64,000 nt of DNA from an uncultured Alistipes sp. (lineage in GTDB: Bacteria; Bacteroidota; Bacteroidia; Bacteroidales; Rikenellaceae): contig CANBCZ010000004.1 in NCBI GenBank assembly GCA_947367255.1, positions 1 to 64,000 on the forward strand, given 5' to 3'. The position numbers and the translations under genes were made by a program. Shown here piece after piece: positions 1 to 64,000 of the stretch (within the stretch, counting starts at the first letter, position 1; the number at the start of each line of letters is the position of its first letter). Below the pieces are notes generated by a model. The model worked only from the letters and a program-made list of their open reading frames with translations, had not been told where the DNA came from and ran no database searches.

Positions 1-90
1 TATTTTATCTTTGCTGCAAAGATATGGTCAAAAACTGAAAATTGTACTCTAAAAGTTCAAAATTTGTATAATAATTTTTCATAGAATTTT

Positions 91-765
91 ATGGGACAGC
101 GATTGAAACTTATACGCAAGGCACTCGGTCTGACGCAAGAGCAACTGGCTCAGAGACTTGGTGTGGGCAAGACTGCGCTCTCAATGGTGGAGACAGGCAA
201 GGCTCGACTCTCGAACAGAAACAAGAATATCCTTGTTCAAGAATTTAACGTGTCGCCCGAATGGTTGGAGACGGGAGAGGGTGAGATGTTTAATGCCGAT
301 CCGTCGCTCGTAAAGGCGTTCAGCCTCAAGACCGACAACTCGCTGCCGATGCAGTCGGTGCCACTCTACTCGATTGAGGGTACTGCGGGACTTGTGCCGC
401 TCTTTGCTGACCGTATGAGCGTCGAGCCGATCAATTTTATCCATATTCCGAACCTGCCGAAGTGCGACGGCGCGATATATGTGGTGGGCGACTCGATGTA
501 TCCGCTCCTAAAGAGTGGCGATATTGTCCTCTATAAGCAGCTGCAGAGTCTTGATGATGTATTCTGGGGCGATATGTATCTGCTCTCTATAGATATTAAT
601 GGCGAGGAGTATATCACCGTCAAGTATCTGCAGAAGTCGGATATCAATGGCTGCGTGAAGCTCGTGAGTCAAAATCCGCACCACGCCGACAAGGATGTTG
701 CCGCAGATAAGATTCGCGCCATAGCTTTAGTTAAGGCCTCTATTCGAATGAACTCAATCCGATAA
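91..765 (+). CDS. XRE-family HTH regulator with C-terminal S24/LexA-like peptidase domain
   Basis: N-terminal HTH (LKLIRKALGLTQEQLAQRLGVGKTALSMVETGKARLS) and S24-like VVGDSMYPLLKSGDIVLYKQ. Confidence 0.9.
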   Translation: MGQRLKLIRKALGLTQEQLAQRLGVGKTALSMVETGKARLSNRNKNILVQEFNVSPEWLETGEGEMFNADPSLVKAFSLKTDNSLPMQSVPLYSIEGTAGLVPLFADRMSVEPINFIHIPNLPKCDGAIYVVGDSMYPLLKSGDIVLYKQLQSLDDVFWGDMYLLSIDINGEEYITVKYLQKSDINGCVKLVSQNPHHADKDVAADKIRAIALVKASIRMNSIR

Positions 766-1027
766 AAAATCATTTAGGCGGCGATCTACTTCCGCTAACG
801 GAATATGCCCACAAAGAATCTGTCAAACAAGGCTCTTTCGGCATCTGCCTTGTCTGGGAAATGCTCATTTACGTCCGAGTAAACTCCGCTTTCCCAGCCT
901 GCGAGCAGCTTCAAAATAGCTCTTGTTATACAAATTCTCGCACAACAGAGGTAGTTTAATGACTTGTTGGTACCCCATCGAGTTCAATTTCGCCGAGCGT
1001 TGTAACTCATCCGCCTAAATGATTTTT
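765..1027. repeat. Intergenic element bounded by a perfect 17-bp inverted repeat (AAAAATCATTTAGGCGG / CCGCCTAAATGATTTTT), carrying family motifs CTACTTCCGCTAAC and GCCGAGCGTTG
   Basis: Inverted repeat 765-781 / 1011-1027; internal CTGGGAAA...TTTCCCAG hairpin. Confidence 0.8.
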
Positions 1028-1073
1028 GTTTTTGACTTAGGCGGCGATCTACTTCCGCCAAAAGTGTTTGTTT

Positions 1074-1505
1074 ATGGAATTTTTAGCTGAGTATGGTCTG
1101 TTGGGGCTCTTTATCGGCTCCTTTCTTGCTGCGACCGTAGTGCCGTTTAGTGCCGATGTGCTGCTGGTGGGTATGATTGTTGCGGGGGTGAACTCTCCGA
1201 TAGAGCTGCTTGTTGTGGCGACACTCGGAAATTGGATAGGCGGCATTACCAGCTACGGTATTGGTCGCGCGGGAAAGTGGGAGTGGATTGAAAAGCTGCG
1301 CGTCAGCCGCGAGAGCCTTGAGAAGCAGAAGAGCCGCATCGACCGCTTCGGTGCTCCGATTGCTCTGCTGACTTGGGTGCCATTTATTGGAGATGTCTTT
1401 GCCGTCGCTCTCGGATTTTATCGCGTGAAGTTTCTGCCGGCAATCTTCTGGATGCTTATCGGGAAGGGGGCGAGATTTGTCTGCTGGTATCTCCTTTTAG
1501 CGTAA
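1074..1505 (+). CDS. YqaA/DedA (SNARE-associated) family membrane protein
   Basis: Hydrophobic protein with FxGSFLAATVVPFSADVLL, GNWIGGITSYGIGR and a conserved VPFIGD segment; ATG at 1074 preferred over 1068. Confidence 0.8.
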   Translation: MEFLAEYGLLGLFIGSFLAATVVPFSADVLLVGMIVAGVNSPIELLVVATLGNWIGGITSYGIGRAGKWEWIEKLRVSRESLEKQKSRIDRFGAPIALLTWVPFIGDVFAVALGFYRVKFLPAIFWMLIGKGARFVCWYLLLA

Positions 1506-1618
1506 ATCGCAATGGCTCGACAACTATCTCCCCTTATATATAAATATAGGTATAAAGGGCAATTTTGGGGTGATATTAAGAAAAATGAAAAAATTATTGA
1601 AATTTTTTAATAAAATAC

Positions 1619-1649
1619 TTGCACAGTTCGAGAAAAGCCCTTATCTTTG
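1619..1649 (+). promoter_or_regulatory. Bacteroidota promoter (TTG-N20-TATCTTTG) for the downstream ncRNA
   Basis: TTG 1619-1621; TATCTTTG 1642-1649. Confidence 0.75.
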
Positions 1650-1655
1650 CAGTGA

Positions 1656-1890
1656 AGTTTTAAGGTTCATTTTAGGTTAGTAGTTTTAGGTTGGTTGAGG
1701 AAATCGGCGGTTGTAGGACAAAGGGTCCTACTAAGATTCTCGGAAGGTGCTCTTTCGAAGAATCGAACACCCCGAAGACCTCATTTTTTTGTTTATACTC
1801 ACGGGTATAAACAAAAAGAGAGAGATCCTAAACCTCTGAAATGTTACCCACCCCATAAATCCCCGTCGAAAGATGGGGATTTTTTGTTTT
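1656..1890 (+). ncRNA. Structured small RNA of unassigned family (possible Bacteroidales-1/6S-like)
   Basis: Own promoter; perfect hairpins GTAGGAC-N5-GTCCTAC (1713-1731) and TTTTTGTTTATAC-N6-GTATAAACAAAAA (~1786-1817); ends in intrinsic terminator. Confidence 0.7.
1857..1890 (+). terminator. Intrinsic terminator AATCCCC-loop-GGGGATT-TTTT
   Basis: Stem-loop followed by T tract. Confidence 0.85.
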
Positions 1891-2120
1891 GTCTTATTCT
1901 TCAGAAGGTCGTATTTGTGGCAATTTTTGGTTGAAATCGGTAAAAAGGAAAGTAAAAGATAGGTATTTATACCTAATAGTGTGAAAAACTTTCTTTTTCT
2001 TTACTTTTTATTTCAGAAAAATATAAAAAATTTCTCTTTATAATTTCGTAATCTTTGTTTTTGTTGTAACTTTGTAGCCGGAATACTCTGTATTTTAGAA
2101 ATTGACACACAATTATAGAG

Positions 2121-3731
2121 ATGAACGAATTTGATGTGATTATTGTCGGCGGTGGAGCTACCGGCGCGGGTGTTGCCAGAGATTGCGCCCTGCGCGGTAT
2201 TCGTGCTCTGCTCATTGAGAGAGACGACATTGCTACCGGTGCTACCGGACGCAACCACGGCTTGTTGCACTCGGGTGCTCGTTATGCGGTGAATGACCGC
2301 GAGAGTGCCGAGGAGTGTATAAAGGAGAATATGATTCTGCGTCGTATTGCCTCGCACTGCGTGGAGGATACGGGTGGACTGTTCATAACTCTGCCGGAGG
2401 ACAGCCTTGAGTTTCAGGCGAAGTTTATCGAGTCGTGCCTTGCCGCAGGTATATCTGCCGAGGCGATAGACCCGAAGCTCGCACGCATAATCGAGCCGTC
2501 GGTAAATCCGACACTTATCGGAGCTGTAAAGGTGCCGGATGGTTCGATAGATCCGTTCCGTCTTACTGCTGCAAACATCCTCGATGCTCGTCTGCACGGC
2601 GCTAAGGTGCTGACATACACAAAGGTTGATGAGCTTGTGATCGAGAGCGGCAGGGTAGTGGGTGTCAAGACTACAAATACAATTACCGGCGAGAAGGGTG
2701 TGTACAGAGCGGCTATTACGGTAAATGCTTGCGGTATCTGGGGTCGCGACCTTGCAGCAAAGGCGGGCATTACTATCAATATGCTTCCGGCAAAGGGTGC
2801 ACTGCTCGTATTTGGTCACCGCGTAAATAATGTGGTTATAAACCGCTGTCGCAAGCCTGCCGATGCAGATATTCTTGTTCCGGGTGACAGCATCACCGTT
2901 ATTGGAACAACATCAAGCAAGGTTCCGTTTGATCAGTGTGACAATATGTATGTAACTGCCGACGAGGTTGAGCTACTGCTCCGTGAGGGTAGTATGCTTG
3001 CTCCGGCACTCAACCACACCCGAATTCTTCGTGCCTATGCAGGTGTGCGTCCGTTGGTTGCCTCTGACGACGATCCGAGCGGACGAAGTGTCAGCCGCGG
3101 TATTGTCGTGCTCGACCACGCTACACGCGATGGAGTGGAGGGCTTTGTGACAATTACGGGCGGTAAGTTGATGACCTATCGTCTGATGGCGGAGTGGACC
3201 GTGGATCTGATATGTAAGAAGCTCAATATAGATGCTAAGTGTACAACTGCCGAGGCGCTTCTTCCCGGTTCTTCCAAAACATCCACTGAGGACTGCATGC
3301 GCACAGCAGTAGCTCAGGTCGGGGGGAAGGCTTCGGCGTTTTATCGTCACGGAACAAATGCCGAGAAGATAGACAGCTCGACAGCAGCAAAGCGTGCGTT
3401 GGTTTGCGAGTGTGAGCAGGTATCTGTTGGTGAGGTGGAGTATGCCGTAGAGCAGTTGGGTGTAAACAACCTTGTAGATCTTCGTCGTCGTACCCGTATG
3501 GGTATGGGTACTTGTCAGGGCGAGCTCTGCGCGTGTCGTGCAGCGGCAGTTATGGCATCTGTCGGCAAGTCTTGCTCGGATAAGGCGAAGGCTGACTTGA
3601 AGGGTTTTGTGACTGAGCGTTGGAAGGGTATGTCGCCTGTTGCGTGGGGTGATACTCTGCGTGAGGGCGAGTTGCTCAGTTGGCTCTATGATGGTGTGTG
3701 TGATTTGTCAAATAACGGTAAGGAGGAGTAG
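2121..3731 (+). CDS. glpA: Anaerobic glycerol-3-phosphate dehydrogenase subunit A
   Basis: FAD-binding GGGATGAGVARDCALRG, DAO fold, C-terminal [2Fe-2S]-type CECEQVS...GTCQGELC; followed by glpB and glpC. Confidence 0.93.
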   Translation: MNEFDVIIVGGGATGAGVARDCALRGIRALLIERDDIATGATGRNHGLLHSGARYAVNDRESAEECIKENMILRRIASHCVEDTGGLFITLPEDSLEFQAKFIESCLAAGISAEAIDPKLARIIEPSVNPTLIGAVKVPDGSIDPFRLTAANILDARLHGAKVLTYTKVDELVIESGRVVGVKTTNTITGEKGVYRAAITVNACGIWGRDLAAKAGITINMLPAKGALLVFGHRVNNVVINRCRKPADADILVPGDSITVIGTTSSKVPFDQCDNMYVTADEVELLLREGSMLAPALNHTRILRAYAGVRPLVASDDDPSGRSVSRGIVVLDHATRDGVEGFVTITGGKLMTYRLMAEWTVDLICKKLNIDAKCTTAEALLPGSSKTSTEDCMRTAVAQVGGKASAFYRHGTNAEKIDSSTAAKRALVCECEQVSVGEVEYAVEQLGVNNLVDLRRRTRMGMGTCQGELCACRAAAVMASVGKSCSDKAKADLKGFVTERWKGMSPVAWGDTLREGELLSWLYDGVCDLSNNGKEE

Positions 3732-3733
3732 CT

Positions 3734-4948
3734 ATGAGATACGATACAGTGATTATTGGTGGCGGTTTGGCTGCTCTGTTGTGCGGTATTGAGCTTGTCA
3801 GAAATGGCAAGAGTGCCGCTATAGTAACTACAGGACACAGTACATTGCACTTCTCGAGTGGCAGCTTCGGTCTTTATAATGGTGCAGAGCCGTTGAAGGC
3901 GGTGGAGGCACTTGGCGAGGAGCACCCATACAGCAAGCTGGGCGAGAATATTGAGCAGTTGGCGGCAAAGGCTACGGAGATACTTAATGTTGCGGGTGTT
4001 GCAACTATTGGCGACGCCGAGGCAAACCACTATATTATGACCCCGACAGGTGCGTTGCGTCAGTGCTGGCTCTCTATGGAGGGTATGGTGACAAGCAAGG
4101 ATGGCAAGAGCCTTGACTTTAGTGATGCGTTGATACTCTGTCCTGAGGGATTTTTGGATTTCTATACTCAGTTTGTGGCTGACAGCCTCAGACGCTTGGA
4201 CGTGGAGGTTGCAGAGGCGTTGTTCTCGCTTCCGGAGCTTGTTATCCGTCGCAACAACCCGACCGAGATGCGTTCGGTGGCTGTTGCTCGCGCGTTGGAC
4301 AAGGAGGAGAATATCCTCGCCCTTGCATCTATAATCTCTCGCGAGGCGAAGGCTACTCAGACAGTAATTATGCCGGCAGTTCTCGGTTTTGAGCGCACAG
4401 ATGTACTGAGCAGACTCGAGAAGATAACCGGCAAGCAGATACTTACAGTGGCTACGCTGCCACCATCTGTGGAGGGTATCAAGGCAGAGCGTGCACTCCG
4501 TAGGACATTCGAGCGTATGGGTGGCGTGATCTTTAACGGTCACACTGCAACCGAGTACACTATGGATGAGGGCGCTGTGGCGACTATAACAACATCTAAG
4601 GGTGTTACCCTTGCTGCAAACGACTTTGTGCTTGCGTCGGGTAGTTTTATCGGCGGCGGACTGCAGGCATTGCGCTCGGGGGTTACAGAGGTGCTCTTTG
4701 GTGCCGATGTAGTGGCTCCGGAGGTGACAGAGCTGACAAACAGAGAGCTGTTTGCTGCACAGCCGTTTATGAGTGCAGGTATTGCAACCGATGCTCAGTT
4801 TAAGGTCATGGTGGCAGGTCAGGCTGTAGAAAACCTCTATGGTTGTGGTGCTGTGCTTGCGGGTTATAACCCTGTGAAGGAGGGTTGTGGCGCCGGCGTG
4901 GCGATGTTTACCGCACTTGCAGTGGCTGAGGATATTATAAACAGATAG
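3734..4948 (+). CDS. glpB: Anaerobic glycerol-3-phosphate dehydrogenase subunit B
   Basis: N-terminal MRYDTVIIGGGLAALLCGIEL; between glpA and glpC. Confidence 0.92.
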   Translation: MRYDTVIIGGGLAALLCGIELVRNGKSAAIVTTGHSTLHFSSGSFGLYNGAEPLKAVEALGEEHPYSKLGENIEQLAAKATEILNVAGVATIGDAEANHYIMTPTGALRQCWLSMEGMVTSKDGKSLDFSDALILCPEGFLDFYTQFVADSLRRLDVEVAEALFSLPELVIRRNNPTEMRSVAVARALDKEENILALASIISREAKATQTVIMPAVLGFERTDVLSRLEKITGKQILTVATLPPSVEGIKAERALRRTFERMGGVIFNGHTATEYTMDEGAVATITTSKGVTLAANDFVLASGSFIGGGLQALRSGVTEVLFGADVVAPEVTELTNRELFAAQPFMSAGIATDAQFKVMVAGQAVENLYGCGAVLAGYNPVKEGCGAGVAMFTALAVAEDIINR

Positions 4949-4952
4949 AGCG

Positions 4953-6155
4953 ATGAAACAGTATAGCGAGCATAATTTCGAACAGTGTACAAAGTGTACC
5001 GTTTGTACCGTATATTGTCCCGTTGCAGCGGTAAATCCGCTCTATCCGGGACCAAAGCAGGCGGGTCCCGATGGTGAGCGCCTGAGAATGAAGGGCGGGG
5101 AGTTCTTTGACGAGAGTCTTAACCTCTGCCTCAATTGTAAGCGTTGTGAGGTGGCGTGTCCGTCGGATGTGCGCATTGGCGACATTATCCAGAGCGCACG
5201 CATCAAGCACTCTGCAAAAAAGCCGGGTCTGCGCGAGTTTACACTTGCAAATACCGACCTTGTGGGCTCCGTGGCAACGCTCGTATCACCTGTAGTCAAT
5301 GCAACGCTCGGTCTTAAGCCGGTGCGCCATATTGTCGAGGGTGTGATGAATATCGACCACCGTCGTATATTCCCGAAGTACGCCTTTGGTACCTTTGAGG
5401 GTTGGATGCGTAAGCAGCGCAAGGCACAGGAGCAGTTTGCAAAGCAGATAGCCTACTTCCACGGCTGTTATGTGAACTACAACAATCCGCCACTCGGTCA
5501 GGCATTTGTAAAGGTTCTCAACGCACTCGGATATGGTGTGCAGCTGCTTGAAAATGAGAAGTGTTGCGGCGTGGCACTTATCTCGAACGGATTTATCGAC
5601 AAGGCAAAGAAGCAGGCGAAGTCGAACCTTGCGGCTATTCGTAAGGCTACAGCTGCGGGGCTGAAGGTTGTGGCTACATCTTCGACCTGTACATTCACTC
5701 TGCGCGACGAGTATGAGCATCTGCTCGATCTCGATAATGGCGATGTGCGCGAGAATATCGACCTTGCTTGTCGTTTTATATACAACCTCCTCTGCGACGG
5801 CAACCATACTCTGCAGTTTAACCCTGACGCGCCGCGTGTGCGTGTGGCTTACCACTCTCCTTGTCACCTCGAGCGTCTCGGCTGGACTCAGTACTCTATC
5901 GAGTTGTTGAAGCTTATCCCTAATGTGGAGCTTGTCAAGCTCGACTCGCAGTGTTGCGGTATTGCCGGTACCTACGGCTTCAAGAAGGAGAACTACGCCA
6001 CATCACAGGCTATCGGCGAGTCTCTCTTTGCAGCTATCGAGGCATCCGAGTGTGACTATGTGGCAACAGATTGCGAGACCTGCAAGTGGCAGATTGAGAT
6101 GTCTACAAGTAAGAAGGTATTCCACCCAATTGAGGTTCTCGCCGCCTCTTTATAG
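4953..6155 (+). CDS. glpC: Anaerobic glycerol-3-phosphate dehydrogenase subunit C (Fe-S)
   Basis: Two 4Fe-4S motifs (CTKCTVCTVYCPV, CLNCKRCEVACPS) and CCG domains. Confidence 0.93.
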   Translation: MKQYSEHNFEQCTKCTVCTVYCPVAAVNPLYPGPKQAGPDGERLRMKGGEFFDESLNLCLNCKRCEVACPSDVRIGDIIQSARIKHSAKKPGLREFTLANTDLVGSVATLVSPVVNATLGLKPVRHIVEGVMNIDHRRIFPKYAFGTFEGWMRKQRKAQEQFAKQIAYFHGCYVNYNNPPLGQAFVKVLNALGYGVQLLENEKCCGVALISNGFIDKAKKQAKSNLAAIRKATAAGLKVVATSSTCTFTLRDEYEHLLDLDNGDVRENIDLACRFIYNLLCDGNHTLQFNPDAPRVRVAYHSPCHLERLGWTQYSIELLKLIPNVELVKLDSQCCGIAGTYGFKKENYATSQAIGESLFAAIEASECDYVATDCETCKWQIEMSTSKKVFHPIEVLAASL

Positions 6156-6268
6156 TCTTATCGTGATAACGCGGATACCTGCTTCCGCTAACAAAAAAAT
6201 CCGACAATGGCTGTACGCTCAAGTACTATCCATCGTCGGATTTTTTTTTGCCGAGCGTTGCATATTGT
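6156..6268 (+). repeat. Quasi-palindromic terminator element 1 (hairpin 6193-6249); right outer arm degenerate
   Basis: ATCCGACAATGGCTGTACGCTCAAGTACTATCCATCGTCGGAT between GATAACGCGGATACCTGCTTCCGCTAAC and GCCGAGCGTTG. Confidence 0.9.
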
Positions 6269-6363
6269 AATTTCAGAGCAAATCCTGACGCAAAAAATTA
6301 TAAAAGGGATAAATGGGAACTATCGGCGCAAAAATTGTGGTGAGAAATTATTTCTGCAAAATA

Positions 6364-6394
6364 TTTGCATCACAGAGAAAAATGCTTAACTTTG
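6364..6394 (+). promoter_or_regulatory. Promoter TTTG-N19-TAACTTTG upstream of gdhA
   Basis: TTTG 6364-6367; TAACTTTG 6387-6394. Confidence 0.8.
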
Positions 6395-6423
6395 TAAAGA
6401 GAAAACCTTAAAACAACTACAAT

Positions 6424-7764
6424 ATGAAAGTTCAAACAATTATGGCAGACTTGGAGCGCAAGCATCCGGGCGAGAATGAGTACCTGCAGGCTGTACGCGA
6501 GGTGCTGGAGTCTATCGAGGAGGTGTATAACATTCATCCCGAGTTTGAAAAGGCAAAGATCGTAGAGAGAATGGTTGAGCCGGATCGTATCTTTACTTTC
6601 CGTGTGACATGGGTGGATGATCGTGGCGAGATTCAGACAAACCTCGGTTATCGTATTCAGTTTAATAGCGCTATCGGTCCTTACAAGGGCGGTATACGTT
6701 TCCATAAGGCAGTAAATCCATCTATGCTTAAGTTCCTCGGCTTTGAGCAGACCTTCAAGAATGCACTTACAACACTGCCGATGGGTGGTGCAAAGGGTGG
6801 TTCGGACTTCGATCCGGTAGGTAAGTCAGATGCCGAGATTATGCGCTTCTGTCAGGCGTTTATGTGGGAGCTGTGGAACAATATCGGTCCAGACACAGAT
6901 GTCCCTGCAGGTGATGTAGGCGTAGGTGGTCGCGAGATCGGTTATATGTACGGTATGTACAAGAAGCTGGCACGCGAGTACAACACAGGCGTACTTACCG
7001 GCAAGGGTATGACTTGGGGCGGTTCGCTCATTCGTCCTGAGGCTACCGGTTTTGGTGCGCTCTACTTCGTGGAGCATATGCTCGCAAAGGCAGGAAAGAG
7101 CATCAAGGGCGCAACAGTGGCTATCTCGGGCTTCGGTAATGTCGCTTGGGGTGCTGCTACAAAGGCTACAGAGCTCGGTGCGAAGGTTATCGCAATCTCG
7201 GGTCCTGATGGCGTGGTATACAACCCTGAGGGTATGAACAAGGAGAAGCTCGACTATATGCTCGTGCTGCGTGCTTCAAACCAGAATGTTGTAGCTCCGT
7301 TTGCCGAGAAGTTCCCTGATGCAACATTTATCCCTGCAAAGAAGGCGTGGAGTATTAAGTGTGACATCGCCCTGCCTTGCGCATTCCAGAATGAGCTCAA
7401 TGGTGACGATGCTGCCGAGCTGCTCGCAAATGGTACTTGGTGCGCTGCCGAGGTGTCAAATATGGGCTGTACCCCTGAGGCTATCGCTGCATTCCAGAAC
7501 GCAGGTATCCTCTTTGCTCCGGGTAAGGCTGTAAATGCCGGTGGTGTGGCAACATCAGGTCTTGAGATGACCCAGAACGCTATGCACATCAGCTGGTCAG
7601 CTGCCGAGGTAGATCAGAAGCTCCACTACATTATGGAGTCTATCCACGCTGCGTGCGTTAAGTACGGAACACAGGAGGATGGCTACATCAACTATGTAAA
7701 GGGTGCTAATATTGCAGGATTTATGAAGGTGGCGCAGGCTATGCTGGAGCAGGGTATAGTATAG
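6424..7764 (+). CDS. gdhA: Glutamate dehydrogenase
   Basis: PYKGGIRFHKAVNPSMLKFLGFEQTFKNALTTLPMGGAKGGSDFDP signature. Confidence 0.97.
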   Translation: MKVQTIMADLERKHPGENEYLQAVREVLESIEEVYNIHPEFEKAKIVERMVEPDRIFTFRVTWVDDRGEIQTNLGYRIQFNSAIGPYKGGIRFHKAVNPSMLKFLGFEQTFKNALTTLPMGGAKGGSDFDPVGKSDAEIMRFCQAFMWELWNNIGPDTDVPAGDVGVGGREIGYMYGMYKKLAREYNTGVLTGKGMTWGGSLIRPEATGFGALYFVEHMLAKAGKSIKGATVAISGFGNVAWGAATKATELGAKVIAISGPDGVVYNPEGMNKEKLDYMLVLRASNQNVVAPFAEKFPDATFIPAKKAWSIKCDIALPCAFQNELNGDDAAELLANGTWCAAEVSNMGCTPEAIAAFQNAGILFAPGKAVNAGGVATSGLEMTQNAMHISWSAAEVDQKLHYIMESIHAACVKYGTQEDGYINYVKGANIAGFMKVAQAMLEQGIV

Positions 7765-7893
7765 CATTTGCCGTGAAAATACGGCATTAGCCGCACATCC
7801 CTAAAAGCCCGACAATGGCTGTACGTTTTAGTACTATCCATCGTCGGGCTTTTTGCGCGATGCACGCCTACTACCGTGTTTTGACGACAAATG
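7765..7893 (+). repeat. Quasi-palindromic terminator element 2 (hairpin 7803-7854)
   Basis: Outer arms 7765-7784 CATTTGCCGTGAAAATACGG / 7874-7893 CCGTGTTTTGACGACAAATG. Confidence 0.9.
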
Positions 7894-8101
7894 AGTAGTG
7901 CGAAATTACAGCCCTTCGCTGTTTTATATGCCGAGCGGAGTATCTGCCACGTTTTGACGATAAATTAATGCAAGGAATAATCGTAGTGCAAGCTTGGATT
8001 TTTCACGATATACACCTACTACTACCTTTTGACGACAAATGAGTAGTGCGAAATTACAGCCCTTCGCTGTTTTATATGCCGAGCGGAGTATCTGCCACGT
8101 T
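7879..8101 (+). repeat. Exact 75-bp direct duplication (7879-7953 and 8027-8101) of a right-half-only element
   Basis: Identical sequence TTTTGACGACAAATGAGTAGTGCGAAATTACAGCCC...TCTGCCACGTT at 148-bp offset. Confidence 0.9.
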
Positions 8102-8182
8102 GGCTCGGCTACGCCGACCCTTCACTGCTCCGCCTCTGCATAGTGTGTAAGCACACTCTGCCTTCGGCTTAATCGCAGCGTT
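8101..8182 (+). repeat. H1/H2 two-hairpin module, forward copy
   Basis: TCGGC-TAC-GCCGA and AGTGTG-TAAG-CACACT hairpins; ends TTAATCGCAGCGTT. Confidence 0.75.
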
Positions 8183-8273
8183 TTGACGACAAATGGGTGC
8201 AAAGAATAATCGGTGTGCAGGTGTATAAATTCCGCTTCGCGGATACCTCTGTAAGGCTAACAGCAAAAAAACA

Positions 8274-8303
8274 AAGAGCTGAACAATTAGTTCAGCTCTT
8301 TTA
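8274..8303. terminator. Bidirectional terminator AAAGAGCTGAAC-AATTA-GTTCAGCTCTTTT
   Basis: 12-bp stem overlapping the 3' end of the 8287 gene. Confidence 0.8.
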
Positions 8304-8679
8304 TATACTCCTTTCCGCAGCCGCCGAAGCGGTTTACTGCCAATTTTTCGCTAAGGATGGTCTCTCCGCTGCTGTCGGTGAGTTTTACCTGCAGAGGGAA
8401 GGTGGTCTCGACGCCTGCGAGTGTCGTATCTTCAGGAAGGGAATTTGGCAGCACATAGATATAGAATCGTACCTTGTCGCACTGCTCGAACTCGATCTTT
8501 ATCTCGCGGCGGCGTACAAAACCCTCGGGCGCCTCGCTGCTCTGCGAGCCGACGGGGAGGGGTGACTCCTCCGCAGAGTGGTAGCCCACCTGCTCGCCAC
8601 GGCGGTCAAGCATAGCGAGGGTGACCATAATATTGTAGCGCCAACTCTCGGCGTAGGATGTCGTGATTGAAAGTGTCAT
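8287..8679 (-). CDS. Hypothetical protein
   Basis: Coding-like ORF adjoining 8679-9242; C-terminus overlaps terminator. Confidence 0.65.
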   Translation of the reverse strand: MTLSITTSYAESWRYNIMVTLAMLDRRGEQVGYHSAEESPLPVGSQSSEAPEGFVRRREIKIEFEQCDKVRFYIYVLPNSLPEDTTLAGVETTFPLQVKLTDSSGETILSEKLAVNRFGGCGKEYIKELN

Positions 8680-9242
8680 TAACTTGGCAAATCTACCTTA
8701 ACTTTCTCGTACTTATAGCCCAAAAGGTGCAGGGTAAGTGATGCACCGAGGACAAAGAATACCTTCACCACGCGGGCAAAGATGTGGAATGCCATAACGC
8801 TCTGCGGCTCGATGCCCTCCTTGCGAATTGCTGTCTCGGCAGCAATAGCTGCGCTGCGCAGTGCATCCTCCACCTTGTCGATCTCTGACTGCTTAATGCC
8901 TGTGTCGAGCAAAAGGTATGCCACATACTCGTCCATCTCGTCAAAGCCGCGGGCATCGCGCAGACGGAGGTATGTATTCTCCTCGGGGTTGATTGTCTGC
9001 TTATCCCAGAGCACTGCAGCGCCCGCGCCGAAGTATGCTGCCCACGCAATAGCGGCAAGCGGATAGTCGGCAATCTGCGGTACGGCATCTGCCATATAGT
9101 CAGGTGCGCAGCGGTGCCAGAGCTCTGCAAGCTCCTCAACCTCAAATGTATAGCCGCCAAGCAGACACTTGTCTGACAACATCTTTGTCAGCTGCTCGGC
9201 AAGACCCTTCTCAAAATTTGCTAAATACTCCTTCTGTTCCAT
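8679..9242 (-). CDS. Conserved hypothetical protein
   Basis: 187-aa ORF, same strand and abutting neighbours. Confidence 0.7.
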   Translation of the reverse strand: MEQKEYLANFEKGLAEQLTKMLSDKCLLGGYTFEVEELAELWHRCAPDYMADAVPQIADYPLAAIAWAAYFGAGAAVLWDKQTINPEENTYLRLRDARGFDEMDEYVAYLLLDTGIKQSEIDKVEDALRSAAIAAETAIRKEGIEPQSVMAFHIFARVVKVFFVLGASLTLHLLGYKYEKVKVDLPS

Positions 9243-9844
9243 TATTTACGATTGTTTTTCTTCTCCTTCTTCAGTGTCGAGCCCTTGACTGTCCAGCCGA
9301 AGGTGCCCAACTTCTCGCCAAGGGCGTAGTACTCGCCGTGGGCATAACCCAAAAGTTTTGCGCGGCGAAGGTCGAGCTTACCGCTCTCGGGGTCGAGAAG
9401 CGACTCATCGACCATAACACCCAAAACCTCGGCGATAAACATATCGTGTGAGCCGAGCTCGATAACCTGCTTTACTCGGCACTCGATATTTACGGGTGAC
9501 TCGGCAATAGCCGGCGCGGCAACATTGTCGCACTTTTCGGCAGTAAGTCCGCAGTACTCGAACTTGTCAAAATCCCTGCCTGAACGCACGCCGCACCAAT
9601 CTGTAGCGCGAGCAAGTGCCTCGGTTGTAAGGTTGATGACAAACTCTCCCGACCGCTTTATCATATCGTACGAGTGTCGCTCCTTGCGTACCGAGATATA
9701 GCACATCGCAGGCTCCGAACAGATTGTTCCTGTCCATGCGATAGTGATAATATTCTTCTCCCCCTCAAAGCTTCCGCAGCTCACCATTACGGCGGGTACG
9801 GGCGAGATCATTGTTCCGGCTCTCCACCTCTGTTTTTTATTCAT
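9242..9844 (-). CDS. Flavin reductase-like (flavoredoxin) family protein
   Basis: MVSCGSFEGEKNIITIAWTGTICSEPAMCYISVRKERHSYDMI, typical FMN-binding split barrel. Confidence 0.85.
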   Translation of the reverse strand: MNKKQRWRAGTMISPVPAVMVSCGSFEGEKNIITIAWTGTICSEPAMCYISVRKERHSYDMIKRSGEFVINLTTEALARATDWCGVRSGRDFDKFEYCGLTAEKCDNVAAPAIAESPVNIECRVKQVIELGSHDMFIAEVLGVMVDESLLDPESGKLDLRRAKLLGYAHGEYYALGEKLGTFGWTVKGSTLKKEKKNNRK

Positions 9845-9953
9845 AGCGCAAAGGTACGAAAAATAGTTTAGAATTTTGTCTATTACGGAATTATTGCTAA
9901 TTTTGAGGAGTAAATATAGAACAAAAACCTAAACTAATAAACCTGACTAAATT

Positions 9954-12515
9954 ATGAAGTCACTTTTGAAAAATTTACTTCTTGCGACAGCTCTGTTGCT
10001 TGTTGTAGGATGCTCGGCAACCGTTGAGCGAGTTGGTAAGAGGGTCGATGCACTCGACGACTCGGCGTGGGAGTGTTCCAAGTGGATATCGGTAGTAGAT
10101 GCTCCGGTAGTTACAAAGAAGGGCGCAAAGCGTGCAGCCGATGGTGCCAACTGGTTTGTGACAACACTCAAGAATGAGCAGGCTGTTGTCAGTGCAAAGT
10201 GGATGGCAACATCGCTCGGTGTTCACCAGATCTATGTAAACGGCAAGCCGGTGGGCGAGGAGTTCCTCAAGCCGGGCTTTACACACCGCGAGAAGACTCG
10301 CCACTCGTTTACATACGATGTAACCGAGGTGTTTAACCTCGGCGCAGGTAGCGAAAACCTCCTCTCGGCACAGGTTACGCCGGGTTGGTGGGCAGATTTT
10401 ATCATCACACCGTCGCGTTACAACGGTCTGTTTGGTAAAAAGTGTGCATTTCGTGCAGTATTGGAGCTGACCTTTGCTGATGGAACGACAAAACTCTATG
10501 GTACCGACCTTGAGAGTTGGAAGGCGGGCATTGCTGGTCCTGTGAAGCACGCGGCAATCTTCGATGGCGAGGAGTATGATGCGCGCGAGAAGCTGGGCTT
10601 TCAGACCCCTGAGCTGCTCTCGACTCCTGAGGAGAATAGCGAGTTTACGGGCAATATCTTGCCGGCAAATGGTGCGGAGATATATCTGCGTCACGACCTT
10701 ACACTCTATCCTGTAGAGAGTTATATCTGGAAGTATGCAGAGAACAGCAACGAGTGGGAGTACGGCAAGGTGGTTATCGACCGCAAGTATGAGGCGGGCA
10801 AGACCATAACCCTCAATCCGGGCGAGACGCTGGTTATCGACTTTGGTCAGAACTGCGCCGCAGTGCCGGAGTTTACATTCAAGGCTGAGGAGGGTACAAT
10901 CCTCACCTGTCTCCCTGCCGAGATGCTCAACGACGGCAATGGTGCAAAGAGTCGCGGTATGGACGGTCCTGAGGGTAGTGTATATCGCACCAACCTCCGC
11001 ATTGCCGACCTCGGTATGATTCTTAAATATACCTTCGGCAAGGGTTGCGGCTATGTGACATACCATCCGAGCTGCACCTTCTACGGCTACCGCTACATCT
11101 CTGTAACTGCAACAGAGAGGGTTACAATAAAGAGTGTTAAGTCTATTCCGGTGACATCTATCACAAAGCAGATGGAGAGCGGCACGCTTGTTACCGGCAA
11201 CGAACTTATCAACAAACTCATATCGAATACCTACTGGGGACAGCTCTCGAACTACCTCTCGGTGCCTACAGACTGCCCGCAGCGCAACGAGCGTATGGGT
11301 TGGACTGCCGACACGCAGGTATATGCCGAGGCGGGTTCGTTCTTTGCCAATACTGCGCAGTTCCTCCACAAGTGGATGGGCGATATGCGCGATAGTCAGA
11401 ACGAACTTGGTGGCTATCCGGGTGTAGCACCAATAGCGCACTACGGTACATCATATATGCGCCTTGGTTGGGCAGATGCGGGCGTGATTGTTCCGTGGAT
11501 TGTCTGGAAGCAGTTTGGCGACACAGCGATTATCGACGAGAATTGGGAGTCGATGGTGCTCTATATGCAGCATGTAGACTCTACAAAGTATGACCACAAT
11601 GCCCTCAAAAAGGAGAATGGCAACAGTCAGTATGCCGATTGGCTCAGCTATGAGCCGCTGGAGAGCCACAGCAAGTCATACTATGTCAAGGGTACGAAGG
11701 AGCTCAACCCTGAGGCTGTGGGTTACTGGAACTTCCTCAGCGCAGCCTATTGGGCTATGGATGCGGCGATGATGGCAGATATGGCTGCCGCAACAGGTCG
11801 CGATGCTGCCCACTATAAGGCGATGAACTGCCGCGCAAAGAGCTATATAAAGTCTAAGTTCCTCAATGCTGACGGCACATTCAAGACCCCTATTCTCAAC
11901 ACTATGCAGACCCCTGCACTCTTCGCACTCAAGGCGGGTGTTGTTGAGGGTAAGGCTAAGGCGGATATGATTGCGCGTCTGCGCGAGAACTTCAAGCAGC
12001 ACGACAACTGCCTGCAGACAGGTTTCCTCGGTACATCTATCCTGATGTCTACACTCACCGAGAACGGTATGGAGGATATTGCGTGTGATCTGCTCTTCCA
12101 GCGCAAGAATCCGAGCTGGCTCTACTCTGTCGATAACGGCGCAACAACCATCTGGGAGCGTTGGAACAGCTACACTCTCGAGGAGGGTATGCATCAGAAG
12201 AGTATGAACTCATTCAACCACTACGCCTACGGTTGTGTCTGCGAGTGGATTTGGGAGAGCGCAGCAGGTATAGCCTCAGACCCTGCAGCTCCCGGATTTA
12301 AGCATATCATTATGCGTCCTATACCGGATAAGCGACTCGGTCACCTCACCGCAGAGTATAACTCCTCTGCCGGCACCATCAGAAGTGCTTGGCGCTATGA
12401 GGGGGATAAGTGGATTTGGGACTTTACCATTCCTGAGGGTGCTACAGCATCTGTTACCGTGCCGGGAGAGGGGGTGAAGGAGTATCAGGGTGGCTCCTAT
12501 ACCATCTCACGTTAG
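9954..12515 (+). CDS. Alpha-L-rhamnosidase-like glycoside hydrolase (GH78-type), lipoprotein
   Basis: Lipobox VVGCS; TDCPQRNERMGWTAD catalytic-region motif; NSFNHYAYGCVCEWIWE. Confidence 0.88.
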   Translation: MKSLLKNLLLATALLLVVGCSATVERVGKRVDALDDSAWECSKWISVVDAPVVTKKGAKRAADGANWFVTTLKNEQAVVSAKWMATSLGVHQIYVNGKPVGEEFLKPGFTHREKTRHSFTYDVTEVFNLGAGSENLLSAQVTPGWWADFIITPSRYNGLFGKKCAFRAVLELTFADGTTKLYGTDLESWKAGIAGPVKHAAIFDGEEYDAREKLGFQTPELLSTPEENSEFTGNILPANGAEIYLRHDLTLYPVESYIWKYAENSNEWEYGKVVIDRKYEAGKTITLNPGETLVIDFGQNCAAVPEFTFKAEEGTILTCLPAEMLNDGNGAKSRGMDGPEGSVYRTNLRIADLGMILKYTFGKGCGYVTYHPSCTFYGYRYISVTATERVTIKSVKSIPVTSITKQMESGTLVTGNELINKLISNTYWGQLSNYLSVPTDCPQRNERMGWTADTQVYAEAGSFFANTAQFLHKWMGDMRDSQNELGGYPGVAPIAHYGTSYMRLGWADAGVIVPWIVWKQFGDTAIIDENWESMVLYMQHVDSTKYDHNALKKENGNSQYADWLSYEPLESHSKSYYVKGTKELNPEAVGYWNFLSAAYWAMDAAMMADMAAATGRDAAHYKAMNCRAKSYIKSKFLNADGTFKTPILNTMQTPALFALKAGVVEGKAKADMIARLRENFKQHDNCLQTGFLGTSILMSTLTENGMEDIACDLLFQRKNPSWLYSVDNGATTIWERWNSYTLEEGMHQKSMNSFNHYAYGCVCEWIWESAAGIASDPAAPGFKHIIMRPIPDKRLGHLTAEYNSSAGTIRSAWRYEGDKWIWDFTIPEGATASVTVPGEGVKEYQGGSYTISR

Positions 12516-12516
12516 A

Positions 12517-12642
12517 TTTTGTTGTGATAACGCGGATACCTACTTCCGCTAACAAAAAATCCGACAATGGCTGTACGTTTTAGTACTATCCATCGTCGGA
12601 TTTTTTGCCGAGCGTTGTATCTACCGCGTTCTGACAACAAAA
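12517..12642 (+). repeat. Quasi-palindromic terminator element 3 (hairpin 12554-12606)
   Basis: Outer arms 12517-12535 TTTTGTTGTGATAACGCGG / 12624-12642 CCGCGTTCTGACAACAAAA. Confidence 0.92.
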
Positions 12643-12897
12643 TGGGTGCAGATACTATTCGGAGTGCAAACTCTGACGATAAAACGGGTGCAGATACTAT
12701 TCGTAGTGCAAATTCTGACAACAAAATGGGTACAGAGATTATTCGGAGTGCAAACTCTGACAACAAAATGGGTACAGAGATTATTCGGAGTGCAAACTCT
12801 GACAACAAAATGGGTACAGAGATTATTCGGAGTGCAAACTCTGACGATAAAATGGGTGCAGATACTATTCGGAGTGCAAATTTTGACAACAAATAGG
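12630..12897 (+). repeat. 42-bp tandem array, six full units plus a partial unit (right-arm derived)
   Basis: Unit starts 12630, 12672, 12714, 12756, 12798, 12840, 12882; consensus TCTGACRAYAAAAYGGGTRCAGAKAYTATTCGKAGTGCAAAY. Confidence 0.95.
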
Positions 12898-12963
12898 TGT
12901 TGCTGTGCAGCGGCTGAAGATTGTCGATAGCAGATTTTTAATTTTTTTTACTACCTTTGTAGT

Positions 12964-13734
12964 ATGGTAAATGAGAAACTTGTATTTGTAACCAACGATG
13001 ACAGCTACGCATCGAAGGGTTTTAGGGCGGCAATTGAGGTTGCGCGCCGTTTTGGTAAGGTGATAGCTATTGCTCCCAATACTGTGCAGAGTGGTAAGAG
13101 TCAGGCAATTACTATCTACGATATGCTCCGTCTGCGAGAGATCGAAAAGAGTGAGGATGTCGAGATATATTCGCTTGACGGAACGCCCGTAGATTGTGTG
13201 AAGTTTGCACTCGACTACTTCTTGAAAGAGAGAAAGGTCGATCTGATGATTTCGGGTGTCAATCACGGCTCTAATGCTGCGACAAATGTCCTCTACTCGG
13301 GAACGATGGGTGCGGCAATAGAGGCGGCATTTTACAACATCCCGTCGATAGGTCTTTCGAACCTCGACCACAGCGACGATGCCGACTTTGAGGCGAGCGT
13401 GGAGTATGGAACACGCATTGTGCGCAGCGTTCTTGAGGGTAATCTGCCGCGTCCGTTATGTCTGAATGTCAATATTCCGATACTGCCCGTAGAGCAGATT
13501 AAGGGTATCAAGGTGTGCCGACAGACTCGCGGTTTTTGGAAGGATGAGTTCTATAAGCGTACCGATCCGCACGGGCGTGACTACTATTGGGTGACAGGTG
13601 GTTTTGACAACCACGAGCCGGAGGCTTTAGATACCGACGAGTGGGCGCTCAAGGAGGGATATGTGGCTGTTGTGCCTATTCAGGTCGATCTTACAGAGTA
13701 CAAGTTGCTGGATCAGCTGAACGGTGCGTTGTAA
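12964..13734 (+). CDS. surE: 5'/3'-nucleotidase SurE
   Basis: VTNDDSYASKGFRAAIE, IAPNTVQSGKSQAIT, SGVNHGSNAATNVLYSGTMGAAIEA. Confidence 0.95.
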   Translation: MVNEKLVFVTNDDSYASKGFRAAIEVARRFGKVIAIAPNTVQSGKSQAITIYDMLRLREIEKSEDVEIYSLDGTPVDCVKFALDYFLKERKVDLMISGVNHGSNAATNVLYSGTMGAAIEAAFYNIPSIGLSNLDHSDDADFEASVEYGTRIVRSVLEGNLPRPLCLNVNIPILPVEQIKGIKVCRQTRGFWKDEFYKRTDPHGRDYYWVTGGFDNHEPEALDTDEWALKEGYVAVVPIQVDLTEYKLLDQLNGAL

Positions 13735-13755
13735 CGATTTGATTTGTAGTCTGTT

Positions 13756-14715
13756 ATGACAACATCGCTGCTGCTCAATGTCATTATAGTCATCGCACTG
13801 CTGTTGCAGGTGGCGGCGATTGTCTATGCGTTGAGGCTTGTAAAGCGCACGAAGTACAATGTCATTTGGGTACTGAGCATTATCGGTTTTGTCTTTATCG
13901 CTTTGGAGCGTTTCTTTGAGCTGAGGAGCATAAATGGCGAGCCCAAATACTTCTATATCTCCATCTGTTTAGGACTTGCGGTATCTGTCTGTATCTCCGT
14001 TGCGGTGATGTTTGCGCACCGTCTTGTCAGCTACTTAGAGCGTGTTGCAAGGCAGCGAGCGATGCTCAATCGTCGTATTCTTACAGCCGTTATCCGTGCC
14101 GAGGAGCGCGCACGATCAAACTTCTCGAAGGAGATGCACGACGGGCTGGGTCCGCTCCTCTCATCGGCAAAGATGTCACTCTCGGCACTGCGCACGGAGA
14201 GTATGACCGACAAGGAGCGCGAGATAATCACAAATACATCATACATCATTGACGAGGCGATACGCTCGGTGCGTGAGATATCGAACAACCTCTCGCCGCA
14301 GGTGCTTATCGACTTCGGATTGGAGCACGCCATAAAGAACTTTATCGGCAGGGTAATCTCGCTGCACGGCGTGGCTGTAGATATGAATATCTCTCTGCCT
14401 GAGGCTCGTCCGGATAGCGATGTGGAGGTGATACTCTACCGCATAGTCTGTGAACTTACGAACAACTCTCTCAAACACTCGGACTGCACGAAGATAGTGC
14501 TCGAGCTCTGCTATGATGACAGTGCCATAACGCTCCGTTATGCTGATAATGGTTGCGGATTTGACCTGCAGGCGGTGGCGGAGAAGGGTATGGGTCTGTC
14601 CAACATCTCTTCGCGCATAAACTCTGTGGGTGGACATATCGACATTCATAGTCGCGAGGGCGAAGGTATGAATACAACAATTACAATTCCTGTAGATGGT
14701 CGAATAAATGGTTAA
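13756..14715 (+). CDS. Sensor histidine kinase (HisKA_3/NarX-like)
   Basis: EMHDGLGPLLSSAKMSL H-box and NSLKHSDC...YADNGCGFD ATPase motifs; N-terminal TM helices. Confidence 0.9.
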   Translation: MTTSLLLNVIIVIALLLQVAAIVYALRLVKRTKYNVIWVLSIIGFVFIALERFFELRSINGEPKYFYISICLGLAVSVCISVAVMFAHRLVSYLERVARQRAMLNRRILTAVIRAEERARSNFSKEMHDGLGPLLSSAKMSLSALRTESMTDKEREIITNTSYIIDEAIRSVREISNNLSPQVLIDFGLEHAIKNFIGRVISLHGVAVDMNISLPEARPDSDVEVILYRIVCELTNNSLKHSDCTKIVLELCYDDSAITLRYADNGCGFDLQAVAEKGMGLSNISSRINSVGGHIDIHSREGEGMNTTITIPVDGRING

Positions 14716-15322
14716 GATAGCTCTTGTAGATGATCATACACTCTTTCGCAACGGTTTGAAAGGGTTGCTGCTGGCAAATCCCGACTACGATGTTGTCGGC
14801 GAGTTTTCGGATGGCTCGCAGTTTATTGCGGCACTGCCGACGCTGGAGGTTGAGGTGGTCTTTATGGATATCTCAATGCCCAATATGGATGGCAAAACGG
14901 CGACAAAATTGGCACTCAGACAGCGCCCCGAACTGAAGATTATTGCGCTGACAATGTTTGGCGAACAGCAGTATCTCGAGCAGATGGCAGAGGCAGGTGT
15001 GGTCGGATTTCTTAAGAAAGATTCGGATATTCAGGAGGTCTATTCTGCCATAGAGAGCGTTGTGGCGGGGGAGTGTATCCTCCCCGAGTGGGTAGGTGCA
15101 GAGACGAAGAGTCAGACCGACCCCGATGCACTCTCCGAGCGTGAACTCTCAGTACTCTCGGCGATATGTCAAGGGTTATCGACCCCGCAGATTGCCGAGC
15201 AACTCTCAATATCTCGCCGCACGGTCGATGCACACCGCGCGCGCATCCTCGAAAAGACAGGGTGTAATAACACCGCGAGCCTCGTCGCCTATGCAGTCAA
15301 AATGAACCTTGTAGAGGTCTAA
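14708..15322 (+). CDS. LuxR/NarL-family response regulator
   Basis: Receiver VKIALVDDHTLFRNGLKGLL and C-terminal LSERELSVLSAICQGLSTPQIAEQLSISRRTVDAHRARI. Confidence 0.95.
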   Translation: MVKIALVDDHTLFRNGLKGLLLANPDYDVVGEFSDGSQFIAALPTLEVEVVFMDISMPNMDGKTATKLALRQRPELKIIALTMFGEQQYLEQMAEAGVVGFLKKDSDIQEVYSAIESVVAGECILPEWVGAETKSQTDPDALSERELSVLSAICQGLSTPQIAEQLSISRRTVDAHRARILEKTGCNNTASLVAYAVKMNLVEV

Positions 15323-15344
15323 GGGCTCTTTTTCTGATTATAGA

Positions 15345-15376
15345 TTTGTAAGATTAAAATATTTATACTACCTTTG
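15345..15376 (+). promoter_or_regulatory. Promoter TTTG-N20-TACCTTTG
   Basis: TTTG 15345-15348; TACCTTTG 15369-15376. Confidence 0.75.
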
Positions 15377-15394
15377 TAGTATATAAATTATATT

Positions 15395-15688
15395 ATGGCA
15401 GAGAATAAGGTTATACAGCGTTTGGAGTCGAGTGTCGATAAGATGCTCGAGCAGTATACCCTTGCAACTGAGGAGGTGGCTCGCCTGCAGATACTTACAG
15501 CAGCACAGCAGCGCAAAATCCGCACCCTTCAGCAGCAACTCTCCGATGCCGAACGTGCGCTGGCGCAAGCAAAACTCTCTGAGGCTATCTCTTCGGGTGG
15601 TGCCGATACCAAGGCGGCGCGTGCACAGATTAATCGACTACTGCGGGAGGTTGATAAGTGCATAGATATTGTTTCGGCAAAGATTTAG
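15395..15688 (+). CDS. Small coiled-coil protein upstream of zapA
   Basis: Coiled-coil composition; 18 bp upstream of zapA. Confidence 0.7.
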   Translation: MAENKVIQRLESSVDKMLEQYTLATEEVARLQILTAAQQRKIRTLQQQLSDAERALAQAKLSEAISSGGADTKAARAQINRLLREVDKCIDIVSAKI

Positions 15689-15705
15689 GATGATTTTGGA
15701 CGAGT

Positions 15706-15993
15706 ATGGCTAACAGGAAACATACATTTACACTTCTCAACAAGAAGTATGAGCTCGATATCGCCGACCAGCTGGAGGAGGTGTACCGTATGGGTGAGCG
15801 TCACCTGAACGGTCTGCTTCAGGCAGCTATGGCCGCGAAGATTGACGGCTACAATGACCGCGACTACCTTGCAAAGGTGGCGCTGGAGCTTGCCACAGAG
15901 CTTATATGTATTGAGAGTGACAACAATGCAGGTGGCCCCGATAGCGAGGCACTCGTAGCATTGATAGAGAAGATTGAGGCATCGCTCAAGTAG
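15706..15993 (+). CDS. zapA: Cell division protein ZapA
   Basis: Small ZapA-like protein (YELDIADQLEEVYRMGERHLNGLL); upstream of rny. Confidence 0.75.
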   Translation: MANRKHTFTLLNKKYELDIADQLEEVYRMGERHLNGLLQAAMAAKIDGYNDRDYLAKVALELATELICIESDNNAGGPDSEALVALIEKIEASLK

Positions 15994-15999
15994 CGTTTG

Positions 16000-16225
16000 C
16001 CGACGTTCTTTACATACAACAGGAAATTTCCCGCATAGATTCCTTTCGTTTTGCGAAACTGAACACTTTTTACATTGGGGCAGTCTCAATTATCAAAACC
16101 AGGCCTTGTAGCCGGAGACGGTGAGTACCGCGCGTACCGATGGAAGGTTGCGAAACCAAGCAGAACCCCACACATGACTTATTTTACAGATTCGTCATTA
16201 CCTAACAAGGAATCTCATGCGGTTT
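16000..16225 (+). ncRNA. Candidate structured RNA between zapA and rny (6S-like position)
   Basis: ~230-nt non-coding segment with TTGGGG...CCCCA and paired segments, ending AGATTC...GAATCTCATGCGG-TTTTTTT. Confidence 0.5.
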
Positions 16226-16226
16226 T

Positions 16227-16350
16227 TTTGTTGTGAAAAGGCAGCATTAGCTGCCGCTAACCTCTTTCTCGTCAATGGGTAGTACTCCAAGTACAACCCA
16301 TCGTCTCGAAAGAAGGCCGAGCGTTGCTACTACTACCTTTTGACAACAAA
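16227..16350 (+). repeat. Quasi-palindromic element 4 (hairpin 16264-16313)
   Basis: Outer arms 16227-16241 TTTGTTGTGAAAAGG / 16336-16350 CCTTTTGACAACAAA. Confidence 0.88.
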
Positions 16351-16427
16351 CGACAAACCGAGAGCAGAGGCTGCTTGCAGACTATGCCGAGGTGCGGAAG
16401 TTTGAAAATCCCACTTGTGGGATTAAC
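16351..16427 (-). repeat. H1/H2 two-hairpin module, inverted copy
   Basis: CCGAGAGCAGAGGCTGCTTGCAGACTATGCCGAGGTGCGG and ATCCCAC-TT-GTGGGAT. Confidence 0.75.
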
Positions 16428-16520
16428 AAAAAATTTTGGAGTGATAACGCGGATATCATTATAAACATAAAACCTTAAAAAAGAGGACACTAATAACCAT
16501 ATATAAACACCAAACAAACT

Positions 16521-18050
16521 ATGGAATATACTATTATTTTAGCAATTGCCCTAGTTGTTTCGGCACTGGTCGGAGGTTTGACATATTGGGTTGTCAAGTC
16601 TCGTGCGCAGACGATGATTCACGAGGCGGAGGCACAGGCTGAGATGATTAAGAAGGAGAAGGCTCTCCAGGCAAAAGAGAAGTTTATACAACTCAAGAGT
16701 GAGCACGACCGTGCAGTAAACGAGCGCAACCAGAAGGTTAGGGAGGCGGAAAATCGTGTGCGTCAGGCGGAGCAGGCACTGCAGCATCAGCAGAAGGAGC
16801 TGGAGCGCAAGCTTGCCGAGAGCGACAAGGTTAAGGCAAAGATGGAGGCGCAGATTGCAACTGTCGAGGAGCGCAAGGCTGAGCTGGCACAGCTGATGAG
16901 CGAGCAGAATGCGCGTCTTGAGCAGATCTCGGGAATGAGCTCGGAGGAGGCGAAGAATATCCTTATCGAGAATATGAAGGCAGAGGCGAAGAGCGAGGCT
17001 GCCGCATATATCAACGAGACTATCGAGGAGGCGAAGATGACCGCCACAAAGGAGGCTAAGCGTATCATCGTAGCATCTATACAGAGAGTGGCAACAGAGA
17101 CCGCCATCGAGAACTCTGTCACTGTATTTAACATTGACTCTGAGGATGTTAAGGGTCGTATTATCGGTCGTGAGGGTCGTAATATTCGTGCCCTCGAGGC
17201 TGCAACAGGTATCGAGATTATCGTAGATGATACCCCTGAGGCAATTATCCTCAGCGGCTTCGATCCTGTACGCCGTGAGATTGCTCGTCTGGCACTGCAT
17301 CAGCTCGTAACAGATGGTCGTATCCACCCTGCACGCATCGAGGAGGTTGTAGCAAAGGTTAAGAAGCAGATTGAGGAGGAGATTGTTGAGGTAGGTAAGC
17401 GAACAGCTATCGACCTCGGTATTCACGGTCTGCATCCGGAGCTTATCCGACTTATCGGTAAGATGAAGTACCGCTCATCATACGGTCAGAACCTGCTCCA
17501 ACACGCCCGCGAGACTGCAAACCTCGCAGGTATTATGGCTGCAGAGCTCGGTCTGAATCCTAAGGCGGCGCGTCGCGCAGGTCTGCTCCACGATATCGGT
17601 AAGGTGCCTGATGATGAGCCGGAGTTGCCACACGCAATTATCGGTCAGAAGCTCGCCGAGAAGTATAAGGAGAAGGCTGATGTCTGCAACGCTATCGGTG
17701 CTCACCACGACGAGACAGAGATGACATCTATGATCGCCCCAATTATTCAGGTCTGCGATGCTATCTCAGGTGCACGTCCGGGTGCTCGCCGCGAGGTTAT
17801 CGAGTCGTACATCAAGCGTCTGAAGGAGATGGAGGATATCGCACTCTCTTATGAGGGCGTTGTAAAGACCTACGCTATTCAGGCAGGTCGTGAGCTCCGC
17901 GTAATCGTTGGCGCTGACAAGCTCTCCGATGCCGAGTCTGAGGCACTCTCACACGACATCGCAAAGCGTATTCAGGATGAGATGACATATCCTGGACAGG
18001 TGAAGATTACTGTTATTCGTGAGACGCGTTCAGTAAGCTACGCAAAGTAA
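16521..18050 (+). CDS. rny: Ribonuclease Y
   Basis: N-terminal TM, long coiled coil, KH ([19 protein letters not shown]), HD (GLLHDIGKV). Confidence 0.97.
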
Positions 18051-18257
18051 TTTTGGCGTGATAGCGGGGCACCTATCTCCGCTAACATATAAAATCAGCA
18101 AAGGGCAGTACATCCAGTACAGCCCTTCGCTGTTTTATATGCCGAGCGGAGTATCTGACCCATTGGCTCGCCTACGGCGACCCTTCACTGCTCCGCCTCA
18201 GCATAGCGTGCAAGCACACTCTGCCTTCGGCTTAATCGCAGCGTTCTGACGCCAAAA
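18051..18257 (+). repeat. Quasi-palindromic element 5 (hairpin 18086-18141) with H1/H2 module inside right arm (18164-18245)
   Basis: Outer arms 18051-18065 TTTTGGCGTGATAGC / 18241-18257 GCGTTCTGACGCCAAAA. Confidence 0.88.
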
Positions 18258-18370
18258 TTGCGTGACTCTAATTAAACGTTCTGACGACAAATGCGTGTAG
18301 GGATGAGGTGGTGATAAAATTTTTTCGATAAAATGTTGCAGATTTTGTATATTTTCTATACCTTTACCAT

Positions 18371-19195
18371 ATGAAAGTATCGGTAAGCAGATATACATTG
18401 ACTTCGGGGTTGCTTATAGTGGCTATGGCTGTGTTGTCGTGGTTGCTTTGGGCGGTTGTTCCGTTCTCGGTTGAGTTTTTTGCATTCCCGTTAAATCTGA
18501 TACTTTTTCTGCTTTGGGGCTGGGGTGTTTTTGAGTTACATCGTGCCTCGGGGCGCAGTGTTATAGCGCGTTATCTACTTTCTCGTCAGGCGACAATTAC
18601 AAGTCTTGTGTTGCTGGCTGCGGGTTGTATAGTTATGGGATTACAGCGTAAGCCAGCCACAGACTCATATCCATTTTTGTTGCTTAACCTCTTTGTTATC
18701 ACGCAGTTAGCTATGGTTACTCTGCGCGGATGGAGAGATTGCTCCGGTATTCGTTGGGTATTCATATGTTGTCATTTAGGACTGCTGCTTGCGCTTATTG
18801 CGGGATTTTGGGGTGCTCCTGATACTCGTATTATGCGTGCAGAGATTACTGCCGAGCCGACAAAGAGTGCTCTATGTCAGAATGGGGAGGTTATGCAGCT
18901 TGGCTATGAACTTTCGCTTGCCGACTTTAGGGTTGAGTATTACGATAACGGTACGCCGTCGGCATACGAGGCGGATGTCGAGATAGATGGCAGCAGGGTG
19001 GAGTTGCGTGTAAACCATCCGCACAAGGTGGGGCTGGGGGAGCATATCTACCTGACATCCTTTGAGCAGAGGGGGAGTGATACCTGTTGCATTGTGCAGA
19101 TTGTGCGTCAGCCGTGGAGGGCGGTGATGTTTCTTGGCATTGCTCTTATGCTTGCGGGGGCGATACTGATATTTATAAGAGGACCGAAACGATGA
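18371..19195 (+). CDS. ResB-like cytochrome c biogenesis protein
   Basis: Multi-TM protein with ResB-like periplasmic segment directly before a CcsA/ResC-like gene. Confidence 0.75.
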   Translation: MKVSVSRYTLTSGLLIVAMAVLSWLLWAVVPFSVEFFAFPLNLILFLLWGWGVFELHRASGRSVIARYLLSRQATITSLVLLAAGCIVMGLQRKPATDSYPFLLLNLFVITQLAMVTLRGWRDCSGIRWVFICCHLGLLLALIAGFWGAPDTRIMRAEITAEPTKSALCQNGEVMQLGYELSLADFRVEYYDNGTPSAYEADVEIDGSRVELRVNHPHKVGLGEHIYLTSFEQRGSDTCCIVQIVRQPWRAVMFLGIALMLAGAILIFIRGPKR

Positions 19196-19965
19196 GTGCC
19201 GGGTGGGGTATATTTCCGATATTTGCAGTTGTGGCTGCGGCTATGGGACTTGCGAGTTTCGTAGCGGCACTTTGTACTCGTAAGTCGTTGGCTCAGTGGA
19301 TGATTCGCGGAGCTGTGGCGGTTATGCTGCTCTTTATTCTGCAGCTGTGGATAGTGCTTGACCGCCCACCGATGCGTACTATGGGAGAGACAAGGTTATG
19401 GTACTCGCTCTTCCTCTTTATCTGTGGTGCATTTGCCTATAGGCGTTGGGGATATGGCTGGCTGCTCGGCTTTGCGACAACAATGGCGACGGTATTTATG
19501 GTCATAAACTGTTTTAAGCCCGAGATTCACGACCAGTCGCTGATGCCGGCATTGCAGAGTGTATGGTTTATCCCTCATGTCTCGATATATATCTTCTCGT
19601 ATGCGTTGTTGGGGTGTGCTACGCTGATGTCGCTCTACTCGTTATGGGGCAGGAGAGATGTGGATGATGCACTGCAGAGCCTTACTTGGGGCGGTGTAGC
19701 ATTCTTTACGATAGGTATGCTTACAGGTGCACTCTGGGCAAAGGAGGCGTGGGGTGAGTATTGGAGCTGGGACGCAAAGGAGAGCTGGGCGGCGGCAACA
19801 TGGCTGCTCTATCTGCTTGCAATGCACCTGCCGCGTCTTGGTTATAGTGATAGAAGGGTGCGGGCGGTGGTGATGGTTGTTGCATTTCTCAGCCTGCAGA
19901 TGTGTTGGTATGGTGTGAACTACCTGCCGGCAGCAATGGATAGTGTGCATATTTATAACAGATAA
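19192..19965 (+). CDS. CcsA/ResC-like cytochrome c assembly protein
   Basis: WAKEAWGEYWSWDAKESWAAATWLLYLLAMH (WWD-type motif). Confidence 0.9.
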   Translation: MSAGWGIFPIFAVVAAAMGLASFVAALCTRKSLAQWMIRGAVAVMLLFILQLWIVLDRPPMRTMGETRLWYSLFLFICGAFAYRRWGYGWLLGFATTMATVFMVINCFKPEIHDQSLMPALQSVWFIPHVSIYIFSYALLGCATLMSLYSLWGRRDVDDALQSLTWGGVAFFTIGMLTGALWAKEAWGEYWSWDAKESWAAATWLLYLLAMHLPRLGYSDRRVRAVVMVVAFLSLQMCWYGVNYLPAAMDSVHIYNR

Positions 19966-19986
19966 AACCCTTAAACTTAGTAGCTT

Positions 19987-21303
19987 ATGAAGAAAAAACT
20001 ACTTTTTGGTTCGCTGGTTGTCATAGCGCTGCTCGTTGTGGCATACCGCATCAGTTGCAAGGCTCCTTCGGCAGAACTTGGCGAGCAGGAGCGTGTAGCG
20101 GCAATTTTTGAAAGAGGCGGATGTCTGGACTGCCATAGCGCAGAGCCAAACCTGCCATTCTACGCTTCGATGCCGATTATGGGCGATATGGTTGTTGCCG
20201 ATAGTAAGGCGGGCTATCAGATGTTCGATATCGAGCCGATGATAAAGGCGCTCGGATCGGGCGAAACACTCTCGGCAGTCGATGTGGCAAGGGTCGAGAA
20301 GGCTGCGCTTGACGGCGATATGCCTATGGCAAAGTACTACCTTGTGCATTGGGGTAGCCAGATGACCTCTGCAAAGAGTACTATCATTGCCGCTTGGGCA
20401 GAGAAGTGGCGTGCAGAGTACTACAACGACGGCATTGGTGGCGAGCCTGTTCGTCCTATAGCCGAGCGATTGGAGTATGACGAGGCAAAGGCAGAGCTCG
20501 GTCGTATCCTCTACCACGACACCCGACTCTCGATTGACAATACCGTCTCTTGTGCCTCTTGTCACGACCTGAGCACAGCGGGTGTGGACAACAAACAGTA
20601 CTCGGAGGGTGTGGGCGGTCAGCTTGGTGGCGTAAATGCACCGACCGTATATAATGCTGTCTACAACTTCGTTCAGTTCTGGGATGGTCGTGCCGCAACC
20701 CTTGCATTGCAGGCTGCAGGTCCGCCACTCAACCCTGTGGAGATGGGCTGCGAGTCGTTTGACCAGATTATTGCAAAGCTCTCGAAAGATCGTGCCCTGA
20801 CACGAGCATTCAAGGCTGTATATCCTGATGGTTGGAGCGAGGCAAATATTACCGATGCAATCGCGCAGTTCGAGCATACTCTCATCACACCTAACTCTCG
20901 CTTTGACAGATACTTGAAGGGCGATGCCGAGGCAATTACTGCCGAGGAGCTCGAGGGTTATAACCTCTTTAAGAAGTATAACTGCGCAACCTGCCATGTA
21001 GGTCCTATTTTGGGTGGTCAGTCCTATGAACTTATGGGTCAGTATGCCGACTACTTTGCAGCGCGCGGCACAGAGCTTACCGTAGAGGATAATGGTCGAT
21101 TTAAGGAGACATCTATCGAGCGCGACCGTCACCGCTTCAAGGTTCCCGGACTTCGAAATGTAGCACTTACTGCCCCATACTTCCACGACGGCACCGAGCC
21201 TGAACTCAAAGAGGCTGTATGCAAGATGGGTACATATCAGGTTGGTGTGGAGCTTGAAGATGAGGTTGAGGATAAGATTGTTGCCTTCCTGAAAGCAATA
21301 TAG
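19987..21303 (+). CDS. Cytochrome c peroxidase (MauG/CCP family) with three CXXCH motifs
   Basis: CLDCH, CASCH, CATCH; LGRILYHDTRLSIDNTVSCASCHD; FKVPGLRNVALTAPYFHDG. Confidence 0.92.
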   Translation: MKKKLLFGSLVVIALLVVAYRISCKAPSAELGEQERVAAIFERGGCLDCHSAEPNLPFYASMPIMGDMVVADSKAGYQMFDIEPMIKALGSGETLSAVDVARVEKAALDGDMPMAKYYLVHWGSQMTSAKSTIIAAWAEKWRAEYYNDGIGGEPVRPIAERLEYDEAKAELGRILYHDTRLSIDNTVSCASCHDLSTAGVDNKQYSEGVGGQLGGVNAPTVYNAVYNFVQFWDGRAATLALQAAGPPLNPVEMGCESFDQIIAKLSKDRALTRAFKAVYPDGWSEANITDAIAQFEHTLITPNSRFDRYLKGDAEAITAEELEGYNLFKKYNCATCHVGPILGGQSYELMGQYADYFAARGTELTVEDNGRFKETSIERDRHRFKVPGLRNVALTAPYFHDGTEPELKEAVCKMGTYQVGVELEDEVEDKIVAFLKAI

Positions 21304-21309
21304 AAGTTT

Positions 21310-21400
21310 TATCGTGATAACGCGGATACCTACTTCCGATAGCTAAAAATCCCGGTAAAGGTCAGTACTAAAATGTACAGCCTTTGCCGGGATTTTTACT
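21310..21400 (+). repeat. Quasi-palindromic element 6 (hairpin 21345-21397), core inverted relative to elements 1-3, right arm lost
   Basis: ATCGTGATAACGCGGATACCTACTTCCG left arm; AAAAATCCCGGTAAAGGTCAGTACTAAAATGTACAGCCTTTGCCGGGATTTTT. Confidence 0.88.
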
Positions 21401-21451
21401 TGAGCCAAGGGCAATAGACAATAAAGAGAGTGGCAAAAAAATGCATTTTCC

Positions 21452-21483
21452 TTTGTACTTTAGTACAAAAAGATGTACCTTTG
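21452..21483 (+). promoter_or_regulatory. Promoter TTTG-N20-TACCTTTG directly before the SusC ATG
   Basis: TTTG 21452-21455; TACCTTTG 21476-21483; ATG 21490. Confidence 0.85.
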
Positions 21484-21489
21484 CGCCCT

Positions 21490-24453
21490 ATGAACTCACT
21501 CAAACAATTTTTTCAACTTTTCGGCATTACGTTACTGCTCAGCTTATTAGTATCGGCTGCATCTGCGCAGAGCGTAGCTAAGGTGACTGTAAGCGGTACT
21601 GTTACCTCTGCCGAAGATAACTCCCCGCTGCTCGGTGTGGCAGTAGTGGTCCTTGAGACTATGCAGGGAGTGACATCTAATTTTGATGGTACATACACCA
21701 TCGATGCTGCTGCAGGAAATACGCTCAGCTTCTCCTTCCTCGGATGCAAGGAGGCGCAGTGGGTAGTGCCCGCAGATGCAAAGGGTAGTATCACCTGCGA
21801 CATCAAGCTCGAGTCGGAGAGCGAGGCGATTGACGATGTGGTGGTAATTGCCTATGGTGTGCGTAAAAAGGGAACTATCACCGGTTCGGTATCGACGGTG
21901 AAGATGGAGAAGGTCGAGAAGACACCGACAGCTGCATTTGATCAGGCGTTGCAGGGTCAGGTGCCGGGCTTGACAGTACTCTCGAACACCGGTGAGCCGA
22001 GTGCGGCGGCGGTGATGACTATTCGTGGTACAAACTCCATCAACTCGGGAACCGCTCCGCTCTACATCCTCGATGGTGTGCCTATTGCGGCAAGTGACTT
22101 TAATACTATCAACCCTGCCGACATCGAGTCTATCTCGGTGCTCAAGGATGCCTCTTCGACCTCTATCTATGGTGCGCGTGCAGCGAATGGTGTGATTGTC
22201 ATCACTACAAAGCGCGGAAAGATGGCAGATCGTCCGAGAATTGAGTATCGTATGCAGCTCGGTTTCTCGCAGGTGGCATGCGGAAAGTGGGATTTGATGA
22301 ACACTGCCGAGCGTATCGAGTATGAGCGTCAGATAGGTATGGACGAGGGTCAGAACTATGCTGTGCTGAGCCAGACTGATATAAATTGGATGGAGCAGGT
22401 CTTCAACTCGTCGGCAATGTTGCAGAACTACGAGCTTGCCGTATCGGGTGCTGATGAGAAGACCTCGTACTACATCTCTGCCGGTTACTACAATCAGGAT
22501 GGTGTGGCAATGGGCTCGAGCTTCGAGCGTTTCTCGTCGCGTCAGAACTTCGAGCGCAAGATGGGCAGCTGGCTCAAGATGGGTGCCAACACAATGCTCA
22601 ACTTCCAGAATATTACACAGGCGGATGAGGGTGCATATACACTCGTCACTCCAATCTCGGCAGCCCGCTTTATGATGCCGTATTGGAATCCATACCGCGC
22701 AGACGGCTCTATAGCCTCAATTGCCGACGGTAGCTGGAAGGGTAATGGTCAGAACCCTGTGGAGTGGCTGGCAAACAACCCTGTGAGCTTCAAGAAGTAC
22801 AAGGTTATCTCTACGCAGTATGCCGAGGCGACACCTATAAAGGGTCTTACACTCAAGAGTCAGTTCGGTATCGACTACTCGCATACTACCGGCTTCGGTC
22901 AGTCCTTCCCGAGCTATGCTCCAAATCAGGGACAGGGTAGTGCTTCACGCAGCTCGACCGACAGCTACAGCCTTACCATAACTAATACTGTAAACTACAA
23001 CTTCGATATCGACAACAGTCACCACTTCAACCTCCTTGTAGGTCAGGAGGGTGTGAACAGCCACTACGAGGCGTTCAATATCCTTACGAAGGGTCAGAAT
23101 AACGATAAACTGACAAATGTCTCTTCGGGTACCCGCGCAACATCGTGGGGTGATACTACCGACTCGGACTACGGCTTTGTGTCGTTCTTCGGTCGTGGCG
23201 AGTACAACTACGACGAGCGTTACTTCGCCGACTTCTCGGTGCGTACAGACGGTAGTTCGCGCTTTGGTGTCTCTCGCCGTTGGGCAGGCTTCTGGAGTGT
23301 GGGTTTTATGTGGAATATGCGCAACGAGGCGTTTATCGACAGCGCGCGTTTGTGGCTGACAAATGCTCAGATCTCCTTCTCGACAGGTACATCGGGTAAC
23401 TCATCTATCCCTAACTACGAGCACCTCGCACTGGTTGGTGGCGGTGCTGACTATGTAGGCAGTGCCGGTGTAGGTCTTATGCAGCCGGGAAATGAGCGTC
23501 TGGGATGGGAGAAGCCGTGGACCACAAACCTCGGTCTGCACTTCGGATTCTGGCACAGACTCAATGTAGACCTTGAGCTCTACTACAAGCACACCTCGGA
23601 TATGCTTATGGAGGTGCCTGAACCATACTCTACATCGGGTTTTGGATACTACTGGGATAATGTCGGCGCGATGGTAAACAAGGGTGTGGAGCTCAATGTT
23701 CTCGGAACACTGATTGCTACTCCGGAGTTTATGTGGACAGTAAATGCCAATGTGTCGTACAACCATAACCGCATTACCGAGCTCTATAACGGTGTTCAGG
23801 AGTATGAGCGCTCGGGTACAAATACAAAACTTGTTGTGGGTCATCCACTCGGCGAGTTCTACATCAACCGCTATGCGGGCGTAAACCCTGCAAATGGTGA
23901 TGCGCTGTGGTATACAAAGGATGGCGAGCTGACAACAGAGCTTCGAGATGAGGATAAGGTGCTTATCGGCAAGAGCTACATCGCCCCTTGGCAGGGTGGT
24001 TTCGGTACGGCGCTGAGCTGGAAGGGACTCTCTCTTACTGCGCAGTTCAGTTGGGTTGCCGACCGTTGGATGCTCAACAACGACCGCTACTTTGACGAGT
24101 CGAATGGTCGTTTTGCATCTTACAACCAGTCACGCCGCCTGCTCGAGCGTTGGCAGAAGCCGGGCGATGTGACCGATATACCGCGTCACGGAGTCTACAC
24201 AGAGTTTGACAGCCGCCTGCTTGAGGATGCATCTTTCTTGCGACTTAAGAACCTGATGCTCAGCTACTCAATCCCGGAGAAGGCTATCCGCAAGAGCCGC
24301 GTATTCAGCGGACTGAGACTCTACGCACAGGCGCAGAACCTCTTTACATTCACTCGCTTCTCGGGTCTGGACCCCGAGGGTACGACAAACCTCTATGCCG
24401 CGCAGTATCCTATGTCGCGTCAGTTTACCTTCGGAGTTGATATTACATTCTAA
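21490..24453 (+). CDS. SusC/RagA-family TonB-linked outer membrane protein
   Basis: Carboxypeptidase-regulatory-like domain, TonB plug (PGLTVLSNTGEPSAAAVMTIRGTNSINSGTAPLYILDG), beta barrel. Confidence 0.95.
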   Translation: MNSLKQFFQLFGITLLLSLLVSAASAQSVAKVTVSGTVTSAEDNSPLLGVAVVVLETMQGVTSNFDGTYTIDAAAGNTLSFSFLGCKEAQWVVPADAKGSITCDIKLESESEAIDDVVVIAYGVRKKGTITGSVSTVKMEKVEKTPTAAFDQALQGQVPGLTVLSNTGEPSAAAVMTIRGTNSINSGTAPLYILDGVPIAASDFNTINPADIESISVLKDASSTSIYGARAANGVIVITTKRGKMADRPRIEYRMQLGFSQVACGKWDLMNTAERIEYERQIGMDEGQNYAVLSQTDINWMEQVFNSSAMLQNYELAVSGADEKTSYYISAGYYNQDGVAMGSSFERFSSRQNFERKMGSWLKMGANTMLNFQNITQADEGAYTLVTPISAARFMMPYWNPYRADGSIASIADGSWKGNGQNPVEWLANNPVSFKKYKVISTQYAEATPIKGLTLKSQFGIDYSHTTGFGQSFPSYAPNQGQGSASRSSTDSYSLTITNTVNYNFDIDNSHHFNLLVGQEGVNSHYEAFNILTKGQNNDKLTNVSSGTRATSWGDTTDSDYGFVSFFGRGEYNYDERYFADFSVRTDGSSRFGVSRRWAGFWSVGFMWNMRNEAFIDSARLWLTNAQISFSTGTSGNSSIPNYEHLALVGGGADYVGSAGVGLMQPGNERLGWEKPWTTNLGLHFGFWHRLNVDLELYYKHTSDMLMEVPEPYSTSGFGYYWDNVGAMVNKGVELNVLGTLIATPEFMWTVNANVSYNHNRITELYNGVQEYERSGTNTKLVVGHPLGEFYINRYAGVNPANGDALWYTKDGELTTELRDEDKVLIGKSYIAPWQGGFGTALSWKGLSLTAQFSWVADRWMLNNDRYFDESNGRFASYNQSRRLLERWQKPGDVTDIPRHGVYTEFDSRLLEDASFLRLKNLMLSYSIPEKAIRKSRVFSGLRLYAQAQNLFTFTRFSGLDPEGTTNLYAAQYPMSRQFTFGVDITF

Positions 24454-24464
24454 ACAGTGACACT

Positions 24465-25982
24465 ATGCAGAAGATAAAGATATTTTTCGTTGCTTTGACA
24501 GCCCTTGCTGCTGTAAGCTGTCTGGATAAGGTGCCGGGCTCTGCGATTGAGCAGCAGCAGGCGATGCAGACCTTTGACGATGCAGAGCAGACCGTGACAG
24601 GTATCTACTCGCTCTTCAAGAGCGGTGCCCTCTATAGCGGACTGCTGACGATACTCCCCGACCTGCAGACAGATTTTGTCTATGCAGTAGACGGATACTC
24701 AAATACTTACGGCGATATTTGGCAGTGGAAAATCCGCTCGACCAATTCGGAGATAGAGGCTGTATATGCCGCCCTCTACCAGATTATCGCAAACTGTAAC
24801 TTCTACCTCGACCGTATCAACGGCGTTATGGCGGCTACGACAGACGACGAGAAGCTCCAGACGCTCGACATCTACACCGGAGAGGTATATGCCATTCGTG
24901 CACTCTGCTACTCGGAGTTGATAAAGTGTTACTGCAAGGCGTACGACCCTGCAACAGCCGCAAATGAGTTGGGTGTGGTGCTCCGTACAACGACTATCGA
25001 TCCGCAGCCTATGCCGCGTGCATCGCTCTATGACTCTTATCAGCAGGTACTTAAGGACCTTGCCGAGGCGGAGCGACTTCTCGATGAGGATAACGATGCA
25101 TACAGCAGTGCCTTTGTCACTCGCGCTATGGCATACGCCCTGCACGCCCGCGTGGCACTCTATATGCAGGATTGGCAGAGCGCAATCGACTACTCGACAC
25201 TGCTTATCGAGAACAAGGAGTTTGCTCTCAGCTCGGCAGTAACTCTCTATACGAGCGATATGACCTACTTCGACTATATGTGGAACTACGATTTGGCAAC
25301 AGAGATTATCTGGCGAATCGGTTTTACGACAACATCTTATGGTGGCGCGCTGGGTCAGTCGTTCCTCGGATTTAACAACGACTATACATACTACTATCCG
25401 GATTATGTTCCGGCACAGTGGGTGCTCGACCTCTACTCGCAGTCGGATATGCGATATGGCAGTTACTTCTACACCCTGCCGACAGGTTATAACCACGCTC
25501 TGCAGTGGCCACTGCTTGTTAAGTACTATGGTAATCAGGACTTTATAAACAACGCATACATCTACCATGTGGTTATGCCGAAGCCGTTCCGCCTTGCCGA
25601 GCAGTATCTGATTCGTGCCGAGGCGTACTGCCGTCAGGCAACACCAAACTATGCCGCAGCATCTAAGGATTTAGGTACGCTGCGTGCAGCGCGTATCTCG
25701 GGTGGTGGTGCAGTAAGCCTCAATGCTGCTAACTGCATCGAGCAGATTGCCGACGAGCGTGTGCGTGAGCTCTATATGGAGGGTTTCAGACTCCACGACA
25801 TCAAGCGCTGGGGTAAACTCTACCGTGATGGCGAGGGATTTACCCGCACTCCGCAGTCAAACTCCCTCTCGGAGGGCAGCTCGCTTGCCATCAAGGCAGA
25901 CAATCCACTCTTTGTATGGCCTATACCGAAGCACGAGCTTGAGGCTCCGGGTTCACTTGTTCAACCAAACGAAAGCAACTAA
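24465..25982 (+). CDS. RagB/SusD-family nutrient-binding lipoprotein
   Basis: Lipobox AAVSCLD; IADERVRELYMEGFRLHDIKRWG. Confidence 0.95.
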   Translation: MQKIKIFFVALTALAAVSCLDKVPGSAIEQQQAMQTFDDAEQTVTGIYSLFKSGALYSGLLTILPDLQTDFVYAVDGYSNTYGDIWQWKIRSTNSEIEAVYAALYQIIANCNFYLDRINGVMAATTDDEKLQTLDIYTGEVYAIRALCYSELIKCYCKAYDPATAANELGVVLRTTTIDPQPMPRASLYDSYQQVLKDLAEAERLLDEDNDAYSSAFVTRAMAYALHARVALYMQDWQSAIDYSTLLIENKEFALSSAVTLYTSDMTYFDYMWNYDLATEIIWRIGFTTTSYGGALGQSFLGFNNDYTYYYPDYVPAQWVLDLYSQSDMRYGSYFYTLPTGYNHALQWPLLVKYYGNQDFINNAYIYHVVMPKPFRLAEQYLIRAEAYCRQATPNYAAASKDLGTLRAARISGGGAVSLNAANCIEQIADERVRELYMEGFRLHDIKRWGKLYRDGEGFTRTPQSNSLSEGSSLAIKADNPLFVWPIPKHELEAPGSLVQPNESN

Positions 25983-25985
25983 GAT

Positions 25986-26885
25986 ATGAAGAAGTTACCT
26001 ATATATATATTGGTGGCTCTGGCACTCTTCTCTTGCAAGGAGCAGTACACCAAGTACTCGGATGCAGAGTATGTGATGTTTGCCGACAGCATCTCGACAA
26101 ATATGGTGCAGAAGGAGCAGAGCCGCTTTACTGTAGCTGTGTCATCGACCGTAGCGCGCAGCTATGACCGAACATTCGGCGTGGAGGTTGTCGATGCGGG
26201 CAGTAATGCCATAGAGGGCAAGCACTACCGACTGCTGACAAGCAGTGTGACAATTCCGGCAGGAAAGCTCGCGGCAGATGTTGAGGTGGAGGGTATCTAC
26301 GACAATATCGAGGCGACAGACTCGCTCGGCTTCCAGCTGCGTCTTGTGATGCCGGAGCAGTTGAAGTGGAGTCTCTATCCGAACTCGGACTGCACGAAGG
26401 TTACGATGTACAAGAGCTGTCCGTTCGACCGCAATACATTTACAGGCTATGCAGTGCTCTCGTCACTGCTGCTGCGTGACTATCCGGGCGAGAATGTATC
26501 GTTCCAGCGACTTGTCTACACAGAGGCGCACCCTACAGAGGAGAGTATGATTATCGTGCGCAGTGCCTTCTATGACGGATATGACATTACGCTGACACTC
26601 CATAGTGAGGATGCTGCCGAGCCGAGAATTACTATGGACAAGGATCAGGTGCTCTCTGATGAGGCGTCTGTATTCGGTCAGATCTTGGGCGATAACCACA
26701 TCCTTGGCGATGATAGTCCGTACTACACATCATATTTCAATACCTGCCAGCGCTTTGCTGTGCTCTGGCTCCGCGTATATGTCGAGAATCTGGGTACTAC
26801 AATCGGTACTGTGGGCAACTACTACAATGTTATCGAGTGGATCTCGGACGAGGAGGCTGACAGACTCAAACGAGAGGGACTTTAG
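25986..26885 (+). CDS. DUF4843-like lipoprotein
   Basis: Lipobox ALFSCKE; Calx-beta-like segment; position after SusD. Confidence 0.7.
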   Translation: MKKLPIYILVALALFSCKEQYTKYSDAEYVMFADSISTNMVQKEQSRFTVAVSSTVARSYDRTFGVEVVDAGSNAIEGKHYRLLTSSVTIPAGKLAADVEVEGIYDNIEATDSLGFQLRLVMPEQLKWSLYPNSDCTKVTMYKSCPFDRNTFTGYAVLSSLLLRDYPGENVSFQRLVYTEAHPTEESMIIVRSAFYDGYDITLTLHSEDAAEPRITMDKDQVLSDEASVFGQILGDNHILGDDSPYYTSYFNTCQRFAVLWLRVYVENLGTTIGTVGNYYNVIEWISDEEADRLKREGL

Positions 26886-26924
26886 AGATGGTTTTAAGAG
26901 ATAATAATTAAAAAAATAGATACT

Positions 26925-28874
26925 ATGAAGAGGTTTTTAACTATCATTTCACTTCTGCTCGTTGCAGCAGCTTGTACACCTACACCGACTCCGGAGCCAG
27001 AACCGGAGAAGCCGAACTTCCCTGAGGCTGTAAGTCAGGCGGTGCTTCCGGGTAGCGAATTTACCCTTAACATCGAGCCGAACTACGATTGGGAGGTGGC
27101 TCTCTCGCAGAACTCGGTTGCATATTTCTCGATCAAGGATGGCGAGAATGTATCGTACAAAGTTCGCGGTGAGGCGGGCGAGCACTCTGTCGTTATTGCA
27201 GTTGCCGACATTCAACTCTTTGACCTTGAGCCTGTTTGTGAGGTTACAATGACTATGCAGGGTCAGAGTCAGGTTATTGCAACCCTTACAATGACTGCTA
27301 CAGAGCGCGAGATGAAGATCTATCCTGTAGTACTTGAGGATGGTGCATTTGCATACTCCGCAGAGAGCGATCTGACATACGCATATCTCGATACAGAGGT
27401 TGCTGCAGAGGGTATGGCGATGATTTGGCCTGCCGAGATGTCGCTCTACTCTACACGCGTTAAGGTTGTGAGCAACTTCAACTGGATTGTAGACGGCACG
27501 CCGGAGTGGATTCTCCCTATCGAGGGCGGTACTGCGGGCGTTACAGAGCTCTGGATTAAGGGCGATGAGACAAAGTATCCGATGACTGCGCAGAGCGCAA
27601 CACTCAACTTTGTAGATGCAACAGCAACCGACAAGGTGGCTGCAACGCTGAAGATTGCAATACCTGCAGCGACAGAGATATTTGCTGTAGAGGGCTTCTC
27701 TCAGACAACAGAGTTCAACTATCAGGGTCATATCTACAGCTCGATGATTGGTGAGTATGTTGAGGGTGGTGCTATTGCATCTGTGCTCGGCGTAGATGGT
27801 TCGAACGTGGTTGCTGTTGAGTTTAGTGAGGCTGCAGGTCTTGCACAGGCAGCGCTTAATCCGCAGTGGCTTACAATTGACTATGCTGCTTGGGATACAA
27901 CAAACAGCTCTGTAATTCAGCAGCGTGCACTTACTCTGAGCGTAGCAGCAAATGAGGGTGCGGCACGTAAGGCGACTGTACTTGTACTGCCTAATGGCGT
28001 GGCTGCAGATAACATTGATTTGATCGCCCTCAATGGCGATATTGCAGATGAGTACAAGCAGTATGTAGTAACCGTAGTTGAGCAGGCGGGCGATCCCGGT
28101 TCTATTGAGATTGTCGGCGAGCAGACTATGGAGGGCAACGGTGGCAGCATCGAGCAACTTGATGGTTCACACTGGATTTTCGGTCTGTTCTCTGGCGTAA
28201 AGGCTGGTTATGATGTGCTCTACACCTCGCAGTGGGCATACGAGGATTGGTATGTGAATGTTGTTCGTCCATATACAGAGATTAAGTGCTACTCATTTGA
28301 TACTACAGGCGCTACTGTTGAGCTTTCGGGCGATACCGCGTGGATTACAACCACAGTATTTGGCACAAACTCAGAGAAGGTGCGTATCGTAATGGATAAG
28401 AGTAAGCCAACTGCAGCACCATCGCAGAACCTCAATACAGGTGACTATGAGGGTGTTGTGACCTTTGCCGACGAGAACGGTGTATTTGCGCTGATCTTCT
28501 GCCGCTACAACGAGGCTGCGGCACAGACCTCTACAGGTGTCGATTTCTACTATCCTGAATATGCTGCACAGCAGAACTCTACACTCGTAGAGCTTACCTC
28601 GGGCGAGCTCTATACAAAGTATGCCTCTTATGGCGAGAAGGTATACCACCTGACCTATACCACAGCAACTCCTAACCTCTCGATGCTTAAGGGTCTGCCA
28701 CAGGCTTGGGCTTATGTAGACGAGACAGCGGACAAGGATTGGCTTAAGTATGAGTATAGCGAGGACTACCAGATGGTCACTATGGACTCAAAGAAGGGCA
28801 ATGGCAAGACCGGTGCTCTGGTATTTGGCGAGGGTAGCGTAGTACTTATTTGTACACTCAATATTGCACAATAA
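26925..28874 (+). CDS. Surface lipoprotein with repeated Ig/BACON-like segments (DUF5003-like)
   Basis: Lipobox VAAACTP, long all-beta sequence, within SusCD operon. Confidence 0.6.
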   Translation: MKRFLTIISLLLVAAACTPTPTPEPEPEKPNFPEAVSQAVLPGSEFTLNIEPNYDWEVALSQNSVAYFSIKDGENVSYKVRGEAGEHSVVIAVADIQLFDLEPVCEVTMTMQGQSQVIATLTMTATEREMKIYPVVLEDGAFAYSAESDLTYAYLDTEVAAEGMAMIWPAEMSLYSTRVKVVSNFNWIVDGTPEWILPIEGGTAGVTELWIKGDETKYPMTAQSATLNFVDATATDKVAATLKIAIPAATEIFAVEGFSQTTEFNYQGHIYSSMIGEYVEGGAIASVLGVDGSNVVAVEFSEAAGLAQAALNPQWLTIDYAAWDTTNSSVIQQRALTLSVAANEGAARKATVLVLPNGVAADNIDLIALNGDIADEYKQYVVTVVEQAGDPGSIEIVGEQTMEGNGGSIEQLDGSHWIFGLFSGVKAGYDVLYTSQWAYEDWYVNVVRPYTEIKCYSFDTTGATVELSGDTAWITTTVFGTNSEKVRIVMDKSKPTAAPSQNLNTGDYEGVVTFADENGVFALIFCRYNEAAAQTSTGVDFYYPEYAAQQNSTLVELTSGELYTKYASYGEKVYHLTYTTATPNLSMLKGLPQAWAYVDETADKDWLKYEYSEDYQMVTMDSKKGNGKTGALVFGEGSVVLICTLNIAQ

Positions 28875-31516
28875 TGAAAAAACTATATTTGATACTCTCC
28901 ATACTGCTTGCAGTGGTCGGTTGTACAAAGCAGACAGAGCCTGACTACCGCAACGACAGCTATGGATATGTGCAGTTCAAGCTCTACAAGGAGGCGTCGT
29001 ATGGCACCCGCGCAGTAAAGCCGATGCTCGACTACCTTGCCGAGGCTTGTAAGGTAAAGGTCACTCTGGGCTATCAGGGAACAACTATAGCTCAGAGCCT
29101 GACTCTCCACGCAGCAGAGGGAGCTGCCGAGCTGGGTCTGCGCTCGGATAAGCTGCAGCTGCTCACAGGATGCTACGAGATGGTGGCATTTGCCCTCTAT
29201 GATACTCAGGACGAGCTGCTCTATACCGGTACTCCGGCAGTGGCAACGCAGTTTGAGGTTATCCCGGGCGGTCTTACTATGCAGGATATAACTGTAAAGG
29301 TTACAGAGCGCGGCTCGGTACGATTTACACTTAAGAAGGATATAGCGGACTTCTCCGGTGCTCCAACGCGTGCCGTAGATCGTCAGTATACTTTCGACGA
29401 GATTAAGTATGTTACCCTCACTGTGGGTAAGGTGCTTCAGTCGGGTAGTGTGACAAATCCTTTGAAGATTGAGAAGCTGCCTGCAAAATTCTCGGTGCAC
29501 TTTGACGAGGAGGATGAGTTTAGCGACAAGGAGGGTTACAGAACATCGACTATCGCTTGTGACTCGCTCGTAACACTCCCTGCGGGTAAATATCGCGTGG
29601 TGTCATACGAGACATACGACAGCTCAAAGTCGCTGCTTGAGAACAACAACTCGCCGAAGTTGTCGGAGTTTACAATCGAGGATAATGTTACTACCGATGC
29701 CGATGTGCGTGTGACACTCTATCAGAGTGACGAGTATATCAAGGACTACTACGCTCTCTACGAGATTTGGAAGAGTCTTAATGGTGAGAGCTGGTACTAT
29801 GTTGGCGAGAATTGGGCTCGTGGTGCAAACTGGGAGTTTAATAAGGATCCCGACCTGTGGGGCGATCAGCCGGGTGTGGAGCTTCACTCAAACGGTCGTG
29901 TGGCAAAGATTGACATTAGCGACTTTGCATTTAGCGGTCACCTCTCGCCAGCTATTGGTCAGCTGACCGAGCTTATTGAGCTCTATCTGGGTACTCACAA
30001 CGACGTGAATATACTCACATACGACCCAACACTTGACAGCAACCTCTCTGTTGCTGAGCGTAGTGCAACCCGTATGGAGCGCCACGGAGAGTATCTGAAG
30101 ATGGTGCACCCTGCAACGCAGTTTAGTGAGCCTTGTGCCCGCGCACTTGCAGAGAAGGGTATCTCGATTGATGCTACATCGCTCTACAACACTATGACAG
30201 AGCGTGAGATTATCGATACAAAGAGCGGTAAGCAGACTATAAAGCCGATGGATACTCTGCACGGAACACTCTGCAACGGACTCAAATCAATCCCTGCCGA
30301 GATTGGCAAGCTGCAGAAGTTACAGTACCTCTTTATCGCCAATAGCGCAATTGAGACTCTGCCAGAGGAGATTGGCAATTTGGTATCTTGTACAGATTTG
30401 GAGATTTACAACTGTCCAAACCTTACAACCTTCCCGCTGCAGATAGCTCGTCTGCCAGAGCTTGTTTCGCTCAACATTGCAAATAATGCCCAGTGGAGCT
30501 CGGAGGAGATTTTTGCAGGTTTTGAGGCGCTGACAAATGGTGCGTCAAAGGAGAAGTTGCAGATTCTCTATGCTCGTCAGAATAATCTGAAGGAGCTGCC
30601 AGAGTCATTCCGCAATATGACAAAGATTGGTCTGTTGGACCTCGCGCATAACAAGATTTCAAAGATCTATCCGCTCGGAAAGAGCGTGTCACCGGTGCAG
30701 CTCTACCTCGACTTTAACCAGCTCGAGAGTCTGCCTACAGATAGCGAGGGTTACTTCTGCGGTTATGCCGATTCGGAGAACTTCTCTGTAAAGTACAACC
30801 GATTGAAGAAGGTGCCGAATATCTTCTCGGCAAAGAGCAATTCATCGCTCGCCTCTGTAGACTTTAGTGGTAACGACATCGACGGTTTTGAGGGCGAGGA
30901 GGATGGTACTTATCGCGGTCTGAAGGTTGAGACATTTACCTTGGCGCAGAATCCGAAGCTGACAAAGTATCCGACAGCACTTGCAAAGACAAACTCGATT
31001 GTGGCATATATTATCCTTCGCGGATGTAGTATTGACGAGATTCCGGAGGGTTCGTTTGAGTATCCTAACTCGGTATATATGACATCTTTAGACCTCTCTT
31101 ACAATAAACTGAAGAAGTTGCCACGCGAGATGCGCTCGGTAAATCTGCCATATCTCTACGGTGTGGAGTTGTCGTTCAACTGCTTCGAGCACTTCCCGTT
31201 TGAGCCGCTTGATAGTTTCTACCTGACTGTCTACGGTGTTCGTAGTCAGCGTAATGAGAAGGGTGAGCGCTGTCTGAAGGAGTGGCCACAGGGTATCTTC
31301 AACCACACAGGTCTGAGAGGTCTTTACTTGGGTTCGAATGACCTGCGTAAGGTAGACGATACCATCTCTACGCTTATCTACTACCTCGATATTTCGGACA
31401 ATCCGAACATTATTTTTGACGCTTCGGATATCTGTTATGCTTGGCAGGCAGGTGTATATTTCCTCATTTATGACAAGTCGCAGACAATTCTGAACTGTGA
31501 CGCAATGCTTGAGTAG
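28874..31516 (+). CDS. Leucine-rich-repeat surface lipoprotein (DUF4458-like N-terminus)
   Basis: Lipobox AVVGCTK; LRRs such as LQYLFIANSAIETLPEEIGNLVSCTDLEIYNCPNLTTFP. Confidence 0.8.
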   Translation: MKKLYLILSILLAVVGCTKQTEPDYRNDSYGYVQFKLYKEASYGTRAVKPMLDYLAEACKVKVTLGYQGTTIAQSLTLHAAEGAAELGLRSDKLQLLTGCYEMVAFALYDTQDELLYTGTPAVATQFEVIPGGLTMQDITVKVTERGSVRFTLKKDIADFSGAPTRAVDRQYTFDEIKYVTLTVGKVLQSGSVTNPLKIEKLPAKFSVHFDEEDEFSDKEGYRTSTIACDSLVTLPAGKYRVVSYETYDSSKSLLENNNSPKLSEFTIEDNVTTDADVRVTLYQSDEYIKDYYALYEIWKSLNGESWYYVGENWARGANWEFNKDPDLWGDQPGVELHSNGRVAKIDISDFAFSGHLSPAIGQLTELIELYLGTHNDVNILTYDPTLDSNLSVAERSATRMERHGEYLKMVHPATQFSEPCARALAEKGISIDATSLYNTMTEREIIDTKSGKQTIKPMDTLHGTLCNGLKSIPAEIGKLQKLQYLFIANSAIETLPEEIGNLVSCTDLEIYNCPNLTTFPLQIARLPELVSLNIANNAQWSSEEIFAGFEALTNGASKEKLQILYARQNNLKELPESFRNMTKIGLLDLAHNKISKIYPLGKSVSPVQLYLDFNQLESLPTDSEGYFCGYADSENFSVKYNRLKKVPNIFSAKSNSSLASVDFSGNDIDGFEGEEDGTYRGLKVETFTLAQNPKLTKYPTALAKTNSIVAYIILRGCSIDEIPEGSFEYPNSVYMTSLDLSYNKLKKLPREMRSVNLPYLYGVELSFNCFEHFPFEPLDSFYLTVYGVRSQRNEKGERCLKEWPQGIFNHTGLRGLYLGSNDLRKVDDTISTLIYYLDISDNPNIIFDASDICYAWQAGVYFLIYDKSQTILNCDAMLE

Positions 31517-31517
31517 T

Positions 31518-33149
31518 ATGAAGTTGAGAAGTATTATATTTTTATCGTTGTTTGCACTCGCAGTAGGCTGTCAGAGTGACCCTACAGATGTCTTTACTAC
31601 CGAGGGTATTGAGTTCGACGTTGAGGCTACAGGTGGAACCGTTAGCCGAACTATCAAGTCGAATGCCCGCTGGATTGCATCTACAGACAATGCGTGGATT
31701 ACCGTATCTCCAGCAAACGGTAGGGGAACTACAGAGTGTAAGTTTATTGTAGACTCTGCTCTTACAACAACTGCTCGTCGTGGCGTTGTGCGTATCGAAA
31801 ATCTCGATACTTGGGAGCAGAAGGAGGTGGTAATCAACCAGAAGGGCTTTGATTATAGTATCGAGGTGGAGAATGGCGAAGTTGAGCTTGCAAACTACGA
31901 CCGTTTGGATGCTCGTTGGTTCGATGTGACTGTGCGCAGCAATGTCGATTTCGATGTCGAGATTCCGGACGATGCCGTATGGCTCAAGAGCAGTCGTCAT
32001 ACGCTCGACCTTAATCGTGGTGCCCGTCCGCGAACAACTACCGTTCGTTTTAATTGGGACATTAATACAATGCCGTCAGAGCGCCTTGCAAAGGTTGTCT
32101 TCCGTCCGAAGAGCGACGTTACACTTGCGCGTCAGGATGGGGTGAAGGTGTCACAGCAGGCGGCAGAACCGATTATCCCTGACACCCGTGCAGGTGACTC
32201 GGTTGCTCTGCTCTCGATTTCACGAACACTGCAGACTATGGCAACTTGGGATGCCTCTCAGCCGATGACAATGTGGAATGATGTTGTGCTGTGGGAAGAG
32301 GGTATGGATGGTTGTACTGCAGAGAATGTAGGTCGTGTACGCAAGGCAAACTTCTACTTCTTTAATATTAAGGAGCCGCTGCCTTATGCTATCAAGTACC
32401 TCACTGCCGCAGACGAGATCTACATCTTCGGTAACACAAACACCTTCTTGCTCAATCTTGAACTGGGAGATGATATTGCAGAGCTTACTCAGCTTAAGCG
32501 ACTTACAATCGGTAGCTATGGCCTTATTTCGTTGCCTCAGAGCCTCTCTGCACTCAAAAACTTGGAGTACCTCGATTTGGGCTCAAATAACTTTCAGAAG
32601 GTGCCAGAGGTGCTTACAAAACAGAACTTCCCTGCACTGCGTACCCTTATTCTCAATGCAAATCAGCGACACTTTGTTACCGATTTGAGTAATGTAGTAA
32701 AGGAGGATTTAGGTGGTTTTATCGACGAAGAGTCATTCCCGGAGCATCTGCTCAAGTGGGATCTGGATACGCTTATCCTCTCGGTGAACTATCTGCAGGG
32801 TCAGCTACCGACATTTGAGGATGACGATACTGTCCCTTGCTACACTCAGGAGGAGATTAATGCGGTAGATTCGCTGCCACAGATACTTGTAGACAGAAAG
32901 GTTAAGAAGGTTATGCCGTCGTGCAAGCGCTTCTCTATTAACCACAACCGTCTCTATGGCAAGCTGCCTGATTGGTTGCTCTACCACCCGGCACTCGATC
33001 TGTGGATGCCGCAGGTGCTTGTATTCCCGCAGGAGGGTAGGGCAAAGAATGGTACTCTGGCGGTCTTTGACAACGAGCCTGCAAGTATGGATTACTACTA
33101 TGATGCATATACTACAAAGAAACGACCTACAGCTGAAGAAGATGAATAA
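31518..33149 (+). CDS. BACON-domain plus LRR surface lipoprotein
   Basis: Lipobox LAVGCQS; SNARWIASTDNAWITVSP...GTTECKF; LRR LKNLEYLDLGSNNFQKVPEVL. Confidence 0.8.
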   Translation: MKLRSIIFLSLFALAVGCQSDPTDVFTTEGIEFDVEATGGTVSRTIKSNARWIASTDNAWITVSPANGRGTTECKFIVDSALTTTARRGVVRIENLDTWEQKEVVINQKGFDYSIEVENGEVELANYDRLDARWFDVTVRSNVDFDVEIPDDAVWLKSSRHTLDLNRGARPRTTTVRFNWDINTMPSERLAKVVFRPKSDVTLARQDGVKVSQQAAEPIIPDTRAGDSVALLSISRTLQTMATWDASQPMTMWNDVVLWEEGMDGCTAENVGRVRKANFYFFNIKEPLPYAIKYLTAADEIYIFGNTNTFLLNLELGDDIAELTQLKRLTIGSYGLISLPQSLSALKNLEYLDLGSNNFQKVPEVLTKQNFPALRTLILNANQRHFVTDLSNVVKEDLGGFIDEESFPEHLLKWDLDTLILSVNYLQGQLPTFEDDDTVPCYTQEEINAVDSLPQILVDRKVKKVMPSCKRFSINHNRLYGKLPDWLLYHPALDLWMPQVLVFPQEGRAKNGTLAVFDNEPASMDYYYDAYTTKKRPTAEEDE

Positions 33150-35148
33150 GTTTTTATATATAGCGGTGTTGCTGCTTGCTGTTTCGTGCAGTGGTGACTT
33201 TAATCAGCCTCTTGAGCCGACAGAGGCACCCTATGTTGAGGGTGAGATACTCGTAAAGTTCTCGACAGATGTTGCCGAGATGATCGATGTGGCTGCTGCA
33301 GAGGGTACTTCTGTGACCCGCAGTGGCGATATTGATGTGGATGGCGTACTGAAGGCTATCGGCACCTGCTCTGTGGAGCGTGTATTCCCGATGGATGCGG
33401 CAACCGAGGCACAGACCGTAGAGAGTGGTCTGAACTTGTGGTATGTTGTCCGCTTTGACCGTAGCAAGTGCAGCACTGCCGATGTTGCGCGTCGCTTTGC
33501 AGCACTTGGCAAGGTGCAGGTAGTCGATGTAAACCGCAACATCAAGCGTGCCTACACAGGCAAGGCTACTCCGCTCTCTAAGAGCCGTCTTGAGCAGGCG
33601 CAGACAACTCGCGCAACAGTCTCGGACCCGCTACTTGCGGCGCAGTGGAACCTGATTAACAACGGCGACCAGTTTATAAAGGATGGCGTTGTAAAGTCGG
33701 TGAAGGATGCCGATGTGCAGTGTGCAGCAGCTTGGGAGCGCACTACAGGCGACAGCAGTGTCGTTGTGGCGGTGCTCGACGAGGGTATCTTTATCGACCA
33801 CCCCGATTTGAAGGCAAATATCTGGGTCAATGAGGATGAGATTGACGACAACAATACCGATGCCGACAACAACGGTTACAAGGGTGATATTCACGGATAT
33901 AACTTTGTCCACAACTCGGGTCATATTGTGAGCAACAACGCCCTTGACTCGGGTCACGGTACACACGTTGCGGGTGTTATTGCTGCGGTGAACAACAATG
34001 GCGAGGGTATCAGCTCGATTGCCGGAGGTAACGGAGGTGCCGATAGCGGCGTGAAGATTATGGTTTGTCAGATATTCTCCGGAAATACTGCCACAAGCAT
34101 CCTCTCGACCGTTCGCGCGATAAAGTATGCGGCAGATAACGGTGCGGTGGTACTCCAGTGTAGTTGGGGTTATATCTCACCAAAGGCAAACGCTTATGAT
34201 TGGGGTGAGAGTTACTTCAATACCAAAGATGAGTGGATTGCCGGCTCTCCGCTCGAGCGTGAGGCTATAGAGTACTTTACACACTATGCAGGCTCGGCAA
34301 ATGGCGCTATTGAGGGCGGTATTGCAGTCTTTGCGGGTGGTAACGAGAGTGCCCCTGCAGCGGGCTTCCCGGGTGCGGCAGATGAGTATATCTCTGTGGC
34401 TGCTACGGCTGCCGACTTTACCCCTGCGGTATATACCAACTACGGTCCGGGTACGACAATATCTGCTCCGGGTGGCGATCAGGACTACTATTTTGAGTAT
34501 GTAGACCAGGACCACCGCTACGGCGAGGTGGGTTGTATCCTCTCGACACTTCCATATCATGTGGCAGAGAGTGGCTACGGATATATGGAGGGTACATCGA
34601 TGGCTTGTCCGCACGTATCTGGCGTTGTGGCGCTGGGTATAAGCTATGCCACACAGCTGCGTCGCCACTTCAAGGCGTCGGAGTTGCAGAAGCTGTTGGT
34701 AGATACTGCAGTGCCAATTGACAGCTATATGACAGGCAAGAAGAGCTACTGCCGTTATGTTGCCGACATTGGTCCTATACAGCCTATGCAGATGAATTTG
34801 AGCGACTTCCGCGGTCAGATGGGTGCAGGACAGATTAATGCCGAGGCATTCCTTGCGGCTATTGCCGACGGTGCAGGTGCGGAGATGGTGTTCCCGAATA
34901 TCTATATCGCACTCGGCGGTTCGGTGGCTGTAAATCCTGCGCGTTACTTTGTCGGTGGTGATAGTTTGACCTATACCGTGACAGCTTCAGACAGTTCGCT
35001 TGTAGAGATTACTGCTGCCGATGGTAAGATTGTTTTCTGCGGACTTAAGAGTGGTTCGACAAAGGCGACTATCAAGGCGAGCAACGGCAAGAGCTTCGAC
35101 TTTACCGTTACCGTACGTCGTGGTGCAAACGATAACGGCTGGTTGTAA
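33142..35148 (+). CDS. S8 (subtilisin-like) serine protease, lipoprotein
   Basis: Catalytic VVAVLDEGIFIDHPDL (Asp), DSGHGTHVAGVIAAVNN (His), GTSMACPHVSGVVAL (Ser). Confidence 0.95.
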   Translation: MNKFLYIAVLLLAVSCSGDFNQPLEPTEAPYVEGEILVKFSTDVAEMIDVAAAEGTSVTRSGDIDVDGVLKAIGTCSVERVFPMDAATEAQTVESGLNLWYVVRFDRSKCSTADVARRFAALGKVQVVDVNRNIKRAYTGKATPLSKSRLEQAQTTRATVSDPLLAAQWNLINNGDQFIKDGVVKSVKDADVQCAAAWERTTGDSSVVVAVLDEGIFIDHPDLKANIWVNEDEIDDNNTDADNNGYKGDIHGYNFVHNSGHIVSNNALDSGHGTHVAGVIAAVNNNGEGISSIAGGNGGADSGVKIMVCQIFSGNTATSILSTVRAIKYAADNGAVVLQCSWGYISPKANAYDWGESYFNTKDEWIAGSPLEREAIEYFTHYAGSANGAIEGGIAVFAGGNESAPAAGFPGAADEYISVAATAADFTPAVYTNYGPGTTISAPGGDQDYYFEYVDQDHRYGEVGCILSTLPYHVAESGYGYMEGTSMACPHVSGVVALGISYATQLRRHFKASELQKLLVDTAVPIDSYMTGKKSYCRYVADIGPIQPMQMNLSDFRGQMGAGQINAEAFLAAIADGAGAEMVFPNIYIALGGSVAVNPARYFVGGDSLTYTVTASDSSLVEITAADGKIVFCGLKSGSTKATIKASNGKSFDFTVTVRRGANDNGWL

Positions 35149-35876
35149 TGCGTAGAGCGGCTTTGGTGACACTTTTTGCCCTGCTGTGGGGTGCGGCTAT
35201 GGCGCAGTTCAAACTTGTGCCGCAGTCGAGACTCGACAGCGTGGCTAACCCGCGAACAGCACCCTCTGCACTTATTGTGGAGCAGAAGTTTGTCGATTTG
35301 GGTCGTGTGGCAGAGAGTGCAGTTGCCGAGCGCAAGATTACGATAAAAAATAGTGGCAATCGCCCAATTATGTGGAGCTGTCGTGCCACCTGTCGCTGCC
35401 TCTCGGCTACAAATGGAGCCGTAAAAGGAGGAGAGGTGTCAGAGATGTCGATGACCTTCTCCGGCAAGGGTTTCCCGGGTCCGTTCGACCATAAACTCTT
35501 TGTCTACGAGGGTGGCGATAACCAAAAGCTCGTGGCAGTTGTGCGCGTAAAAGGATATGTTATCCCCGACACCGACCGCAGTGGCGACTATCCCTATCAC
35601 TGTGCAGGGTTGTTGTTGCGTCAGCCGAGTGTCAAGTTTGACAACACGACAATTGAGCGCATAGCCTGCAAAAATGGCTCTCAAAGTGCTGTGAGGGTTA
35701 GAAAAGATGCCCTGCTATCCTCTGCGGAGATTGAGCTGAGGAGCGAGCCGGAGGTGCTACAGCCGGGAGAAGAGGGCGATTTGATTGTCACATTGAAGGG
35801 TAAAAAGAGAGAAAACCTAAAACTATATATCGATGCCGATATGGCACCACGAACAAGAGAGATAAAAATTGAGTAA
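35148..35876 (+). CDS. DUF1573-like secreted protein
   Basis: FVDLGRVAESAVAERKITIKNSGNRPI...CRCLSA, typical DUF1573 pattern. Confidence 0.75.
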   Translation: MRRAALVTLFALLWGAAMAQFKLVPQSRLDSVANPRTAPSALIVEQKFVDLGRVAESAVAERKITIKNSGNRPIMWSCRATCRCLSATNGAVKGGEVSEMSMTFSGKGFPGPFDHKLFVYEGGDNQKLVAVVRVKGYVIPDTDRSGDYPYHCAGLLLRQPSVKFDNTTIERIACKNGSQSAVRVRKDALLSSAEIELRSEPEVLQPGEEGDLIVTLKGKKRENLKLYIDADMAPRTREIKIE

Positions 35877-35877
35877 T

Positions 35878-36327
35878 ATGAAGAGATATTTGACTATTCT
35901 GATTGCAGCACTCGCTCTGTGCAGCTGTAATAAGCCTAACCTTGACCAGAGCCACGCGCTGATAGATGTCACACCGACAAGCCTTGCGGGTGTGTGGATG
36001 CTGGAGAGCTTTGATGGCGGCAATACCCTTGCCGAGGGTGACTTTGTCTATATCGAGTTTGTCCGCTCAGACCGCAGCTATACACTCTATCAGAATGTTG
36101 GCAGTATGTATACGCAGACAATGCGCGGCAACTACTTTATCGAGAATGACCCCGAGCTGGGCGCAGTTATCCGTGGCAACTACGGCACCGAGGAGTATAA
36201 CTACTTCGACTGGTCACACCGCTACATCGTCGAGATGTGGGCAGACGGCATTATGCGCTGGACAGCCAAGGATGACAGGGAGGATATATCGGTCTATGTC
36301 CGCGTAGAGAAGTTGCCTGAAATGTAG
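35878..36327 (+). CDS. Small lipoprotein, lipocalin-like
   Basis: Lipobox ALCSCNK; last gene of the operon. Confidence 0.6.
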   Translation: MKRYLTILIAALALCSCNKPNLDQSHALIDVTPTSLAGVWMLESFDGGNTLAEGDFVYIEFVRSDRSYTLYQNVGSMYTQTMRGNYFIENDPELGAVIRGNYGTEEYNYFDWSHRYIVEMWADGIMRWTAKDDREDISVYVRVEKLPEM

Positions 36328-36362
36328 AGGAGTCCTATGTGCGGAGCATATTTGTAATATGC

Positions 36363-36394
36363 AAAAAGGCGACCTAAGTGGTCGCCTTTTTGTT
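36363..36394. terminator. Bidirectional terminator AAAAAGGCGAC-CTAAGTG-GTCGCCTTTTT
   Basis: 11-bp stem between convergent genes. Confidence 0.9.
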
Positions 36395-36411
36395 GTATGT
36401 TGTATTTCAGA

Positions 36412-37272
36412 CTACTTCTTTGGCTTCTCGTAGCCCTTGATCTTTACGAATGGGAGGTTCTTCTCTGCCCAGTCGCCAACCTCGAAGAAGCGGTCGCAGC
36501 ACATTGCATCGCAACCCAGAGCAGCACCGAGGAAGAAGTCCTCCTTGTTGTTACCCGGCCAGAGCGATACGATCATACCGAGCTTATGACCCAAGCGGAT
36601 GGTTGAGCGGGTAGTGCCGTCCATCTTACAGCCTACGCGCATAATGCCCATATTGTAAGCCTCCATAAGGATCTCCGGAGATGCAGGCTTGCTCTTGAGA
36701 AGCATCATCTCAGCCTCAGGGTGCAGGCGCTGCATAATCTTCAGAGCGCGCTTGTCGAATGAGGTGAACAGGTAGAGTGAAGACTCGTGCTTTGTAGGCA
36801 TAGTCATATTCCACAGCTTCTCGCACAGCTCCTCGAGTTTTGCCTCGGTGTAGAGCTCAGGGATGGTCTTAATCTCCCACTCAACATACATATTTGGCTT
36901 ACCTGCAAGGAAATCTGCAAGCTCCTGTGCAAGTGCAAGGTCGTTACCAGACTTAGTCTTGATCTTGAGGCACTCCTTAGTGGTCATATCCTCGGTCTGC
37001 TTGTCTACACCGCAAGTACGGTAGAGAGACTCGTCGTGGCTGAGGATAAGGTCGCCAGAACCGGTCATACGAACATCGGTCTCAAAGCCGCGTGCACCGC
37101 GCTCGTAAGCGGTCTTGAATGCGAGCATTGTGTTCTCGTCATACTCAAAACGGCTGCCTCGGTGTGCGAAGAACTGGATAGTTGGATAATCCTCAATCTT
37201 GCTCTGTGCAGTAGCAAAATCTGCAGAGAATACCATAGCAGCAAAGGCTGCAAGCATCAAAAATCTTTTCAT
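36412..37272 (-). CDS. Glycerophosphodiester phosphodiesterase
   Basis: FFAHRGSRFEYDENTMLAFKTAYERGARGFETDVRMTGSGDLILSHDESLYRT. Confidence 0.93.
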   Translation of the reverse strand: MKRFLMLAAFAAMVFSADFATAQSKIEDYPTIQFFAHRGSRFEYDENTMLAFKTAYERGARGFETDVRMTGSGDLILSHDESLYRTCGVDKQTEDMTTKECLKIKTKSGNDLALAQELADFLAGKPNMYVEWEIKTIPELYTEAKLEELCEKLWNMTMPTKHESSLYLFTSFDKRALKIMQRLHPEAEMMLLKSKPASPEILMEAYNMGIMRVGCKMDGTTRSTIRLGHKLGMIVSLWPGNNKEDFFLGAALGCDAMCCDRFFEVGDWAEKNLPFVKIKGYEKPKK

Positions 37273-37403
37273 TTTACTTAGTTTGTAAAGGTTAAAATAT
37301 TTTCTGTTGTCAAAGATACAACTTTTTGTTCGATTTTCGAAATATGATTTAACTTTTCTTATTTTTAGAACTCTTAATAGTGAAACTTTATTATCTTTGT
37401 CCT

Positions 37404-37769
37404 ATGAAAAGATCGATTTTACTCTCTCTCGCCCTGCTATTTGCCCTCTCGGCATCTGCACAGCTCGCCGCTGTATCGGGTATCCCTATGCCTAAAAAGA
37501 GCTCAGAACCTATCGTTGGTGCACTTGTCACCTTCACCTCGGAGTGGGATAAGGATCTGAAGTATCAGCGTAAAACCGACGCCGATGGATTTCGCGTCGT
37601 GCTTCCGCAGGGTGGCTATATAATGACCATTGAGGCAGAGGGCTACGAATCCCATCGCCTCGAAATCGAGGTTGATGAACCTAATATCGACCTTACCGTA
37701 ATCACTATGCTGACCAATGAGCAGGCGGCAGTACGAGATGCCAAACGCAAAAAACGTTATTTGTTGTAA
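37404..37769 (+). CDS. Small secreted protein with carboxypeptidase-regulatory-like/transthyretin fold
   Basis: Signal peptide MKRSILLSLALLFALSASAQ; short beta-sandwich-like sequence; TATCTTTG just upstream of ATG 37404. Confidence 0.65.
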   Translation: MKRSILLSLALLFALSASAQLAAVSGIPMPKKSSEPIVGALVTFTSEWDKDLKYQRKTDADGFRVVLPQGGYIMTIEAEGYESHRLEIEVDEPNIDLTVITMLTNEQAAVRDAKRKKRYLL

Positions 37770-37989
37770 TTTGCCGTGAAAATACGGCATTAGCCGCACA
37801 TCTCTAAAAGTAAACCCCTTTGGGCTGTAGGTTTTACTACTATCCCAAAGGGGTCTCTTTTGCGATGCACGCCGACCGACGCCAAACCGAGAGCAGAGGC
37901 TGCTTGCAGACTATGCCGAGGTGCGAAGGAGGAAGAACCACCTTTAGGTGGGTCAGCTACCGTATTTTGACGACAAATTGGTTTTATTG
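37768..37989 (+). repeat. Quasi-palindromic element 7 (hairpin 37806-37861) with inverted H1/H2 module (37878-37968) inside right arm
   Basis: Outer arms 37768-37787 AATTTGCCGTGAAAATACGG / 37970-37989 CCGTATTTTGACGACAAATT. Confidence 0.9.
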
Positions 37990-38090
37990 TGATAGTGCCG
38001 CATCCGAAGATATTTCACGATGCACCATCTCTAACACATTTTGACAACAAATTGGTTTTGGCGTGATAGTGCCGCATCCCTTAAATCTCC
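37983..38090 (+). repeat. Two ~33-bp direct repeats (37983 and 38057) differing only in the triplet before GTGA (ATT vs GGC)
   Basis: ACAAATTGGTTTT-ATT-GTGATAGTGCCGCATCC vs ACAAATTGGTTTT-GGC-GTGATAGTGCCGCATCC. Confidence 0.9.
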
Positions 38091-38105
38091 TAATGGAGAG
38101 TGATA

Positions 38106-38133
38106 AAAAAGGTCAGCCGCAGCTGACCTTTGT
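38106..38133 (-). terminator. Terminator AAAGGTCAGC-CGCA-GCTGACCTTT
   Basis: 10-bp stem at 3' end of C1 peptidase gene. Confidence 0.85.
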
Positions 38134-38135
38134 CG

Positions 38136-39512
38136 TTACTCCTCAGGAGCGAACATCGGATCCCACGCAGGGAGCAGAACAGGCTTCTGGTCGAGCATCT
38201 TGAGTACATCTGCCGGAACATATTTGCGCTCGGCAACAAGGCGGAACATATACTCGTTGAACCACTCGTCGGTCATAATTACATTACCCTTATAGCCGCT
38301 TGTCGGACCCCAGCTGTTCTCGACCATCCACTTGGTGGTCTTGCCGTTGTTGTCGATATCCACTGCAATAAGCGTCATTGCGTGTGATGAGCCGCTGGCA
38401 AAAGTCGATACGCGCTGGCGCTTGTCCATCGGCAGGGTGGTATCAAAGAGTGACTCGTAGTCGAGGTTCGCAATATCGAGCACACCCTTCTTGCGGTCGA
38501 AGAACTTGCCCACATCGCAAGAGAAGTACATAGCCGTATTATCCTTGATAGAGGCGATTGCAATCTCCTTCACGCGCTCGATAGGCAGGTTGATGTAGAG
38601 CCAATTTTCGCCGTCGTAGACATGGCGGTCGTAGTCGATCTCGTAGACCTTGCCGTACTCGCGGGTAGGGTCGTTCATAATCATCACATAGTTACTCTCC
38701 AGATCCTCGCCAACAAACTCCTCGTAGAAGCTCTTTGGAGTGTAGACCTTTGTCGAAACCAGCTCATCCTTGCTGTTGTAGCGGCTCCACTCGAACTCTG
38801 TCGGAGGTACACCCAGACACTTTACAAGGATGCCGTAGATCTCTGTCAGCATAGTGGTCTTGAGGCTCTGCAGCTCCGCCTTCTTTGCACTGCGAAGGGT
38901 GAGGGCATACTCGCGCAACTTGAGCGAGAGAATCATTCGCATATCGCGAGTGTTGTTGCTCTGATATGTCTCAGGCATAGCCGACTTTGGCACTGCACCA
39001 TACTTTGTAATAAGGTTTGACACGCCGGTAAACTGTCCTCCGTCACCGATAGGACTCTTGAGCAGCCACTCCACCTTACGGTCGTCAAGTGGGAGGTTGC
39101 GAGTGTCAATAATGCCCTGCAGGAAGAGGTTTGACTTCTCGAGAAGGTCGTAGAAAGAGAGGTAGTTCTGCGAGAACTCGAACTCCTTCAGCTCGTGCTT
39201 TGTAATCATCTTGGCACGCAGCACATTAAGACCTGTAAAGAGCCAGCAGCGACCTGATGAACGCTGGTCGGTAATACCCTTAGTCTTTACTTGGTGCGAG
39301 AAGTGGGTGTCGCACATGGCGAGGTTGTCGCCATTTGTGGCAAGGGTAGAGATAGATGTTGTTGCAAGGGCATTCTTCACGGCACGCTCGGCAGCAGAGC
39401 CCTTGTAACCGGTGCGGATACTCTCCATCATTGCGGCGTCGATACCGCCACTGTTTTGTGCTACGACTGTCGCAGAGGCGAGCAGACAGATTGCAAATAA
39501 AATCTTCTTCAT
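38136..39512 (-). CDS. C1-family (bleomycin hydrolase-like) aminopeptidase
   Basis: TDQRSSGRCWLFTGLNVLRAKM (Cys), SSHAMTLIAVD (His), WMVENSWG (Asn). Confidence 0.93.
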   Translation of the reverse strand: MKKILFAICLLASATVVAQNSGGIDAAMMESIRTGYKGSAAERAVKNALATTSISTLATNGDNLAMCDTHFSHQVKTKGITDQRSSGRCWLFTGLNVLRAKMITKHELKEFEFSQNYLSFYDLLEKSNLFLQGIIDTRNLPLDDRKVEWLLKSPIGDGGQFTGVSNLITKYGAVPKSAMPETYQSNNTRDMRMILSLKLREYALTLRSAKKAELQSLKTTMLTEIYGILVKCLGVPPTEFEWSRYNSKDELVSTKVYTPKSFYEEFVGEDLESNYVMIMNDPTREYGKVYEIDYDRHVYDGENWLYINLPIERVKEIAIASIKDNTAMYFSCDVGKFFDRKKGVLDIANLDYESLFDTTLPMDKRQRVSTFASGSSHAMTLIAVDIDNNGKTTKWMVENSWGPTSGYKGNVIMTDEWFNEYMFRLVAERKYVPADVLKMLDQKPVLLPAWDPMFAPEE

Positions 39513-39517
39513 ATAAC

Positions 39518-40255
39518 TTACTTTATCAATAATTCGCGTAAAATCTTTGTCCAACGCTTGTAACCCTCGGCGTTGAGGTGGATATTGTCGTCTGTAAAGA
39601 GGGTGGTGTCAATCTCGCCGTTAGCTGTCAGCAGCGGGGTGCAGGTATCGACATAGATTACATTGTTGTTGCTGCGCTCGCAGTACTCCTTCATCAGGGC
39701 GTTGTAGACTGCCTGACGGTCGCGGATAGCCTCGCGGCGCTTGCAGTGCTTCATGGCAAGGAAGTAGATCGGTGTGCCCGGATACTCCTGCTCGATGCGC
39801 TTAAAGAGCAGTCGTGCAAGGTCAAACAGCTCGCCTACGGGGATATCTATCTCTGCCTTTGTCCTCAAATCGTTGTCGCAGTAGAAGACAAATGCCTTCG
39901 GCTTGTAGTGCGCCATAACGGTTTGGTAGTTGTAGTGCAAATCGCGCAGTGTAGCACCGCCATAGCCACGATTGACAACAGTCAGCGGAGCCATATCTTC
40001 GTGCAGACTCTTCCACAGACGGATAGAGGAGCTGCCGAAGAACATCACATCGCACTCGGCAGGCTCTACGGATGCTCGCTCCTTGAGAGCCTTGATATAC
40101 TTCTCTTCGTAGCGGGTCAGCCACTCGACATCGCACTCTTTGCTCACTGTAATGGCACCCTCAATAGTGTACTTATCTGATTGTGCCTGCTCTGCCGACT
40201 TGGGCGCGCAACCGAGCGCAAACAGAGCTAAAAGAAGGGTTAAGATTCTCTTCAT
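39518..40255 (-). CDS. GDSL/SGNH-type esterase lipoprotein
   Basis: VMFFGSSSIRLWKSL, NRGYGGATLRDL, DNIHLNAEGYKRW; lipobox ALGCAP. Confidence 0.9.
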   Translation of the reverse strand: MKRILTLLLALFALGCAPKSAEQAQSDKYTIEGAITVSKECDVEWLTRYEEKYIKALKERASVEPAECDVMFFGSSSIRLWKSLHEDMAPLTVVNRGYGGATLRDLHYNYQTVMAHYKPKAFVFYCDNDLRTKAEIDIPVGELFDLARLLFKRIEQEYPGTPIYFLAMKHCKRREAIRDRQAVYNALMKEYCERSNNNVIYVDTCTPLLTANGEIDTTLFTDDNIHLNAEGYKRWTKILRELLIK

Positions 40256-40289
40256 AGTTTTAGTAGTTTTTACAAAGGTATAAATTTTC

Positions 40290-40320
40290 TTGTCGAACTG
40301 CAAATGAGTTTGTATATTTG
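40290..40320 (+). promoter_or_regulatory. Promoter TTG-N20-TATATTTG
   Basis: TTG 40290-40292; TATATTTG 40313-40320. Confidence 0.7.
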
Positions 40321-40339
40321 TAGTATAAATCGTTTTGCT

Positions 40340-42145
40340 ATGAAAAACTCGATACTGCTCCTTGCCTCGCTCTTCGACTCCTATGGAGGCTGGAGTGCCG
40401 ACCGCCAATTCTTCGATCTTATGGGCTCAACCTGCCTGCTTGCGCACGGTTTGGGCACTCCTGTTGCCGATGCTGCAACCACTTGTACCGTCGCCTCTAC
40501 GGGCAGATATAACATCTTTGTTCGCACTCGAAATTGGACAAAGTATTGGTCTACAGCCCCTACGCCGGGCATTTTTGAGGTGCTTGTCGATGGACAGAGT
40601 GTCGGCATCTTCGGTAACGAACACTCCGAGTGGCATTGGCAGCGCGGTGCGGCTGTAGAGCTTGCGGCGGGAGAACATAGGGTAGTGGTACGCGACCTTA
40701 CGGGCTTTGATGGTCGTTTTGATGCGGTGCTGATTACCCAAAACGAAAACCCTCCGAAGGATGATTTGCAGAGCTATAAGATCCTCCGTAAACAGCTGCT
40801 CTCTCTGCCGCTTACCCCAAAGAGTGCAGGGTCGTACGACTTTGTGGTTGTCGGTGGCGGTGTTGCAGGTATGTGCGCAGCCATTGCAGCAGCGCGTACA
40901 GGCTCGCGTGTGGCACTTATTCAGGATCGTGAGGTGCTGGGTGGAAATAACTCCTCCGAGATTCGTGTGGGTCTTGGTGGTAGACTCAATGTGGGACTAT
41001 ACCCGTCATTAGGCTACCTGCTCAACGAGTTTGCTCCCGTAACAAAGGGTAATGCCCGACCTGCCGAGGTCTATGAGGACGATAAAAAACTCGCAGCAAT
41101 CCTTGCGGAGCGCCGTATAACCCTCTTTATGGGCTATCGTGTGACCGAGGTGACGAAGGATGGCAACCGCCTTACAGCCGTCGTGGCTACAGATGTCATA
41201 AACCATAGCCGTATACGCGTCAAGGGTCGCCTCTTTGCCGATTGTACGGGCGATGCAACTCTTGGCGTGCTTGCAGGTGCCGAGTGGAGTATGGGTCGCG
41301 AGGCGCAGAGTAAGTATGGCGAGCAGTCGGCACCCGAGGTGGCAGATGGTATGACTATGGGCTCCTCGTTGCAGTGGTACTGCCTTGAGGATAGCGTTGA
41401 ACGACCATTTCCCGATATAGATTGGGGTCTGAAGATAGACGAGCAGAGTGTGCAGGTGGTGCGTCGTGGTCAGTGGTACTGGGAGGTCGGTATGCGTGAC
41501 GACCAGATAGCTGATGCCGAGCGTATTCGCGACTACGGTATGTATGTGGCATACTCGAATTGGGCATATCTGAAAAACCGATACTCGAAACGCGAGGATT
41601 ACGCCAACAGCTACCTCGGCTGGGTAAGCCATGTGGCAGGTAAGCGTGAGTCCCGCCGACTGATGGGCGAGTTTGTGCTGCGCGAGCAGGATCTGAAAAA
41701 TAATGTCATCTACCCCGACGGCTCGGCATCGACCTCGTGGTATATCGACCAACACTATCCCGACCCCGAGAACAGCCGCCTCTTCCCCGGTCAGGAGTAC
41801 CTCTCCTGCGGACACCTCGACCCTATGGGATTCTATCCGATACCATACCGCTGCTTCTACTCTAAGGATGTCGAAAATATGTTTATGGCAGGTCGTAATA
41901 TCTCCGTCAGCCATATCGCCCTCGGTACTGTCCGCGTTATGCGCACTACCGCAATGATGGGCGAGGTCGTAGGTCTTGCAGCTACCATCTGCCGCCGCCG
42001 CAAAGCCCTCCCTCGCGATATCTATTACACCTACCTCGAGGAGCTCAAATCTATGATGCGTAAAGGTGTCGGCAGAACGGATGTGCCTTATACCCAGATA
42101 TATACCTTGATTGACACCACCGCAGCTCGTAGCGAAGACTGCTAA
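40340..42145 (+). CDS. FAD-dependent oxidoreductase with N-terminal carbohydrate-binding/golvesin-like domain
   Basis: YDFVVVGGGVAGMCAAIAAARTGSRVALIQDREVLGGNNSSEIRVG plus N-terminal beta-sandwich-like region. Confidence 0.85.
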   Translation: MKNSILLLASLFDSYGGWSADRQFFDLMGSTCLLAHGLGTPVADAATTCTVASTGRYNIFVRTRNWTKYWSTAPTPGIFEVLVDGQSVGIFGNEHSEWHWQRGAAVELAAGEHRVVVRDLTGFDGRFDAVLITQNENPPKDDLQSYKILRKQLLSLPLTPKSAGSYDFVVVGGGVAGMCAAIAAARTGSRVALIQDREVLGGNNSSEIRVGLGGRLNVGLYPSLGYLLNEFAPVTKGNARPAEVYEDDKKLAAILAERRITLFMGYRVTEVTKDGNRLTAVVATDVINHSRIRVKGRLFADCTGDATLGVLAGAEWSMGREAQSKYGEQSAPEVADGMTMGSSLQWYCLEDSVERPFPDIDWGLKIDEQSVQVVRRGQWYWEVGMRDDQIADAERIRDYGMYVAYSNWAYLKNRYSKREDYANSYLGWVSHVAGKRESRRLMGEFVLREQDLKNNVIYPDGSASTSWYIDQHYPDPENSRLFPGQEYLSCGHLDPMGFYPIPYRCFYSKDVENMFMAGRNISVSHIALGTVRVMRTTAMMGEVVGLAATICRRRKALPRDIYYTYLEELKSMMRKGVGRTDVPYTQIYTLIDTTAARSEDC

Positions 42146-42270
42146 TTTAGCGTGAAAACGGGGCACCTATCTCCGCTAACATATAAAATCAGCAAAGGAC
42201 AGTACACTTCAGTACAGCCCTTCGCTGTTTTATATGCCGAGCGGAGTATCTGCCCTGTTTTGACGCTAAA
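42146..42270 (+). repeat. Quasi-palindromic element 8 (hairpin 42180-42236), the most complete copy
   Basis: Outer arms 42146-42165 TTTAGCGTGAAAACGGGGCA / 42251-42270 TGCCCTGTTTTGACGCTAAA. Confidence 0.93.
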
Positions 42271-42314
42271 TTAGTGCGAGGAAGTGGCGGAGTGCAAACT
42301 TTGATATTTCACGA

Positions 42315-42428
42315 TGCACACCGACCGACGCCAAACCGAGAGCAGAGGCTGCTTGCAGACTATGCCGAGGTGCGAAGGAGGAAGAACCACCTTTAGGTGG
42401 GTCAGCTACCGCATTTTGACGACAAATG
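42315..42428 (-). repeat. Inverted H1/H2 module plus right arm, near-identical to 37866-37982
   Basis: CCGACCGACGCCAAACCGAGAGCAGAGGCTGCTTGCAGACTATGCCGAGGTGCGAAGGAGGAAGAACCACCTTTAGGTGGGTCAGCTACCG shared. Confidence 0.9.
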
Positions 42429-42489
42429 AGTGCGAAGAGGTGAGGAAGTGCAAATTTGGATTTTGCCGAGGTGCAATACATAATCGTAA

Positions 42490-42519
42490 CAAAAAAGGCT
42501 CCGTCAGATGACGAAGCCT
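42490..42519 (-). terminator. Terminator GGCTTCGTCA-TC-TGACGGAGCC-TTTTTT downstream of tRNA
   Basis: Hairpin with T tract on minus strand. Confidence 0.85.
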
Positions 42520-42521
42520 TG

Positions 42522-42595
42522 TGGACCCAGAGGGGCATGATCCCACGACCTTCGGATTATGAGTCCGCTGCTCTAACCGACTGAGCTATGGGTCC
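42522..42595 (-). tRNA. tRNA with CAT anticodon (Met or Ile2)
   Basis: GGACCCATAGCTCAGTCGGTTAGAGCAGCGGACTCATAATCCGAAGGTC...TGGGTCCA; acceptor, D and anticodon stems pair. Confidence 0.93.
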
Positions 42596-42704
42596 CGAAA
42601 AAGGATTTTCCTATTTTGCGGTGACAAAGATAGAAAAAATGTGTAAACGGTGCAAATCTTTTACTGAAAAATGTTATTTTTGTGACACATAACCACATAG
42701 AGAT

Positions 42705-44264
42705 ATGAGAGAGAAGAGAGTAGCTGTGGCAGCGATGGCGTGTGCAGTGGTAGTAACTGCAGAGGCAGAGGCGGCAGGTGGCAGCGGCTGTGCAAAGAGG
42801 AGCGACAGCCAGCGCCCGAATGTGATTTTTATCCTGCTTGACGATGCAGGATATGGTGACTTCGGTTGCTATGGTCAGACCAAAATCGAGACGCCCAATA
42901 TCGACGCCCTTGCCTCGCGAGGAGTTCGTTTTACCGATATGTATGCCGGAGCACCCGTCTCGGCACCCTCGCGCTGTACACTTATGACGGGTCTGCACTC
43001 GGGGCACGCACAGGTGCGCTCGAATGACGAGATGCTCTCTCGTGGCGATGTGTGGAGCATAGATGCTATGGTGGCACACCCTGAGTTTGAGGGTCAGGCA
43101 CCTATGGCAGCAGGTACGACAACCCTTGCTACGGTGATGCGCGAGGCGGGGTATCGTACGGCGATGATCGGCAAGTGGGGGTTGGGTGGTCCCGACTCGG
43201 GCAGCACTCCGCTCGATATGGGTTTTGACTACTTCTACGGCTATCTGTGTCAGCGTATGGCGCAGTGTTACTATCCGCCATTTCTCTACGACGGTCTGGA
43301 GCGCAAATATACGGCAAATCCGAGGATGAACCTCGGCGACAGGCTGGATGAGGGGGCAGACCCTTATGATGCAGCGAGTTACAAGAAGTTTACCGGTCCT
43401 ACATACAGCCCCGATGCAATTTATGACCGCATCGAAAAGTTTGTCAGCAGTAGTGCTGATGAAAACTTCTTCCTGATGTGGTCCACGACCATTCCGCACA
43501 GCGCCCTTGCTGCGCCCGACGAGTGGGTGGCAAAGTATGTCGAGAAGTTCGGCAACGAGGAGCCTGTATATATGGGAAAGGGCTACTTCCCTGCACGCTA
43601 CCCGAAGGCGACATACGCGGCGATGATCTCGTATCTCGATTTTCAGATTGGCAAACTTGTCGAACTGCTGAAGGCTAAAGGGCTCTATGACAATACGATA
43701 ATAATGGTTACGAGTGACAACGGACCGACACATAACAGCTATACAAATACCGATTGGTTCGATTGTGCCCACCCGTTCCGCAGTGACCGCGGCTGGACAA
43801 AGCGTTCGCTGCATGAGGGCGGTATCCGTATGCCGTTTATCGTTGCGTGGGGTGACAGGATAACCCCGAGGGTGAGCAACCATATCGGCTACTTCCCCGA
43901 TATAATGCCGACGCTCTGCGATATTGCGGGGGTGAAGAGCCCGACAACAGACGGAATATCTATTCTGCCGACCATTGTGGGCAAGCGTCAGAAGCAGCAC
44001 AAGTACCTCTACTGGGAGTTTCCGCCATTTAAGAAGGATCGCGGTTGGCTCACTATCCGTATGGGTCAGTGGAAGGGTCTTGTGACCGATGTTGCCGACG
44101 GAAATACGACAATGCAACTGTTTGATATAGTGAACGATCCGCGCGAGGAGCGAGACCTTGCAGCCGAAAATCCGAAGGTTGTTGCCGCTATGTGGCAGGC
44201 GGTGCGCGAGTCGCATACGGAGTCCGATCATCCGCTGTTTCAGCTCGAAATAACCTATCCGTAG
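42705..44264 (+). CDS. Sulfatase (S1 family, Ser-type active site)
   Basis: NVIFILLDDAGYGDFGCYGQ; active site SAPSRCTLMTG; MIGKWGLGG. Confidence 0.93.
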   Translation: MREKRVAVAAMACAVVVTAEAEAAGGSGCAKRSDSQRPNVIFILLDDAGYGDFGCYGQTKIETPNIDALASRGVRFTDMYAGAPVSAPSRCTLMTGLHSGHAQVRSNDEMLSRGDVWSIDAMVAHPEFEGQAPMAAGTTTLATVMREAGYRTAMIGKWGLGGPDSGSTPLDMGFDYFYGYLCQRMAQCYYPPFLYDGLERKYTANPRMNLGDRLDEGADPYDAASYKKFTGPTYSPDAIYDRIEKFVSSSADENFFLMWSTTIPHSALAAPDEWVAKYVEKFGNEEPVYMGKGYFPARYPKATYAAMISYLDFQIGKLVELLKAKGLYDNTIIMVTSDNGPTHNSYTNTDWFDCAHPFRSDRGWTKRSLHEGGIRMPFIVAWGDRITPRVSNHIGYFPDIMPTLCDIAGVKSPTTDGISILPTIVGKRQKQHKYLYWEFPPFKKDRGWLTIRMGQWKGLVTDVADGNTTMQLFDIVNDPREERDLAAENPKVVAAMWQAVRESHTESDHPLFQLEITYP

Positions 44265-44342
44265 GCGGTTTTGTTGCAAAATGTGGTGGGAAATATAGTA
44301 ATTTTACTATATTTGCATTGATTTATACAGATTGTTTCTATT

Positions 44343-45335
44343 ATGGGATTTTTTGATCTTTTTAAGAGTAAGAAGAGGGAAGAGGAGCTGCAGCCCGAGG
44401 TTGTAGCGCAGGATCGTAAGGATTTGGATGCAGGATTGGAGAAGACCAAGGAGGGTTTCTTCTCAAAGATAGCGCGTGCCGTTGCAGGTCGCTCGACTGT
44501 CGATGCCGAGGTGCTCGACGAGCTGGAGGAGGTGCTCATAACATCCGATGTGGGTGTGGATACCACCGTAAAGATTATCGAGAGAATAGAGGCGCGTGTG
44601 GCTCGCGACAAGTATATTAACTCAGAGGAGTTGCAGAATATTCTCCACGACGAGATTGCTCTGCTGATGGAGGAGGCTGAGGGTAAGGTTGAAAACTTCG
44701 GTCTCGATGTCAAGGAGGGTATGCCATATGTGGTTATGGTTGTGGGCGTAAATGGTGCGGGCAAGACGACTACTATCGGTAAACTCGCAGCGCAGCTTGT
44801 GCGTGCGGGCAAGAAGGTCTATATCGGTGCTGCCGATACTTTCCGTGCTGCGGCTATCGACCAGCTTGCCGTATGGGCAGAGCGCGCAGGGGCGACGATG
44901 ATCAGTCAGCAGATGGGCTCAGATCCCGCTTCGGTGGCATACGACACACTCAAGAGTGCTGTGGCTAATGGTGCCGATGTTGTGCTGATAGATACTGCCG
45001 GTCGTCTTCACAATAAGATTGGACTGATGAATGAGCTTACGAAGATTCGTAATGTTATGGCGAAGGTTATCCCTGACGCTCCGCACGAGGTGATGCTTGT
45101 GCTCGACGGCTCGACAGGACAGAACGCCTTTGAGCAGGCTCGACAGTTTACAGCTGCGACAAAGGTGACCTCGCTTGCCATTACAAAGCTCGACGGAACG
45201 GCTAAGGGCGGTGTGGTTATCGGTATTAGCGACTCGTTCAGCGTGCCGGTGCGTTATATCGGCGTGGGCGAGGGTGTAGACCAGCTCAAGATTTTTGATC
45301 GTCACGAATTTGTAAAAGCTCTATTCGGAAAATAA
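44343..45335 (+). CDS. ftsY: Signal recognition particle receptor FtsY
   Basis: GVNGAGKTTTIGKLAAQ, DTFRAAAIDQL, DTAGRLHNKIGLMNEL, TKLDGTAKGG. Confidence 0.97.
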   Translation: MGFFDLFKSKKREEELQPEVVAQDRKDLDAGLEKTKEGFFSKIARAVAGRSTVDAEVLDELEEVLITSDVGVDTTVKIIERIEARVARDKYINSEELQNILHDEIALLMEEAEGKVENFGLDVKEGMPYVVMVVGVNGAGKTTTIGKLAAQLVRAGKKVYIGAADTFRAAAIDQLAVWAERAGATMISQQMGSDPASVAYDTLKSAVANGADVVLIDTAGRLHNKIGLMNELTKIRNVMAKVIPDAPHEVMLVLDGSTGQNAFEQARQFTAATKVTSLAITKLDGTAKGGVVIGISDSFSVPVRYIGVGEGVDQLKIFDRHEFVKALFGK

Positions 45336-46624
45336 TGGAGAAGATTAATGTTATAACCCTCGGTTGCGCGAAAAACCGAGTAGATTCGGAGCATATTGCG
45401 GCACAGCTTGCAGCGGCAGGATATGAGATAGTCTTTGATAGCGACAAGTTCGATGCAAAGATTGTGGTGATAAATACCTGCGGCTTTATCGGTGATGCCA
45501 AGCAGGAGAGTATCGATATGATATTCAGCGCCGTAAATGCCAAGCACGAGGGACTTATCAAGCGATTGTTTGTTATCGGCTGCCTCTCGGAGCGTTATGC
45601 AGACTATCTGCGTGAGGAGATTCCGGAGGTGGACGAGTACTTCGGTGCACGCGACCTGTCGGGTGTAATCAAGATACTGCAGGCGGAGTATAATGAGAGA
45701 TCTACCGAGCGAGTACTCTCGACACCGAAGCACTATGCATATCTCAAGATATCTGAGGGCTGTAACTGGCGTTGCGGCTACTGCGCTATTCCGCATATTC
45801 GCGGCAAGCATATCTCGGTGCCTATGGAACTGCTGCTTGAGGAGGCAGAGAAGCTCGTGGCGAAGGGTGTGCGCGAGATTATGGTCGTTGCGCAGGATAC
45901 CACATACTACGGCGTGGATCTCTATGGTCGTCGTTGCCTTGCAGAGCTGCTTGAGAAGCTCTGTCGTATCGAGGGTCTTGAGTGGATTCGCCTCCACTAT
46001 GCATATCCGACAGACTTCCCGCAGGATGTTATAGATGTTATGGCTCGCGAGCCTAAGATCTGTAAGTATCTCGATATTCCGTTGCAGCACATATCGGACA
46101 ATCAGCTCTCGCTGATGCACCGCCGACACACAAAGGCGGAGGCTTTAGAGCTGCTTGAACGACTGCGCAGAGCTATGCCGAATATAGCTATCCGCACAAC
46201 ACTCCTTGTAGGTTATCCGAACGAGAGTGCGGAGGACTTTGATGAGCTGTGTGACTTTGTGCGTCAGCAGAAGTTCGATCGTCTGGGCGTATTCCCATAC
46301 TCGGAGGAGGAGGGTACTTTCTCTGCCGAGAAGCTTACAGATAATGTTCCGGAGCGCGTGAAGAACTATCGTGTCGAGGAGGTTATGCGTATTCAGAGCA
46401 ACATTTCATTTGATAAAAATACAGATCGTATCGGCAATCTTGAGCGTGTGATTATCGACGAGCGTCGTGGCGATTACTATGTTGCTCGCAGTCAGTACGA
46501 CTCTCCGGAGGTCGATGAGGAGATCTTTATCGAGGCGACAGGCAAGCGACTCTTCCGTGGCCATTTCTACAATGTGCGCATTACCGGCGCCGATGATTAC
46601 GATCTGTTTGCAGAGTTAATGTAG
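45335..46624 (+). CDS. rimO: Ribosomal protein S12 methylthiotransferase RimO
   Basis: INVITLGCAKNRVDSEHIAAQL; radical SAM CNWRCGYCAIP; TRAM domain. Confidence 0.95.
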   Translation: MEKINVITLGCAKNRVDSEHIAAQLAAAGYEIVFDSDKFDAKIVVINTCGFIGDAKQESIDMIFSAVNAKHEGLIKRLFVIGCLSERYADYLREEIPEVDEYFGARDLSGVIKILQAEYNERSTERVLSTPKHYAYLKISEGCNWRCGYCAIPHIRGKHISVPMELLLEEAEKLVAKGVREIMVVAQDTTYYGVDLYGRRCLAELLEKLCRIEGLEWIRLHYAYPTDFPQDVIDVMAREPKICKYLDIPLQHISDNQLSLMHRRHTKAEALELLERLRRAMPNIAIRTTLLVGYPNESAEDFDELCDFVRQQKFDRLGVFPYSEEEGTFSAEKLTDNVPERVKNYRVEEVMRIQSNISFDKNTDRIGNLERVIIDERRGDYYVARSQYDSPEVDEEIFIEATGKRLFRGHFYNVRITGADDYDLFAELM

Positions 46625-46628
46625 CCCT

Positions 46629-47198
46629 ATGTGTTGGATCTTCAGACGACATACACGCGAGCAGAGTGCCGAGCGCCAGATAGAGCAGCTCAAGGCATCT
46701 CTTGCCTTTGTCGAGTTGGAGCCCGAGTGGGGTGCCGAGCAGATTTTTCGTCGTGGTGCCGACTCTATGGCGGCGGGCGACAGCAAGAGTGCAGCTACCT
46801 ACTTCTATAAGGCGGCAACCGAGGGTTACGCTCCGGCGCAGCACTACATCGGTTGGTGCTTCGAGGTCGGCAGGGGTGTAGAGAGCTCTCAGAGTGAGGC
46901 GGTAAAGTGGTACAGACTTGCTGCCGAGCAGGGCTTTGCATATGCGCAGTGCTTGCTTGCTATCTGCTATCATAAGGGTCGCGGTGTGGGTAAAAACTAC
47001 GAGCTTGCGGCGGGATGGTATGCAGCTGCGGCGATGCAGGGTGTTGCGCGTGCGCAGTATGAGCTTGCGGGGCTCTATGCCGAGGGCAAGGGCGTGGAGA
47101 CAAGTGTCGAGGAGTCGGTAAGGTGGTATATTGCTGCAGCACGTCAGGGGCATAAGATGTCCAGAGAGCTATTGAAGAGCTTTAAGGTTGAGTATTAG
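46629..47198 (+). CDS. Sel1-repeat (SEL1/TPR-like) protein
   Basis: Repeats A..YFYKAATEGYAPAQHYIGWCFEVGRGV / AVKWYRLAAEQGFAYAQCLLAICYHKGRGV. Confidence 0.9.
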   Translation: MCWIFRRHTREQSAERQIEQLKASLAFVELEPEWGAEQIFRRGADSMAAGDSKSAATYFYKAATEGYAPAQHYIGWCFEVGRGVESSQSEAVKWYRLAAEQGFAYAQCLLAICYHKGRGVGKNYELAAGWYAAAAMQGVARAQYELAGLYAEGKGVETSVEESVRWYIAAARQGHKMSRELLKSFKVEY

Positions 47199-47225
47199 AA
47201 GAGACAAAATAAATAGAAGAAAACT

Positions 47226-48440
47226 ATGGCAAGTTACATTCTTAAAGAGGTAAAGAGCAGAGAGGATGAGAAGGTGTGGTTGCATGTAGATCGTCCCATA
47301 TATAAGGGTTACGACAAGTGGGTATGTCCGTTGGATAACGATATACTTGCGGTCTTTGACCCCGAGAAGAATAAAAAGTTCGCTACCGGCGAGGCCGTTC
47401 GTTGGTATGTTGTCGATAGTGAGTCGGGCAAGGCTGTGGGCCGTATCGCGGCATTCTATGACAAGAATGGCTCGGATGACTATGAGCAGCCGACAGGTGG
47501 TTGCGGATTCTTCGAGTCTATAGATGATCAGCAGGTGGCAGATATAATGTTTGACGCTGCCCGCGATTGGCTCGCCTCGAAGGGTATGGAGGCTATGGAC
47601 GGACCGATAAACTTCGGCTCGCGCGATGCGTGGTGGGGTCTTCTTGTTGAGGGTTACGACTACGAGCCGCTCTACACAAATCCGTATCACCCGCCATATT
47701 ATAAAGCTCTTTTTGAAAACTACGGCTTCCAGAACTACTTTAACCAGAATACCTATGTCTGGCGTGCGCAAGATGGCGTGCTGAGCGAGGTTGCACTCGA
47801 AAAGGCACATCGTGTATTGGCAAATCCGGAGTATCAAATCAAAGATATAAGCAACACAAACCTCGAAGAGGCGGCTGAAAATCTGCGCACCATCTACAAC
47901 AAGGCGTGGGCGCTCTTTACGGGAGTTAAGGAGATGACAAAGGAGGAGGCGCAGACTCTTATGCGTACGCTCCGCCCGATTATTGACCCTAATTTGATAT
48001 ATTTTGCCTATCACAACGACAAGCCGATTGGTTTCTTTGTTATGGTGCCCGACCTTAACTGCGTAATAGGTAAATTTAACGGTAAGTTCGGTCTTATTGA
48101 GAAGTTGCGCCTTATGTACGAACTGAAGGTGCGCAAGTCGTGCGACAGAGTGTTTGGTATCATCTTCGGTATAACCCCCGAATACCAGGGTAAGGGTATC
48201 GAGAGCGCCATTATGACCTATATCCTTGAGAATTATATCCAGAAGGGTCGCAGCCCGTATAAATCGTTTGAATTTGCGTGGATTGGCGACTTCAACCCTG
48301 TGATGAACAAGATGATCAGAACCTATGTCTGTGCAACACAGCACAAGATGCACACGACATACAGATATCTGTTTGACCGCACCAAGGAGTTTACTCGTTG
48401 CCCTCGTGTCGGTTTCAAACGACCTGCAAAAACCGAATAA
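47226..48440 (+). CDS. GNAT-like conserved hypothetical protein
   Basis: 404-aa ORF; AIMTYILENYIQ..PYKSFEFAWIGDFNPVMNKM. Confidence 0.65.
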   Translation: MASYILKEVKSREDEKVWLHVDRPIYKGYDKWVCPLDNDILAVFDPEKNKKFATGEAVRWYVVDSESGKAVGRIAAFYDKNGSDDYEQPTGGCGFFESIDDQQVADIMFDAARDWLASKGMEAMDGPINFGSRDAWWGLLVEGYDYEPLYTNPYHPPYYKALFENYGFQNYFNQNTYVWRAQDGVLSEVALEKAHRVLANPEYQIKDISNTNLEEAAENLRTIYNKAWALFTGVKEMTKEEAQTLMRTLRPIIDPNLIYFAYHNDKPIGFFVMVPDLNCVIGKFNGKFGLIEKLRLMYELKVRKSCDRVFGIIFGITPEYQGKGIESAIMTYILENYIQKGRSPYKSFEFAWIGDFNPVMNKMIRTYVCATQHKMHTTYRYLFDRTKEFTRCPRVGFKRPAKTE

Positions 48441-48543
48441 TTTGGTGATTTCTGCGTTACGCTTGAGCTCAAAACTATCACATACGTTTTAGTATGCTCA
48501 AGTTTTTCGCACTACGCAAGCCTTGAAATCCCTCAAATTCTTC
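48438..48543 (+). repeat. Quasi-palindromic element 9 (variant with TGATTTCTGCGTTACGC / GCAAGCCTTGAAATCCC arms)
   Basis: Outer similarity CGAATAATTTGGTGATTTC / GAAATCCCTCAAATTCTTCG; apical ATACGTTTTAGTAT. Confidence 0.75.
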
Positions 48544-48594
48544 GATTTTTAGACACTAACAAAAAACTAACGAAAAACCTTAAAACACAATATT

Positions 48595-49689
48595 ATGAAA
48601 GTTACACCTTTTACCCACTATCACATTGCCGCAGGTGCCAAGATGGCTGAGTTTGCGGGATACAATATGCCAATCGAGTTCTCAGGCATTAAGGATGAGC
48701 ACGCTACTGTTCGCAACGGCGCGGGCGTGTTTGATGTAAGCCACATGGGCGAGATTTGGGTCAAGGGCAGCAATGCTCTTGCTCTGCTGCAGAAGATTAT
48801 GTCTAACGACTGCTCAAAGCTCTACGACGGCAAGGTGCTCTACTCTTGTATGCCGAATGGTCAGGGCGGTATTGTCGATGATGTGCTTGTATATCGCTTC
48901 AGCGAGACAAAGTATATGCTCTGCGTAAATGCGGCAAATATCGACAAGGATTGGGCCCATATCCTCAAATATGGCGAGCAGTTCGGTATGCGCGAGGGCG
49001 TGGAGCTCGAGAATGCATCAGATCGTATCTGCCAGCTCGCTGTGCAGGGTCCGCTCGCTATGAAGATTGTGCAGAAGATGTGCAACGAGCCTGTTGAGGA
49101 TATGGAGTACTACACATTCCGTCAGATGGAGGTTGCAGGTTGCGACTCTATCCTCTCGATTACAGGTTACACCGGTGCCGGTGGCTGCGAGATCTATCTC
49201 CACAATGCCGATGCAGAGAAGATGTGGAACGCTCTCTGGGCTGCAGGTGAGGAGTATGGTCTGAAGAATATCGGTCTGGGTGCACGCGACACACTGCGCC
49301 TCGAGAAGGGCTTCTGCCTCTACGGAAACGACATCTCTGATACCACATCGCCACTTGAGGCAGGTCTGGGCTGGATTACTAAGTTTGTGGACGGCAAGGA
49401 TTTTATCGACCGCGACCTGCTCGCTGCACAGAAGGCTGAGGGCGTATCGCGTAAGCTTGTCGGCTTTAAGATGATCGACCGCGGTATTCCTCGTCACGAG
49501 TATCCTCTTGCAGACCTCGAGGGTAACTCTATAGGCGTTGTTACCTCAGGCACAATGTCGCCAACCCTCAATGTCGGTATCGGTATGGGTTATGTCAAGA
49601 CCGACTACGCAAAGGTAGGCACCGTCATCGCCGTAGAGGTGAGAGGAAGGTTGTTGAAGGCGGAAGTAGTTAAACTTCCTTTTGTATAA
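48595..49689 (+). CDS. gcvT: Glycine cleavage system aminomethyltransferase
   Basis: [58 protein letters not shown]. Confidence 0.97.
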
Positions 49690-49869
49690 TTTATCGTGGC
49701 ATTTGCCGTGAAAAGCACGCATCTGCGGCATATCCCTTAAAAATTAGTGTCGGCTGTACGTTTTGTACTATCCGATACTGATTTTTTTCACGATATACCG
49801 CACCTACGCACTTTTGACGACAAATGGGTGCAAAGAGGTAGCGGAGTGCAAACTTTGACGAATAAATTA
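49687..49869 (+). repeat. Quasi-palindromic element 10 (hairpin 49739-49788), apparently nested inside a second arm pair
   Basis: Inner arms 49701-49718 ATTTGCCGTGAAAAGCAC / 49808-49825 GCACTTTTGACGACAAAT; outer TAATTTATCGTG / TGACGAATAAATTA. Confidence 0.8.
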
Positions 49870-49876
49870 GTGCAAA

Positions 49877-49910
49877 CAATAAAACCTGCCAATCGGCAGG
49901 TTTTATTGTT
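49877..49910. terminator. Terminator AATAAAACCTGCC-AATC-GGCAGGTTTTATT
   Basis: 13-bp stem at 3' end of the 49909 minus gene. Confidence 0.88.
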
Positions 49911-50445
49911 ATTTCAGATTATTCTCAATCACGTCGAGTAGTTGGTCGAAGTCCTCTGCGCTATAGCCGACCGAGGTGGCGATAATATGTCCAAGAGGGT
50001 CGATGACAAAGCAACGCGGTACATGGCGTGTGGCGTAGAGCGAGTAGATGTTCTTGTCTATGTCAAGACCGATATTGAAGCGGTAGTCGTTGTCTGAGAC
50101 CAATCTCTCCATAGCCGAAAGGCTCTCGCCGCGAGAGATGGCGAGGAGTTTGAAATTCTTACCCTCAAACAGATCTAAAACGCCATTGAGCATACTGAGC
50201 TGAACATTGCACTCCGGACATGTCGAGTCGAAGAATACGAGTAGAATGGTATTGCCATGCAGCTGCGAGAGGGTAACCGTAGTGCCGGAGAGCAGCTCTA
50301 CGGTAAAGTCGGGAGCTACATCACCCACGCGGACAAGGGTGGTCTTCTCTGCGTCCTCTGTCAGATCTGCATCTGTCATTGCCATACAGTTGGTAAGACA
50401 GAATAGAGAGAGTATAAGTAGATAAATATGGTAAATATATCTCAT
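49909..50445 (-). CDS. TlpA/AhpC-TSA-like thioredoxin-fold lipoprotein
   Basis: VGDVAPDFTVELLSGTTVTLSQLHGNTILLVFFDSTCPECNVQL. Confidence 0.88.
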   Translation of the reverse strand: MRYIYHIYLLILSLFCLTNCMAMTDADLTEDAEKTTLVRVGDVAPDFTVELLSGTTVTLSQLHGNTILLVFFDSTCPECNVQLSMLNGVLDLFEGKNFKLLAISRGESLSAMERLVSDNDYRFNIGLDIDKNIYSLYATRHVPRCFVIDPLGHIIATSVGYSAEDFDQLLDVIENNLK

Positions 50446-50528
50446 AACAATGTCAAAGATAACTATTTAGTTTGAATTTGCCAAATTGTATACCTATATA
50501 ATATATAGAGGGCTGCAAATCCTAAATA

Positions 50529-50557
50529 AAAAACCGAGCTGCTCGATACAACTCGGT
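50529..50557 (-). terminator. Terminator-like hairpin ACCGAG...CTCGGT
   Basis: Stem-loop downstream of the minus-strand zinc-ribbon gene. Confidence 0.6.
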
Positions 50558-50577
50558 TATTATAAGGCTATAGAGTT

Positions 50578-51330
50578 CTACTCCTTGTCGTTCGGAACAA
50601 GGATGCGACCGCAGTACTCGCAGACAATCAGCTTCTTACCGAGGCTAACCTCTACCTGACGCTGTGGCGGGATGCGGTTGAAGCAACCTGAGCAAGCGTT
50701 ACGCTGTACGGTAACCACTGCAAGACCGTTGCGTACCTTGCTGCGGATACGACCATAAGCGGCAAGCAGACGATCGTCAATCTTCTTCTTTGCAGCCTCT
50801 GCCTGTGCAGTGAGTTCTGCAACCTGATCGGCTGTCTCGTTCTCGATATTCTCGAGCTCGGTGCGCTTTGCCTCGAGGTCTACATTGCGCTCTGCAATCA
50901 GAGCCTCGGTCTGCTCAGCCTTAGCCTTCTTTACCTTTACCGCTGCTGCATACTCCTTCAGATGCTTCTCGGCAAGACGAATCTCAAGCTCCTGATACTC
51001 AATCTCCTTAGCAATAGCGTCGAACTCGCGGTTGTTGCGAACATTCTGCTGCTGCTCGTTGTACTTGGCGATAAGCATATTTGCCTCGTCAATCTGACGA
51101 CGACGCTGACGAGTCAGGGCACCCAACTCCTCAATCTCGGCATTAATGCTATCAACGCGAGTCTGAAGACCTGCAATCTCGTCATCCAGATCCTGCACCT
51201 CATCCGGAAGCTCACCCTTTACCTTGTTGATCTCGTCAATCTGAGAGTCAATCTTCTGCAACTCGTAAAGAGCCATAATCTTCTCGTACATCGAGTAATC
51301 TACCTCTGCGGTTTTCTTAGTTGTAGCCAT
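50578..51330 (-). CDS. C4-type zinc ribbon, coiled-coil protein (CdsZ/DUF164-like)
   Basis: Coiled coil followed by CSGCFNRIPPQ...VCEYCGRILV. Confidence 0.9.
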   Translation of the reverse strand: MATTKKTAEVDYSMYEKIMALYELQKIDSQIDEINKVKGELPDEVQDLDDEIAGLQTRVDSINAEIEELGALTRQRRRQIDEANMLIAKYNEQQQNVRNNREFDAIAKEIEYQELEIRLAEKHLKEYAAAVKVKKAKAEQTEALIAERNVDLEAKRTELENIENETADQVAELTAQAEAAKKKIDDRLLAAYGRIRSKVRNGLAVVTVQRNACSGCFNRIPPQRQVEVSLGKKLIVCEYCGRILVPNDKE

Positions 51331-51383
51331 ATATTGTTATTTATTGTTATTTCGTTTCTCTTAAAACGCTTATAGCCAACGAA

Positions 51384-52175
51384 TTACATAAAATAATTCA
51401 TAGGGTTTTTCGTATTAGCGCTCTTATGGAGCGCAAAGTTACAAAAAATTTTTGACAAATCCGCCAAAATATCGAATAATAAATCAATTGCGCAAAATTC
51501 GCTCTCAAAATGGCCTACATCGCAGAGAATAAAACGACCATCTGGCAGATAGTAGTCGTTGTATTTCAGGTCTGCTGTAATGTAGATATCGCAACCATTT
51601 GCTGCCGCTGCGCCGATAAGAGAACTACCTGAACCAGTGCAGATTGCAACGCTCTGGATGCTCTCTTTAACAATCTTGCTGTGGCGTATTGCGCTGCAAC
51701 CCAAAGTGGACTTTATCTGCGCCAAAAATTGCTCGGTAGCCATCGGTGCAGCAAGCGTTCCGATAGTGCCAAAACCAGCACCCTCAACGGTCGGCTCAAG
51801 CACTTGCATATTATTTACGCCGAGCATAGTTCCCAACTTCCAGCTCATTCCGTGCGGTGCAGAGTCGAGGTTGGTGTGGCAAGCATAGAGTGCAATATTG
51901 TGGCGAATAGCTCGCTCAATGCAACGCTCGACAACGGATGCCGAGTTGAAGCGTTTTACACCGTGGAAGATAATCGGGTGGTGGGTAATGACCATTCCGC
52001 ATCCCTTCTCGAGTGCCTCGTCAAGCACCGCCTCGGTGACATCTACAGCAAGCAACACACCGCCCTTGAGCTCGTCATCCTCGCGACCGACAATCAGTCC
52101 TGCATTGTCGTACGACTCCTGTAGCCAGAGGGGTGCAAATGCCTCTATCTTTGCGGTTATATCCTTGATTTTCAT
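51384..52175 (-). CDS. Nif3-like dinuclear metal center protein
   Basis: AVDVTEAVLDEALEKGCGMVITHHPIIFHGVKRF; CDIYITADLKYND...DVGHFESE. Confidence 0.9.
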   Translation of the reverse strand: MKIKDITAKIEAFAPLWLQESYDNAGLIVGREDDELKGGVLLAVDVTEAVLDEALEKGCGMVITHHPIIFHGVKRFNSASVVERCIERAIRHNIALYACHTNLDSAPHGMSWKLGTMLGVNNMQVLEPTVEGAGFGTIGTLAAPMATEQFLAQIKSTLGCSAIRHSKIVKESIQSVAICTGSGSSLIGAAAANGCDIYITADLKYNDYYLPDGRFILCDVGHFESEFCAIDLLFDILADLSKIFCNFALHKSANTKNPMNYFM

Positions 52176-52179
52176 AATG

Positions 52180-52650
52180 TTAGAAGTCAAAAAGTGTCTG
52201 CTCTCGATACATCGGTTTTGCCGGCTGTGGCTCTACTGCGGGCTCTGCAGCCGGTGCCGGAGCAGGCTCTGCAGCGGGTTGTGGTGCTACAGGTGCAGGT
52301 GCTGCAGCAGGCTCTGCATCATTGCCTAAAGAGTCGCGAACGGCAACAAGCATAGAGCGCAGGTTGTGCAAACGGTCGAGAAGCTCCATATCTGCAGTAG
52401 ATTCAGGAGCCTGCGAGCGGTCGCCACGCAGCGCACGGTTGGCACCCTCGAGGGTCATACCGCACTCCTTGACATAGTGATATATTCGCTTGAGGGTCTC
52501 AATGTCCGCAGGGGTGAAGAGGCGGTTGCCCTTCTTGTTTCTGTGCGGCTTGAGCGCAGGGAACTGCGTTCCCCAGTAGCGAATCAGCGAGGCATTGACG
52601 TCGAACATCTCTGCCACCTCGCCCATAGTGTAAAAAAGTTTCTCTGCCAT
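52180..52650 (-). CDS. MerR-family transcriptional regulator
   Basis: YTMGEVAEMFDVNASLIRYWGTQFPALKPHRNKKGNRLFTPADIETLKRI; Pro/Ala-rich tail. Confidence 0.88.
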   Translation of the reverse strand: MAEKLFYTMGEVAEMFDVNASLIRYWGTQFPALKPHRNKKGNRLFTPADIETLKRIYHYVKECGMTLEGANRALRGDRSQAPESTADMELLDRLHNLRSMLVAVRDSLGNDAEPAAAPAPVAPQPAAEPAPAPAAEPAVEPQPAKPMYREQTLFDF

Positions 52651-52653
52651 ATA

Positions 52654-54018
52654 TTATAAGTTATTTATTTTCAACGAATTAGGATATGTATTGTTCACTC
52701 GGTTGCCTATGCGTTTTACAAAGCCGAGAGGGTAGTTGTCGCTTGTTACAAGGTTTATGCCCTCCTCGAACAGCGCAGCAGGAATATCCTTTTTGCGTAG
52801 GTAGTCGAGTGCGCTCTCTGTGTCGAGCTCTGCAACGGGAACAACGCTCTTGTTGTACCACACCGACTGCGAGAGTGACCACTCGGGCTTAAGTTTGCCC
52901 TTGAAAATCTGACCCATCTCCACGCCCGAGTATATCACGGTGAGGTTGTGTGCCAGCGCCTTAATCTCCTCGTAGTAGTCAGCAGGGTAGGCGTAGTAGC
53001 TCTCTGCAACGACTGCAAAGCGGATATTGTTGCCATCGGCAATCCATCTCGACAGCTCCTTGACAGCCTCCTTCGGCGCATCTGTCATAATCTTTTTGCG
53101 CGACTTCGGCGTTACGGCTCTAACGGAAATATTGCTGCTCTTGCGGGCTACGGCAACGAAAAATCCCTCGCTTGCCACGCGGTGCGGGAAGAACTTAAAG
53201 CCCTGAAAGTGGCTGACCTTCACCCTCTCCGCATCGCAACCCTCGGGCAGAGTAATCTCTGCACTCGGACATATCTCGTCACCCCATTCGGCAGCCATCC
53301 ACTCGAGTATTCCCTCATCCTCTGTAGTGTTGTAGGTGCAGGTGCTGTAGATGAACAGACCGCCCGCCTTGAGGCTCTTCCACGCCTCTGTGAGGATTGT
53401 CTTTTGGCGTGCAGTGCAGATCTCTACATTATTTGCGCTCCACTCTGTGCGTGCCACCTCGTCCTTGCGGAACATACCCTCGCCCGAGCAAGGTGCATCC
53501 ACGGCAACCACATCGAACCATCCCTCGAAGGCGGCTATATGCGACGGGTCGTTATTTGTCACAACAACATTTCCCAAGCCCCACTTGCGGATATTGTCGG
53601 CAAGGATGTTGGCTCGGTTTCTCACATACTCATTGGCAACCACAAGACCACGATTGCCGACAGTTGAGGCGTAGAGGGTGCTCTTTCCTCCCGGAGCGGC
53701 GCACATATCGAGAATCTTACCGCTGCGGATACCCTCGCTGCGCAGTATATGGTCGATAAATTGCGAACCTGCCTCCTGAACATAGTATGCTCCTGCCGCA
53801 AATGGTATGTCGGTAGTGAACTGCGGGCGCGAGTCGAGGTAGCGACCATACTCGCTCCACGCAATAGCCTCGCCCCAGTTGCCACCGTGCCACTTGTCGC
53901 CATTTATACGCACAGAGACGGGTGAAGGGCTGTCGAGCGCGACAAAGAGACGCTCTGCCTCCGCCTCGCCAAGTTGTTGGCGCATATTGTGGATAAAATC
54001 GGCAGGAAGTTGTTGCAT
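52654..54018 (-). CDS. rRNA m5C methyltransferase (RsmF/Sun/NOL1 family)
   Basis: ILDMCAAPGGKSTLYAS, VDAPCSGEGMFRKD, FIYSTCTYNTTEDE. Confidence 0.93.
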   Translation of the reverse strand: MQQLPADFIHNMRQQLGEAEAERLFVALDSPSPVSVRINGDKWHGGNWGEAIAWSEYGRYLDSRPQFTTDIPFAAGAYYVQEAGSQFIDHILRSEGIRSGKILDMCAAPGGKSTLYASTVGNRGLVVANEYVRNRANILADNIRKWGLGNVVVTNNDPSHIAAFEGWFDVVAVDAPCSGEGMFRKDEVARTEWSANNVEICTARQKTILTEAWKSLKAGGLFIYSTCTYNTTEDEGILEWMAAEWGDEICPSAEITLPEGCDAERVKVSHFQGFKFFPHRVASEGFFVAVARKSSNISVRAVTPKSRKKIMTDAPKEAVKELSRWIADGNNIRFAVVAESYYAYPADYYEEIKALAHNLTVIYSGVEMGQIFKGKLKPEWSLSQSVWYNKSVVPVAELDTESALDYLRKKDIPAALFEEGINLVTSDNYPLGFVKRIGNRVNNTYPNSLKINNL

Positions 54019-54023
54019 AGTTT

Positions 54024-54662
54024 TTACCACTTAAAGGTTGATTGGCGCACTGCGGGACGCTGAGCGTGAATCTCGTCCAGACGCTTGTAGAGCGAGTCGA
54101 GAACCTTGATATTCTCGACAAAGTCTGTGTTATCCTTGTCGATGATAAATACCTCGCCCTCGTAGTTTGCCACCCACTCGTCGTAGCGGTCGTTGAGGCG
54201 CTTGAGGTAGTCGATGTCGATATTCTGCTCATACTCTCTGCCGCGCTTCTGAATCTGACGCACAAGGGTCGGAATACTCGACTTGAGGTAGATGAGAAGG
54301 TCCGGCTTCGGGATGAGGTCTGTAGAGATGTCAAAAATCTTCATATAGGTACCGAAGTCGCGACCCGACATAAGACCCATCTGGTGAAGGTTACCTGCAA
54401 AGATGTGGGCATCCTCGTAGATGGTTCGGTCCTGAAAGACATTCTCCGAGCCGTCCGAGAGCATATCTATAGTCTGACGGATACGGCTGGCGAGGAAGTG
54501 CACCTGAAACTGGAATGCCCAGCGGTTCATATCCTCGTAGAAGTCGGAGATGTAGGGGTTGTCCACATCCTCGTAGTACGCCTTGGCGCCGTAGTGTTTT
54601 GTAAGTATCTCGGTCAGCGTGGTCTTGCCGCTGCCGATATTTCCTGCAATAGCAATATACAT
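54024..54662 (-). CDS. Deoxynucleoside kinase
   Basis: IAGNIGSGKTTLTEIL, DRTIYEDAHIFAGNL, RGREYEQNI. Confidence 0.93.
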   Translation of the reverse strand: MYIAIAGNIGSGKTTLTEILTKHYGAKAYYEDVDNPYISDFYEDMNRWAFQFQVHFLASRIRQTIDMLSDGSENVFQDRTIYEDAHIFAGNLHQMGLMSGRDFGTYMKIFDISTDLIPKPDLLIYLKSSIPTLVRQIQKRGREYEQNIDIDYLKRLNDRYDEWVANYEGEVFIIDKDNTDFVENIKVLDSLYKRLDEIHAQRPAVRQSTFKW

Positions 54663-54703
54663 ATCAGGGTATCTATATAAATTAGTAACTTATTGTTTGT
54701 CTG

Positions 54704-56041
54704 TTAGTTGAAGTAGTAGCCTGTATCTGCAATAGCCGACGGCATAGCAAATACCACTACGCGGTCATAGGCGTTAATCTGCATCGAACTTGTGGCGATA
54801 AATACGCGGTCACCACGAACAATGCCGCCGATAATAACATCCTCCGGAAGACCCATCTGACCGATAGTGGTCTTTGTGGCAGGCGAGTTTGGCTTGACGA
54901 TAAACTCCAGCACCTCGGCATCGCTGCCCGTAAGGCACTTGATGGCAAGCACATCGGTAGACATTGTAAAGCGGAAGATGTTGGAGGCGGTAACAATCTT
55001 CTTGTTGATGATTGTATCTACACCCACCGAGTCGGCGATGTTGATGTAATTCATATTCTCCACCTCGGCAATTACACGCTTCACGCCCATACGCTTGGCG
55101 AGCATAGCTGTCAGAATATTTGTCTCGCTACGACCCGTAACGGCGATAAAGGCGTCCATATTTGCAAGACCCTCCTCCATCATGGCATCTGTATCGCGAC
55201 CATCCTGATGGATAATCAGCGTGCGGTCGAGCATCTCGGCAAGACGATACGCCTTGTCGGCATTGTAGTCGATAAGCTTGATGTTCACATCGTCCTGCAG
55301 CGCTTGTGCAATCTGCACACCGATACGCGAGCCGCCGAGAATCATCATATTGTTTACCTTCACGCCACTCTTGCCCGACAACTCCATAACGGTACCAACA
55401 GAGTCGTGACGAGCAATGGCATAGACCATATCGCCAATCATATAGCTGTCACCGCGCTTAGGGATGATTGTCACGCCATCGCGCATAATGGCAACGGTGC
55501 GGTAGTTGAGCGTCTGCTCCTCCTCAAATCCTGCGATAGGTCCGCCGACAAGCGAAGAGTTGGGCTCAAGACGGAAGACGACAAGCGAGAGCTTACCGCC
55601 CGAGAAATCGACAAACTCGGTCGTTGCAGTGTGTCCGAGAAGGTTGATAACCTCCTCTGCGGCGAGCTTCTCGGGGTAGAGCAGGTAGTCGATGCCCATG
55701 TTGATAAACATCTCCTTGTTGTTCGGCTCCAGATACTCGTTGTTGTCGATGCGGGCAATGGACTTCTTTGCGCCCAACTGCTTTGCCATCATCGCCGAGA
55801 GGATATTGTCGTTCTCGATAGAGTCTACGGCAATAAAGAGGTCACACTTGCGCACAGCCGCCTTGCGGAGTGTGGCAAATGTGGTTGCGTCACCCTCGAT
55901 GGTGATAACATCGGCAAAACTGCCAAGCTCGGCAAGCAGCTTCGGATCCTGATCGATAATGGTGATGTCGTGTCCGTTTCCGCTGAGCATCTTGGCAAGA
56001 TGATTGCCCATCTCCTCAACTCCTGAAATTACGATTCTCAT
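54704..56041 (-). CDS. trkA: Trk system potassium uptake regulatory protein
   Basis: Two RCK domains (MRIVISGVEEMGNHLAKMLSGNGHDITIIDQD; NNMMILGGSRIGVQIAQAL). Confidence 0.93.
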   Translation of the reverse strand: MRIVISGVEEMGNHLAKMLSGNGHDITIIDQDPKLLAELGSFADVITIEGDATTFATLRKAAVRKCDLFIAVDSIENDNILSAMMAKQLGAKKSIARIDNNEYLEPNNKEMFINMGIDYLLYPEKLAAEEVINLLGHTATTEFVDFSGGKLSLVVFRLEPNSSLVGGPIAGFEEEQTLNYRTVAIMRDGVTIIPKRGDSYMIGDMVYAIARHDSVGTVMELSGKSGVKVNNMMILGGSRIGVQIAQALQDDVNIKLIDYNADKAYRLAEMLDRTLIIHQDGRDTDAMMEEGLANMDAFIAVTGRSETNILTAMLAKRMGVKRVIAEVENMNYINIADSVGVDTIINKKIVTASNIFRFTMSTDVLAIKCLTGSDAEVLEFIVKPNSPATKTTIGQMGLPEDVIIGGIVRGDRVFIATSSMQINAYDRVVVFAMPSAIADTGYYFN

Positions 56042-56144
56042 AGGCTTGCAAAATTTCAGACAAATTTATAAATTTGTAGCGAGATTTCAAAGCCTTAGCG
56101 GGTTTTGATGTAAAATAAATTTAAGTAAATTTTGTAACTTGCTT

Positions 56145-56402
56145 ATGCCTAATTGGTTAGTTGTTATTCTTTTTGCTGTCGGAGCGGTCGCTTTCTTTGG
56201 TATTGCACTCTCTTTGACACTTATTTTTAAGGGTCATCATATCGAGTCGGAGATCTCTACAAACCCCAATATGAAAAAACTCGGTATCAAGTGTGCCGTG
56301 CAGGAGACTCGTGAGGATATTGCCGCCGAGACCTGCGATACAGACAGCGTCTGTACAGGTAACTGTGCCGGTTGTGATATTGACCACTCGGCTGCGAAAT
56401 AG
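56145..56402 (+). CDS. Small membrane protein with C-terminal Cys cluster
   Basis: One TM helix; CDTDSVCTGNCAGCDIDH; ATG at 56145 preferred over the tracked TTG. Confidence 0.7.
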   Translation: MPNWLVVILFAVGAVAFFGIALSLTLIFKGHHIESEISTNPNMKKLGIKCAVQETREDIAAETCDTDSVCTGNCAGCDIDHSAAK

Positions 56403-56469
56403 TTCGATAGAGGGGTACAAAATGGAGTGAAATCCGTCTAATCTGTGTAATAACCAAACTTATCCTATA

Positions 56470-57615
56470 ATGAAACGACTATTTGTAATTATCTTGCTGC
56501 TTGCTGCCGGTATCGGTATGCTGACAGCTCAGACACCTATTGAACAGTTACCGAAACAGATATGCTCGGGCGAGTGGAAGGCAGGTCACGTGCAGGGGCT
56601 TGCTGTCGATACCAAACGCGAATATATCTACTTCTCATTTACCACTATGCTTGTCAAGATGGATATGCAGGGTAATGTCGTAGGTACAGTTACCGGTCTG
56701 CTCGGTCACCTCGGTTGCATTGAGTTTAATGATGCTGACGGTCGCATCTACGGCTCATTGGAGTATAAAGACGACTCTATCGGCAGGGGTATTCTCAAGC
56801 AGGAGAAGTCCAATAAAAAGTTCGATACCGCATTCTATGTCGCTATATTTGATGTCGATAAGATTACCCGTCAGGGTATGAGTGCCGAGAAGGATGGTAT
56901 TATGACCACCGTCTATCTGCCAACCGTTGTTGAGGATTTCAAGGCAAAGGTCGAGTGTGGCGGCAAAACCCTCGAGCACCGCTTCGGTTGCAGCGGCTTT
57001 GATGGCATAACATTCGGTCCAAAGTTCGGCAAGAGCGACGGAAAGTACTATCTTACAATCGCTTACGGCATCTACGGCGATGCAAATCGTAGCGATAACG
57101 ACCATCAGGTGCTCCTCCAGTACGACGCCTCAAATTGGACAAAATATGAGCAGCCGCTCTCGCAAGATAATATGCACCAGTTGGGTCCTAAAAAGCCTGC
57201 AGGTCGCTACTTCGTCTATACCGGCAACCGTAATTGGGGCGTGCAGAATATGGAGTATGATAAGAGCCGAAACTTCTGGTTCTTAGCAACTTATGAGACT
57301 AAGAAATCCGATTTTGCAGGCTTCTCGCTGATGACAATCGACGGCAATATCGCACCTAAAAAGCAGCCCCTCAAGGGGGTGGACTACTGCAAGAGTGGCA
57401 ACCTCTTGACACTCTCGGGTCGCGGTATGACCGATGCCAACCACCACTCAATTCGTGGCTGGCACTTCGATAAATCATCTACCGGTATTCACGCTTTGGG
57501 CGATAACTACTTCTATATCTCGCACCGCAAACGCAATAAGCCATACCAGAGTTGTACTGCGACGCTATATAAGTTTGTGGGGAGGGAGAGTTATCCTTTT
57601 GATCTCATTCAGTAG
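56470..57615 (+). CDS. Secreted hypothetical protein, beta-propeller-like
   Basis: Signal peptide MKRLFVIILLLAAGIGMLTAQ; repeated beta-rich motifs. Confidence 0.7.
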   Translation: MKRLFVIILLLAAGIGMLTAQTPIEQLPKQICSGEWKAGHVQGLAVDTKREYIYFSFTTMLVKMDMQGNVVGTVTGLLGHLGCIEFNDADGRIYGSLEYKDDSIGRGILKQEKSNKKFDTAFYVAIFDVDKITRQGMSAEKDGIMTTVYLPTVVEDFKAKVECGGKTLEHRFGCSGFDGITFGPKFGKSDGKYYLTIAYGIYGDANRSDNDHQVLLQYDASNWTKYEQPLSQDNMHQLGPKKPAGRYFVYTGNRNWGVQNMEYDKSRNFWFLATYETKKSDFAGFSLMTIDGNIAPKKQPLKGVDYCKSGNLLTLSGRGMTDANHHSIRGWHFDKSSTGIHALGDNYFYISHRKRNKPYQSCTATLYKFVGRESYPFDLIQ

Positions 57616-57741
57616 TTTTATCGTGATAGTGGCGCATTTGCGGCACATCCCTTAAAAACCAACGGCGGCTGTACGTTTTAGTACTATCCGCCGTTGCTTT
57701 TTTGCACGATGCACCGCAACTACACCACTCTGACGATAAAA
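57616..57741 (+). repeat. Quasi-palindromic element 11 (hairpin 57654-57703)
   Basis: Outer arms 57616-57632 TTTTATCGTGATAGTGG / 57725-57741 CCACTCTGACGATAAAA. Confidence 0.92.
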
Positions 57742-57842
57742 CGGTGCAAAGAAGTAGGGTAGTGAAGTTTGGATTTTTACTGCGTTAGCTGTACTGCGTA
57801 GCCAGGAAACCCGACCTATTCGCGCACCCGGAGCGAAGCGAC

Positions 57843-57882
57843 TAAGCCCCCTTTTTTCAAAAGGGGGTTTGGGGGATATGTC
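57843..57882. repeat. CCCCCTTTTTTCAAAAGGGGGTTTGGGGG palindromic intergenic repeat
   Basis: CCCCCTTTT-TT-CAAAAGGGGG hairpin in a non-coding gap. Confidence 0.6.
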
Positions 57883-57944
57883 AATATTTTTTTAATATAT
57901 TAGCATCAGCCGTTTTCGGCTATTCTAAATCCGCAGTGCTACGC

Positions 57945-59747
57945 TTAAAACGCCATGCGATATGGGCAATACATCTGTACGCCGGTGCGGTTAAGTTCAG
58001 TTTTCAGCTCCTCGTAGTGGTTGCAGAGCTCCATTTGCTCGTCGGTTATCACCATTGAGCGTACCTGCATACCGAGGCTCTGGATAAATGCCATCATCGG
58101 ATCCATCTCCGGCAGTACCTCTGTTATCTGGAAGTTCTCGGCGATGCCTGCCTTATCGGCAGCGATGCTTACGGCTCTCTTGATGCCTCCATTTGTATCT
58201 GCAAGACCGATCTCTACGGCATTTGTACCGGTCCATACGCGACCTTCGGCAATGTTGAGTACCTTCTGGAGCTCGAGGTTACGACCTGCTGCGACCTTTG
58301 TTGTGAATGACTCGTACACATCGTCTACTGATGCGATGAGCAGCTTGCGCTCCATCTCGGTTGTCTTGCGCAGACTCACGCCGAGGATGTTCTGACCGAA
58401 GTCCGAAGAGGCATTTGTCTTCACGCCGTCAAAGGTGATGCCGAGCTTGTTTTTGAGCATATTGCCACCCTCCATAAACATACCGAATACGCCGATAGAG
58501 CCTGTTAGTGTGAGTTTGTTTGCCACAATAGCATCTGCCGGAGCGGAGATGTAGTAGCCGCCACTTGCTGCATATGCGCCCATAGATACAATTACCGGCT
58601 TCTCCTGCTTGAGCAGCTCCACCTCGCGCCAGATAATATCACTTGCAAGTGCGCTGCCGCCCGGAGAGTTTACTCGCAACACTACAGCCTTGATAGTCTG
58701 GTCTTTACGCGCCTTGGCAATGGTATTTGCGAGTGTTGTGCCGTAGATATTGCCGTCGATGCTCTCGCTGTCGCCATCGACAATACCTCCGTCAGCATAG
58801 ACAATACCCACCTTAGGTGCAGAGACCTTGCTCATATTGGCACCCGCTACAGAGCAGTAGTCGCCCAACGAGAGGATCTCGTACTCTCCGAGGAAGTTCT
58901 TCTCCACGCCATACTCGGCAAAAATCTCCTCCATCTGGTCGCGGTAGATTATTCCGTCAATCAGTCCGTGCTTGAGTGCCTGCTCGGGGAAGAGCATCGG
59001 CTCGGTGTTGGCAATCTTGTTGAGCGCCTCTACTGTTGTGCCGCGGGCATCGGCTACAGTGGTAGAGATTGTGCTCCACATACTCTCCACCAGTGCCTCC
59101 ATCTGCTTGCGGTTTGCCGGCGACATCTTCTCGAGGATGTACGGCTCAACTGCGCTCTTGTACTTGCATACGGTCGGGCGGAACACCTCGCAGGTGAGTC
59201 CCAACTTGTCCATTGCCCCCTTGAAGAATATTGTCGGCATAGACAGACCCATCCAGCTGAAGCTACCCTCCGGCTGCAGATAGATCTTGTCCGCTACAGA
59301 GGCAAGATAGTAACCCATCTGCGAATATCCGTCATTGTATGCCAAGATAAACTTGCCGCTTGTCTTGAATGCCTCGAGCGCCTCGCGCATCTCCTCAAGA
59401 GCCGCTGCAGATACCGCTCCGCCACCCGAGAAGTTGAGGTAGATACCCTTTATGCGCTCATCTGTCGCTGCTGTCTCTATTGCGCGCAACACCTTCAGAA
59501 TCGGCAGCGAACGGGTCGTTTGCATAGATGAAAAGTTCATACTTGCAAACGGATTTATCGCCGGTGACTCGACAATATTGTCTGCCAAATCGATCTTCAA
59601 AATAGTATTCGGAAGGACTGTCACAGCCTTGCTGCCGCCCATAGACCCCGCCATGCCGAAGATGGTAATGAGCCAAAAGAGTCCTGAAATTACACTACCT
59701 GCCACCACTGCAAGCAGCGCTGCCCAAAAAACCTTAGAAAATTTCAT
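57945..59747 (-). CDS. sppA: Signal peptide peptidase SppA (67K type)
   Basis: LRVNSPGGSALASDIIWREVELLK; VSMGAYAASGGYYISAPADAIVANKLTLTGSIGVFG. Confidence 0.96.
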   Translation of the reverse strand: MKFSKVFWAALLAVVAGSVISGLFWLITIFGMAGSMGGSKAVTVLPNTILKIDLADNIVESPAINPFASMNFSSMQTTRSLPILKVLRAIETAATDERIKGIYLNFSGGGAVSAAALEEMREALEAFKTSGKFILAYNDGYSQMGYYLASVADKIYLQPEGSFSWMGLSMPTIFFKGAMDKLGLTCEVFRPTVCKYKSAVEPYILEKMSPANRKQMEALVESMWSTISTTVADARGTTVEALNKIANTEPMLFPEQALKHGLIDGIIYRDQMEEIFAEYGVEKNFLGEYEILSLGDYCSVAGANMSKVSAPKVGIVYADGGIVDGDSESIDGNIYGTTLANTIAKARKDQTIKAVVLRVNSPGGSALASDIIWREVELLKQEKPVIVSMGAYAASGGYYISAPADAIVANKLTLTGSIGVFGMFMEGGNMLKNKLGITFDGVKTNASSDFGQNILGVSLRKTTEMERKLLIASVDDVYESFTTKVAAGRNLELQKVLNIAEGRVWTGTNAVEIGLADTNGGIKRAVSIAADKAGIAENFQITEVLPEMDPMMAFIQSLGMQVRSMVITDEQMELCNHYEELKTELNRTGVQMYCPYRMAF

Positions 59748-59895
59748 AATCGTAAATGTTTATTTAGAACAAAGGTAGTAAAAAATTGTAAAAATCGCAT
59801 AACCACCACCAATAAACAACATTTTGCCCAAAATATACTTGATTTATGGTTTGAAAAAAGTAAAACATTTTCTAATTTTGCAAAAAGCATTGGTT

Positions 59896-60450
59896 ATGAA
59901 ACGTTTTGTTGCCATACTTGTTTTTGCTCTGTGTGCATTTTGTGCTGAAGCACAACTTATGAACTTTATGTACCAGCCGCCAGAATATAATAAAGAACCT
60001 CCTGTATATATTATCGGTAAATTTACGAGAATAACAGATATGGCTCTTGCTTATAAAGAGGATGGCTTGTATAGACGAGGTAGGGTTCATGGTATGTTTT
60101 ATTGTACAAATAGGGCTTTAGATTATACGTTGGCATTCTCTTTCTTGAAAACGGAATATCCGTCAAAAGATTTGGAAATTTTAGACTTGCCAATCTCTGA
60201 TTTAGAGCAGTTTGAGAATATAATTTTAGCAGAAAATTTCCTAAAACTTAAAAGCCTTAAAGAGGCTTCAGACTTAATGTGGGAGTTTTTCTATCGACGT
60301 TGGAAAGGAAAAACCTACTTTATCGATAGCAGTGAGTGTTATAAATCTGACCCAGAACTTAAAGAGCCAGATAGAATGAAGGCTATTCAGGTCGAAGTTT
60401 ATCCATGCGATATACCTAAATTGCCTCTTCCCGATGGTTTTGTAGAATAG
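59896..60450 (+). CDS. Secreted hypothetical protein, AT-rich gene
   Basis: Signal peptide MKRFVAILVFALCAFCAEAQ; no recognised domain. Confidence 0.7.
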   Translation: MKRFVAILVFALCAFCAEAQLMNFMYQPPEYNKEPPVYIIGKFTRITDMALAYKEDGLYRRGRVHGMFYCTNRALDYTLAFSFLKTEYPSKDLEILDLPISDLEQFENIILAENFLKLKSLKEASDLMWEFFYRRWKGKTYFIDSSECYKSDPELKEPDRMKAIQVEVYPCDIPKLPLPDGFVE

Positions 60451-60458
60451 ATAGCTAA

Positions 60459-60493
60459 ACAGAGGATGACCATATACGGTTGTCCTCTGTTCG
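60459..60493 (+). terminator. Terminator-like hairpin ACAGAGGATGACC...GGTTGTCCTCTGT
   Basis: Imperfect stem just after the 60450 stop. Confidence 0.7.
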
Positions 60494-60659
60494 TGTAAAA
60501 ATGTAATGCGCAGAGTGAAAAAATGGTATTTTATTGGCAAAAATGGTGTAAAAATGTTATCTTTGCGATAGGGAAAGTTAAAAAGTGTAACTATGGCGTT
60601 ATACGAAATGGATTAAATAACTGAAAATCAACGATATAAATTTATAATATAGTAAAACT

Positions 60660-61847
60660 ATGTACGGTAATTTCAAGCAGTTCCTGGAGCAGGAACTTCA
60701 GGCTATCAAGGATGCCGGTCTTTATAAGACCGAGCGAGTTATCTGTTCTCCGCAGCGTGCAGAGATCGAGGTGGCAGGTAAGGAGTGTCTTAACTTCTGC
60801 GCTAACAATTATCTGGGTCTTTCTGACAATCCGCGCCTTATTGAGGCGGCAAAGCGTGCTATGGACGAGCGCGGTTACGGTATGTCGTCAGTGCGTTTTA
60901 TCTGCGGCTGTCAGGATATTCACAAGCAGCTCGAGAAGGCTATTGCCGACTACTTCGGCACTGAGGATACTATCCTTTACGCCGCTTGCTTCGATGCAAA
61001 TGGTGGTGTGTTCGAGCCGCTCTTTACCGAGCAGGATGCAATTATCTCCGACGCCCTCAACCACGCATCTATCATCGACGGTGTGCGCCTCTGCAAGGCT
61101 GTTCGTTACCGTTATGCAAATGCCGATATGGAGTCGCTGGAGGATTGCCTGAAGCGTGCACAGGCGCAGCGTTTCAGAATTATCTGTACCGACGGTGTCT
61201 TCTCTATGGATGGCAATGCCGCTCCGCTCGACGAGATTTGCAAGCTGGCAAAGCAGTATAACGCCCTTGTTATGGTGGATGAGTGCCACTCTGCGGGTGT
61301 GCTTGGCGCTACAGGTCGCGGTATTACCGAGCTTTACAACTTGCGTGGCGAGGTGGATATTATCACCGGCACCCTCGGTAAGGCATTTGGTGGTGCTGTG
61401 GGTGGTTTTACAACAGGTCGTAAGGAGATTATCGATATGCTCCGCCAGCGCTCACGCCCATATCTGTTCAGCAACTCTCTTCCACCGGCAGTAGTTGGTG
61501 CCGGTATCGAGATGTTCAAGATGTTGGAAGAGAGCAACGAGCACCACGACCGCCTTGTGGCAAATGTGGAGTACTTCCGTAGCAAGATGATCGAGGCGGG
61601 CTTCGACATCAAGCCTACAGACTCGGCAATTTGTGCAGTTATGCTCTACGATGCAAAGCTCTCGCAGGAGTTTGCAGCGGCACTTCAGCAGCGCGGCGTC
61701 TTTGTAACAGGCTTCTACTACCCTGTAGTGCCAAAGGGTCTTGCCCGAATCCGCGTGCAGGTCTCTGCAGGTCATACAACCGAGCAGCTGCAGCGTTGCG
61801 TAGATGCCTTTGTTGAGGTAGGTAAAGAGTTAGGTGTTTTGAAATAA
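60660..61847 (+). CDS. kbl: Glycine C-acetyltransferase (2-amino-3-ketobutyrate CoA ligase)
   Basis: FCANNYLGLSDNPRLIEAAK, SVRFICGCQDIHKQLE, VDECHSAGVLGATGRG, PLP-region ITGTLGKAFGGAVGGF. Confidence 0.93.
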   Translation: MYGNFKQFLEQELQAIKDAGLYKTERVICSPQRAEIEVAGKECLNFCANNYLGLSDNPRLIEAAKRAMDERGYGMSSVRFICGCQDIHKQLEKAIADYFGTEDTILYAACFDANGGVFEPLFTEQDAIISDALNHASIIDGVRLCKAVRYRYANADMESLEDCLKRAQAQRFRIICTDGVFSMDGNAAPLDEICKLAKQYNALVMVDECHSAGVLGATGRGITELYNLRGEVDIITGTLGKAFGGAVGGFTTGRKEIIDMLRQRSRPYLFSNSLPPAVVGAGIEMFKMLEESNEHHDRLVANVEYFRSKMIEAGFDIKPTDSAICAVMLYDAKLSQEFAAALQQRGVFVTGFYYPVVPKGLARIRVQVSAGHTTEQLQRCVDAFVEVGKELGVLK

Positions 61848-61864
61848 AATAGGAGGATAGTGTT

Positions 61865-62356
61865 ATGAGCAACAGTAAGGTAGTACTCGATGCGACAGAT
61901 CGCAAGATACTCAAGTTTCTGGTAAAGAATGCGCGTATGCCATACCTCGAGATTGCCCGTGAGTGCGGCATCTCGGGTGCAGCTATCCACCAGCGTATCA
62001 AGAAGTTGGAGGAGTCGGGAATCATTATGGGCAGCCGTATGATCGTAAATCCTAAGATGCTCGGCTTCGATGTCTGCGCCTTTATCAGCATCCGGATTCA
62101 GGACCCTATTATGAGCCACGCCGTTGCCGAGAAGATCAAGAGTATTCCGGAGGTTGTGGAGTGCCACTTCATCACAGGTACATACAATGCAATGCTTAAA
62201 CTCTACTGCGTTGATAATGACCACCTTATGCGTACCATCTTTGATGGTATTCTGCGTGTGCAGGGCATCTCGACCACCCAGACATATATCTCTCTCAATG
62301 AGGCGTTCCAGCGCGAACCGCATATTGATTACCTCGATAAATTGGCACTTAGATAA
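61865..62356 (+). CDS. Lrp/AsnC-family transcriptional regulator
   Basis: LDATDRKILKFLVKNARMPYLEIARECGISGAAIHQRIKKLEESGII. Confidence 0.95.
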   Translation: MSNSKVVLDATDRKILKFLVKNARMPYLEIARECGISGAAIHQRIKKLEESGIIMGSRMIVNPKMLGFDVCAFISIRIQDPIMSHAVAEKIKSIPEVVECHFITGTYNAMLKLYCVDNDHLMRTIFDGILRVQGISTTQTYISLNEAFQREPHIDYLDKLALR

Positions 62357-62817
62357 TGATTCGTCTGACAAAAGAGTTCTCGTTTGAGTCTGCTCACGCC
62401 TTGTGGGGCTATGACGGTAAGTGCCGTGAGGTTCACGGACACTCTTACCACCTCTTTGTCACCATCAAGGGTGAGCCGATAGCAGACGAAAATGACCCGA
62501 AGCTGGGAATGGTTATGGACTTCGGCGAACTCAAGAGCATCGTCGCCCGTGAGATTACCGATCGCCTCGACCACTCCTTCGTTATGCGTCGTACACCCGA
62601 GGCAGAGGCACTCGCAGCCACTATGGAGAGCAAGTTTACCAATGTAATACTCGTAGACTACCAACCTACCTGCGAGAATATGCTCGCCGACTTCGCCGAG
62701 CGCCTTATGAAGGCACTTCCGGAGCGTGTGCAATTGTATTCGTTGCGACTGCATGAGACTGCTACTTCATACGCAGAATGGTTTTATCGTGATAACGCGG
62801 ATACCTGCTGCCGCTAA
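62356..62817 (+). CDS. queD: 6-carboxy-/6-pyruvoyl-tetrahydropterin synthase (QueD family)
   Basis: FSFESAHAL, CREVHGHSYHLFVTIKGE, VMDFGELKSIV, LDHSFV; C-terminal residues encoded by element 12. Confidence 0.92.
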   Translation: MIRLTKEFSFESAHALWGYDGKCREVHGHSYHLFVTIKGEPIADENDPKLGMVMDFGELKSIVAREITDRLDHSFVMRRTPEAEALAATMESKFTNVILVDYQPTCENMLADFAERLMKALPERVQLYSLRLHETATSYAEWFYRDNADTCCR

Positions 62818-62988
62818 CCCGATTTTCAACAATGGGCAGTACTCTCAGTACAGCCCATCGATGAAAATCGTGTCGAGCGTTAATCCTCCTTCGGAGTCTT
62901 TTCGCTGCTTCGTCTCAGCAATTCAAACAAGTTTGATTGCATTCGACTTAATCGCAGCGTTGTATCTACCGCATTCTGACGATAAAAC
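62781..62988 (+). repeat. Quasi-palindromic element 12 (hairpin 62819-62870) with H1/H2 module (62883-62961) inside right arm
   Basis: Outer arms 62781-62800 GTTTTATCGTGATAACGCGG / 62969-62988 CCGCATTCTGACGATAAAAC. Confidence 0.92.
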
Positions 62989-62994
62989 AGACGA

Positions 62995-63118
62995 AAATCG
63001 ATTTTAAGCGGTGATTTCCGCGTTACGCAATTTTAATCAGACAGGGAAATACCTCCTGTATGTCCCTGCCAGCTTAAAATTCCAAGCCTTGAAATCCCAC
63101 CCTTAAAATCAATTTTTG
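62995..63118 (+). repeat. Quasi-palindromic element 13 (variant related to element 9)
   Basis: CGATTTTAAGCGGTGATTTCCGCG / AAGCCTTGAAATCCCACCCTTAAAATCAA arms; CAGGGAAATACCTCCTGTATGTCCCTG hairpin. Confidence 0.78.
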
Positions 63119-63206
63119 GGGAGGTGAAAAAATTAAAATAACATCCGCTCTGCGGATACCACTATAAGGCTAATGGCTAATAGCCAACAGCCAATAGCAA
63201 AAAATA

Positions 63207-64000
63207 ATGAAAAAACTCTTCCTTATAGACGCTTATGCGTTGATTTTCAAGTACTATTACGCATTTTACGGGCGACCGATGCGCAATCGTGCCGGAATGA
63301 ACACATCCATAGTCTTCGGCTTTACGAAGTTTTTGCGCGACATAATTAAGCGCGAGAAGCCCGACCTGCTCGGCGTGGCATTTGACCCGCCGGGGGGCTG
63401 TTTCCGTCGTGAGATGTTCCCCGAGTACAAGGCAAACCGTCCCGAGACCCCCGAGGATATTATCGAGTCGGTGCCATACGTAAAGCGCATTGTCGAGGCT
63501 ATGTGCATCCCGATTCTCGAGATTGAGGGCTACGAGGCTGACGATGTTATCGGAACACTCGCCTTCAAGGGTGCCGCAGCGGGATATGATGTCTATATGG
63601 TTACACCCGACAAGGACTACGGTCAGCTTGTGGGCGAGCGTCGTAAGATTTATAAGCAGAAGGGTGACAGTATAGAGATTGTGGACAGCGCAGCCATCAA
63701 GGAGAAGTACGGCATCGACGATCCTGCTCTTGTGCGCGACATCCTTGCGCTGTGGGGTGATGCGTCGGACAATATTCCGGGAGTTACGGGCATTGGCGAG
63801 AAGGGTGCAAGCAAGCTCGTTCAGAAGTGGGGCGAGGTGGAGAACATTATCGCCAACACCGACAAAATTGGTGGCAAGCAGGGTGCAAATATCGCCGCCT
63901 CGGCAGAGCAGTTGCGCCTCTCCAAGACCCTTACGACAATCTGCCTCGATGTGCCTATAGAGTTCAACGAGGCGGATCTTACCGTCTGCTGTCCGAAGAT
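63207..64000 (+). CDS. polA: DNA polymerase I, N-terminal part (runs off window)
   Basis: 5'-3' exonuclease domain: LGVAFDPPGGCFRREMFPEYKANRPETPEDI, EGYEADDVIGTLA, TPDKDYGQLV, GDASDNIPGVTGIGEKGASKL. Confidence 0.93.
   Translation, partial: MKKLFLIDAYALIFKYYYAFYGRPMRNRAGMNTSIVFGFTKFLRDIIKREKPDLLGVAFDPPGGCFRREMFPEYKANRPETPEDIIESVPYVKRIVEAMCIPILEIEGYEADDVIGTLAFKGAAAGYDVYMVTPDKDYGQLVGERRKIYKQKGDSIEIVDSAAIKEKYGIDDPALVRDILALWGDASDNIPGVTGIGEKGASKLVQKWGEVENIIANTDKIGGKQGANIAASAEQLRLSKTLTTICLDVPIEFNEADLTVCCPK

Follow-up and report, generated by a model that had tools for sequence, protein, structure and literature searches.

The repeats between positions 37,770 and 38,090 of the 64,000-nucleotide Alistipes stretch analysed here (the window) probably belong to an undescribed, non-autonomous, REP/MITE-like mobile hairpin of about 130 bp that docks at the 3' ends of genes and of which one folded strand is selected. 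If this is true, gene 3' ends across a large group of Alistipes-like gut bacteria are repeatedly rewritten by a hairpin element whose preference for stop codons and for a single replication strand is unusual. Such an element would offer a natural high-copy system in which to study the spread of single-stranded hairpins and their tolerance at replication forks, and would bear on terminator turnover and on the enzyme that moves palindromic repeats without a known transposase. A 60-copy alignment (A1) and a covariance model (R1) are direct means of finding every copy.

The unit has inverted ends, ATTT-NNN-GTGA ... TGAC-N'N'N'-AAAT (TTTNNNGTGA/TGACNNNAAA in A1), around a central hairpin whose apex is conserved (GTAC/GTAC) and whose stem is variable; many of these hairpins are flanked by A-runs and T-runs. 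The TTT, GT.A and AAA boxes are nearly invariant in 135 parsed copies from 11 genomes (151 copies were catalogued). Identity between near-identical paralogues drops abruptly at -8/-7 on the left and at about +10/+12 on the right; thus, the element is a discrete unit. It is short, non-coding and multi-copy, with terminal inverted repeats and clean edges, as MITEs are. GTGA stands opposite TGAC in every complete copy, with a fixed G.G mismatch (C.C on the opposite strand; A1 columns 11-13 with 121-123), and the fixed mismatches G.G and T.C stay uncorrected across copies. GTGAA/TTGAC and GTGAT/CTGAC change jointly, though that pair does not base-pair.

At the locus itself, ACAAATTGGTTTT starts at 37973 and again, exactly 74 bp on, at 38047, and GTGATAGTGCCGCATCC lies at 37989-38005 and 38063-38079, directly after the triplets ATT (37986-37988) and GGC (38060-38062). 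The first-pass annotation had described both direct repeats and had their separation right, placing them about 10 bases too far to the right (37983 and 38057). Its statement that they differ in the triplet alone holds from ACAAATT onward and fails further left, where more differences occur (CCGT/ACAC, G/A). The repeat extends leftward to 49 nt at 86% identity, and the extra differences lie in the right arm of the preceding element. Each 33-bp repeat is, in fact, the right end of one element and the left end of the next. The best reading of the locus is a three-element array, A-B-C, with older copies decayed downstream into right-end arrays:

37768 to 37979, plus strand: element A, full; its left end is continuous with the upstream gene's stop codon, TAA (37767-37769)
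37770-37779 and 37968-37977, plus strand: ends of element A, TTT-GCC-GTGA and TGAC-GAC-AAA
37980 to 38053, plus strand: element B (the first repeat), in which a left end is joined to another subtype's right half and the central hairpin is deleted
37983 to 37992 and 38042-38051, plus strand: ends of element B, TTT-ATT-GTGA and TGAC-AAC-AAA
38054 to 38096, plus strand: element C (the second repeat), a weak 8.9-bit match; an orphan left end that stops short of the convergent C1-peptidase gene's terminator
38057 to 38066, plus strand: end of element C, TTT-GGC-GTGA

Element A scores 67.7 bits with R1 and has a DNA fold z of -7.1; its right arm is split by a GC-rich repeat of about 75 bp (about 37882-37955). 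This repeat (GACGCCAAACCGAGAGCAGAGGCTGCTTGCAGACTATGCCGAGGTGCG...) recurs in or behind several right arms, at 37882-37955, 42304-42389 and 16352-16430 of the window and at locus L019. The nearby right arm that had been assigned to the first repeat, TGAC-AAC-AAA, is indeed there and pairs with ATT except for one A.C that becomes a G.T wobble when the folded strand is read. The two repeats share CATCC after GTGCCG, and comparison with L013 and L002 suggests that this would most simply have arisen by deletions between CAT/CATCC motifs, which are found in both element halves. The GGC copy is the orphan left arm that it had been taken for, ending near 38096. Within the window the exact 17-mer is found at two places, and it is absent from the other loci (205 loci scanned); with up to three mismatches it has three matches in the window, against 0.21 expected by chance.

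Other copies in the window lie behind ordinary genes, among them those for an amino-acid dehydrogenase, gcvT, RNase Y and a rhamnosidase:

6158 to 6247, plus strand: element, partial or diverged, at the end of gene 4953-6155, on its stop codon
7766 to 7893, plus strand: complete element after a Glu/Leu/Phe/Val dehydrogenase gene
12516 to 12643, plus strand: complete element after a rhamnosidase gene
16226 to 16351, plus strand: diverged complete element
18050 to 18260, plus strand: element with a GC-rich repeat inside, at the RNase Y gene's stop codon
42144 to 42272, plus strand: complete element, triplets AGC/GCT, after an FAD-oxidoreductase gene
49701 to 49826, plus strand: complete element after gcvT, preceded by an older left-end stub (TAATTTATCGTG)
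57616 to 57741, plus strand: complete element, triplets ATC/GAT, after gene 56470-57615 and convergent with the next gene; 139.9 bits

Downstream of the element at 7766 to 7893, modules continue to about 8196, every one ending in TGACNNNAAA. At 12630-12893, 42-bp units stand in tandem, each closing with the right-end motif TGAC(AAC/GAT)AAA. Older left-end stubs are found at L186, L019 and window position 49690; together with the tandem right-end modules (7766-8196 and 12630-12893) they indicate that single sites have received insertions more than once. A second end type, TTGATTTTAAG...CTTAAAATCAA, encloses a similar central hairpin, also behind stop codons, at about 62990-63130 of the window and at L122 (genome G003), L124 (G099) and L105 (G028), as if outer arms were exchangeable between element types.

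The triplet had been said to covary in complete elements, and it does so genome-wide, N'N'N' being complementary to NNN. Complementarity is exact in 93 of the 135 parsed copies, compared with 29 expected and a maximum of 44 in 5000 shuffles; counting C.A as paired raises the number to 118 (shuffle maximum 75). The same holds along the stem: in the 60-copy alignment, 31 of 49 stem pairs have two-sided changes, with 478 two-sided cells; shuffling gives 151, and sliding no more than 98. Two-sided changes affect the three triplet pairs in 14, 11 and 21 of the 60 copies and most other variable stem pairs in 13-36.

This bears on the proposal of the first-pass annotation that the triplet is address-like or hypermutable. 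The immediate neighbours, TTT and GTGA, are as unchanging as was claimed, the triplet varies between them, and up to 6 left triplets occur on 10 copies that share an identical 16-nt inner left arm. Against the proposal, other stem pairs vary equally. Paralogues whose interiors are 93% or more identical differ at triplet positions in at most 0.44 of pairs in the genome to which the window belongs and at most 0.43 in G003; in G028-type copies the left triplet is constant (0.00), and differences at other arm positions reach 0.42-0.47 of pairs. Nor do triplets go with loci: where the elements at orthologous gene ends have different interiors, their triplets mostly differ as well, so that the triplet is no locus mark. 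A targeting address or a hypermutable site is, accordingly, highly improbable. The triplet changes about 2.5-3 times faster than the interior average, as is to be expected since most interior positions are constrained in sequence. A reset of the triplet at each copying event is rejected, because close paralogues (at least 96% interior identity) retain it in 23 of 29 cases. In five vertically inherited orthologue pairs (at least 93%), triplets are equal or one step apart, the half-steps being GTC/GAT versus ATC/GAT and GTC/AAC versus GTC/GAC. The triplet is a sequence-free, paired stem block, neither an address nor specially hypermutable; the impression that it is special comes from a free stem pair being flanked by two invariant boxes.

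The two strands of the element are not equivalent. In 134 of 135 copies the strand that lies opposite the upstream gene has the more stable fold, by a mean of 13.4 kcal/mol with RNA parameters and 7.6 with DNA parameters, and non-Watson-Crick pairs comprise 143 C.A versus 30 G.T, both the energy difference and the C.A excess being drawn from related copies whose counts are not independent events. C.A on the gene strand is a G.T wobble on the opposite strand. One-step changes between near-identical arms have the same skew (37 to 10), and the covariance model built for the opposite strand gives 142.5 bits at a place where the gene strand reaches 67.9.

Placement is constrained too. In a sample of the window's own genome (the window and twenty 20-kb stretches, picked to cover element-carrying contigs), the left end lies at most 13 nt from a same-strand stop codon in 41 of 50 copies, compared with 14 expected from random placement in the gap; the corresponding numbers for G003 are 30 of 43 and 10. 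Copies keep to one strand per contig (100 of 107; random maximum 85), although the sampled genes occupy both (183 to 194). By GC3 skew, elements are leading-sense 45:5 versus 84:74 for gene ends (p=1.5e-6), and the S10-operon gene rplB is on the same strand as the elements in contig C2 of the own genome, C35 of G135 and C5 of G041. The elements' strand is thus apparently the leading-sense strand, a reading of a weak GC3 skew and these three contigs. The bias is weaker in G003, scored per 20-kb stretch (29:14, p=0.009).

When the own genome (2.07 Mb) was searched with the repeat region, dozens of resembling intergenic stretches came up; the covariance model finds about 124 distinct copies there. 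A single DNA query has matches in 51 of 151 genomes of the genus; the model has them in 49 of 150 family members, representing 4 of 19 genera, and, among 198 genomes from across the order, in the own genome alone. These genomes are metagenome-type draft assemblies; contigs C2, C25, C35, C38 and C56 of the own genome end a few hundred bases from an element, so that the repeats probably break assembly. Different species have different elements at the same gene end, and where an orthologue has none, an ordinary terminator stands about 25 nt past its stop codon. The available pairs of filled and empty sites lose synteny to the right of the element, and none is clean with both flanks intact; no matching short direct repeat indicative of target-site duplication is seen at element edges, and neither excision nor transposition was observed. 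A search of about one quarter of the own genome yielded no autonomous copy between far-apart ends, and a search for phage or plasmid carriage found no match. In a literature search that covered few subscription journals, such elements turned up described neither for Alistipes nor for Rikenellaceae.

On the mobile-hairpin reading, the strand opposite the gene would fold into one long hairpin in which invariant boxes alternate with sequence-free but paired stem blocks. Copies would move as discrete units, as their clean edges suggest, and would land directly behind the stop codon at gene 3' ends, presumably replacing the usual terminator. Insertion or retention would be almost solely on the leading-sense strand, so that the strand which folds would be the template of the leading strand. 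With age, copies would decay downstream into arrays of right ends, and compensatory substitution, possibly aided by template switching, may maintain the match of the arms. We infer that selection acts on the elements as single-stranded DNA and that copies still move.

There is some chance, though a minor one, that the elements are instead structured RNAs, terminators or 3'-end stabilisers of gene or antisense/convergent transcripts, which spread once and whose mobility is past or incidental. Their location is where a terminator is expected, native terminators are missing from element sites and present in element-less orthologues, and the A-run/T-run flanks of many central hairpins fit this role. 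However, the better fold is that of the strand opposite the gene's mRNA, about half of the window copies lie between co-directional genes, a terminator scan does not set the elements apart, and Rfam provides no family match (at most sub-threshold microRNA models); RNA function alone would also leave the use of one strand per contig unexplained. A smaller chance attaches to covariation without selection, in which DNA template switching copies one arm onto the other and so generates multi-base compensatory changes. Hairpin stems are known to be created and repaired by template switching (PMC8794818), and near-identical paralogues that differ by a whole compensated triplet (L180/L179 and L182/L181 in G003) are what this mechanism would leave behind. 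It does not account for the persistence of the fixed G.G and T.C mismatches, for mismatches skewed to the kinds tolerated on one strand, or for the single half-steps that also occur (GTC/GAT to ATC/GAT).

It is improbable that the elements are attC-like sites, single-stranded and bottom-strand-folded, one behind each gene, serving a putative tyrosine recombinase. The consensus attC boxes R and L are RYYYAAC/GTTRRRY, with AAC...GTT cores. The likeness to integron attC is that of a bottom-strand structure directly behind a stop codon, with variable bases paired within the site; here, however, no R/L boxes were recognised when the ends were compared with this consensus (rather than with an attC model), and the upstream genes are scattered housekeeping genes, not cassettes. 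The bottom strand would also be on the leading-strand template, as it is for attC in 25 of 30 sedentary integrons (PMC5371416). The integron integrase model TIGR02249 has no match above cut-off in 14 genomes, which contain generic tyrosine recombinases only, and an integron origin is rejected on this ground. The reverse transcriptase domain RVT_1 is absent from the element-rich genomes G028, G099 and G135, and a retron or group II intron origin is rejected on this absence.

What the elements share with REP/REPIN sequences is a high-copy, extragenic, non-coding imperfect palindrome with covarying arms that presumably moves single-stranded. They differ in lacking a GTAG or CGTC tag (CGTC occurs only where the triplet ends in C) and in forming one long hairpin of about 130 bp, docked at stop codons, with a paired variable triplet. 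RAYT (Y1_Tnp, PF01797) was looked for in the own genome and in 13 congeners, some of them element-rich, and found in none, with five controls positive; on this absence from 14 genomes a RAYT/IS200 transposase is rejected as the mover. CGTC-tagged palindromic repeats, for which Bacteroidetes are among the reported hosts, are likewise palindromes and are said to be without a dedicated transposase; those repeats are short REPs with an unpaired CGTC tag, whereas the present palindromes have no tag and their outer stem pairs vary (PMC3733652). BrickBuilt, an intergenic MITE of the Bacteroidales species Porphyromonas gingivalis, similarly combines terminal inverted repeats with tandem repeats in its interior; its terminal repeats are different (AAGACCTTTGCA / CCGAAAGGTCTC), and the main text of its description mentions neither 'stop codon' nor 'hairpin' (PMC4596501).

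In G028 copies with the commonest spacing, the stop codon ahead of the element is always TAA or TGA and its last A is the first base of the unit. At L035, L145, L056, L177 and L174 the unit begins a few bases earlier and the triplet (AGC, GTA, ATA) provides the gene's stop codon, TAG, so that the retention of a triplet may depend in part on the frame in which the gene is read.

Follow-up and report, generated by a model that had tools for sequence, protein, structure and literature searches.

The stretch of DNA analysed here (64,000 nt from an uncultured Alistipes sp., referred to below as the window) contains a 125-nt palindrome placed directly against the end of a gene, which raises the question of what this sequence is and how it came to lie there. 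The preliminary description of the locus had presented it as one near-perfect palindrome (42146–42270, + strand) beginning at the base right after the upstream stop codon (TAA, 42143–42145), with a left outer arm at 42146–42165 and a right outer arm at 42251–42270 that pair with two mismatches in 20. These coordinates, the contact with the stop codon and the number of mismatches are all correct. One of the mismatches is a conserved G.G; the other is a G opposite a T, which is a wobble pair at the RNA level. A repeat finder extended the outer pairing to 42142–42165/42251–42274 (24 nt, 92% complementary), and RNA folding returned a single uninterrupted nested hairpin spanning 42141–42275, with a free energy of −73.3 kcal/mol. 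The mean for 200 dinucleotide shuffles was −29.1±3.7 kcal/mol (z=−12), and none of the 200 was as stable. It is apparent that a long stem does join the outer arms to the central hairpin, as had been anticipated; one continuous hairpin is formed, but 'near-perfect' is slightly generous, given the small internal loops, several of which are conserved in the family described below.

Within the outer arms lie a left inner arm, CTCCGCTAAC (42171–42180), and a right inner arm, GCCGAGCGGAG (42236–42246), which make up an inner shell designated type A. These enclose a central hairpin (42180–42236), a candidate intrinsic terminator, the tip of which reads GTAC (42202–42205), six bases, GTAC (42212–42215) and is followed by a T-rich tract at 42228–42235. 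All of these features are on the + strand.

A blast search of the exemplar against its own genome (2.07 Mb, Rikenellaceae; designated G000) returned 34 matches. Eighteen full copies were aligned and the resulting model was used for a genome-wide search, which gave 136 matches. Some of these were the same palindromes read on the opposite strand, and approximately 98 distinct copies remained once they had been removed (a number to be read as at least 98, 150 of 827 candidates having been scored). The analyses that follow used the DNA around these elements together with sampled contig stretches. Full copies are 123–128 nt in length and share the ends TTTNNYGTGA (left) and TGACRNNAAA (right), represented in the exemplar by the motifs TTTNNYGTGA[A/T]A and T[T/C]TGACRNNAAA of its outer arms. 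Two kinds of inner shell were observed, type A (CCGCTAAC/GCCGAGCGG) and type B (ATCCCT/ACGATGCAC), and these are found together with outer arms of many types and with several different central hairpins. Of 101 genomes sampled from the genus, 50 contained the family; it was missing from all 16 that represent other families of the order. No Rfam family was matched by the element at either gathering or permissive thresholds, and no match to it was obtained in phage and plasmid collections. The exemplar is one copy of an interspersed, genus-specific mobile family.

Further copies are situated in the window, all on the + strand. Those at 6157–6282 (after TAG), 18052–18175 (after TAA, with its right arm replaced) and 57617–57740 (type B, after TAG) have an offset of +1 from the stop codon. 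The type B copy at 7767–7891 lies 2 nt after the TAG of a glutamate dehydrogenase-like gene and is followed by 5′-truncated copies to approximately 8230. A degenerate copy (21308–21425) has an offset of +4 after TAG, and a weak or degenerate one (37770–37886) is immediately 3′ of a stop codon. The copy at 12518–12641 leads into a tandem array, and that at 49702–49824 (type B) is nested behind a left-end remnant. In the copy at 62783–62881 the right arm is damaged, and the upstream ORF runs into the element and stops at the TAA of the copy itself. The copy at 16227–16350 has no same-strand ORF upstream and follows a conserved intergenic stretch. That stretch (approximately 16100–16226) is conserved in the related genome G045 (L258, approximately 81% over the aligned upstream part) and looks like an unannotated structured RNA, with no Rfam match at E≤1.

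Evidence that the family is mobile comes from identical copies and from orthologous sites. Three genomes (G041, G011 and G080) each contain two or three identical 125-nt copies, extending exactly from TTT to AAA, at different loci with different flanks. The mobile unit is taken to be exactly this TTT…AAA sequence of approximately 125 bp. The two extra outer base pairs probably originate from the insertion site and not from the element, as the different flanks of identical copies suggest. In relatives with approximately 85% DNA identity to the window genome in a dehydrogenase gene, orthologous genes with the same C-terminus were found with the element absent, present, or replaced by another subtype at the same place. 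The exemplar gene ends at the same residue in G003, G044, G045 and G006; it ends in ARSEDC in the window genome, G003 and G045, and among these three only the window genome has the element. At syntenic sites, the native terminator is often still visible downstream. As to whether the element provides the final bases of the stop codon, a possibility that was dropped, the codon had changed in nine of 19 ortholog pairs with the element in the window genome only, and in 19 of 62 element-free pairs. A vertically inherited ordinary intrinsic terminator, or a structured 3′ UTR, without mobility would supply a hairpin and U-tract 3′ of a stop codon, as seen here, but is scarcely credible in view of near-identical copies that are dispersed, of identical ones shared by unrelated loci, and of orthologs with and without the element.

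The insertion point itself is frequently palindromic. Of 86 copies, 61 have palindromic flanks of the form NN^NN, where 16.5 would be expected, and GT^AC, AT^AT, AA^TT or CA^TG account for 58 of these; in the exemplar the flank is AA^TT, the AA (42144–42145) overlapping the stop codon and the TT lying at 42271–42272. No excess of 3–9-nt direct repeats was detected at the flanks. A 2-nt excess (18 vs 5.2) was found, which arises because AT^AT flanks are palindromic. These observations bear on the possibility that the family is a MITE of a yet-unseen DDE-type insertion sequence, with selection having purged copies elsewhere and so produced the contact with stop codons and the strand bias described below. 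Like a MITE, the element is short and noncoding, with paired ends and 98 dispersed copies; its constant length, the conservation of its end motifs and the near-identity of copies fit that explanation too. Against it, there is no target duplication beyond the 2-bp excess from the AT^AT flanks, and the sampled stretches yielded no relative with these ends that carries genes.

The arms of the element differ from copy to copy and yet match their own partners. Compensatory changes affect 16 of the 36 consensus pairs of the type A alignment and 22 of the 43 of type B. In a model-free control, left halves folded with their own right halves had a mean free energy of −54.7 kcal/mol, compared with −36.3 kcal/mol for arm-swapped chimeras; 15 or more outer pairs were kept in 76 of 83 real copies as opposed to 64 of 300 chimeras. 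The conserved feature of the family is thus structure rather than sequence, and the arms co-vary where a MITE would be expected to have fixed terminal repeats. The G.G mismatch (CGTGA/TGACG) is present in most copies and makes the palindrome polar. At three loci (L009, 208–302; L018, 1501–1570; L029, 1501–1570) the outer arms are swapped for an unrelated, still palindromic pair (such as AAAATCGATTTTAAGG/CCTTAAAATCGATTTT). Inner shells seem able to exchange outer shells.

The position of the element relative to genes is highly restricted. Of 88 copies, 45 have an offset of 0 or +1 from the stop codon, and the others fall mostly between −13 and +8, negative values meaning that the element supplies the stop itself. 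The same peak was seen in two other species, G003 and G045 (27 of 42 copies). Stop codons are abutted by the left end in 78 of 93 cases and by the right end in three of 37. One copy abuts the 3′-end of a tRNA-Arg gene, an element being present at this site in G003 and absent from it in G045. In the window, 10 of 33 transcription-unit-like gene ends carry an element. Its frequency is higher between convergent genes (40 of 59 vs 90 of 222), and a similar enrichment has been reported for pneumococcal repeats (PMC3049150), which is a further point in favour of a MITE.

A second restriction concerns the strand of the chromosome. The majority strand of each contig holds 95 of the 98 copies in the window genome, where the stretches were picked around elements. 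All copies in the sampled contigs of G003 and G045 (C40 of the former and C24 and C2 of the latter being contiguous runs) are on one strand, as are nearly all of those in the long contigs of G056, some stretches of which were also picked around elements. Where the GC skew was at least 0.02, a measure that partly reflects gene direction, 154 copies were on the G-rich strand and seven on the other. Transcription-unit-like gene ends carried an abutting element in sense orientation at 85 of 292 sites on the G-rich strand and at four of 230 on the other strand; none of these 292 and 230 ends carried an antisense element. The rpsL gene, normally a leading-strand gene, is on the element strand wherever both were found on one contig (G000 C2, G056 C1 and G045 C14). 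From GC skew and the direction of rpsL, rather than from a mapped origin, we infer that the G-rich element strand is the leading strand.

This asymmetry (85 of 292 vs 4 of 230) is not readily attributed to selection and, with the preceding observations, leaves the MITE of a DDE-type insertion sequence rather unlikely. The near-absolute strand polarity within contigs, and the conserved mismatches that give the palindrome its polarity, would also be compatible with a polar motif of the Chi or KOPS kind that organises the chromosome or avoids conflicts and is selected on the leading strand for replication or repair. There would be no need for such a motif to touch a stop codon or the end of a tRNA; the element is lacking in about half of the genus, and subtypes turn over between close species. 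This explanation was considered improbable.

The preliminary description had also raised the idea of transcription termination. In 75 of 98 copies a central hairpin of ΔG≤−10 is followed by a tract with U at four or more of eight positions, as in an intrinsic terminator, and this terminator-like hairpin begins at a median distance of 40 nt from the left end. Published measurements show that a terminator only a few nucleotides from the stop codon is repressed by the ribosome, and that efficiency becomes full at distances greater than approximately 27 nt (PMC4824070). The element is probably a portable transcription stop signal. The persistence of native terminators downstream was counted against this reading, as was the presence of a good U-tract on the opposite strand in only 41 of 98 copies. 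At two element sites the arrangement in a relative is tight: that at C33:12729 corresponds to a 24-nt operon gap and that at C5:100008 to directly abutting genes, which would be odd places for a strong terminator. The terminator idea remains plausible for the central hairpin. In the event of termination there, the right arm would be left untranscribed, so that the palindrome as a whole would be better explained at the level of DNA or mobility, and the conserved outer pairing would point to folded DNA.

Candidate mobilising enzymes were also sought. REP/BIME and IS200/IS605-type elements, which are moved by Y1 (HUH) transposases, are palindromic, polar and biased with respect to replication strand, and make no target duplication, all of which would suit the family described here. 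However, the Y1 domain (Y1_Tnp, PF01797) was found in none of 31 genomes of the genus, whereas five of 14 control genomes gave a match. A REP/RAYT identity was rejected on this basis and on that of the unit, which is approximately 125 nt with the ends TTTNNYGTGA and TGACRNNAAA, as opposed to 20–40 nt (PMC3733652) with GTAG or CGTC; movement by a Y1 transposase is accordingly very improbable. A transposase ORF between end motifs was also sought: none that was convincing, and no autonomous parent, was present in approximately 1.2 Mb of sampled stretches.

Integron attC sites recombine as folded single strands. Like the element, they are structure-defined hairpins that follow a stop codon and have conserved mismatches conferring polarity, and structurally conserved arms with such mismatches are indeed present here. 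An attC identity was rejected nonetheless, as the integron integrase (TIGR02249) was above cut-off in none of 61 genomes; the element is, moreover, without a cassette array and has ends unlike the attC core site. A group II intron or intron-type retroelement was likewise rejected, since the group II maturase (TIGR04416) was above cut-off in only one of the 61 genomes (G023), itself element-free, and no Rfam match was obtained.

The surroundings of intact copies provide additional data. Downstream of them are fragments in the same orientation (40 right-only, nine left-only, nine full and eight internal), and upstream there are almost none, except for tandem full copies. The right-end fragments indicate either that new copies land gene-proximally and truncate old ones or that copying is often 5′-incomplete. 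The latter would accord with insertion at the level of RNA or an R-loop, on a ribosome-free nascent transcript or the adjacent exposed DNA, past the stop codon or a folded tRNA; the fragments, 40 right-only against nine left-only, would in that case be failed reverse transcripts. Such a process would also give sense orientation and abutment, as seen in the abutting elements, all of which are sense, and it would account for the abutted tRNA end. New copies landing on old ones could equally cause the truncation, however, transcription alone does not explain the near-absence of elements at lagging-strand gene ends, and the only genome among 61 with an intron-type reverse transcriptase above the family cut-off is element-free. 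This route is judged about as doubtful as the MITE.

Several arrangements of repeats were noted in addition. Left-end remnants (TTTATCGTGGCA or similar) lie directly 5′ of an intact copy at 49690–49702 in the window and at C4:107373 and C1:36089 elsewhere in G000, which suggests that these copies entered the left arm of an element already in place. Full-length elements in direct tandem, with a near-constant 8-nt spacer (TTAGGTTC, TTAGGCTC), were found at L300 (G060:C36:2925–3182) and at G000 C22:21295–21682. The array at 12588–12923 consists of tandem 42-nt units, each with a copy of the right-end motif (TCTGACNNNAAA) and a GGGTGCA…GAGTGCAAA tail. Downstream of the exemplar, a string of other short repeats (42273–42427, + strand) ends in copies of the right-end motif (TTTGACGACAAA at 42415–42426). 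This string includes a second interspersed repeat (CGACGCCAAACCGAGAGCAGAGGCTGC…) of 121 nt, which is located at 42307–42427 and again at 37858–37978 (97% identical) and sits among element fragments.

Taken together, these data favour, with a probability of roughly 60%, a non-autonomous, genus-specific palindromic element (MITE-like or REP-like) that carries a candidate intrinsic terminator and moves as folded single-stranded DNA at gene ends codirectional with replication. The dispersal, mobility, polarity, strand restriction and nested co-varying arms of the family are computational observations. Insertion of a folded single strand is suggested because it fits the strand polarity, the lack of duplication, the conservation of structure and the mismatches that give polarity; a second requirement, set by transcription (for example, an R-loop), is suggested because it fits the sense orientation against a stop codon or tRNA end. 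The unit of approximately 125 bp would insert, usually at a palindromic NN^NN and with no evident target duplication, flush with the 3′-end of a gene codirectional with replication and in the sense orientation of that gene. It would move as a DNA hairpin, the single strand being offered by the lagging-strand template, by the coding strand exposed in R-loops, or by both; such R-loops may start where ribosomes leave and translation ends, and genes codirectional with replication would satisfy both the replication and the transcription conditions. Once in place, the central hairpin and U-rich tract would end transcription of the upstream gene, with the left arm serving as a spacer of approximately 40 nt that might hold the hairpin clear of the terminating ribosome.

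If this is correct, many gene ends in one bacterial genus have been re-terminated by a mobile hairpin, and the family would offer many natural before/after pairs of gene ends, as well as a search target for a recombinase. Since the elements are confined both to the ends of genes and to the leading strand, one can test whether insertion sites are created jointly by the ends of transcription and by replication forks. It is possible, at odds well short of even, that the family represents a new class of mobile DNA, namely replication-coupled, structure-recognised single-stranded hairpins that bring their own terminator to leading-strand gene 3′-ends, the points at which the translated or mature RNA stops, and depend on an enzyme belonging to none of the Y1, integron and group II families.

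No earlier description in Alistipes or Rikenellaceae was found in the open-access literature searched. The element works like ERIC, YPAL and SPRITE repeats, but no account was found there of its sequence, of its exact contact with gene ends, of its two-fold polarity or of its nested shells of co-varying arms, and there is a moderate chance that the mechanism is new. Ribosome termination structures, which are stable mRNA structures just past the stop codon (PMC7518266), and intrinsic terminators, with their hairpin and U-tract, resemble the element in form, although they are per-gene features and not members of a mobile repeat family. REP, BIME and REPIN sequences with RAYT (Y1) enzymes are likewise palindromic, extragenic, 3′ of genes and non-autonomous, but REP units are only 20–40 nt (PMC3733652) and Y1 enzymes were not found in the 31 genomes of this genus. 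The pneumococcal SPRITE elements are interspersed repeats resembling Rho-independent terminators, located near gene 3′-ends and enriched between convergent genes (PMC3049150). Their hairpin is much simpler, exact abutment to the stop codon was not found described for them, and approximately 63% are on the leading strand (PMC3049150), as against 154 of 161 for the element studied here. Closest in length are ERIC (127 bp, enterobacterial) and YPAL (approximately 168 bp, Yersinia), which are also palindromic, intergenic and dispersed, with no known transposase of their own. ERICs at gene 3′-ends change mRNA levels (PMC10969869), and YPAL sequences are reported to be expressed together with upstream genes and to make target duplications (PMC2229807), none of which are evident for the present element. 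In contrast to both, the left end here touches stop codons, orientation is tied to the gene and to the replication strand, and the arms co-vary in nested shells.
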